A stretch of 30,244 nt of DNA, taken from positions 1 through 30,244 of IMG/VR virus record IMGVR_UViG_3300031510_000740; one strand, written 5' to 3'. The notes beneath the pieces are model-generated. The model saw only the letters and a program-made list of their open reading frames with translations. It ran no database searches and was not told the DNA's origin. Source of the DNA: a virus. Every line of letters starts with the position of its first letter. Position 1 is the first letter of the stretch. A program made the translations under genes and the position numbers. This document shows positions 1 through 30,244 of this stretch, one piece after another.

Positions 1-183
1 TATGCTGTATGGATCACACATAGCTGAGCCAATATATTTAAATGCCTTTTGTACTGTGCTAGGGTTAACATGATTAAGGTATTGAGTTACGCTAGTATTA
101 GTTGATTCTGCATACAGTTCTACTTCTATATGAGTGCCGTATACCAGTTCCCCATTATTCAGCTTTGCCAGTTCAGTGGTCAT
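1..183 (-). CDS. Unknown protein, 3' part outside window
   Basis: An open reading frame starts at ATG (183, complement) and stays open for 61 codons to the window edge, so only the N-terminus is seen. It begins MTTELAKLNNGELVYGT and contains no motif I recognise. It lies downstream of and on the same strand as the small genes at 278-1906, so it may be the continuation of that unit. No clear Shine-Dalgarno is visible just before the ATG, which lowers confidence in this exact start. Confidence 0.5.
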   Translation of the reverse strand, partial: MTTELAKLNNGELVYGTHIEVELYAESTNTSVTQYLNHVNPSTVQKAFKYIGSAMCDPYSI

Positions 184-277
184 ATTATATGCAGTTAACC
201 ATAATGAGCCATATTATTGAATATATAATAAATGCTTTCATACTGTTAATTATGTTTAATTAAATAGATTAATTAAA

Positions 278-466
278 TTAATTGGGAGGATTATTATGCC
301 CAATTAATGTTTTATTCTGTTTTTGTTTACGCCACTCTAAGAAATGCTTGGCAACTTCAGCCGTTGTGTGGGTAACGGTGCTAACGGGCACTCTGATATT
401 CTTTTTATTAAGTAAGCCTGCAACTTGACGAGCTTTACGTTTGTTATTGTTTATGTTGGTGTGCAT
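278..466 (-). CDS. Small basic protein, unknown function
   Basis: A 62-residue, Lys/Arg/Asn-rich protein. The N-terminal third is very basic (NNNKRKARQVAGLLNKK), which would suit nucleic-acid binding, but this is inference. The C-terminus ends in IGHNNPPN; short IGHN-type tails occur in many phage and alphaproteobacterial small proteins of unknown role. The start is supported by an AAGGATAACC Shine-Dalgarno just before the ATG. The AT-rich gap 184-277 follows it. Confidence 0.6.
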   Translation of the reverse strand: MHTNINNNKRKARQVAGLLNKKNIRVPVSTVTHTTAEVAKHFLEWRKQKQNKTLIGHNNPPN

Positions 467-550
467 TTGGTTATCCTTTGCTAACTATACTGATTAAAAC
501 TACTAAGAAACATATTTGTGCTACTATGCTACAATTGTATAGGCTACGCA

Positions 551-757
551 TTAATATTGTTTGGGAGCATCTGCTTTAAAGTCTAATCCACTCATGCCGG
601 CTCTATACTCTTGTAATTTGCTATCCCATTGCATACTTAACTGCATTCCATTTAAGGCTACGGTCATATACTCTTTGGGAGCAAAGTTAACAACTTCTCC
701 ATCCACAACTCTGCCATTGTCTTCACAGGTAACTGGTACTGATTCATAATAATTCAT
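551..757 (-). CDS. Small protein, unknown function
   Basis: A 68-residue soluble protein, moderately acidic, with no recognised domain. The ATG overlaps the stop of the upstream cupin gene (TAATG), and an AAAGGAGTC Shine-Dalgarno lies inside the end of that gene, so the two are probably translationally coupled. It is the last tightly coupled member of the unit that begins with DNA ligase. The length and strong ribosome-binding site support a real gene; function cannot be inferred. Confidence 0.65.
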   Translation of the reverse strand: MNYYESVPVTCEDNGRVVDGEVVNFAPKEYMTVALNGMQLSMQWDSKLQEYRAGMSGLDFKADAPKQY

Positions 758-1089
758 TAGTGACTCCTTTCGCCATTAAAAACACAAACAAAATTAAGTC
801 CCAAGTGTCCTGTGTTATAGACCTTATGAAACTCTCCATCTTCAACTAAAATAATATCGCCTGCTGTAATGGGAAATACTCTGTGGTCAACTTCCATCGT
901 GCCTTTGCCTTCTGTGAAGTAATATACCTCTTCCTGTCCTACATGCCTATGCCCTGTTGTGTTCTTGCCAGCTCTAAGTAGAGTACTGCTCAACACCAAT
1001 TTGTTTAATAGTCTATTGTCTTTGAGTGTGTACACTTCTGTGTCTTTGATAAGCTCTCCGCCTATATCGTTTATAGTAACCTTTTGCAT
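757..1089 (-). CDS. Cupin-domain protein
   Basis: A 110-residue single-domain cupin, the small conserved beta-barrel fold. Motif 1 is seen at about residues 41-63: G, then HRH followed by a Glu and a distal Gly (GHRHVGQEEVYYFTEGKG). Motif 2 is GDIILVEDGEFHKVYNTG at about 77-94. The two His of HRH, a Glu and the His of motif 2 are the usual metal ligands, so a metal-binding barrel is likely. Small cupins include sugar isomerases, dioxygenases and ligand sensors, and the sequence does not say which. It is coupled through TAATG overlaps to its neighbours on both sides. Confidence 0.8.
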   Translation of the reverse strand: MQKVTINDIGGELIKDTEVYTLKDNRLLNKLVLSSTLLRAGKNTTGHRHVGQEEVYYFTEGKGTMEVDHRVFPITAGDIILVEDGEFHKVYNTGHLGLNFVCVFNGERSH

Positions 1090-1538
1090 TATACTAATAC
1101 CTCCACTAAGTTCATTAACACGGCGGTGCCACTAATAGCACTACCAATCATAATAGCTTTGTCGTTCCAACAATGCCCAACGTACACCCAACTACAAGCC
1201 GCCAGTGCGTAACAAACCTGTCCAGCAGTACCAAACCCAGCACTCATGATAAACACGCCAACTACACCTAGTATAGTAGCGATCCATTTAACATAACTGT
1301 CTACAGTTCCTGTGGGAGTTGAAGGTTTTAGGTCTTCAACTTCAAGTTGTAGCTCTTCCATAGAGGCAGAACTCTCTGCTAACTCTTGCTTGAGTCGTCT
1401 GCGTTCAGCATTAAGTTCCATAGCAAGTCTACCTGCTTTGGTCATTGTGCTACCAGCAAACTGATCTTCTACACGTTCATTCAACTTGCTTGGTGCTATC
1501 TCTACCTGCTCAACTTCTTTGGTGCCGTCTTTCTTCAT
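1089..1538 (-). CDS. Coiled-coil plus membrane protein, unknown function
   Basis: A 149-residue protein in two parts. Residues about 1-75 are charged and helical, rich in Glu/Leu/Arg (LNAERRRLKQELAESS), and likely form a coiled coil. Residues about 80-149 contain two or three hydrophobic segments, including one around WIATILGVVGVFIMSAGFG. The layout suggests an inner-membrane protein with a cytoplasmic coiled-coil stalk. It follows a second membrane protein (1538-1906) with a TAATG overlap, so the two may act together. A holin-like or membrane-anchoring role is possible but unproven. Confidence 0.65.
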   Translation of the reverse strand: MKKDGTKEVEQVEIAPSKLNERVEDQFAGSTMTKAGRLAMELNAERRRLKQELAESSASMEELQLEVEDLKPSTPTGTVDSYVKWIATILGVVGVFIMSAGFGTAGQVCYALAACSWVYVGHCWNDKAIMIGSAISGTAVLMNLVEVLV

Positions 1539-1906
1539 TACACTAGCTCTTTCAATACGCTAACTATTAGACTTCCGTACTTGCCGAAAAATCCCTGTTC
1601 TTCACTGAGTGCAATGCCATAGTTGTCTGCAATTAGCATAGCAGTCTCAGTGTCTAGAAATAAGTTACCAGTAAGTGTAAACCCTGCTACTGCGAGTAAT
1701 AATACCATATGGTCATTAGCTCTGTAACTGTGTATAATGTACACGAAGGTTCCTACAAATAATGCTAGGTAACTGTATATTTCAATGTGTGCATTGTTCT
1801 TTATACCTAGGGCTAATGTAAGTCCTACGAATATAAAACAGGTTGCAGTAATCTTTAATGCCAATTGTAAGGCATTACTCATTGCTATCTTGTTCTTCTT
1901 AGTCAT
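1538..1906 (-). CDS. Multi-pass membrane protein, unknown function
   Basis: A 122-residue protein with about three hydrophobic segments: around residues 13-35, around 43-60 and around 67-83. The C-terminal third is more polar and has a final amphipathic stretch. No catalytic motif is visible. The start overlaps the stop of a 39-residue gene upstream (ATGA) and its stop overlaps the start of the next membrane gene, so it is an internal member of the ligase-to-cupin unit. I do not recognise the family. Confidence 0.65.
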   Translation of the reverse strand: MTKKNKIAMSNALQLALKITATCFIFVGLTLALGIKNNAHIEIYSYLALFVGTFVYIIHSYRANDHMVLLLAVAGFTLTGNLFLDTETAMLIADNYGIALSEEQGFFGKYGSLIVSVLKELV

Positions 1907-2022
1907 GATCCAAATCCTAACTGACCTTTAATCCAGTCACTTAATTTTTGTCTCTCTTCTGCATCCTTGTCCTCAGCCTTGCTTATTTGCATAGTAACGG
2001 CTTCGTATAAAAACAATTCCAT
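1903..2022 (-). CDS. 39-residue protein, unknown function
   Basis: A short gene that begins MELFLYEAVTMQISKAEDKD and ends with GFGS. It fills exactly the space between DNA ligase and the membrane protein downstream. Its ATG overlaps the ligase stop by one base (TAATG) and its TGA overlaps the next start (ATGA). This precise double coupling is the main reason to call it real. It is charged and probably helical; no function can be assigned. Confidence 0.6.
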   Translation of the reverse strand: MELFLYEAVTMQISKAEDKDAEERQKLSDWIKGQLGFGS

Positions 2023-3341
2023 TATAGCTTTTCGCCAACTGCGAATCCTCTGAATGTTTTAAAACGTGGGAACCTTAGGCTCCATACGTCACCAGCGTCT
2101 TGACTTTGTGTTGCCGCATCAGCTCTAATCTCTACTAGCTGTCCAACGACTGCGTCTTGTACTGCCCAAATGTCCTTCCTCATATCATCTGTAAGTCCAC
2201 TACCAACATTGAGTTGGAAGAACTTGCCATCGTCTGTTCCTTCGACTATCAACGCACCTGTCATGCCTGCGTTTTTGCCTGTTCCTTCTTCGAGTCCAGT
2301 AACTTTAAGAGTAACTTCAATGAACGGCTTAATCTTTAACCATGCATGGCTTCTGCTACATTTGTAGCCCATGTCCGCCGGCTTAATCATTAATCCTTCA
2401 TAGCCTTGTTCTAGTGCTACTTTGTTTGCAGTCTTAAACTCTTCCTTACCTAAGTCAGTGTCTAAGTCAAATAGCATTGCTTCTACTAACTGGATTGTGC
2501 TGTTAAACGATCCACTTAGCTCTACTAGACGCTCACGTCTATCCCTTGCACTCATGTCAGTACCTTTAGCTTCAAATTCTTCTAAGGTTAACATGTCAAA
2601 TACTGCTAGGTAACTGTCTTGTGTCTGAGCATTACTTTTACGATGAACTTGTCTCATAAGTGCTTGGAAGTCTTCTGACATCACTTCACCATCAAATACT
2701 AGTCCTTCAAACTCAGGCTTACTTAATGCTTCGTTAACATGAGGGAAGTTTTCAAGTAACTTACCGCTACGTGAATACAATGTAGCATCTCCATTAATTA
2801 CGATAGCAATAACTCTTACGCCATCATACTTAAATTCGATAAAACATTCGCCTGCAATCTTCTTAGGATGTTTAGCACCATCATGTGCTAACATACATCC
2901 AAACATTGGAACCGTATCTTTCTTTACTTTATTAATAAGTTTAGCACCAGTACCACAACGAAGGTCTTTGATTAGTATTCTACGGTACCAATCGTTCCAT
3001 TGCTCATTAGTAGCCATTTCCATGTCTTGGATAATAGCATCACGAGCCGCATGTCCAGTAAGGACTCTGTGCTTCAATTGACTTGCTAACTCTTCAAACT
3101 CTTTCATTGGAAGCCCTTCACCATCAGCACCTTCTCTAATAGGAACTTGCTTAACGCCAAATGTAACTAACGGATCAAGTGCCCACTGGACACCCATAAT
3201 AAAATCATTGTCAGAATAGTTTGACATCGTTCCTTGCTGATCTTCTGAGCAATTATATGTTAGAGCTTCTTCTAAGATAACCTGCTTCGCTAGTGAGCTG
3301 TTATCAGCTTCTAGTCTTTGTATGTAATTCCATGGGTTCAT
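2022..3341 (-). CDS. ATP-dependent DNA ligase (T4 gp30-like)
   Basis: A 439-residue ATP-dependent DNA ligase that seals nicks in duplex DNA during replication and repair. The adenylation motif is KYDGVR at 171-176, with K171 as the nucleotidyl-transfer lysine. Further nucleotidyltransferase motifs follow: FDGEVM at about 215-220, EGLMIKP in the middle of the C-terminal half, and WLKIKPF. Residues 1-160 form an alpha-helical N-terminal DNA-binding region, and the C-terminal OB-fold region ends in LRFPRFKTFRGF. T4 gp30 is 487 residues, so this is slightly short but complete. It has its own consensus sigma70 promoter about 35-60 bases upstream and an AGGAG ribosome-binding site, and it heads the unit that runs down to 551. 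Confidence 0.95.
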   Translation of the reverse strand: MNPWNYIQRLEADNSSLAKQVILEEALTYNCSEDQQGTMSNYSDNDFIMGVQWALDPLVTFGVKQVPIREGADGEGLPMKEFEELASQLKHRVLTGHAARDAIIQDMEMATNEQWNDWYRRILIKDLRCGTGAKLINKVKKDTVPMFGCMLAHDGAKHPKKIAGECFIEFKYDGVRVIAIVINGDATLYSRSGKLLENFPHVNEALSKPEFEGLVFDGEVMSEDFQALMRQVHRKSNAQTQDSYLAVFDMLTLEEFEAKGTDMSARDRRERLVELSGSFNSTIQLVEAMLFDLDTDLGKEEFKTANKVALEQGYEGLMIKPADMGYKCSRSHAWLKIKPFIEVTLKVTGLEEGTGKNAGMTGALIVEGTDDGKFFQLNVGSGLTDDMRKDIWAVQDAVVGQLVEIRADAATQSQDAGDVWSLRFPRFKTFRGFAVGEKL

Positions 3342-3373
3342 AAAAACTCCTACGTTTTATTTAATATACATGT

Positions 3374-3402
3374 ATTATACCGGATTTCCTGGCAGAAGTC
3401 AA
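3374..3402 (-). promoter_or_regulatory. Sigma70-type early promoter for ligase unit
   Basis: On the minus strand there is TTGACT (3397-3402), a 17-base spacer and TATAAT (3374-3379). The -10 sits about 33 bases before the ligase ATG. The region just downstream of the -10, ATACATGTATATTAA, is nearly the same as at the 4874-4902 promoter. It matches the E. coli sigma70 consensus almost exactly and has no T4 late element, so early expression by host RNA polymerase is the likely reading. Confidence 0.85.
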
Positions 3403-3416
3403 CCTTTTTCTTCCAT

Positions 3417-3444
3417 AAAAAAAGCAACGATAACGTTGCTTTTT
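3417..3444 (-). terminator. Rho-independent terminator, possibly bidirectional
   Basis: The inverted repeat GCAACG-ATAA-CGTTGC (3424-3439) is flanked by A-runs on one side and T-runs on the other, so a T tract follows the hairpin on either strand. On the minus strand it lies between the stop of the 3461-4015 gene and the ligase promoter. It therefore isolates the secreted-protein gene from the ligase unit. Confidence 0.85.
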
Positions 3445-3460
3445 AGTTTATATGTTGCTC

Positions 3461-4015
3461 TTACCAAACGCTAACATTCACTCTAATAGTCTCGCCAATG
3501 AATGGTGCCGCCTGTCTATTAATGTTATATTCGTTGTAGCCGTCTGTTACTGTTACCACGTAATGTGATAGTACGTTTTGTTGTTGTCTAACATACACAA
3601 CTCTAGTAACCATCTCACAATGTACGCCGTTCTTGTTATTATGGTTAGAACGTCTCTTCTTGTCTGAGATATCGTTACCAATCTTGTTACCAAGTAGTCC
3701 ACCAAGTATTTTAGCGGCATCGTTACCACCAAGCTCATCGATAATAGCAACTCCAGTCGCTGTACCAATTAGACCACCAGTAGAACCAAATCCACCGTTA
3801 ACTCCGTATTCAAGCAGTCCTCTGCTGTTAGGACGTCTACCATTGTTAGCATATCTGTCCTGGTTATAACATTGTTGCTCATTGACTTCAGTTGGGACAC
3901 TTACATTAGTTTTAGTATAAAACTCCTGCACATCGATCACTTCCATCTCTGCTGATTGACCAGCAAATGCAACGGTACTAACTAGTAGTAATGGGATTAA
4001 AATTAAATTCTTCAT
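3461..4015 (-). CDS. Secreted glycine-zipper protein, unknown function
   Basis: A 184-residue protein with a clear signal peptide: MKNL, then a hydrophobic core, then AFAG, giving a likely cleavage site near residues 18-19. The mature part has a Gly-rich segment at about 70-115 (GVNGGFGSTGGLIGTATG, then GGLLGNKIGNDI) resembling the glycine-zipper 2TM domain of 17-kDa-antigen/SlyB-type outer membrane proteins. A charged KKRRSNHNNKN stretch and a beta-rich C-terminal domain with VVYVRQQQ and YVVTVTDGY follow, as in those proteins. There is no lipobox Cys. It is flanked by its own sigma70 promoter and a terminator, so it is probably an early single-gene unit acting in the host envelope. Superinfection exclusion is one guess. 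Confidence 0.75.
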   Translation of the reverse strand: MKNLILIPLLLVSTVAFAGQSAEMEVIDVQEFYTKTNVSVPTEVNEQQCYNQDRYANNGRRPNSRGLLEYGVNGGFGSTGGLIGTATGVAIIDELGGNDAAKILGGLLGNKIGNDISDKKRRSNHNNKNGVHCEMVTRVVYVRQQQNVLSHYVVTVTDGYNEYNINRQAAPFIGETIRVNVSVW

Positions 4016-4052
4016 ATAATGCTCCTACGCTTTATCTTTTGTTTATATAACT

Positions 4053-4081
4053 ATTATACCACTTTTCGTGGTCAAAGTCAA
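4053..4081 (-). promoter_or_regulatory. Sigma70-type early promoter for secreted glycine-zipper gene
   Basis: On the minus strand there is TTGACT (4076-4081), a 17-base spacer and TATAAT (4053-4058), about 40 bases before the ATG at 4015. The block covering the -35 and upstream half of the spacer (AAAGGTTGACTTTGACCACG) is identical to the one at 4897-4902. The spacer holds CCAC-GAAAA-GTGG, a small inverted repeat that could be an operator. The -35 starts only six bases after the stop of the upstream gene. Confidence 0.85.
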
Positions 4082-4086
4082 CCTTT

Positions 4087-4440
4087 TTATGAGGTATAAG
4101 TCTGTGTTATCCACTTCTGAACAGCATCGACAGACAAGTAGTGGTCGCCACCTACATGCCATTTGTACTTGGGTGTCTCTTTTGCCACCCTAGGACTATC
4201 TTCTTTCCAATCATAAATTGTTGCACGGAATGTTTCAAATTCCTCTTCACCATCCTCTTGGATAGTAAACTCTAGTTCCCATGAAGTGAAAACCTTATCT
4301 TCGACAGCATCTGCTGTTTGCTGATAGTGTGGCTCACCGAACGCTTGAACTAGTGTTGAATAATCTTCTTGTATGTAACCTTTAAGAGAAGTCCCTGAAG
4401 GATCTCTCTCGTTAACATCAATAATTTTGTAATCTGACAT
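4087..4440 (-). CDS. Conserved phage protein, unknown function
   Basis: The frame is open to 4515, but the ATG at 4440 is the better start: it has a TTGGAGTG Shine-Dalgarno and lies one base after the stop of the upstream gene. This gives 117 residues. The protein contains the sequence FGEPHYQQTADAVEDKVFTSWELEF and later RATIYDWKED and WHVGGDHYLSVD, a pattern that I recall from marine T4-like phages without an assigned function. It is acidic and soluble. It is the second gene of a two-gene early unit with 4442-4843. Confidence 0.7.
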   Translation of the reverse strand: MSDYKIIDVNERDPSGTSLKGYIQEDYSTLVQAFGEPHYQQTADAVEDKVFTSWELEFTIQEDGEEEFETFRATIYDWKEDSPRVAKETPKYKWHVGGDHYLSVDAVQKWITQTYTS

Positions 4441-4441
4441 C

Positions 4442-4843
4442 TTAAGCACTCCAATAAGTTTCTGAACTAGCTGACAAATAGTAAGGAGTGTTAATTGACT
4501 CCTTAAAAGTCTCACCAGTCATTATGTTACGCTTCTCAACCATAGGCTCAATTAGCATATACTCTTGACTGTCCATAACTCTGTAGTTAGCCTTATCAGC
4601 ATAATGAGTTCTACCAAGGTCTTTATCAGTAGCTTCTCTAAATATGTTGTACATTGGAGCCATATACTCAGCTTCACCATTAGCAACTACTTCAGCAACT
4701 TGTTCAATTGCTTTGGTATAATGCTTAATAGTTCTAGTAATACCAGCTTTAGCCGCCGCCGCTGTAGAATACATGTTGTTTGACTGACGTCTGCTAGGCT
4801 CAGTTGCTATTGAGTTGTTTTTCTTATTTACTATTACGAACAT
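4442..4843 (-). CDS. Small phage protein, unknown function
   Basis: A 133-residue protein starting MFVIVNKKNN, with an Ala-rich helix at about residues 27-33 and a Met/Tyr-rich middle. No motif is recognised. It is the first gene behind the strong promoter at 4874-4902, so it is probably made very early. A T4-late-like TATAAATA on the same strand at 4978-4985 could give a second, late transcript. The following gene starts one base after its stop. Confidence 0.65.
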   Translation of the reverse strand: MFVIVNKKNNSIATEPSRRQSNNMYSTAAAAKAGITRTIKHYTKAIEQVAEVVANGEAEYMAPMYNIFREATDKDLGRTHYADKANYRVMDSQEYMLIEPMVEKRNIMTGETFKESINTPYYLSASSETYWSA

Positions 4844-4873
4844 ATTGTTTCCTTTTTTGCTTAATATACATAT

Positions 4874-4902
4874 ATTATACCGGTTTTCGTGGTCAAAGTC
4901 AA
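4874..4902 (-). promoter_or_regulatory. Sigma70-type early promoter for 4442-4843 unit
   Basis: On the minus strand there is TTGACT (4897-4902), a 17-base spacer and TATAAT (4874-4879). It shares the -35/spacer block with the 4053-4081 promoter and the -10/downstream block (CGGTATAATA(C/T)ATGTATATTAA) with the ligase promoter. It therefore looks like a member of one repeated promoter family. Confidence 0.85.
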
Positions 4903-4977
4903 CCTTTTTTTACCGTAAAAACTGGTAAAAGTGCATCTAATTGCCCTTAAGGGCCTGTATTAGTAATACTATACTGT

Positions 4978-4985
4978 TATTTATA
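4978..4985 (-). promoter_or_regulatory. Possible T4-type late promoter, minus strand
   Basis: TATAAATA reads on the minus strand at 4978-4985, an exact match to the T4 late -10 consensus. It is 135 bases upstream of the gene at 4442-4843 and only about 10 bases from the plus-strand late element at 4996-5005, so the two would fire divergently. An eight-base match in AT-rich DNA can occur by chance. Confidence 0.35.
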
Positions 4986-4995
4986 CACGAAAATA

Positions 4996-5005
4996 CGATA
5001 AATAC
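4996..5005 (+). promoter_or_regulatory. Late-type promoter for acidic repeat protein
   Basis: CGATAAATAC lies about 65 bases upstream of the ATG at 5069. It matches the relaxed late -10 (NATAAATA) of marine T4-like phages. The same GATAAATAC core is found upstream of the other plus-strand unit at 29084-29092, and no sigma70-type -35/-10 pair is visible here. Confidence 0.6.
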
Positions 5006-5068
5006 AGTGACATAACACAGAAACACACTGAAATTTGCAAATTAACCCTCACATATACAGGAGATAAC

Positions 5069-5716
5069 ATGATAGACCCAAGAGCAGATATAGCCAATTT
5101 AATATACTCACTCAGAAAACAACTAGTCGAACTAGAACAAATGATGATTGATATTCCACACGTAGAGCCAGTTGAAACATATGACTTTACATTCAATGCA
5201 CCAACAACAGGTGATTACATGGATCCAGCAACACCAACTCACGCAAAACCAGAAGGTTTTGGAGATGGCGCATATTGGGACCTAGTAACACAAACATGGA
5301 TGGAGCCAGTTCCAGTCGAATGGGACGAGAACGACTACATTTATAACTGTGATACCAACACTAACTACGAAGGTGGTGAGTGGGTTGAGACAGAGCACGA
5401 TGATTGGTCAAATGACTACTTAACTACAGCCGCAATAGCATACGAGTATGAACAGCATGACGAAGCAGAAATGCACGTTGCTGAAGTACCAGCTATGGAC
5501 GTAGGTGAGCAGTTCCAAGAAGCTAACACTATGCCAGCACATGATGAAGTTCATTATGAAGCACCAGCACCAGTAGAAGCACCAATGCCTACAGACATGC
5601 CAGTAGAAGCACCAATGCCTACAGACATGCCAGAGCACGTTGAGCCAAATGTAGAGACTATGCCTACAGATATGCCAGCACCAGCTATGGATGAGAACGG
5701 AAACCCAATCGTATAA
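5069..5716 (+). CDS. Acidic Pro/Ala/Met-repeat protein, probably late
   Basis: A 215-residue, strongly acidic protein. Residues 1-30 are a helical segment (LIYSLRKQLVELEQMM). The middle is Asp/Trp/Tyr-rich and likely extended. The C-terminal 60 residues are low complexity with the unit VEAPMPTDMP twice in exact tandem and a third degenerate copy. The DNA repeat is a perfect 30-base duplication at 5571-5630. The start has an AGGAGATAAC ribosome-binding site. A late-type promoter, its own strand and a strong terminator make it an isolated late unit, so a virion or assembly role is plausible but not shown. Confidence 0.75.
   Translation: MIDPRADIANLIYSLRKQLVELEQMMIDIPHVEPVETYDFTFNAPTTGDYMDPATPTHAKPEGFGDGAYWDLVTQTWMEPVPVEWDENDYIYNCDTNTNYEGGEWVETEHDDWSNDYLTTAAIAYEYEQHDEAEMHVAEVPAMDVGEQFQEANTMPAHDEVHYEAPAPVEAPMPTDMPVEAPMPTDMPEHVEPNVETMPTDMPAPAMDENGNPIV
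5571..5630 (+). repeat. Perfect 30-base tandem duplication inside CDS
   Basis: Bases 5571-5600 and 5601-5630 are identical, in frame, and encode the repeated VEAPMPTDMP peptide. A third degenerate copy starts near 5655. Identity at synonymous positions points to a recent duplication. Confidence 0.9.
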
Positions 5717-5733
5717 TTTATATGGTTATGAAG

Positions 5734-5756
5734 AGCACACTTCGGTGTGCTTTTTT
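5734..5756 (+). terminator. Strong UUCG-loop rho-independent terminator
   Basis: AGCACAC-TTCG-GTGTGCT forms a perfect 7-bp stem with the extra-stable UUCG loop, followed by a run of T (5751-5756). It lies 18 bases after the stop of the acidic repeat protein and just before the end of the convergent SGNH gene. Confidence 0.95.
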
Positions 5757-6906
5757 ATGGCTGTTCATTGTACAATTTGCGTTCATTGTGCAATGTGCTT
5801 AAATAATAATTTGCTATTGCTTCTAGTGTTGCTGGACCAAAATGTCCTGTGCCTTCTTGTATAGAGTCTCTAGCATAGTCCTCTTGTAATGTGTATGGAT
5901 TTAACGGATACGGACCTGTACTCCAACCCTCCACCGGCACTATGTATGCCAATGCAAACTTATGTAATAGATGATCTTGGAATGTTTCTCTAACTTTAAT
6001 ATTGTGTGCTTTACATAGGTTAACAATAGCACTACGAATAATAAAAAAGTCAGTATATTCTGCGTCTGTGTGCATAGATTGTAATAACAATGACTTAGTT
6101 AGCGGTGCATCGCTCGTACTACCCGATGACTTTATTTCAACATCATTACCAACTCCCTGGAACTTGGTGGTTATTTTATGATGTATATCATCCACATGCT
6201 TTCGTTGTTCCACTGGCACATTTAGCCTTCTCTCTAGCATAGTGTTAATTGATTTGCTGTATGCTGTAGCCCTTTGCTCAGGATCATTTCTCATCGGCTT
6301 ACCAACCCCGTCGGTTACACCATCGAGATAGTATGTTAAGGAACCACTACCACTTGCTTTCGAACCAGGACCAACGGCAGGCATTATATCTGTTTCTTCA
6401 ACCACAGGTGAGATAACGTTTCTACTCACAACACTCCTCTCCTTGAATGACCACATGATACATACTACATCTGGAATATAGCCAGCGGATATCATTTGCT
6501 GGAATATGAAATACATGTCCTGATTAGACCCTCCGCCACTTGACATGTTCCAGTTAACCATGTCCAGTTTGTTTGCTACTATGCTGGGCCAAGTCTCAGC
6601 ATCACGTACACCTATACCATATGTATAACTATCGCCTAGACTCATTAGTACAGGCTTATCGTTTACCTTGTTAAATTGATCTGCTCTGAAGTTTTGTCTG
6701 TTTACTGTATAAAACAGCTCATCGAATGTATGACTCCAACTATCATGTGCCAATGCTCGAGTGTCACTAGGTTGCCATTGGAATTTTTTAAATCCTTTGA
6801 TATCAGACTTTTCTATTCTACCATTTAAGGATTCATGTGGCTGTGATAATCTGGGTAAGGTGGATGATTGACTCCAGGGTTGTATTGTGCTGTAATCTCT
6901 TGACAT
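5755..6906 (-). CDS. SGNH/GDSL-type hydrolase
   Basis: A 383-residue protein with an SGNH-hydrolase core. Block I is SLGDSYTYG (GDS at 91-93, Ser93 the likely nucleophile). Downstream come the Gly/Asn block SSGGGSNQD at 122-130, a strand VVCIMWSFKERS, and a C-terminal GTGHFGPATLEAIANYYL in which the His is the likely catalytic base. These enzymes remove acyl or acetyl groups from sugars and lipids. The first 80 residues have no match I know. It ends the probable late unit with 2OG oxygenase upstream, so a tail-associated or virion esterase acting on host surface sugars is a reasonable guess. Confidence 0.8.
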   Translation of the reverse strand: MSRDYSTIQPWSQSSTLPRLSQPHESLNGRIEKSDIKGFKKFQWQPSDTRALAHDSWSHTFDELFYTVNRQNFRADQFNKVNDKPVLMSLGDSYTYGIGVRDAETWPSIVANKLDMVNWNMSSGGGSNQDMYFIFQQMISAGYIPDVVCIMWSFKERSVVSRNVISPVVEETDIMPAVGPGSKASGSGSLTYYLDGVTDGVGKPMRNDPEQRATAYSKSINTMLERRLNVPVEQRKHVDDIHHKITTKFQGVGNDVEIKSSGSTSDAPLTKSLLLQSMHTDAEYTDFFIIRSAIVNLCKAHNIKVRETFQDHLLHKFALAYIVPVEGWSTGPYPLNPYTLQEDYARDSIQEGTGHFGPATLEAIANYYLSTLHNERKLYNEQP

Positions 6907-6921
6907 AGCTATATTTAGCCC

Positions 6922-7290
6922 TTATTTTATGCTTTTTGTGAATTTCTCGATATCGTTTCCATACATCTTCATCCACATAGCATCGTCGCCACTAAACATT
7001 ACTAACTGTTTCTTATCAATGTAGTAGGGCCACATCATATGTTTGTGCAATGTTATTAACAAGTTCTTGTGTACTCCTTCCTCTCCTATAAGAAAAGGAT
7101 AGTAAGCATACTGGCTCTTGAGCAAACCAAAACCCAGCTTAGTCATCCTAAGTCCAGAGATCTTGTTGTCTGTTAGTTGTATGTTTCTAAATAACATGTA
7201 CAACACTTCCTTAACTGGATACTTAGTTAATGTATCGTATTCTTGTTGGAGTTTGAATGCTATTTGGTATTGTAGGCTATCTTGATTCAT
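6922..7290 (-). CDS. Conserved phage protein, unknown function
   Basis: A 122-residue protein with many aromatic and Met residues (KSQYAYYPFLIGEEGVHK, HKHMMWPYYIDKKQL). No signal peptide or catalytic motif is apparent. It overlaps the upstream 2OG oxygenase gene by four bases, so the two are co-translated. I believe similar proteins exist in other marine T4-like phages but cannot name a function. Position within the late unit suggests a structural or assembly-linked role. Confidence 0.6.
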   Translation of the reverse strand: MNQDSLQYQIAFKLQQEYDTLTKYPVKEVLYMLFRNIQLTDNKISGLRMTKLGFGLLKSQYAYYPFLIGEEGVHKNLLITLHKHMMWPYYIDKKQLVMFSGDDAMWMKMYGNDIEKFTKSIK

Positions 7291-7829
7291 TTTCTAAAGT
7301 AGAAGTAGACACTACGTCTTACATGTCCAGCCTTAACTGGCTCGCCACTACTGTGAACAGTTGTGTTACTATTAGATAAAATGTATCCTGTGTTAGGAAC
7401 GAAAGGTACTTGGTACTCTTGTATACCGTCGTAAACTATACTGCCTGTGTTGGGCAATGCACAGTTGTCTGCCGGGAGATATACTTGCATGGATGCATTG
7501 ACATGCTCTTCTTCTATATGTTTCTGTGTGTAATACCCTTCCGAGTCTTCCCATAGGCTTACACCCATGTGCTGATATTTGGTATCCATTGCTGTTTCAA
7601 CTGCTGACTTGATAGCTTCCTTATCTTCATCGGCTAATTGTAAGTCCCATGTTTGTCTATTTCGTGCTTCTTTTCTAGGAGCAATGTCGTCCTTGAGATC
7701 TTGTAAGTTGTGGATTAAGTCTTCATCAAATACGTTGTTGAGTCGTAATAGTTTTTCGCCATCAGTTAGAACGATAGTGTCAGCATTGAATACAGCGTTA
7801 CATATCGGAATTAATGACGTCTTCTTCAT
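7287..7829 (-). CDS. Putative 2-oxoglutarate/Fe(II) oxygenase
   Basis: A 180-residue protein with the double-stranded beta-helix signature of phage-type 2OG-Fe(II) oxygenases. KHIEEEHVNASMQVYLP holds the H-x-D/E motif (H104, E106). PFVPNTGYILSNSNTTVHS holds the distal iron His (H159). GHVRRSVYFYF holds the Arg that would bind 2-oxoglutarate (R171 or R172). Asp replaced by Glu in the H-x-D position is less common. Substrates of phage members of this group are mostly unknown. The start has an AGGAGTGG ribosome-binding site within the overlapping upstream gene. Confidence 0.75.
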   Translation of the reverse strand: MKKTSLIPICNAVFNADTIVLTDGEKLLRLNNVFDEDLIHNLQDLKDDIAPRKEARNRQTWDLQLADEDKEAIKSAVETAMDTKYQHMGVSLWEDSEGYYTQKHIEEEHVNASMQVYLPADNCALPNTGSIVYDGIQEYQVPFVPNTGYILSNSNTTVHSSGEPVKAGHVRRSVYFYFRK

Positions 7830-8109
7830 TTACAACCACTCCTGATGTCAGCCTCACTACGGTGAAACTATTCGTATTAAACATTTTGTTTAATTTTTCT
7901 GAAAGGTTAAAAGCATGTCCGCTATTGCTGAACGAAACTTTTTTATATTTAGGTCCGGGATAACTTACTAACTTGTTTAAAGTACGCATGTTAATGGGCT
8001 TGTCTTCATAAAATACACTGTATATTGCTTCAGCGGCAAGTATTTGCTCTGCTTTATATGTGTCTTTATGGACTGCTTCTAGCAGTATTACTGGTTTTGG
8101 TCTACTCAT
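7798..8109 (-). CDS. Conserved marine T4-like phage protein
   Basis: A 103-residue protein starting MSRPKPVILLEAVHKDTYKA, with YPGPKYKKVSFSNSGHAFNL in the middle. I recognise this pattern as a conserved unknown in marine T4-like phages. It is basic and probably soluble. It is the first gene of the unit behind a late-type promoter at 8148-8158, has a CGGAGA ribosome-binding site, and overlaps the 2OG oxygenase gene by 32 bases. Confidence 0.7.
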   Translation of the reverse strand: MSRPKPVILLEAVHKDTYKAEQILAAEAIYSVFYEDKPINMRTLNKLVSYPGPKYKKVSFSNSGHAFNLSEKLNKMFNTNSFTVVRLTSGVVVNEEDVINSDM

Positions 8110-8147
8110 TGTGTGTCTCCGGGCTAGAAGTATACTAGCTCAACACA

Positions 8148-8158
8148 CTTATTTATCT
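8148..8158 (-). promoter_or_regulatory. Late-type promoter for 5755-8109 unit
   Basis: AGATAAATAAG reads on the minus strand about 40 bases upstream of the ATG at 8109. The TTTAGATAAATA context is the same as upstream of 29142. No -35 of the sigma70 type is present. It predicts late expression of the SGNH/2OG unit. Confidence 0.55.
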
Positions 8159-8180
8159 AAAAATACGATTAAAACGTCTG

Positions 8181-8762
8181 TTAATTCTTGAAGTAATGAT
8201 TTGTTTCAGTACTATTTACTAACTTGTATCCAGCATCGGCTAGCCGATTAAACCCATCACGCGGAGACTCAACACATACCATTCTACAGTTTTCTAACTG
8301 CGTCCAATCAAATGCATCTAGTATTTCTTCGTCCATGTCTTCTGCATCGATAACTACTAAGTCAAAGTCTTTTCCTACATGCTCTAGTAACTGTTGAACA
8401 CTCAAGGCATGTGTTAGTATACTGCGTTGTGTCTTCTCTTCATCGGGTATCAAATCTTGTTCTGCTAACCAATCCTTTTTCATACTGGACATAGCAGGTC
8501 TACCAATCGACAGGTAAAATGGAGCCACACTAGACTCTGATGAAATAGCAGAGTTAACAACTGTGATGTTATCAGCATACTGACTGGTATTGTCTATTAG
8601 TATACTAAAAGCAAAAGGATCAGGCTCACATATAACAGCCTTCCACCCAGACTGTATTAGTCCCCATGCTGGATTATTATCTCCTTGATTGCCGCCAATT
8701 ATTAACACTCGACCTTGAGGAATGTCTTTGAATTCGTCCTCTAGATAGTCTCTGTCTCTCAT
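8181..8762 (-). CDS. FkbM-family SAM methyltransferase
   Basis: A 193-residue protein with a Rossmann methyltransferase fold. The SAM-binding start is RVLIIGGNQGDNNPAWGLIQ, followed by the acidic end of strand 2 in AVICEPDP and NITVVNSAIS. The later DLVVIDAEDMDEEILDAFDW matches the FkbM pattern, in which an IDAE/IDVE element precedes a helix. FkbM enzymes methylate sugar hydroxyls and related groups; in phages they often sit with glycan genes. The start follows the upstream glutaredoxin gene by one base. The ribosome-binding site is weak, so it may be coupled to it. Confidence 0.75.
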   Translation of the reverse strand: MRDRDYLEDEFKDIPQGRVLIIGGNQGDNNPAWGLIQSGWKAVICEPDPFAFSILIDNTSQYADNITVVNSAISSESSVAPFYLSIGRPAMSSMKKDWLAEQDLIPDEEKTQRSILTHALSVQQLLEHVGKDFDLVVIDAEDMDEEILDAFDWTQLENCRMVCVESPRDGFNRLADAGYKLVNSTETNHYFKN

Positions 8763-8763
8763 A

Positions 8764-9069
8764 TTATGGAATTAGCGGGTCTAACTCGCCACCTTCATGC
8801 ATCTCGGTGATAATATCGCAACCACCAATCAGTTCACCTTTGATAAACAATTGTGGGAACGTGGGCCAATCACTGATGCTAGGTAGTGTAGCTCTGATGT
8901 CTTGGTCTGCTAAGATGTCAACAAATCCAAACGGCTTACCAATTTCTTTAAGTATGTTTACAACTTTAGCACTGAAACCACATTGAGGTTGATAAGGATC
9001 GCCTTTCATAAACAATATAACATCGTTGCCTTCGATAATTTCTCTAATTTGGTCTTCAGTGGTACTCAT
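8764..9069 (-). CDS. Monothiol glutaredoxin (Grx4/GrxD type)
   Basis: A 101-residue monothiol glutaredoxin. The active site is CGFS in the context FMKGDPYQPQCGFSAKVV, followed by WPTFPQLFIKGELIGGCDI, which carries the TFP cis-Pro loop and the GG glutathione-binding motif. This family carries or transfers [2Fe-2S] clusters with glutathione rather than reducing disulfides. In this phage it could support iron-sulfur proteins such as QueE. It overlaps the dithiol glutaredoxin gene upstream by one base (TAATG). Confidence 0.9.
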   Translation of the reverse strand: MSTTEDQIREIIEGNDVILFMKGDPYQPQCGFSAKVVNILKEIGKPFGFVDILADQDIRATLPSISDWPTFPQLFIKGELIGGCDIITEMHEGGELDPLIP

Positions 9070-9296
9070 TATACTATGTCCTTAAACTCTTGCCAGCCAC
9101 CGATAGCCTTACCATCTACTACGATTTGTGGGAATGTTCTTGCTGTGGGAAATTTCTCAAATAGTTCTTCTCGGCTGAAGTCTCTATCTAGTTTTTTGTA
9201 TGTGTACTGGTGATCGTTCTCTGTCATTTGTTCTGCTTTGTTTACTGCCATATCACAAAATGGGCAGTTATCTTTACCAAATATTTCTATAATCAT
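9069..9296 (-). CDS. Dithiol glutaredoxin
   Basis: A 75-residue glutaredoxin with the CPFC active site (FGKDNCPFCDMAV) and the TFPQIVVDGKAIGGWQEF cis-Pro and glutathione-binding region. It would reduce disulfides, most likely as an electron donor for ribonucleotide reductase, as T4 NrdC does. No reductase gene is in the window. The ribosome-binding site is AGGAAAC. The monothiol glutaredoxin gene follows directly, so the pair is probably one expression unit. Confidence 0.9.
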   Translation of the reverse strand: MIIEIFGKDNCPFCDMAVNKAEQMTENDHQYTYKKLDRDFSREELFEKFPTARTFPQIVVDGKAIGGWQEFKDIV

Positions 9297-9306
9297 GTGT
9301 TGTTTC

Positions 9307-9684
9307 CTATGTCTGTGGGCTGTGCTTTAATCGAAACCATAACGCATCATCTTCGTCTTCAAATGAGATCATTGCAATCTTCTGGTCTCTAACTATATTA
9401 AAGTTCCACCCGTATTTTCCTTTCGCATTAGTATTTATGTCATCTAGAACGCCATGATCAATACCAACATCGTTCCATCTTTCATCAGTTCCGTCATAGT
9501 ATTTACTCTGCCATTGGATCTCATGATGAAAAAAGTGATTGTATCCGCAGTCAGTTCTCCACACGGGTCCGCTACAATCTTTCTCATCGCACCAGTTACA
9601 TGGCTGACCCTTTTCAATCATAATAGGACCATCCATCTTACAGGAGTGTTCCCAAAACTGTCTGTCGATTACTTTACTACGCAC
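9307..9684 (-). CDS. Cys/His/Trp-rich phage protein, unknown function
   Basis: A 125-residue protein that starts at GTG (9684). The N-terminal half is rich in Cys and His: CNWCDEKDCSGPVWRTDCG, then HFFHHE. These could bind zinc or a cluster, although this is inference. The C-terminal half (IAMISFEDEDDALWFRLKHS) looks like a small alpha/beta region. It overlaps the 51-residue gene upstream by eight bases. Confidence 0.65.
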   Translation of the reverse strand: MRSKVIDRQFWEHSCKMDGPIMIEKGQPCNWCDEKDCSGPVWRTDCGYNHFFHHEIQWQSKYYDGTDERWNDVGIDHGVLDDINTNAKGKYGWNFNIVRDQKIAMISFEDEDDALWFRLKHSPQT

Positions 9685-9832
9685 CGTTTTTGGATTTCAA
9701 TAGGTCCGCAATACGTTTGGTCTGCTCGTCGATAGATTTTTGCTGGTCGTTAACTGCTTTCTCTTGAAACTTTAACTGTTGTTTTTGATGTATAGTCTTA
9801 TCTATTACATCTTGCAATTTTAAGTCTTTCAT
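9677..9832 (-). CDS. 51-residue coiled-coil protein
   Basis: A short, Gln/Lys-rich, fully helical protein starting MKDLKLQDVIDKTIHQKQQL, with heptad-like spacing of Leu/Ile. Its ATG overlaps the upstream stop (ATGA) and its end overlaps the next gene by eight bases. It fills the gap between two genes without leaving spare DNA, which supports it as real. Function unknown. Confidence 0.6.
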   Translation of the reverse strand: MKDLKLQDVIDKTIHQKQQLKFQEKAVNDQQKSIDEQTKRIADLLKSKNGA

Positions 9833-10026
9833 TTGAATCTTCCTCCATCCACCTTATTACTAATAGGCTCGATGCCTACGTTTAGATCAACTTTAAAGTT
9901 CTCGTTTAATTCTTTGCATACTTGGGTTAAAAAGTGTACGCTAAACTCCGCAGTAGGTTCATTTGCTTCACGCAACCGTTCTACTTGTACTAAAAACTTT
10001 TCAGTATAAGTTAAATCAGTCTTCAT
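9829..10026 (-). CDS. Small protein, unknown function
   Basis: A 65-residue helical protein starting MKTDLTYTEKFLVQVERLRE and ending in GGRFK. Nothing in it is recognised. It overlaps its neighbours by four bases on each side (ATGA at the downstream end), typical of this operon. Confidence 0.6.
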   Translation of the reverse strand: MKTDLTYTEKFLVQVERLREANEPTAEFSVHFLTQVCKELNENFKVDLNVGIEPISNKVDGGRFK

Positions 10027-10544
10027 TTAGCAAAGTTTCTCTTTAGTTTGTTCAGAACTTTAAGACGTTGCTTTAGCTCTAGTTTAGTTTTAAATGGACC
10101 TTCGTAACCATATGTAATTAGTGTGCTTAACTTAGGACAGTTGCCATGTTTCCAACCTTTTTCAAAGTTAATAGCGTACCAACCTGCGGCATAGTATACC
10201 TTGCTGTTTTCTGTCTTAGCAAACAATGGAATCTCTTCCATGTAGTCCTCATCGCTAGGCTCAACTGGTACTGGACTTGGATAGTCAACAGGATAACCTT
10301 TAATGTAAAACGTTGCAGGAACTGTTACGTCCATTACAGTCTCTTCATCAAACACAAACTGGTTCTGGAAAAAGTCTGTTACTTCTTCTTGGTCTGCGAA
10401 CTGGATTGTTTCTGTCCTGTCTAAGTAAGTGTATTGATCCTGTATGGTTTTGTGTAGGATACCAACACGTTTTGTATCGTCATTAACGATCCACGCATCA
10501 TCACTTATCTTTTGTAGTTTTACCGATTCTTTAAATTTAATCAC
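10023..10544 (-). CDS. Conserved phage protein, unknown function
   Basis: A 173-residue protein. The first half has beta-strand character (AWIVNDDTKRVGILH, TIQFADQEEVTDFF). The second half contains VYYAAGWYAINFEKGWKHG and NCPKLSTLITYGYEGPFKT, which I associate with conserved unknowns of marine T4-like phages. The C-terminus is basic (KLKRNFAK). It overlaps the upstream 65-residue gene by four bases. Confidence 0.65.
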   Translation of the reverse strand: MIKFKESVKLQKISDDAWIVNDDTKRVGILHKTIQDQYTYLDRTETIQFADQEEVTDFFQNQFVFDEETVMDVTVPATFYIKGYPVDYPSPVPVEPSDEDYMEEIPLFAKTENSKVYYAAGWYAINFEKGWKHGNCPKLSTLITYGYEGPFKTKLELKQRLKVLNKLKRNFAK

Positions 10545-10738
10545 TGTTCTTCTCCTTTAATTAAAACTCTTTCTTCATGTGGCTTGCCAAATTCTCTGGC
10601 GTATACTGTCTTACCTTTATCAGGTGATTCATAAATATACTTCTTGCCCCAAGCGGGCCACTTCTCTGGGTGTCTGATCTTCTCGAACATAATATCGTAG
10701 TCAGCATCTGCTTCCTCTTTATCATTTGATTCGGTCAT
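10541..10738 (-). CDS. Small acidic protein, unknown function
   Basis: A 65-residue protein starting MTESNDKEEADADYD. The ATG at 10738 is chosen over a TTG three bases upstream because it overlaps the RNase H stop in the TGATG pattern. The middle holds HPEKWPAWGKKYIYESPD. No domain is recognised. Confidence 0.6.
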   Translation of the reverse strand: MTESNDKEEADADYDIMFEKIRHPEKWPAWGKKYIYESPDKGKTVYAREFGKPHEERVLIKGEEQ

Positions 10739-11730
10739 CAATGACTCCCATTCAACATTGCTTGATATGTAGTGACCTGGTCACCCATACGTTGCAAGTT
10801 CCATTTAGAGCAGAACTTCATAAAGTGAATGCCAATGTTAGCCACCGGTTCCGTCTTCTTCTGCTCATTCATTCGTTGTATACATAACTCTTTAATCTCA
10901 TCGGGTTGCAATGTTAAGTCAATTAGTATTTCATTACGAATAAAATCGTCTCTAACCCTATGCTCTTGCTCTTCGTGGTCGACCCACCTTTGCAACATAA
11001 AGTTATTATAATTGTATCCGCTAGATGCTCTGTCATCAAAGGCTTCGCGAATACCTGTTTTGTTTTTAGTCCCTTTAAGTCTTGCGCCGGGATAACTTGC
11101 AAATACATTGTCTGAACTATCTCCTCTAACACATTTCTCGAACAGTACCCATTTAGGATCTACTGGTACCTTCTCTTCTTTAGTCTTTTTATCTATAACT
11201 ACCTTGCCGTCTTTCAACGTATGCCAACCTTCTAGTGTAACTATTTGATCTGTAGTGCCGTTGTACTGCTGTACATTGGTTGCTAACAGTTGATAGAAGT
11301 CACTGTCTGTGCTTACTATCATATGATTATCTTCTGGATGTTGTTGTACCCAAGTAGCAATCATATCATCTGCTTCTGCAGTCTCACATCTTAGTACGGT
11401 GCAATTAGTTTTGTTAGAAAAGAACTGTACCATGTCGTCATACGCTTCAAAGTATAACTCATCGTCCTCTTGTTCTCTAGGACTACGTTTGTCCATTGTT
11501 ACTTTACGATTTGCTTTGTAAGGCTTATAAAAGTCCTTACGCCATGAACGTCCTTCTAAACATATTATTACATGACTGCCGTCAAACTTGTTCCAGCACT
11601 TATTAATACTATTAAACATAATGTGCATAGCCATACCGATCTTCATGTCGATACTATCTCCACGTCCACCAACATGTTTTGCTCTCATAAACATGTTCAG
11701 TCCATCTACTAATAAGTAATTTTTGCTCAT
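10738..11730 (-). CDS. RNase H / 5'-3' exonuclease (T4 Rnh-like)
   Basis: A 330-residue FEN/PIN-fold nuclease like T4 RNase H, which removes RNA primers and adjacent DNA from lagging-strand fragments. Metal-binding acidic residues are seen in order: LLVDGLN near the N-terminus, AEADDMIATW in the middle, then DSDFYQLL and GDSSDNV. T4 Rnh is 305 residues, so the length fits. It works with the polymerase, clamp and ligase also in this window. It starts four bases before the end of the small gene upstream (11727-11981). Confidence 0.85.
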   Translation of the reverse strand: MSKNYLLVDGLNMFMRAKHVGGRGDSIDMKIGMAMHIMFNSINKCWNKFDGSHVIICLEGRSWRKDFYKPYKANRKVTMDKRSPREQEDDELYFEAYDDMVQFFSNKTNCTVLRCETAEADDMIATWVQQHPEDNHMIVSTDSDFYQLLATNVQQYNGTTDQIVTLEGWHTLKDGKVVIDKKTKEEKVPVDPKWVLFEKCVRGDSSDNVFASYPGARLKGTKNKTGIREAFDDRASSGYNYNNFMLQRWVDHEEQEHRVRDDFIRNEILIDLTLQPDEIKELCIQRMNEQKKTEPVANIGIHFMKFCSKWNLQRMGDQVTTYQAMLNGSH

Positions 11731-11981
11731 TTATTGTCTAGTCCTTGTTCCATTATTGCATCAAACGGACTATCTTCCGTCCATTGCTTACTTTGTATTT
11801 TACGCTCTTTAGCCGCAGAAGTCAAGTCTTTTATGAGATCAATATTCATGGTCTTATATGCTTTCATAAGCTCTAATATCTCATCATCGGATAAACTTGC
11901 CACGAAGTCTGAAATCGCAGGACCTATTACCTTGTTAACCAATATAGCCAACTTAGTCTGAGCTGATGTTTGTTCAGTCAT
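11727..11981 (-). CDS. Small helical protein, unknown function
   Basis: An 84-residue helical protein with an acidic patch (SLSDDEILELMKAYKTMNID) and a basic C-terminal half (AAKERKIQSKQW). It lies directly between the RNase H gene and a conserved phage gene, with short overlaps to both. A replication-accessory role would fit the position, but nothing in the sequence shows it. Confidence 0.6.
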   Translation of the reverse strand: MTEQTSAQTKLAILVNKVIGPAISDFVASLSDDEILELMKAYKTMNIDLIKDLTSAAKERKIQSKQWTEDSPFDAIMEQGLDNK

Positions 11982-12486
11982 CTAGACCGTCCGTAGTAGG
12001 ACCGTTTCTTACTTTAATTACGTCTGAGTTAGCATCTTGTAGACCAAAGTCCATGTCAGCGTTCTCTTGTAACAATACTGTTCTACATATATCATTGAAC
12101 CATTTGTTAACTACACTCTCATCGCTCTCGCCAGTGTATCCTTGTGCATGTAACATAGCAACAAACTGGTCATTCCAGTCTAACTCCATGTATCCTTGCT
12201 TAACATCTTCTGGGTTAACTTCCATATGTTTTACTTCTACCCAAGGTTCGTCTCTCAGTTCAGCAACTTTCTTATCACGTACTGACTGGGTTAGGTTACC
12301 AGCTTCAACATCAATGTCCATGTCTGATACTTGAGCATCAATGTCATTGTCTATGTCGATCCTGGCAAGTTCCTTGTTAAGCTCAACGCCTGTAAGTTCA
12401 TACTCAGCCTTTGCTCTTAGTTTACTTTTGCCTGTTAGTCCCCAACTTGCGGGTAACATCCAAAAAGGTACTTTATTCGCCATCAT
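11974..12486 (-). CDS. Conserved marine T4-like phage protein, unknown function
   Basis: A 170-residue protein. It begins with MMANKVPFWMLPASWGLTG, passes through a repeated acidic stretch (DIDNDIDAQVSDMDIDVEAG), and has GYTGESDESVVNKWFNDICR near the end. I recall the same pattern in other marine T4-like phages without a function. An AGGAG ribosome-binding site is inside the overlapping upstream zinc-finger gene. Confidence 0.7.
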   Translation of the reverse strand: MMANKVPFWMLPASWGLTGKSKLRAKAEYELTGVELNKELARIDIDNDIDAQVSDMDIDVEAGNLTQSVRDKKVAELRDEPWVEVKHMEVNPEDVKQGYMELDWNDQFVAMLHAQGYTGESDESVVNKWFNDICRTVLLQENADMDFGLQDANSDVIKVRNGPTTDGLDD

Positions 12487-12607
12487 CTTTCTCCTGTTTA
12501 TCGTGCCATTTTAAACTGCACTCTGCTCCACAAAATATGTGTTGCATGTCATGTGTGTGGTATGGAGATGTAAAATATATCACTCCGCACTCACTACACT
12601 TATTCAT
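12473..12607 (-). CDS. Small Cys4 zinc-finger protein
   Basis: A 44-residue protein with CSECG at the N-terminus and FCGAECSLKW further on, a CxxC...CxxxC arrangement that would bind one zinc ion, as in small treble-clef or zinc-ribbon proteins. It overlaps the genes on both sides by 8 and 14 bases, in keeping with this operon. It may be a small DNA- or protein-binding factor. Confidence 0.65.
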   Translation of the reverse strand: MNKCSECGVIYFTSPYHTHDMQHIFCGAECSLKWHDKQEKDDGE

Positions 12608-13085
12608 TTACTATCATTACTGGTATAATCTTTGTAATAACACAGCCCGGGTTATGTTCGACATTATTACCTATTAATAGATATACTGGTAAGCCTGGCA
12701 TTAGTTGATCAAATATTGCATCCATCTCCCAGTTCTTTCCAAATATATATCCATGTGCCGATTGTAGATTCCAACAGCCTAGCATGACTGCATCATAACT
12801 TCTACCATCGTTCATCTTAACTCTAATAGTATCCTTGCCTATCTTGTCTGCTCCGATAATAGCTGAAGTAAACAATGCCGGCGGTGTTGTTTCTACTGTG
12901 TGTCCATGATATGTTTTACCTTCAGTTACTCCAGTGCCATCAACAAACCATTGATCTGCTCTTGCTTCAACTGAAAACAATAATGTACACCACAGTATTG
13001 AAAACAATGTCCAATGAAACCAAGTAAAGTATTCACTGGTACTTGACCAAGGACGTTCTGCTTTAATCTTTTTAATAATATTCAT
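12600..13085 (-). CDS. Membrane-anchored or secreted protein, unknown function
   Basis: A 161-residue protein with a basic N-terminus (MNIIKKIKAERPW), a hydrophobic segment at about 22-40 rich in Trp/Phe/Leu, and VEARADQW after it, which could be a signal-peptidase site. The rest is a beta-rich domain with RVKMNDGRSYDAVMLGC and LPVYLLIGNN. It is probably periplasmic or membrane-tethered. It sits just after QueE by two bases but shows no link to that pathway. Confidence 0.65.
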   Translation of the reverse strand: MNIIKKIKAERPWSSTSEYFTWFHWTLFSILWCTLLFSVEARADQWFVDGTGVTEGKTYHGHTVETTPPALFTSAIIGADKIGKDTIRVKMNDGRSYDAVMLGCWNLQSAHGYIFGKNWEMDAIFDQLMPGLPVYLLIGNNVEHNPGCVITKIIPVMIVNE

Positions 13086-13086
13086 A

Positions 13087-14007
13087 TTATTTTCCTATTG
13101 CATTTCCATATATGTGTACATGAACTCTGCTTGTATAGTTGTAGCCACGTTGTATTGCTTCATCGGCTATGGTGGCTTCTGTTTGGATTAGCCCTTCGAA
13201 CGTTCCACCTACGCCCATAATCCACACAGGAAAATTACATCCTGCATCTCTAAATAATTTAGTATTCTCTTCTACTTCTCTCCAACTCTCTTCAGAGCCA
13301 TTTACTACGAACTTTAGTTGTCCGTGATTACTAACTTCTGCATACTTGCCTACTATCTCTGGGCATATTGCTTTACTATGTTTCTCTCCAGCAGTACTCC
13401 ATAACTTAGGACTTACACTCCAGAACCACTCTGGCGTACCTAATGCGTCTGGAATAATTCCACCGTACTCGTCTGTAGCATAAAATCTTTTATCTATAAA
13501 CTCTTCTAAGTCTGGTGTTACTGCTCTAGTACCATTTGTTTCTACTGTAACGTGAGTGTTGTTCATCTTACGTTTAGCAAACTCTTCTAACACACTAATC
13601 ATACCAGGTTGCGACTTCTTAATCATAGGCTCGCCTCCTGTAAATACCATGTGTGTTCTGTTTAGTGTTACAGGATGTATAAAGTTACCGTGCGGTAGGT
13701 GAGCCTGTAGTTCGTCTACAGCCTCCTCTACCGTCTTATCGGCAATAAGGTGCTTGAAGCGTTTGCTCCAAGTGTAACTACTGTCACAACCCTTATCAAA
13801 AACTGGCAAATCAAACACGTTGTCGATGTTTGTTAAATCAATTGTTTCGTACGGTAACTCATAGGTGCTAGGGTCAGTTGGATCTGTTTGTCCAAAGCCA
13901 TTGCACTGAAGATTACACAAGAAGAATCGCATCCATAAACTAGGAATGCCTACATAGGAGCCTTCGCCTTGGGCTGAGTAAAACGTTTCACTGTATTTTA
14001 GAGTCAT
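13087..14007 (-). CDS. queE: 7-carboxy-7-deazaguanine synthase (QueE-like radical SAM)
   Basis: A 306-residue radical-SAM enzyme that would convert 6-carboxytetrahydropterin to 7-carboxy-7-deazaguanine. QueE hallmarks are present in order: FYSAQGEGSYVGIPSLWMRF (10-29), CNLQC (31-35), CDSSYTW (74-80), FTGGEP, TVETNGT, SVSPKLWS and LKFVVNG. The usual CxxxCxxC cluster motif is split: Cys31 and Cys35 are in place, but the third Cys appears as Cys74 after a 38-residue insertion, directly before the SSYTW that normally follows it. It overlaps the upstream gene by 20 bases and lies in one run with FolE. Confidence 0.88.
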   Translation of the reverse strand: MTLKYSETFYSAQGEGSYVGIPSLWMRFFLCNLQCNGFGQTDPTDPSTYELPYETIDLTNIDNVFDLPVFDKGCDSSYTWSKRFKHLIADKTVEEAVDELQAHLPHGNFIHPVTLNRTHMVFTGGEPMIKKSQPGMISVLEEFAKRKMNNTHVTVETNGTRAVTPDLEEFIDKRFYATDEYGGIIPDALGTPEWFWSVSPKLWSTAGEKHSKAICPEIVGKYAEVSNHGQLKFVVNGSEESWREVEENTKLFRDAGCNFPVWIMGVGGTFEGLIQTEATIADEAIQRGYNYTSRVHVHIYGNAIGK

Positions 14008-14530
14008 GTTTTTCCTTCGTTACTATATATTCGTCGTAATCTAAATCTTCTTTTGTCTGTTCGTTCTGTTCAAATATTGCTGGCACACTATCTGTTAGTG
14101 CAATCTCAACTAACTCAAACAAATCGTTTTCTAAATCTAAGTCTGCTTCTTTGTGCATTAGAATCTCTAGGCAACTAATCCTTAGTCCGTTGTTCATACA
14201 TGTAGCAAAGTTGCTAGTACGTCTGTAATAACGTCTGCCTAGCTCTACAAGTTTAATGAACACTACTTGATTAATGTTGCTTACTTCTAATACAATCTCT
14301 TCTCCACCTACATTAACTAATGTAAGTAACTGTTCTAATGCTTGATTGGTAGGTATAGAAGTATTAAGAGCATAAAACTCTAATGCTTCAAACACATCTT
14401 CCATAGCAAGGGTAGGATATAATTTTAATACGTCAGCTACGCTCTTACCTGTGCCAACACTTTCGCATATAGCATTTACAGGCACGAGTCCTTTTGAAAC
14501 TATAAAACCTTTCTTCCTACGTTCTATCAT
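13988..14530 (-). CDS. DUF433-like HTH-domain protein, unknown function
   Basis: A 180-residue protein. Residues about 8-55 (SKGLVPVNAICESVGTGKSV, then YPTLAMEDVFEALEFY) resemble the DUF433 domain, a small helix-turn-helix found in VapB45-type antitoxins and other proteins. The remaining 120 residues are helical and acidic at the end, without a known motif. It lies between folE and queE, overlapping queE by 20 bases. A regulatory role for the deazaguanine genes is possible; the family match is weak. Confidence 0.55.
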   Translation of the reverse strand: MIERRKKGFIVSKGLVPVNAICESVGTGKSVADVLKLYPTLAMEDVFEALEFYALNTSIPTNQALEQLLTLVNVGGEEIVLEVSNINQVVFIKLVELGRRYYRRTSNFATCMNNGLRISCLEILMHKEADLDLENDLFELVEIALTDSVPAIFEQNEQTKEDLDYDEYIVTKEKHDSKIQ

Positions 14531-14532
14531 AC

Positions 14533-15222
14533 TTAACCTCTACCATTAGCAAACGACTGCTGTAGTTTAATATTATCCATAAACTCTTGTTGTACCTTTG
14601 CTTCTTCTTTGAAAGAACCTTTAAGTACTGTAGTCTGTGTAAGACTACTATGTGCCATAATGCCTCTATTCTCACAACAACCGTGTGTGGCTTGTATATA
14701 AACGCCTACGTCATTACTACCAGTGGCTTCCATAATCTCTCTAGCAATGTCGTTACATAGTTCTTCTTGTAACGTTCCACGTCTTGCACACCATTGTGCA
14801 ATCCTTGTGTACTTGCTTAGACCAATTAGTGTGTCAGCGGCAATGATACCAATGTATGCTACGCCTGTTACTGGCTGGTGATGATGTGAGCAAACACTTT
14901 TAAGTTCGCTACGCACAACCAACATGCCTTCGTATCTATCTTCTGTTACATTAGGAAACGCTGTTGCATTAGGCATAGGTTCGTACCTACCTGCCATTAG
15001 TTCTTTGATATACATTTTAGCAAGACGTCTACCAGTTTCCATACTGTTAGGATCGTTTTCAATATCAATAACTAGACTCTCTAGTACTGATTCAAACTTA
15101 GGTGTAAGCTCTTCGATAAGTGCTTGTTTGTCGCCTTCTTCCATGTACTCACTAATGTTACTACCAGCCCAAAACTTGCCGCCGGCTTGTAAGATACGTT
15201 GTTTTATTGTATCACTAATCAT
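14533..15222 (-). CDS. folE: GTP cyclohydrolase I (FolE)
   Basis: A 229-residue FolE that opens GTP to 7,8-dihydroneopterin triphosphate, the first step of both folate and 7-deazaguanine synthesis. The catalytic region is clear: VCSHHHQPVTGVAYIGI supplies the zinc Cys and His residues, GLSKYTRIAQWCARRGTLQE is the family's signature, and ATHGCCENRGI supplies the second zinc Cys. The length is near the bacterial norm (about 220). It overlaps an upstream small gene by eight bases. With QueE and DpdA in the same phage, the product is more likely for DNA modification than folate. Confidence 0.93.
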   Translation of the reverse strand: MISDTIKQRILQAGGKFWAGSNISEYMEEGDKQALIEELTPKFESVLESLVIDIENDPNSMETGRRLAKMYIKELMAGRYEPMPNATAFPNVTEDRYEGMLVVRSELKSVCSHHHQPVTGVAYIGIIAADTLIGLSKYTRIAQWCARRGTLQEELCNDIAREIMEATGSNDVGVYIQATHGCCENRGIMAHSSLTQTTVLKGSFKEEAKVQQEFMDNIKLQQSFANGRG

Positions 15223-15433
15223 TCTCTTGTTGTTCCTCTTCTTTGGATAATAATATAATCATTTCTTCTAGAGTGTCTATCTCTCTTTTAAGTTCTAGTT
15301 TTTCTAACTTCTCTGCATGAACAATAAAGTCATCAACATGTAAGTCGTAATCATCGGATATTTGTTTATCCATTACCCTATGTTTAGTTTTTAGGGTAAC
15401 TAAGTGGTTACGAAGGCTTACTAATGAACTCAT
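15215..15433 (-). CDS. Small coiled-coil protein, unknown function
   Basis: A 72-residue charged helical protein (KLEKLELKREIDTLEEMIIL), ending in acidic EEEQQEND. Likely a short coiled coil. It overlaps folE by 8 bases downstream and the next gene by 26 bases upstream. No function is visible. Confidence 0.6.
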   Translation of the reverse strand: MSSLVSLRNHLVTLKTKHRVMDKQISDDYDLHVDDFIVHAEKLEKLELKREIDTLEEMIILLSKEEEQQEND

Positions 15434-15614
15434 TATCCTCTCCTAATATGCCGTTAGCCCAGTTCTCTACTATGTCATTTGCATAGTGTATGCTTTTGTC
15501 TCTAATATCTATAGTACCAAACAGGTCCTTTTCCATTCCTATTTCACATAAATATTCTTTAAATAAATGTACAACAAAGCCATTGTCATTTACTATTTCT
15601 GCTGTTCTTTTCAT
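15408..15614 (-). CDS. Small protein, unknown function
   Basis: A 68-residue protein starting MKRTAEIVNDNGFVVHLFKE, slightly acidic and soluble. It overlaps the 34-residue membrane gene upstream (ATGA). No motif is recognised. Confidence 0.6.
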   Translation of the reverse strand: MKRTAEIVNDNGFVVHLFKEYLCEIGMEKDLFGTIDIRDKSIHYANDIVENWANGILGEDNEFISKPS

Positions 15615-15715
15615 TTTAATATGTTCCAGTTATGCTTTATAAACTCTCTTATTACATGCGTACCATATGCCGCCCATGCAAATGTGAAAACAAACCATAC
15701 TAATAATTCAATCAT
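15611..15715 (-). CDS. 34-residue single-pass membrane protein
   Basis: A tiny protein, MIELLVWFVFTFAWAAYG at the N-terminus and a basic C-terminal tail (REFIKHNWNILK), so one membrane helix with a probable cytoplasmic tail. Its ATG overlaps the phosphoribosyltransferase stop (ATGA) and its TGA overlaps the next ATG, which fits a real, coupled gene. Confidence 0.55.
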   Translation of the reverse strand: MIELLVWFVFTFAWAAYGTHVIREFIKHNWNILK

Positions 15716-16170
15716 TTCCACCACTCCTCGTAAGGGAATACTATCCATTGTTCTTCATCTGGTGTAACTTCCTTTGCAGTATAGTCAACTTTCTTACCAA
15801 AATTACTGGACAACTTATCATATATTGTACAGTATCTGGGAGCCATTGTCAACAGTTTTTCGCAACTTTCATCAATTATATTGAGTGTTGATCCACTATC
15901 GTTAATGTCATCGCATATTAATATGTTCTTACCATTGTATTTAGACAAAAGTTGTTCAAGTGCGCCATTATCCTCGACTGTATGATCTCTTAGACTTAAT
16001 TGGAAGCCTTCAAACGGTATATTCCAGTAATGACTGAGCATTACTCCCATTGGGTAACCGCCTCTTCCAGGTCCTAATATAACATCGGGCTTATACTTAT
16101 CTACTGCCATTGCCCGGCATATTGTTGCAACGTTGCTGTTAAATTCTTCCCAGGTGTGGTAGTACTTCAT
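15712..16170 (-). CDS. Purine-type phosphoribosyltransferase
   Basis: A 152-residue phosphoribosyltransferase. The PRPP-binding loop is ILICDDINDSGSTL, matching the family's two acidic residues followed by a Gly/Thr-rich turn. The N-terminal part has DVILGPGRGGYPMGVML, as in xanthine/hypoxanthine-guanine enzymes such as Gpt. It would convert a free purine base plus PRPP to the nucleotide. The ATG at 16170, one base after groES, is preferred to a TTG nine bases earlier. Near folE it could return guanine, released by DpdA, to the GTP pool. The base preference cannot be read from sequence alone. Confidence 0.8.
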   Translation of the reverse strand: MKYYHTWEEFNSNVATICRAMAVDKYKPDVILGPGRGGYPMGVMLSHYWNIPFEGFQLSLRDHTVEDNGALEQLLSKYNGKNILICDDINDSGSTLNIIDESCEKLLTMAPRYCTIYDKLSSNFGKKVDYTAKEVTPDEEQWIVFPYEEWWK

Positions 16171-16171
16171 G

Positions 16172-16453
16172 TTACTCAACTATACCAAACACATCAGACT
16201 CGGATAGGATAATAAACTCCTCTCCATCAATTTCAATCTTGTCGCCGTTGTTTGGGCCAAACATAATATAGTCACCGACTTGACATTCAAGTGGGATAAC
16301 AATATCTAACTTACTTTTCTTTCCTGGACCTACTGCTATGACTTCGCCTTCTGCTGGCTTGTCTTTAGCAACACTAGTTAAGATAATACCGCCTGACGTT
16401 TTAGTCATGCTAGTTTTACGCTTCACTAATAGTTTATCGTGTAATGGTTGCAT
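16172..16453 (-). CDS. GroES-like co-chaperonin
   Basis: A 93-residue GroES-family protein. It begins MQPLHDKLLVKRK, carries the mobile-loop sequence SMTKTSGGIIL at about 15-25, and continues with GEVIAVGPGK and VGDYIMFGPNNGDKIEIDGEEF, all typical of GroES. It would cap the host GroEL so that phage proteins, such as the capsid protein in T4 with gp31, can fold. No GroEL is encoded here, so it must act with the host chaperonin. The AAGGAA ribosome-binding site precedes the ATG. Confidence 0.95.
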   Translation of the reverse strand: MQPLHDKLLVKRKTSMTKTSGGIILTSVAKDKPAEGEVIAVGPGKKSKLDIVIPLECQVGDYIMFGPNNGDKIEIDGEEFIILSESDVFGIVE

Positions 16454-16462
16454 AATGGTTCC

Positions 16463-17449
16463 TTATAAATTATGTTTACGTTTCAGCTTTGGCTTCTGCC
16501 AAGCCAGTTCATCAACAATGATATCGTTGATTGTTTTTGTAGGCTCCCAACCCAAGTTGTCCTTAGCAAATGTTACATCTGCATAAGTCTTAACCATGTC
16601 GCCTGATCGTGGAGCAACTAAATTGGTGTTAATGTCTTCGCCTAGTTCAGTTTCTACTGCTTTAATTAGCTCTAGTACACTAACTGGTGTGCTGTTACCT
16701 AAGTTGTATGTGTTGTTAATACCATTATCAAACATTTGATGTAGTGCTAAAAGGAAACCTCTAGCAATATCGTTGATGTGAGTATAGTCTCTTAAACATG
16801 TTCCATCTGGTGTGTCATAGTCGTCACCACATATATCAAACACTTCGTTTGTTAATGCCTTCTCTACTATGATAGGTAGTACATGTACATACGGAGTCTT
16901 TTGATATCCGTTCTTGCCTGCATTACTTCCAGCTACGTTAAACAATCTTAGAATGCTGTAGTTCATATCATAAACATCACAGTAGTCTTTAATTATTTGT
17001 TCACATATCTGCTTTGTTCTTCCATATGGATTGATTGGAAACATTGGGTCTGTTTCTTTATAGGACCCGTCTTCATGAATGCTGTGTCCATATACACTAC
17101 TGCTTGATGCAAACATAAAGTTCTTTACGCCAGCTTCAACACATACGTTTAGTAAACTAATAGTCTGCTCTACGTTGTCGTGATATGTATCCTTAGGATT
17201 AATTACACTGTTAGGTACGCTGTTGTTTGCCGCAATATGGATAACACATTCAGGCTGAATAATATCTATTACACCTTTAACTTGTTTTGTATTAATCTCG
17301 AACGGATACTGGACTACGCCTGGTATATCACGTTTACGTCTATCAATATTAAATACATTATATCCACTAGCAACTAGCAGTTCGCAGACATTACTGCCTA
17401 TAAATCCACTGCCACCTGTTACTACAATTGCTTTCTCATCATTATTCAT
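16463..17449 (-). CDS. NAD-dependent UDP-sugar epimerase (GalE-like)
   Basis: A short-chain-dehydrogenase-fold sugar-nucleotide epimerase of 328 residues. VVTGGSGFIGSN near the N-terminus is the NAD-binding GxxGxxG. FASSSSVYG and YGRTKQICE give the catalytic Ser/Thr and the YxxxK pair. LRLFNVAGSNAGKNG and the later HINDIARG and NLGNSTPVSVLEL are typical GalE positions. The frame is open to 17497, but the ATG at 17449 has a strong AAGGAG ribosome-binding site and does not overlap the upstream gene. It is probably a UDP-glucose/UDP-GlcNAc 4-epimerase supplying sugars to the adjacent glycosyltransferase. Confidence 0.88.
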   Translation of the reverse strand: MNNDEKAIVVTGGSGFIGSNVCELLVASGYNVFNIDRRKRDIPGVVQYPFEINTKQVKGVIDIIQPECVIHIAANNSVPNSVINPKDTYHDNVEQTISLLNVCVEAGVKNFMFASSSSVYGHSIHEDGSYKETDPMFPINPYGRTKQICEQIIKDYCDVYDMNYSILRLFNVAGSNAGKNGYQKTPYVHVLPIIVEKALTNEVFDICGDDYDTPDGTCLRDYTHINDIARGFLLALHQMFDNGINNTYNLGNSTPVSVLELIKAVETELGEDINTNLVAPRSGDMVKTYADVTFAKDNLGWEPTKTINDIIVDELAWQKPKLKRKHNL

Positions 17450-17462
17450 TGCTATCTCCTTC

Positions 17463-18662
17463 TTATTCCGTTTCTGAGCGATCGAAACCGCCATCACTTC
17501 TTAAACTCGCACTAAGCGGGTCTAGTAAAACTTGCTCTCTCCTTGAAAGACCCTTAGATTGATTAACTTCAGCGTACTCAAGTTCTAACTTTTGATCTCT
17601 TCTTGAAAGGCCCTTACTATCGCCAATTACTTCATACAATGCTTTACCACTGAAGAAGTCGTTTTTTAACTGTTCTGCTAACTGTTCGTTATCGTCTGAC
17701 ATAAGCCAATTAAATGCTAACATGCCTCGAATCTTATCAATCAACTTGTCCTTGTGCGTTAAGTAACTATCCCAACTCTCTGTCCATTCGCTTGGGTACT
17801 TAAACTTGTCATCATACATTTCTGTATAACTTAATCTGTCCGGGACCAATGGTGTCGCACCAACCAATGCTCCTTCAAAGCAACTGATACCTAATGTTTC
17901 TTGTGTGTTAGCACTGAACACTATCTTACTACGCATGAGTAAACTATGATACTCATCCTTACTAAGGTTTTGTTCTTGTGCAACTATAAAGTCTACATCT
18001 TCAAATGCTTCGCCTAAATCTTTAAATATCTCCACTTGCTTTTCAGGTGCTACCCTGTGTGGAAATAATACTATATCGTTTTTACTTGTAGGTATATTGT
18101 ACTCAGCAAGTAAATGCTCCAAGTACTCCATGGGCCATCCCACCCTGTGAATCTTATTAGTATCCACATTCGGGAATGACTGCATGAATAAGTCGATATG
18201 GAAATCTGTAGCAAAGAAGTTATGATCAAATACATTGAACATACTTTCTTCCGCAAGCCTTACCCAAGGCGCATCACCAATTAGTCTACCTAAAAAGTCC
18301 GCTGGGTCATAAGATCCTGCATGCCACATGCCACCAATTTTAACTTTAACACCTAATAACTCTGACATATATTTTAGTTGTAACACAGTTGGATTCCAAG
18401 CATCAGTATAGAGGAAGTAATCTCCATCTTGTACTGTACCATCCGCAAACATTTGACTAATAGTCTTTAACTGTTCGCTCTTCCAATAGTTAGTTCCGCT
18501 AAAGTTTAAGAATGCCCCAGGAGTTGTATCCTGCGGTGCATCACTCGGCCCTTGTATAACTTTAACTTCCAGTCCTGAGTCTTTCATTTGCCTAGGCAAC
18601 CACGTCTTCCACTGAGCGGTGTAGCGTGTTTCAACAGGTTCTAGCTCAACAATATAAATCAT
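17463..18662 (-). CDS. Glycosyltransferase, GT-B type, with repeat tail
   Basis: A 399-residue protein. The core, residues about 1-340, looks like a GT-B glycosyltransferase: the donor half has VLFPHRVAPEKQVEIF, and SANTQETLGISCFEGALVG carries the E-x7-E motif of retaining group 1 enzymes. The last 55 residues are different, containing SKGLSRRDQ and SKGLSRREQ 20 residues apart and a polar end (SLRSDGGFDRSETE). The DNA shows the same duplication at 17533-17560 and 17593-17620. With GalE directly downstream it may decorate phage DNA, virion or host glycans; the acceptor is unknown. Confidence 0.8.
   Translation of the reverse strand: MIYIVELEPVETRYTAQWKTWLPRQMKDSGLEVKVIQGPSDAPQDTTPGAFLNFSGTNYWKSEQLKTISQMFADGTVQDGDYFLYTDAWNPTVLQLKYMSELLGVKVKIGGMWHAGSYDPADFLGRLIGDAPWVRLAEESMFNVFDHNFFATDFHIDLFMQSFPNVDTNKIHRVGWPMEYLEHLLAEYNIPTSKNDIVLFPHRVAPEKQVEIFKDLGEAFEDVDFIVAQEQNLSKDEYHSLLMRSKIVFSANTQETLGISCFEGALVGATPLVPDRLSYTEMYDDKFKYPSEWTESWDSYLTHKDKLIDKIRGMLAFNWLMSDDNEQLAEQLKNDFFSGKALYEVIGDSKGLSRRDQKLELEYAEVNQSKGLSRREQVLLDPLSASLRSDGGFDRSETE
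17533..17620 (-). repeat. Two direct repeats, 60-base period, in glycosyltransferase tail
   Basis: The 28-base segments at 17533-17560 and 17593-17620 match at most positions and are offset by exactly 60 bases (20 codons), encoding SKGLSRREQ and SKGLSRRDQ. The differences include synonymous ones, so the duplication is older than the one at 5571-5630. Confidence 0.75.
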
Positions 18663-18665
18663 AAT

Positions 18666-18839
18666 TTATCCAGCGTTTTTGCTTTCTTGGATTTCTTTTC
18701 TTCTATCACCAGCAAGGTTTTTGATATCCATCAATGCCTTTCTAGCTCTAGTACCTGCGGCTTTGTTGCCACCTTCGAACTTCTCGCTTTCTTCGATGTA
18801 TGTCTCGAATGCCGCTTTCATTTTTAAATGTGCTTCCAT
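18666..18839 (-). CDS. Histone H1/Hc1-like small basic protein
   Basis: A 57-residue helical protein starting MEAHLKMKAAFETYIEESEK. The segment EGGNKAAGTRARKALMDIKN resembles the (E)xGNKAAGTRARK pattern of Hc1/H1-like DNA-binding proteins in bacteria and phages. It would bind DNA or another polymer through its Arg/Lys. AGGAGAAT is just before the ATG. It is immediately upstream of the glycosyltransferase, which need not mean a shared job. Confidence 0.7.
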   Translation of the reverse strand: MEAHLKMKAAFETYIEESEKFEGGNKAAGTRARKALMDIKNLAGDRRKEIQESKNAG

Positions 18840-18863
18840 AATATTCTCCTTAAGAATTGTTTA

Positions 18864-19334
18864 TTAATCATCAAGTCCCTTAACATAAGTTGCTTGACTG
18901 TCGTCCTTATAAGGGTTACCACCCTCATACCAACTACCCTCAGCTCTATCCGTTACCGGAACATCACTGTATGGATAATCTATCTCGCACCCGTTTTCAT
19001 TATCTTCGGCTACTGAAATCTTTATATCACGATTAGGATACTTTACTTGTATCTCTGTCGCTAATTCATCTGCAATCATTTCGCATGACTTAAAGTCCAG
19101 TTGTATAACGTCTCCGCTATACAACCTTTCTAGCCAGCGTTTAAACTGTATAAATTCAATGTCTCTATCGTTATGGAATATTTCTATCCAAACTCTAAAG
19201 TAAAAAGTATGTCTGTGAGGATAACCTAGAAAAGATACATCGTCCCAACCGCCAGTAGCGAGTTTAGGATCCGTGTCTGCTCCAGGATACTTGTGAATTC
19301 CTTCCTTCGTAAATGTTACCCAAATACTTCTCAT
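18864..19334 (-). CDS. QueD/PTPS-like protein, degenerate active site
   Basis: A 156-residue protein that looks like a 6-carboxytetrahydropterin synthase. TFTKEGIHKYPG gives a His in place of the first zinc ligand, and GYPHRHTFYFRVWIEI gives an HxH in place of HGH. SCEMIADELATEI matches the helix before the last strand, and ISVAEDNENGCEI matches the catalytic Glu and following GC. The nucleophilic Cys normally a few residues before HGH is not seen, nor is the LDHxxLN His. It may catalyse the QueD step in another way or have a new role. The ATG at 19334 with AAGGAA is chosen over a preceding TTG. Confidence 0.65.
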   Translation of the reverse strand: MRSIWVTFTKEGIHKYPGADTDPKLATGGWDDVSFLGYPHRHTFYFRVWIEIFHNDRDIEFIQFKRWLERLYSGDVIQLDFKSCEMIADELATEIQVKYPNRDIKISVAEDNENGCEIDYPYSDVPVTDRAEGSWYEGGNPYKDDSQATYVKGLDD

Positions 19335-19343
19335 CAATATTCC

Positions 19344-19541
19344 TTATACAATATTAGTTGCTTGTGGGCCTTTCGGTCCATCTTCGACATCGTATGATAC
19401 TTTTTGATTCTCATCAAGTGAAGCATACCCGTCTGTTTTTATAGCTGAAAAATGTGCGAACACATCTTTTCCACCGTCGTCAGGCGTAATAAATCCAAAA
19501 CCTTTAGATGTATTAAACCATTTTACTGTTCCATTTGCCAT
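19344..19541 (-). CDS. Cold-shock-domain protein (CspA-like)
   Basis: A 65-residue cold-shock protein with both RNA-binding motifs: KGFGFI (RNP1) and VFAHF (RNP2), in the order [19 protein letters not shown] and [10 protein letters not shown]. The length is the bacterial standard. Such proteins bind single-stranded RNA and DNA and melt structure. The leader of about 80 bases can form a long hairpin (19558-19601). The QueD-like gene follows nine bases after its stop. GAGAGAAATAAA precedes the ATG. Confidence 0.95.
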
Positions 19542-19557
19542 TTTATTTCTCTCTTTG

Positions 19558-19601
19558 TGAAGTCTTACCTTCGGTTATTAATTCTAAAGGTAATTCCTTC
19601 A
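19558..19601 (-). promoter_or_regulatory. Imperfect hairpin in cold-shock gene leader
   Basis: TGAAG (19558-19562) pairs with CTTCA (19597-19601) and TTACCTT (19565-19571) with AAGGTAA (19587-19593), leaving a 15-base loop. There is no T tract, so it is not a normal terminator. It ends about 16 bases before the start codon and could affect translation or mRNA stability. Confidence 0.5.
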
Positions 19602-19619
19602 AAATATTACTTGCCTTAC

Positions 19620-20306
19620 TCAAAGTTTCACCTTAAAGTTAAACATGAAGATGCTTTCATCTTCGTAATCCTGTGTGTATTCGTTTGCTAAACCAATACT
19701 AAATCTTTCTGTAATCGCATAACTAAGTTCTTGTTCCATTCTCAAGTAATACTCATCACTGTTTTCGTGTAGTATTTTATTAGTTAATGTTAAATTTGCT
19801 GTGGGCTTCCATTCTATCCACACACTAGTTCGTAGAATCAGTTCAGTATCCATAGCTTTCAAATATGCCAATGATGACTCTGTACTAATCTTCCACTTGT
19901 CGTTCTTAAATAATTTGTATCCGTACCCAAGTCCTGCTACTGTTCTTAGTGAGTAGTCTCTAAACTTATCAGCATCTGTTTGTAATACTGCAAGTACATA
20001 CATCTTTTCGTTGATGTCTTTGTTGAGCTTCCAGTTAGTATACAAACTTTGTTGACGCTTGTCACTGTCTGCATAACTTGTATAAAAGTCTGCTTCAATT
20101 GTGTACTGCCAACCGTTCTCTAAATCTTTTCTATGGTCGAAGTCTAAGTTAATCTGTACATCTTCATCTACATTAAAAAAGTCTCCGCCTCCACTAATGC
20201 TAGTGTCTGCATTGGCTTCTTGAGCCCATAGCATAAACACCATAATAGCCGCTACAATATATAGTGGGCTAAAGTTGATGTGGAAGTTTTTATCGAATTT
20301 AGTCAT
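19620..20306 (-). CDS. DUF481-like outer-membrane beta-barrel protein
   Basis: A 228-residue protein. A hydrophobic segment at about 14-32 with WAQEANADT looks like a signal peptide cut after residue 34. The mature part is a run of short amphipathic strands with alternating aromatic residues (WQYTIEADFYTSYADSD, QSLYTNWKLNK, YSLRTVAGLGYGYKLF, LILRTSVWIEW), ending FMFNFKVKL. The pattern and length are those of DUF481/YdiY-type outer-membrane beta-barrels. An outer-membrane location is likely. A phage-encoded barrel might modify the host surface, for instance against superinfection. Confidence 0.72.
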   Translation of the reverse strand: MTKFDKNFHINFSPLYIVAAIMVFMLWAQEANADTSISGGGDFFNVDEDVQINLDFDHRKDLENGWQYTIEADFYTSYADSDKRQQSLYTNWKLNKDINEKMYVLAVLQTDADKFRDYSLRTVAGLGYGYKLFKNDKWKISTESSLAYLKAMDTELILRTSVWIEWKPTANLTLTNKILHENSDEYYLRMEQELSYAITERFSIGLANEYTQDYEDESIFMFNFKVKL

Positions 20307-20512
20307 TACTTGTCCTTTAGCTCGTCCAGAGCCTGTTGTCTAGTGATGTTCATTTTGTCCAATGCTTCTGTAATTTCAAAGTCGTAATACTTGCCTGTAA
20401 ACTTTCTCAATTTATTACGCTCTGTTAACATTACACTTGATTCCCATAGCATATAACCAGAGGCTAAACCTACTGATATACCTATAACAATTATTACAAA
20501 ATCTAATATCAA
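20306..20512 (-). CDS. Small single-pass membrane protein
   Basis: A 68-residue protein with an N-terminal membrane segment (LDFVIIVIGISVGLASGYML) and a charged helical tail. Its stop overlaps the DUF481-like start by one base (TAATG), so the two are coupled, and it overlaps the upstream gene by four. Function unknown; its coupling suggests it might act in the envelope too. Confidence 0.6.
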   Translation of the reverse strand: MILDFVIIVIGISVGLASGYMLWESSVMLTERNKLRKFTGKYYDFEITEALDKMNITRQQALDELKDK

Positions 20513-20721
20513 CTGTTTCGTCTCCTTCCTTTATATCTACTTCTCTTGGGCTTAGGATTCTCTGCTACGATTTCTTCTTCGTATTCTTCCATCTCTTCGT
20601 CCAAGTCTTGTTGGTTAAAGTCTTCTAGCTTTGCCTTAAATGCAGTAACAAGGTCCATGAGTTCATGTCCAATGTCAGCATCGTCATTCGTATCTAGTTC
20701 TATTTCAAATTTTATCTTCAT
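20509..20721 (-). CDS. Small acidic protein with basic tail
   Basis: A 70-residue protein: an acidic first part (EEMEEYEEEIVAEN) followed by a very basic end (KPKRSRYKGRRRNS). The charge split suggests binding to nucleic acid or a protein partner. It is the first gene after the sigma70 promoter at 20743-20771 and so should be early. No family is recognised. Confidence 0.6.
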   Translation of the reverse strand: MKIKFEIELDTNDDADIGHELMDLVTAFKAKLEDFNQQDLDEEMEEYEEEIVAENPKPKRSRYKGRRRNS

Positions 20722-20742
20722 AAGTTCTTCACATTAATATAT

Positions 20743-20771
20743 ATTATATGTTCTTTACTGGCACATGTCAA
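20743..20771 (-). promoter_or_regulatory. Sigma70-type early promoter for the 20721-downward unit
   Basis: On the minus strand there is TTGACA (20766-20771), a 17-base spacer and TATAAT (20743-20748), just before the gene at 20721. It is probably the start of a long transcript through the DUF481-like, csp and QueD-like genes. The sequence around -10 (TATAATATATATTAA) is like that of the ligase promoter. Confidence 0.85.
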
Positions 20772-20787
20772 CCATTTTTTTTGGTAA

Positions 20788-21318
20788 TTAATCAATTACT
20801 TCGTCTCCAACATAGTCGGACCAATCGGTGTATTTGGATCTATCCATCAAGTCATGCAACTGATGACACCAAACACCTGTGTTAGTTCCTTTAAAGGAAC
20901 TGTCGTCTAGTTTGACAGTTGTGTTATAGTTAAACAGTTTAATGTTAGGTAACCTAACAGCAATCATAGGTATAAACTTGTTATAGTCTGTCCAACCGTT
21001 ATCATGAAACCATTCATAATTAGCATAGCCACTATCAAAGTCTAGTGTTATCCAAATGTCTGCTTTTATTAGCTCTGAAATTATATGATCCCACTGATCC
21101 CATTGGTCTGCATCCTCGCCGGGTTGGAAAGAGTCAGCACAACCTAAGTACGCATGGTCAATGCCGTTGTCTAAGCACCGCTGTAATATCTCTTTAGAGT
21201 TCTGTTTGCCAATAACAAACAATGTTTTCTTACCATACAACGGAGTACGCTCTACTTCAATACCTATAAAAAACTTAGGATCTTCTCCAAAGTTATCTCT
21301 GCCTTCTACTGTCGTCAT
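20788..21318 (-). CDS. Conserved marine T4-like phage protein, unknown function
   Basis: A 176-residue protein. It contains FFIGIEVERTPLYGKKTLFV at the N-terminus, HAYLGCADSFQP, then ITLDFD, FIPMIAVRLPNIKLFNYNT and GVWCHQLHDL. I recognise the pattern as a common unknown in marine T4-like phages, often near the deazaguanine genes as here, but know no activity. The alternating beta/alpha pattern suggests a small alpha/beta (perhaps TIM-barrel-like) enzyme. It contains a perfect 18-base palindrome. It overlaps the 59-residue gene upstream by four bases. Confidence 0.7.
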   Translation of the reverse strand: MTTVEGRDNFGEDPKFFIGIEVERTPLYGKKTLFVIGKQNSKEILQRCLDNGIDHAYLGCADSFQPGEDADQWDQWDHIISELIKADIWITLDFDSGYANYEWFHDNGWTDYNKFIPMIAVRLPNIKLFNYNTTVKLDDSSFKGTNTGVWCHQLHDLMDRSKYTDWSDYVGDEVID

Positions 21319-21494
21319 ACTATGTAATCTCCTCTGTCTTTTGTCGCTGTTCTCTTCTTACCCGATGGACTAGTGTACTCTTCTTTTATACCTTTCGTAC
21401 CACCTTCTCCGGTGAACACTTTATATACGGCATACAATGTTACTATGAATAGTACCGACATAAAGATAATCATGTTAATATCCATCATGTCCAT
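21315..21494 (-). CDS. 59-residue single-pass membrane protein
   Basis: A short protein starting MDMMDINMIIFMSVLFIVTL, one membrane helix, followed by a basic polar tail (KEEYTSPSGKKRTATKDRGD). The AGGAG ribosome-binding site and overlaps with neighbours at both ends (10 bases upstream, ATGA downstream) support it. Function unknown. Confidence 0.6.
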   Translation of the reverse strand: MDMMDINMIIFMSVLFIVTLYAVYKVFTGEGGTKGIKEEYTSPSGKKRTATKDRGDYIV

Positions 21495-22381
21495 TCTATA
21501 TAACTCCTACCCATTCCAGGCTTCTTTGTTATGTTCTCAGCAAATGCTATTGGCACTTGATTAAAACTATTGTACGAGTGTGTCCACATGTCAGCAACTT
21601 CTATACTGCCTTCACGCACCATTACAACACCAATTCTCATACACTCTATAAACTTATCGTCTCTTGGACTAGGACAATGTATTTTAATATTGTTCCAAAG
21701 GAACTTACTAAAGTCTGTGCTGACTGGCGTAGATTTCTCTGCACCAACAACATAATGTCCGTTAGGTCTAACGTTAATGTTCTCAAAATGAGATGGACTA
21801 GAACTTAAATCAAATACTATATCGTATTCCTTTGAAGGTCTGTCCTTAACTATTACATTAGTTTGTTCTTCCCAGAAGTCCATTGCACTTCTACCTATTA
21901 CATCTATATTAGTATTTAGGCTAAACTTGATGTACTGATACAAAACTCTCGCTAAAAAGCCTGTGCCAATAATACATACTTGCTTGTTCTTTCCTATAGA
22001 TCCAACGCTTTGTGCAATGTTAATAGCACATGCAACAGGCTCAATTATATACTTAGGACTTGCTTCAGGAACCTTAACAAACGTGCCTTGTGGCGCATTG
22101 TAACGCTCTGCGTAGGCTGGTTCGCCTCTTGTGGCAACATAGTCGCCGACTTCTACATTAAATATACCTGATCCAATCTCTAAAACCTTACCAAGTGATT
22201 CGTGTCCATGCATGTGAGTAGGTAGTAAAGGAAACTCTCCCTTATACATTGCTACATCACTACTACAAACACCAGTGTAAACACTCTTTACGGCTATCTC
22301 ATTGACTTCTAATGGAGGCACATCATATTCTTGCTTGATAATATCCATCATACCAGTTGTATAGTATTGTTTAACCTTCAT
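21485..22381 (-). CDS. Zinc-type alcohol/sorbitol dehydrogenase (MDR family)
   Basis: A 298-residue medium-chain dehydrogenase. GVCSSDVAMYKG and PTHMHGHESLGKVLEIG give the catalytic-zinc Cys and the GHE motif, and VGDYVATRG follows. IIEPVACAINIAQ and CIIGTGFLARVLYQYIK are the NAD(P)-binding Rossmann start. The protein is about 40-50 residues shorter than usual because the structural-zinc lobe with four Cys is missing. It would oxidise an alcohol or sugar alcohol. It overlaps the sugar oxidoreductase gene upstream by 11 bases; together they may process one sugar. Confidence 0.8.
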   Translation of the reverse strand: MKVKQYYTTGMMDIIKQEYDVPPLEVNEIAVKSVYTGVCSSDVAMYKGEFPLLPTHMHGHESLGKVLEIGSGIFNVEVGDYVATRGEPAYAERYNAPQGTFVKVPEASPKYIIEPVACAINIAQSVGSIGKNKQVCIIGTGFLARVLYQYIKFSLNTNIDVIGRSAMDFWEEQTNVIVKDRPSKEYDIVFDLSSSPSHFENINVRPNGHYVVGAEKSTPVSTDFSKFLWNNIKIHCPSPRDDKFIECMRIGVVMVREGSIEVADMWTHSYNSFNQVPIAFAENITKKPGMGRSYIEWT

Positions 22382-23252
22382 GGTATGCCTCTAGGTTCTT
22401 ATGTATCCAAGTATCAATATGTCTGTGTAATTCATATGGTTCTGTCACACCTACAGCTATCATACTGCCGTATGCGTCTGCAGGACATAAGCCAAAGTTC
22501 CATTGGTACATACTACTCTCAGTATATATCTTAACACTTTGGTTATCATAACCTTGTTTCCAACTAGCTCTAACATTAATAGGATACTTGTCGTCGATGT
22601 ACCATGTCTCTTGAGCATAGTCACATACGTTGTATATACCGTTGTTAGTTAATGTGCCATAGTCACTACCAGTTAGGTCATCTAATACATGTTGTTGTGC
22701 CATGCTGTGGCTACTACGTTCCATGCTTGGAACACCACCGAATATCTTAATCAGCTGACAATACAAATGTGGGAACAAATCTAATGCAACTCCTCCCCAT
22801 GCTTTACGTCTTTGTGTACTCCAGCCACCAGGATTTGGTATTCTATCAGCACTAAACCAAGTAATGTCTATACCAGTGAGTTCCTCATCTCCTTTTAAAA
22901 AGTCATCTACAGCACCATAATTATTTCTATATAAGTTATTCTTACATAGGATAAACTTAGTGTGTGGGTGGTCTTCGCAAAGGTTATTCCATTGTGATGA
23001 ACTTGGCAAGCCAGGCTTCTCAATGAATATAGTTTCTACTTTGTCTGCTAATAGTCTAGCAATTGAATCGTGTGTGAAGTTAGGTGTACAAATGACTGCC
23101 ACATCATATTGGTCAGTCACTTGTTTTGTATCTTCGAATGTTGCACCACCTACTAAAGGATCTACTGTGTCTACAGTATAGCCTAGTTTAATAAGTTCAG
23201 GGAGATAAACATTACTGCCTATGCCTCCTAACCCAACAAGTAGTGCATTCAT
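22371..23252 (-). CDS. Gfo/Idh/MocA-type oxidoreductase
   Basis: A 293-residue NAD(P)-dependent oxidoreductase. MNALLVGLGGIGSNVYLPEL is the nucleotide-binding start, VAVICTPNFTH and FIEKPGLPS are the family's EKP region (the Lys is catalytic), and WGGVALDLFPHLYCQL matches the GGG.xxDxGxH segment. These enzymes oxidise sugars, inositols or sugar nucleotides. It starts one base after DpdA ends, with a strong GCGGAG site. It may supply a modified sugar with the neighbouring dehydrogenase; the substrate is unknown. Confidence 0.8.
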   Translation of the reverse strand: MNALLVGLGGIGSNVYLPELIKLGYTVDTVDPLVGGATFEDTKQVTDQYDVAVICTPNFTHDSIARLLADKVETIFIEKPGLPSSSQWNNLCEDHPHTKFILCKNNLYRNNYGAVDDFLKGDEELTGIDITWFSADRIPNPGGWSTQRRKAWGGVALDLFPHLYCQLIKIFGGVPSMERSSHSMAQQHVLDDLTGSDYGTLTNNGIYNVCDYAQETWYIDDKYPINVRASWKQGYDNQSVKIYTESSMYQWNFGLCPADAYGSMIAVGVTEPYELHRHIDTWIHKNLEAYHEG

Positions 23253-23253
23253 T

Positions 23254-24789
23254 CTATAACTCCGCCGCCAAGTTTGTTAGTGAGTCTTCCATCATTTGAT
23301 CAAACTCTCCTTCTACTTGTTGCTCTACTTCTTCATCGAAGAAAGAACTAGTAGGTGAGGAGTTGAATGCCGTGTCTGCATCTTTGTGTTTGTTATTACT
23401 AACATCATCTAAGAACAGTTTAGCATCGTCTAATAGTTTGTGAGGATCATCACTAGTGAATAGTTCTTTAACAAATGTATCAAACATCAACATATTTCTA
23501 GGCGTGTATAAACTTTCTTGATTAAGTTTCTTACCTTTCTTCTGCCAGTTTCTCCAATCTAGTTGGTAGTTCTCGCATTCTAATGTTGCTAGGCTGTTTG
23601 CTTCTTGTACTGCTCTAATATGCATGTATACATTGTGTGACATCAGTAAGCCGTATGTGAAACTATCCCATGAAGTCTTACCTTCCTTGTGGATCTTGTT
23701 CAGCATACCCGGAGCATACCAATTAACATCACCAGTAACTAGTCTGCTACCAATCTCACTCTCCCAAGGGAAAGGATTGTTAGACAAGTTGCCAGGTGAG
23801 TGATGACTAAATGCTTTGTTATCAAAACACTTCTCCATAATGTAACTCATCTGATTACTAGTAACTTTGTTTCTTGTGTATACTAAACCGTTTGCACTAC
23901 TAATGTATGGACTAGCACAATCAAAACTAACTGTGATGTTAGGGTTAACATGTTCTCTTAACTGTCGCTGTATGCTTGTAAGCATTACACCCCATTCAAG
24001 TTTACTAGTACCCAAGAAGTGAATCCAATCTCTGTCTTGTAACTTCTCATCATCACGCAAAGTAATGATACGTTTCAGTGCCATGTGCATGTCGCGGATA
24101 TTGTTACCACCCATGCCCCAACCTTCTGTGTCGTAGTCTTTTACCTTCTGATACCATTCTTCAGCATCGTCCCAGTATGTTCCTTGTAATACATTAAGGA
24201 ACTTTGTGTTGCCTTGTCTGTGATCCATAAACCAATCTAGGTTGTATGCAGTACACTTCAAGCATTCGTCGAAGTTCTGTAGTCCAGTCTTCTCTTTAAA
24301 GCCAGGCTTACATGCCCAACTCGGAACATCAAATGTCATACTCCAGTCTGCTGTGTGTTCTAACCAGTTGAGGATCTTACCTCTAACTCTATCAGCATCA
24401 CCTTTGTATCCAACATCACCAGGCTTCTCGAAGAAGTTTTCCCAGTCAAACTTAATAACACCTTTACCAATCTGGAAACCACCGGAGTCGCCTACAATAG
24501 TTGTGTTAGTTCTGTCTCTGTTTTGTATAATGTGTTCCATTACCTTACTCTTCTCTATGTCCAAGTAAGCATGACCGGCACTATAAAGTGCTTTGTTATA
24601 ATAGTAGTAGCCTTTCTCTTTATCCAGGAAGTTCATGCCTTCGAAGCCATGCTCAAATCCATTCGGGACTCTGCCTTCAGGGATATATCCAGGCACACTC
24701 TTACATCTGCCTAACAACTCTGTCATAAAGCCGCTTACCGCAGGTAAAAATGTTGCATAGTCACTATGCGTCTTGGATAAATCTCTCAT
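23254..24789 (-). CDS. dpdA: DNA 7-deazaguanine transglycosylase (DpdA-like)
   Basis: A 511-residue TGT-like enzyme, very probably phage DpdA, which swaps guanine in DNA for a 7-deazaguanine base. DSGGFQ (101-106) carries the Asp for substrate binding, FDVPSW is at about 153-158, LQGTYW and GWGMGG (223-228) line the pocket, and SFDCASPYISSANG (289-301) matches the tRNA enzyme's FDCVMPTRNARNG with Asp290 as nucleophile. The C-terminal zinc motif of bacterial TGT (CxCxxC) is not seen; the last 60 residues are acidic and low in complexity. Length and loss of the zinc site separate it from queuine tRNA-ribosyltransferase. It follows the sliding clamp gene by two bases, so it is made with replication proteins. 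Confidence 0.88.
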   Translation of the reverse strand: MRDLSKTHSDYATFLPAVSGFMTELLGRCKSVPGYIPEGRVPNGFEHGFEGMNFLDKEKGYYYYNKALYSAGHAYLDIEKSKVMEHIIQNRDRTNTTIVGDSGGFQIGKGVIKFDWENFFEKPGDVGYKGDADRVRGKILNWLEHTADWSMTFDVPSWACKPGFKEKTGLQNFDECLKCTAYNLDWFMDHRQGNTKFLNVLQGTYWDDAEEWYQKVKDYDTEGWGMGGNNIRDMHMALKRIITLRDDEKLQDRDWIHFLGTSKLEWGVMLTSIQRQLREHVNPNITVSFDCASPYISSANGLVYTRNKVTSNQMSYIMEKCFDNKAFSHHSPGNLSNNPFPWESEIGSRLVTGDVNWYAPGMLNKIHKEGKTSWDSFTYGLLMSHNVYMHIRAVQEANSLATLECENYQLDWRNWQKKGKKLNQESLYTPRNMLMFDTFVKELFTSDDPHKLLDDAKLFLDDVSNNKHKDADTAFNSSPTSSFFDEEVEQQVEGEFDQMMEDSLTNLAAEL

Positions 24790-24791
24790 GC

Positions 24792-25544
24792 TTATCTTCT
24801 CGCTGGTAGTAAGTAAGTATAAATGCCTAAGCCACTGTCTACTTTAATTTGTAGTAAGCCTTGATTGTTAATACTTAATACTAAGTTGCTATTGTCTCCA
24901 AGTCTAAGAATCTTTAACACGATATCTAAGGGCCAGTTCCATTCGGAAGTAAGGTCGCCTTCAACATTGTTATCAATTAGGATCTTAGTCCTGTCACTTG
25001 CATCACCGCCAACTAGGAAGTACAATGCACCGTTCTCTGTCTTAGGTGTAAAGTTTGCTTCATAGCCTGCTTGTACGCCATTAAAGTATGCTAAATCCTT
25101 TAACGCTTTAACACTTGGTAAAATGTTTACGTCAAACTCTGCACCTTTAAACTTAATGTCTTTAAGTTGTTGGTTAATAACATCTGCTAACATAAATCTA
25201 TAATGTGCATCTGTTCCAGTTGTGTCTTTAAACTTAACTTCAACAGGAGTTTCAGTTCCGTTCCTGTCTTGTGTAACTACTTCAACTGTAGCATCGTCGG
25301 CATCAAAGCCTGGATAGTTAATAAAGCCTTGTAGTACACCCATTCTGCTTAGACCAATAGTTGCATCTGCAAAGTCTACTACAGGATTAATACTAAATCC
25401 TTTAACAATAACTGTCTTATCTGCATCAACTGTTTCAATCTCAGTAAGCTCGGTTGTTCCTCTAATTTTTGCCATTTCAAAGATGCCTAGACCATGTGTA
25501 TGTCTTAGTACGTCTTTAAAAAAGTCTTTTACATAATTATTCAT
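24792..25544 (-). CDS. Sliding clamp (T4 gp45-like)
   Basis: A 250-residue DNA sliding clamp subunit of the marine T4-like type. T4 gp45 forms a trimeric ring that holds the polymerase on DNA and activates late transcription. Recognisable parts are ATIGLSRMGVLQGFINYPGF near the start and LSINNQGLLQIKVDSGLGIY at the end, which I know from these clamps; gp45 is 228 residues. It has its own sigma70 promoter about 30-60 bases upstream and a CCGGAGAAAAT site. Next to DpdA and near polymerase, it belongs to the replication group. Confidence 0.85.
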   Translation of the reverse strand: MNNYVKDFFKDVLRHTHGLGIFEMAKIRGTTELTEIETVDADKTVIVKGFSINPVVDFADATIGLSRMGVLQGFINYPGFDADDATVEVVTQDRNGTETPVEVKFKDTTGTDAHYRFMLADVINQQLKDIKFKGAEFDVNILPSVKALKDLAYFNGVQAGYEANFTPKTENGALYFLVGGDASDRTKILIDNNVEGDLTSEWNWPLDIVLKILRLGDNSNLVLSINNQGLLQIKVDSGLGIYTYLLPARR

Positions 25545-25574
25545 ATTTTCTCCGGTAAATGAATTCGTTTCAAC

Positions 25575-25603
25575 ATTATACTACTTTTATTTAGGCAAGT
25601 CAA
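25575..25603 (-). promoter_or_regulatory. Sigma70-type early promoter for clamp/dpdA unit
   Basis: On the minus strand there is TTGACT (25598-25603), a 17-base spacer and TATAAT (25575-25580), about 30 bases before the clamp ATG. Its -35 begins one base after the stop codon of the upstream gene. GGCAAG and CTTGCC (25594-25599, 25611-25616) form an inverted repeat around the -35, which might be an operator. Confidence 0.8.
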
Positions 25604-25604
25604 G

Positions 25605-25997
25605 TTATTTCTTGCCCTTAATCTTGTTTAACATTTTAATTGTATTAAACATATCTTTAACTGGATTACTATCATCCAGATTCTTAACAACCTCTAACAT
25701 AATTAGTAAGTCTCCAACTGTTTCTTCACTGAGTTCGTGTTCGCCTATATTAATTGCTGGCGGGTCCATGAGTGAGTTCCACTTGTTGTTCCCAGTCATT
25801 CCAGCATAAACAGTCGGGCTACTGTTTGCCGAGCCACTTACTGTAATGGTGCCTTGATTTATTGCTGTTCCTGATGTAGTGAACGTAGGAGCGGGAGTAC
25901 AACTAGACATAGGACTAACTGTTACTGGTCCACCGAGCCCTGTGTTAATAACTACACTGCCTGATGTTAGTGGTTGTGTGTTCCATTTTTGGTTCAT
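25605..25997 (-). CDS. Unknown phage protein between polymerase and clamp
   Basis: A 130-residue protein with two parts. The first 70 residues are Thr/Ser/Gly/Asn-rich and low in charge (SGSVVINTGLGGPVTVSP), like surface or fibre-like repeats. The rest is helical and charged (GEHELSEETVGDLLIMLEVV), ending in KMLNKIKGKK. A two-domain layout is unusual for a gene embedded among replication genes. It follows the polymerase gene by 10 bases. No family is recognised. Confidence 0.6.
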   Translation of the reverse strand: MNQKWNTQPLTSGSVVINTGLGGPVTVSPMSSCTPAPTFTTSGTAINQGTITVSGSANSSPTVYAGMTGNNKWNSLMDPPAINIGEHELSEETVGDLLIMLEVVKNLDDSNPVKDMFNTIKMLNKIKGKK

Positions 25998-26007
25998 CTA
26001 TCTCGCC

Positions 26008-28701
26008 TTAAAATTCAAAATACTGTTGGAATGCCGCACTATCGTTAGCACTCTTAAGATCCCAATTCATTACACCTAGTACGTTTTGTATCTTCTTATC
26101 CAATACTGCTTCTTCCATTGCGTCTTCGTCGAACGGCATATCTTTAAACCATTGTGGAATCTGCATTTCATCTGTAGGATAAGCCATACTAGTATAGCCC
26201 ATTGGGTTTGGCTTTAGTCTGCACACTACAACTTTACTACCGTCCATAATCTGTAAACTATAGTTGTCTCCGTTAGCAAATCGCATAGCATTGTAATTAA
26301 TACTAGCTCTAACATGTCCAGGTATCATCTTGTTCTCGCCATCATCGGCGGCTCCAGTCATACCAAACATAGTACTGCCAGTTGGCATACTGTTTTGTTG
26401 CTTACGAAGTTTGTCAGTGTACTTGGTTAAGTTGTTAACACGTTTAGGCATTCCTTTCCTCCAAGCATCTAACTCACCAAATGATTCTTTAAAGTCTTTA
26501 ATCATTTGTATAACTTCTGGCTCTTGCTTTCCTTCAAGTGTATCGTCTAGTATCTCTTCTAGGAAGTCTTGTATGAACTCAGGTGTGTCTGAACGCTTAA
26601 TGTCCATACCCATAATTTTAAGATAGCCACCTTCTGGTTGCCACCCTTCAATATCTAAACACTTGATTGCATAACGCTTCTTAGTAATAAAGATACCTGA
26701 CTTACCAACTACCTCTCTACCTGCTTTAATAACGCTACCCATCTCTGTTGGACTATTAAAGTCTTGCTTCATAAAGTCTGGGAAGGTATCACTAACCTGG
26801 TCACTGATACGATCATACAAGCTGACAGCACTATCCATATCTAAATGCATATCATCAGGTAAGGCAGGCGTTGCCGTGAAGTACACTGAGTCAGTGTCTC
26901 CATAAATGATTGTGTCGCCTGTATGATCGTAACTTCCTGTGAGCAACTCATTCACTTTTGCTCCCATGTGGCGTGTGATACGCCTTCCGGTCAAAGTAGT
27001 ACTCTGACCAATACGTTTATCAAAGAATCTACAGCCTGGGTTTAGGATCGCACCATACAAACTGTTCAAGTTAATCTTCTTAACTAACTGTCGCTTGTCA
27101 TAGAATGCCTTCTCCGCCTCTGTAGTTGCTTCTTTCTTCTTTGCTTGTAATACTTGACGTTCAGTATACCAACGCTCTAGTAAGCCTGGTACAATGCCTA
27201 GTACGTCTGTTTTAAATATAGTTCCGTTAGCACTAATGCTCCAAGGTTGACCACTGTTGAATATTAAGTTGTACACATCACTGCCTGTTACTTCTGCAGT
27301 TGTGCCGTCTTCCATATCCAATGTCATTGTACGAGCATTGTCTTGCTCCATAACTAGTTCGTATTCGTTTGATCCGAACTTACCTAGCCAAGCATCTGCA
27401 AATGAACTCTTCTCTAATCTAATCTTTGCTTCAACTTCTTCATCAGTAAAGTCAGGACGCAACTGTCCAACGATAGTTTCGTTAGCCATATTCAATGCAC
27501 GGAATACACTTGGGTACAGACTGTTAATATCCATACTGCCAATCCATTCGTGAAAGCCTTTCTTAGGTGTTGCCACAAAGGCACCAGCCGCCGCTGATCC
27601 TTTCTTACTACCACCTCGCTTTCTATCTGGCACTACCATGTCACGTCTGTGTGCTTCATTAATAATTGCTTGTTCAGTAGTTGCCACAGCACCCATTGTA
27701 GTATACAGTAGCACGGTGTTGTCATGTGCAATAGTATTAGCTAAGTCAATGAACTGTAGTTTCTTATCCATACGAGCAATAAGCATAACGTCTTGTATGT
27801 TATACTCTAAGAATCTACCAAAGTCATGATTGTATAGTCTGTCAAGCGATCCATCATAGACAACTTTCTTCTCACCTAGTTCAATCTCTCCGATAGCATC
27901 TAGCCTATAACTGTGTCGTTCCTCATAGTTGTACTTACGATATAGTTGTAAGTAGTCCAAGTGTACACGACCAATTAGGTCATAGCTCTGTCTCTCTGTA
28001 CCAAAGTTCTCATACATTCTCTCCTTGGGTAACTGATTAAACAAACACATCTGCCTAGTAGCACTACGTCCTAGTATCTTAACGATCCTATTAATAGTGT
28101 AAGGGATATCATAACCCTCGCTGTTCCAACCGGACAATATGTCTGCATCATCAATCAAATGTAGGAATGTTCTAAGCATCTCTGCTTCGTCTTTAAATAG
28201 TATTACTTCTTTGTATGCACTAGCAATGTTCTCTGCCTGTTCCCATGTCAATGTCTTCGGTGGAACTGCAAGACATACCATAGTATCCATCCAGTCCATA
28301 TAAAAGCCAATTGCTGTGATAGGCATGAGGGCATCTTCAGGCGTACTAAATCCGTTAACAGGATCAAAGTCTACCTCGATGTCAAAGAAACATGTATGTA
28401 GTTTAGGTGGATCAATATTGAGATAGTTCTTCTCTAGTGTTTTGTTAACAGGCTTAACATCAGTCTCATATAACTTACCAGTTGCTCTATTAATAGCAAT
28501 GTTCTTCCTGAACTCTTTGAGACTTTTGCATCTAATCTCTGTGACTGGCTCATCATGAATACTACGCTTCTTGCCTTTAGGATCACTAAAATAAAAGTTG
28601 TACTCAGGCTGATGTGTGATAATCTTACGTTCGCCGTTCACTCGTTCGGCTACATAAATTTTATCTTTGGCTGTGTCGTGGAATGCATCGACGTAACTCA
28701 T
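26008..28701 (-). CDS. Family B DNA polymerase (T4 gp43-like)
   Basis: An 897-residue replicative DNA polymerase, almost the length of T4 gp43 (898). Proofreading motifs: FFDIEVDFDP (Exo I), SGWNSEGYDIPY (Exo II) and YNIQDVMLI (Exo III). Polymerase motifs: MDINSLYPSVFRALN (A), KKINLNSLYGAI (B) and IYGDTDSVYF (C). All catalytic Asp are intact, so it is functional. The C-terminal tail, which in gp43 binds the clamp, is present. It has a GGATAGAAC site, lies 19 bases after the DsbA-like gene, and is probably transcribed from the promoter at 29043-29070. Confidence 0.97.
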   Translation of the reverse strand: MSYVDAFHDTAKDKIYVAERVNGERKIITHQPEYNFYFSDPKGKKRSIHDEPVTEIRCKSLKEFRKNIAINRATGKLYETDVKPVNKTLEKNYLNIDPPKLHTCFFDIEVDFDPVNGFSTPEDALMPITAIGFYMDWMDTMVCLAVPPKTLTWEQAENIASAYKEVILFKDEAEMLRTFLHLIDDADILSGWNSEGYDIPYTINRIVKILGRSATRQMCLFNQLPKERMYENFGTERQSYDLIGRVHLDYLQLYRKYNYEERHSYRLDAIGEIELGEKKVVYDGSLDRLYNHDFGRFLEYNIQDVMLIARMDKKLQFIDLANTIAHDNTVLLYTTMGAVATTEQAIINEAHRRDMVVPDRKRGGSKKGSAAAGAFVATPKKGFHEWIGSMDINSLYPSVFRALNMANETIVGQLRPDFTDEEVEAKIRLEKSSFADAWLGKFGSNEYELVMEQDNARTMTLDMEDGTTAEVTGSDVYNLIFNSGQPWSISANGTIFKTDVLGIVPGLLERWYTERQVLQAKKKEATTEAEKAFYDKRQLVKKINLNSLYGAILNPGCRFFDKRIGQSTTLTGRRITRHMGAKVNELLTGSYDHTGDTIIYGDTDSVYFTATPALPDDMHLDMDSAVSLYDRISDQVSDTFPDFMKQDFNSPTEMGSVIKAGREVVGKSGIFITKKRYAIKCLDIEGWQPEGGYLKIMGMDIKRSDTPEFIQDFLEEILDDTLEGKQEPEVIQMIKDFKESFGELDAWRKGMPKRVNNLTKYTDKLRKQQNSMPTGSTMFGMTGAADDGENKMIPGHVRASINYNAMRFANGDNYSLQIMDGSKVVVCRLKPNPMGYTSMAYPTDEMQIPQWFKDMPFDEDAMEEAVLDKKIQNVLGVMNWDLKSANDSAAFQQYFEF

Positions 28702-28720
28702 ATTTGTTCTATCCTAGAAA

Positions 28721-28984
28721 TTAAAGTGTTTTGCCGACAGTTTCCAGGATTGTTTCGAGTTCATCGAACTTATCTCTTTCATCTGTAAACTTAGCCTTAT
28801 GAGCAACTTTAACTGCTTTCATAAGTACTCCAGCTTTAAGGTCCATTTCTTCTGCAATTGCTTTTACAGTTTCTCGTAACCCTTCGCTCAGTGCGTCTAC
28901 TTCGTATAGGACTTGATCGCCCTCTTGGATAAGTTTCTTTAGTCTTGCTTGTTCTTCTGCGTTGAATGTTTTGTTAAATGCCAT
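28721..28984 (-). CDS. DsbA-like double-stranded DNA-binding protein
   Basis: An 87-residue, charged, helical protein starting MAFNKTFNAEEQARLKKLIQ. It resembles T4 DsbA in size, charge pattern and a basic C-terminal half (AVKVAHKAKFTDERDKFDEL). T4 DsbA binds DNA at late promoters and helps late transcription. GAGGTAGAA precedes the ATG. It is the first gene after a consensus sigma70 promoter and just upstream of DNA polymerase. The identity is a judgement from pattern, not from a diagnostic motif. Confidence 0.6.
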   Translation of the reverse strand: MAFNKTFNAEEQARLKKLIQEGDQVLYEVDALSEGLRETVKAIAEEMDLKAGVLMKAVKVAHKAKFTDERDKFDELETILETVGKTL

Positions 28985-29042
28985 TTCTACCTCTTTGTTA
29001 CTGTGTGTGTTGAATGTAGTAATATTTATTACTTATGCTCTT

Positions 29043-29070
29043 ATTATACACTAAAAGCTGGTTATGTCAA
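29043..29070 (-). promoter_or_regulatory. Sigma70-type early promoter for DsbA-like/polymerase unit
   Basis: On the minus strand there is TTGACA (29065-29070), a 16-base spacer and TATAAT (29043-29048), about 60 bases before the DsbA-like start. It points away from the plus-strand late promoter at 29083-29093, leaving a compact divergent early/late control region. Confidence 0.8.
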
Positions 29071-29082
29071 GAACTATCTTTT

Positions 29083-29093
29083 AGATAAATACT
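29083..29093 (+). promoter_or_regulatory. Late-type promoter for EF-hand gene
   Basis: AGATAAATACT lies about 50 bases upstream of the ATG at 29142. GATAAATAC is shared with the element at 4996-5005 and fits the relaxed T4 late -10. No sigma70-type pair is seen on this strand. Confidence 0.6.
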
Positions 29094-29141
29094 AATAGTA
29101 GAATACATACAGTAAACAGAAGTTTTGTAGGAGAAACGAAA

Positions 29142-29573
29142 ATGGCAGAAGATAAAGCAGAAGTAAGCATGACCCGTAAAGAGTATGATGCATTGAAGGC
29201 AAAAGCGGCAGGTGATGCTCCAGCTGGTGATGGTCCGACAGTTGATAATCGTGGATTTAAAACAGTCGAAGGAATGGAAGATATAGACACTAACGGAGAT
29301 GGACATATCTCTAAAGGTGAAATGGATATGCACTTAGAATTCAAGAGAAAAGAATTAGAAGATGCAGATGCAATGAGAGATGCTCAACGTAAGATGGCTT
29401 GGTTCTCATTATTTGGCATGTTACTATACCCATTCGCAGTAGTTTTTGCCAGCTTGGCAGGACTAAGTGAAGCCCAGTCAACACTAGGATCAATGGCACC
29501 AACATACTTTGTTGCAGTTGCCGGTATTGTTGCCGCATTCTTTGGTGCTCAGGCGTTTAGCAAAGGTAAATAA
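29142..29573 (+). CDS. EF-hand plus two-helix membrane protein
   Basis: A 143-residue protein in three parts. Residues about 1-40 are polar. DTNGDGHISKGEMD at about 48-61 is an EF-hand calcium loop, with Asp/Asn/Asp and a final Glu in the right places. A basic/acidic stretch (FKRKELEDADAMRDAQRK) then leads into two membrane helices, around residues 87-108 and 119-137, ending KGK. The same EF-hand and two-helix layout occurs in conserved unknowns of marine T4-like phages. The AGGAGAAAC site and late promoter suggest late expression. A holin-like or calcium-sensing role is possible, not shown. Confidence 0.75.
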   Translation: MAEDKAEVSMTRKEYDALKAKAAGDAPAGDGPTVDNRGFKTVEGMEDIDTNGDGHISKGEMDMHLEFKRKELEDADAMRDAQRKMAWFSLFGMLLYPFAVVFASLAGLSEAQSTLGSMAPTYFVAVAGIVAAFFGAQAFSKGK

Positions 29574-29578
29574 TCATA

Positions 29579-29890
29579 ATGGCATTTATAAAACACTTTA
29601 CAAGAATGATTACTCGAGAAGAGTTATCCGACGAAGACGTTATCGAATACTTTGATATCGTGCAGAGTGTTGTTGCCACCAAATTATTAACTGCGTATGA
29701 CCAAGAGAAAGAACAAGTAGGCATTGAAGTTATATCATACACAGACGAAGACAAGGAAGGAGAGTTATTCATATACGAAATAGTATTAGATGAAATGATC
29801 CTCCCTACAGAAGGTGATGAGATTAGTACTATCTTATTTGAAGAGTTTGAAGACATCACCTTTAGCTTCGAAGCCAGCATAGAGATTTAA
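29579..29890 (+). CDS. Small acidic protein, unknown function
   Basis: A 103-residue, very acidic protein starting MAFIKHFTRMITREELSDED. It has alternating beta-like stretches (VGIEVISYTDEDKEGELFIY, ITFSFEASIEI). AAAGGTAAA lies upstream of the ATG at a long but usable spacing, and it begins six bases after the EF-hand gene, so they form one late unit. Function unknown. Confidence 0.65.
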   Translation: MAFIKHFTRMITREELSDEDVIEYFDIVQSVVATKLLTAYDQEKEQVGIEVISYTDEDKEGELFIYEIVLDEMILPTEGDEISTILFEEFEDITFSFEASIEI

Positions 29891-29892
29891 CA

Positions 29893-30244
29893 TTGGCTAA
29901 AGACAAGCACGGAATTCCGTTTCACCCTGCGGAGTACGATCCAGACTATCCCAGAATAAAATGTATAGAATGTGGACTAATGAATAGTTGCACACATTTA
30001 CCTATGGATGCTGAACCTTGGTACCCTAGGCTACCTATCTTACTTGAAGGTGGTAGTGTTCAAAGCATAGGAGAGATACAATTTCATCCTTACACAATAC
30101 ATTCGCTAAATGCAATAGCTAAATCTAAAATATCTCAAAGCAAGATAGTTATAGAAAACTTTATTGCTCCAGCACTATTAGAAAGTCTTAATGCTAACTG
30201 GCCCACAGAGTTTTTACCGCCAGAAGTTAAGGGAAGACTACAAG
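29893..30244 (+). CDS. Unknown protein, 3' part outside window
   Basis: An open frame begins with a TTG just after the previous stop and stays open to the window edge (117 codons). The sequence starts AKDKHGIPFHPAEYDPDYPR and contains CIECGLMNSCTH, a CxxC plus Cys/His group that could bind zinc. The continuing frame and immediate spacing favour a real gene. The TTG start is uncertain because no strong Shine-Dalgarno is evident; a later ATG at codon 30 is an alternative. Confidence 0.5.
   Translation, partial: MAKDKHGIPFHPAEYDPDYPRIKCIECGLMNSCTHLPMDAEPWYPRLPILLEGGSVQSIGEIQFHPYTIHSLNAIAKSKISQSKIVIENFIAPALLESLNANWPTEFLPPEVKGRLQ

Follow-up and report, generated by a model that had tools for sequence, protein, structure and literature searches.

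The window, by which we mean the whole stretch of 30,244 nucleotides of marine phage DNA that was analyzed, contains a minus-strand open reading frame (positions 13087-14007) for a QueE-like radical SAM protein of 306 amino acids. The assignment is based on the phrog_2076 family, on a profile search against PDB, and on an AF2 model compared by Foldseek. An earlier note on this DNA had described the gene as a QueE with the split cysteine motif CX3CX38C, and a codon-by-codon reading bore out the reading frame, its coordinates and the motif. The predicted first and second cluster cysteines, C31 (codon TGT, 13915-13917, minus strand) and C35 (TGC, 13903-13905), were identified from their codons and from alignments and are separated by NLQ; the +3 position is occupied by phenylalanine, as the note had claimed (F38, TTT, 13894-13896). 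The predicted third cluster cysteine, C74 (TGT, 13786-13788), opens the motif CDSSYTW (residues 74-80, 13768-13788) in the context GCDSSYTW, and this segment aligns with ordinary QueE. Thus three radical SAM cluster cysteines are present, the third being displaced by an insert, and the spacing is CX3CX38C instead of the canonical CX3CX2C. The interval between Cys2 and Cys3 (residues 36-73, 13789-13902, minus strand), which we characterized by conservation, pN/pS and pLDDT, comprises 38 amino acids versus two in ordinary QueE. Further downstream in the same gene, residues 123-127 (13627-13641) form the S-adenosylmethionine-binding motif of radical SAM proteins, TGGEP, which is near-invariant in the alignments.

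Two other genes on the minus strand of the window could be connected with 7-deazaguanine metabolism. The first encodes FolE, GTP cyclohydrolase I (14533-15222; Pfam PF01227, E 1.4e-39). The second encodes a protein of 511 amino acids (23254-24789) that is recognized by neither Pfam nor PHROGs, and for which sequence-profile searches against PDB returned nothing, the comparison of folds alone giving matches. Its AF2 model (pLDDT 85.8) retrieved 31 Foldseek matches at E<=0.001, all of them tRNA-guanine transglycosylases (TGT) or QTRT subunits (best 7.6e-9). Two aspartates, D101 (in DSGGFQ) and D290, are invariant in its relatives and occupy what we take to be the places of the TGT catalytic aspartates. 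Based on the model, the Foldseek matches and these aspartates, we predict a TGT-fold, DpdA-like base-exchange enzyme. The DpdA2 protein of Vibrio phage nt-1 was considered as its homologue and rejected (hhalign probability 0.8%), so that the window protein would at best represent a subfamily separate from nt-1 DpdA2.

A third gene on the same strand encodes a protein of 157 amino acids from phrog_17812 (18864-19337), which occurs together with the TGT-like gene and with FolE. Among the 90 viral loci that were fetched for the TGT-like protein, some of which overlap, 38 contain FolE, the 157-aa protein, QueE and the TGT-like gene together. The 157-aa protein is strongly conserved, with HxHxF and SCE motifs, and may possibly have a QueD-like fold. 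Its identification as QueD was nevertheless rejected as unproven, because it has no Pfam match at 0.001, its profile match to QueD is weak and short (35 columns), only one of 15 relatives gave a (marginal) PTPS match, and true PTPS is encoded by a separate gene in a relative whose record spans 340 kb. The phage gene run also includes an NAD-dependent sugar epimerase/dehydratase (16463-17497, minus strand; Pfam Epimerase, 8.7e-53).

The QueE-like protein matches the ‘QueE-like radical SAM domain’ family phrog_2076 with an E-value of 4.9e-50. The NCBIfam QueE models match it just in the pieces that flank the insert, and its best score (36 bits) lies far below the equivalog cut-off of 240. This shortfall is not decisive, since an ordinary cellular CX3CX2C protein (L206) is likewise under the NCBIfam QueE cut-offs. 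A profile of 56 sequences (A2, in which 55 viral relatives join the window protein) retrieved three solved QueE structures from PDB, namely 6nhl (3e-8), 4njg (5e-8) and 5tgs (1e-5). The AF2 model of the protein has a pLDDT of 90.0 and a pTM of 0.89; by blocks of ten residues, pLDDT is 87-94 for residues 31-70 and lower (70) for residues 71-80. The best PDB matches of this model in Foldseek were again 6nhl (3e-9) and 4njg (4e-7), both QueE and both with probability 1.00, and its best viral structural match was an annotated phage QueE (TM 0.86-0.88). The best isolate among the matches listed is 42.5% identical to the window protein. The phages of phrog_2076, including KVP40, nt-1, Moby and PA5oct, carry proteins of the same family, and the long-insert isolates that were examined keep CX3CX(27-42)C. 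The window protein is thus a typical member, in which nothing essential differs.

Conservation of the cysteines was assessed in three alignments. Every sequence in the first alignment (101 rows) and in the second, a diverse one (76 rows), has C31, C35 and C74, and these residues are among the 27 invariant columns of an alignment of 11 rows (the window protein and ten phage isolates, 29-45% identity); because of this invariance, the motif is not a product of chance. Relatives do not conserve the remaining two cysteines, C215 and C257. The QGEG, R27 and TGGEP motifs are intact in relatives, and the ETN motif is kept as well. Escherichia coli QueE uses Q13, E15, R27, C31, C35 and C38 (PMC11142719); the first three, which are its substrate residues, are invariant or nearly so in the phage proteins and have the same numbers there. 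The insert begins with CxGFGQ, which contains the F38 that is invariant within the clade, and finishes with LPVxxxG. Its information content is close to that of the core (2.96 vs 2.88 bits per column), and summing over 20 pairs gives it a pN/pS of 0.125, against 0.119 for the flanking codons. Judged by these sequence comparisons, the insert is translated protein under constraint and subject to strong purifying selection.

The relation of C74 to the third cysteine of ordinary QueE was addressed by profile-profile alignment. Against 23 ordinary CX3CX2C proteins, hhalign gave an E-value of 2.4e-54 over 224 columns with a gap of 36 columns, which falls between C35 and C74 and places C74 on the canonical Cys3, the CDxxYTW motif being common to both sides; CDSSYTW of the window protein is aligned to CDTxYTW of ordinary QueE. 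Similarly, the match to Bacillus subtilis QueE (5tgs) ends after Cys2 and restarts at CDSAFTW. Since the gap lies between C35 and C74, C74 is by alignment the homologue of ordinary Cys3. The fold, the substrate and SAM motifs, the Cys1-Cys2 spacing and the CDSxYTW motif are shared with ordinary QueE (E. coli 6nhl, B. subtilis 5tgs), from which the window protein differs in having 36 more residues to separate Cys2 from Cys3. As the third cysteine is the same as in these relatives, the protein is best regarded as a variant of a known enzyme and not as a broken one.

We compared the Cys2-Cys3 spacing across QueE proteins from phages and cells and found values of 2, 4, 6, 9, 11-13, 16-18, 23, 27, 30, 34 and 37-42, which on these sequences form a continuum. 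Cellular QueE proteins mostly have a spacing of 2, with 4, 6, 9, 11, 12, 13 and 16-18 in various bacteria. Among phages, the spacing is 6 in Cellulophaga phage phi47:1, 17 in Campylobacter phage WX1 and 23 in HCTV-1, and further phages have 27, 30, 34 or 37-42. The QueE proteins of Campylobacterota, CX3CX(12-18)C, are extended at the same place and share the CxGF start with the clade of the window protein; however, their insert is shorter and lacks the LPV segment, and the proteins form a separate clade in the trees.

Three bacterial proteins (L426, L425 and L175, with spacings of 30, 30 and 4, respectively) were informative with respect to the history of the insert. In a tree built with the insert excised from every row, these three form a clade (100/99) that is nested in the clade of long-insert phage proteins (100/99), and L175 was likewise placed inside the latter clade by an earlier tree that retained the insert. 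Since the nesting holds even with the insert excised, the loop must have shrunk while Cys3 stayed: compared with the phage clade, the insert of the three proteins is shortened or nearly lost, and Cys3 is kept. All three genes adjoin QueD, and one of them belongs to a cassette of TGT-like, QueD, QueE, FolE and QueC genes that has a serine recombinase. The L175 gene (L175:5537-6729) comes from an alphaproteobacterial MAG whose sole full-length QueE is of the phage type, CX3CX4C, with the insert almost lost; a QueD-type gene adjoins it and QueC is found elsewhere in the genome. Contigs assigned to three other MAGs, from Rickettsiales (L172), Rhodobacteraceae (L173) and Flavobacterium (L174), have a QueE with a spacing of 38, and each of these genomes has a second QueE-like match elsewhere; the contigs are probably binned phage contigs.

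The profile-profile alignment, the B. subtilis match, the spacing series and the bacterial loop shrinkage all support the earlier proposal of an insertion inside the cluster loop with the third ligand residue kept. The accompanying statement that the third cysteine sits in a new place is accurate for its position in the sequence; the residue itself is the homologous Cys3.

Taken together, we consider it very probable that the window gene encodes a working phage CDG synthase, QueE, that has a cluster bound by C31, C35 and C74 and a role in a DNA-modification pathway, and that belongs to a clade in which Cys2 and Cys3 are separated by a conserved inserted loop of some 36 residues. In the proposed mechanism, the [4Fe-4S] cluster would be bound jointly by the three cysteines, with the CxGF stretch leading away and the LPVxxxG stretch leading back in, such that C74 would come to lie where Cys3 sits in ordinary QueE. 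The phage 7-deazaguanine pathway would consist of FolE, QueD and QueE, with the product of QueD being ring-contracted to CDG by QueE (7-carboxy-7-deazaguanine synthase), and insertion of the base into DNA would be the task of the window's TGT/DpdA-like protein. Because FolE and the TGT-fold protein are encoded in the same window, the most likely role of the QueE is to supply CDG for 7-deazaguanine modification of DNA.

A comparable combination of genes was observed in a bacterial contig (L430), where a serine recombinase gene is followed by a homologue of the TGT-like protein (hhalign E 1.8e-51 against the window protein), QueD, QueE (CX3CX30C), FolE and QueC. This set is a 7-deazaguanine cassette. 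A HAD-like gene belongs to the same run (L430:3915-13118), which looks like a mobile DNA-modification island.

Evidence on the products of the pathway comes from the modified DNA of related phages, the Vibrio phages nt-1 and 6E35.1a. In both, the split-motif protein is the sole full-length QueE, other QueE matches being partial and in frames of other lengths, and both genomes contain QueC; the nt-1 gene run includes a QueD-type gene, FolE, DpdA2 and QueC. The DNA of nt-1 contains dPreQ0 and related bases (PMC6884629), and the DNA of 6E351A, which we take to be the record 6E35.1a, is modified at 15%, consistent with dPreQ1 (PMC12028318). The modified DNA of these phages argues that the split-motif QueE works. 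Vibrio hosts carry queuosine genes of their own, and for this reason the modified DNA is not strict proof of the activity of the phage enzyme. QueC is absent or gives a weak match in most of the large records from close relatives, and searches of PA5oct, Ahp1 and Bakedbeans did not find it, so the end product in such phages is uncertain; they may use CDG itself or the QueC of the host.

The scarcity of strong QueC matches among these large-genome relatives, together with the remodelled cluster loop, would fit an alternative in which the long-insert proteins bind the cluster but catalyze another deazaguanine-processing step instead of CDG synthesis. We regard this as improbable, given that the substrate motifs are conserved, that the genes occur near QueD and FolE, and that such a protein is the sole full-length QueE both in a bacterium and in phages that also encode the remainder of the preQ0 pathway, QueC included. 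More improbable still is a different role for C74, with the cluster held by C31, C35 and some other ligand, or lost altogether in a pseudo-enzyme. The clade-wide invariance of phenylalanine at the +3 position could be taken in its favor; against it stand the alignment of C74 with canonical Cys3, the lack of any other conserved cysteine, the strong purifying selection, and the bacterial relative with a spacing of 4, which has the same cysteine almost at the canonical place. To the suggestion that the 36 extra codons are outside the protein, either through translational bypass (as in T4 gene 60, where a short stretch is skipped during translation) or as an intein-like element or an assembly error, we give practically no credence: the insert keeps the reading frame, its amino acid sequence is conserved between independent contigs and between phage isolates, it is far too short for an intein, and bypass or artefact was rejected on the pN/pS of 0.125, which is like that of the flanks (0.119).

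Counting against the working QueE that we propose, no biochemistry on long-insert QueE was found in the literature. With regard to the function of the loop, variation around the cluster of QueE is tied to the flavodoxin partner in the title of a paper on the E. coli QueE structure that PMC11142719 cites. As a guess, the loop may shape the docking of an electron donor or shield the cluster. The more specific idea that it is a functional add-on, for example for docking a phage electron donor or the TGT/DpdA-like partner, is tentative and on balance doubtful; if true, the phage QueE would be freed from the host flavodoxin during infection. The natural series of spacings 38, 30 and 4 offers ready-made constructs for asking about the role of the loop. 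Two adjacent minus-strand frames of the window (8764-9069 and 9069-9296) are glutaredoxin-like by eye and are possible redox partners in the phage.

Neither the phrog_2076 family nor an extended cluster loop in QueE is new. QueE of Burkholderia multivorans (4njg) is a proven QueE with the motif CX14CX2C, and the accepted spacings of radical SAM members include CX14CX2C and CX5CX2C (PMC4389238). In 4njg, however, the extension is located between Cys1 and Cys2, whereas in the window protein it is located between Cys2 and Cys3. Among the open-access papers searched, we found none that describes a QueE with residues inserted between Cys2 and Cys3, and an earlier mention elsewhere is possible. The cluster loop of a radical SAM enzyme can thus take up 0 to 40 additional residues after Cys2 and still keep Cys3, and therefore searches with the CX3CX2C motif will overlook such enzymes or label them wrongly; among these phage genes, many continue to be annotated as ‘hypothetical protein’. 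The finding further draws attention to a family of TGT-fold proteins in marine phages that lacks annotation. Homologues of the TGT-like protein are widespread in viral contigs, and those of PA5oct, Phosso and Vibrio phage 2.275.O are listed as ‘hypothetical protein’.
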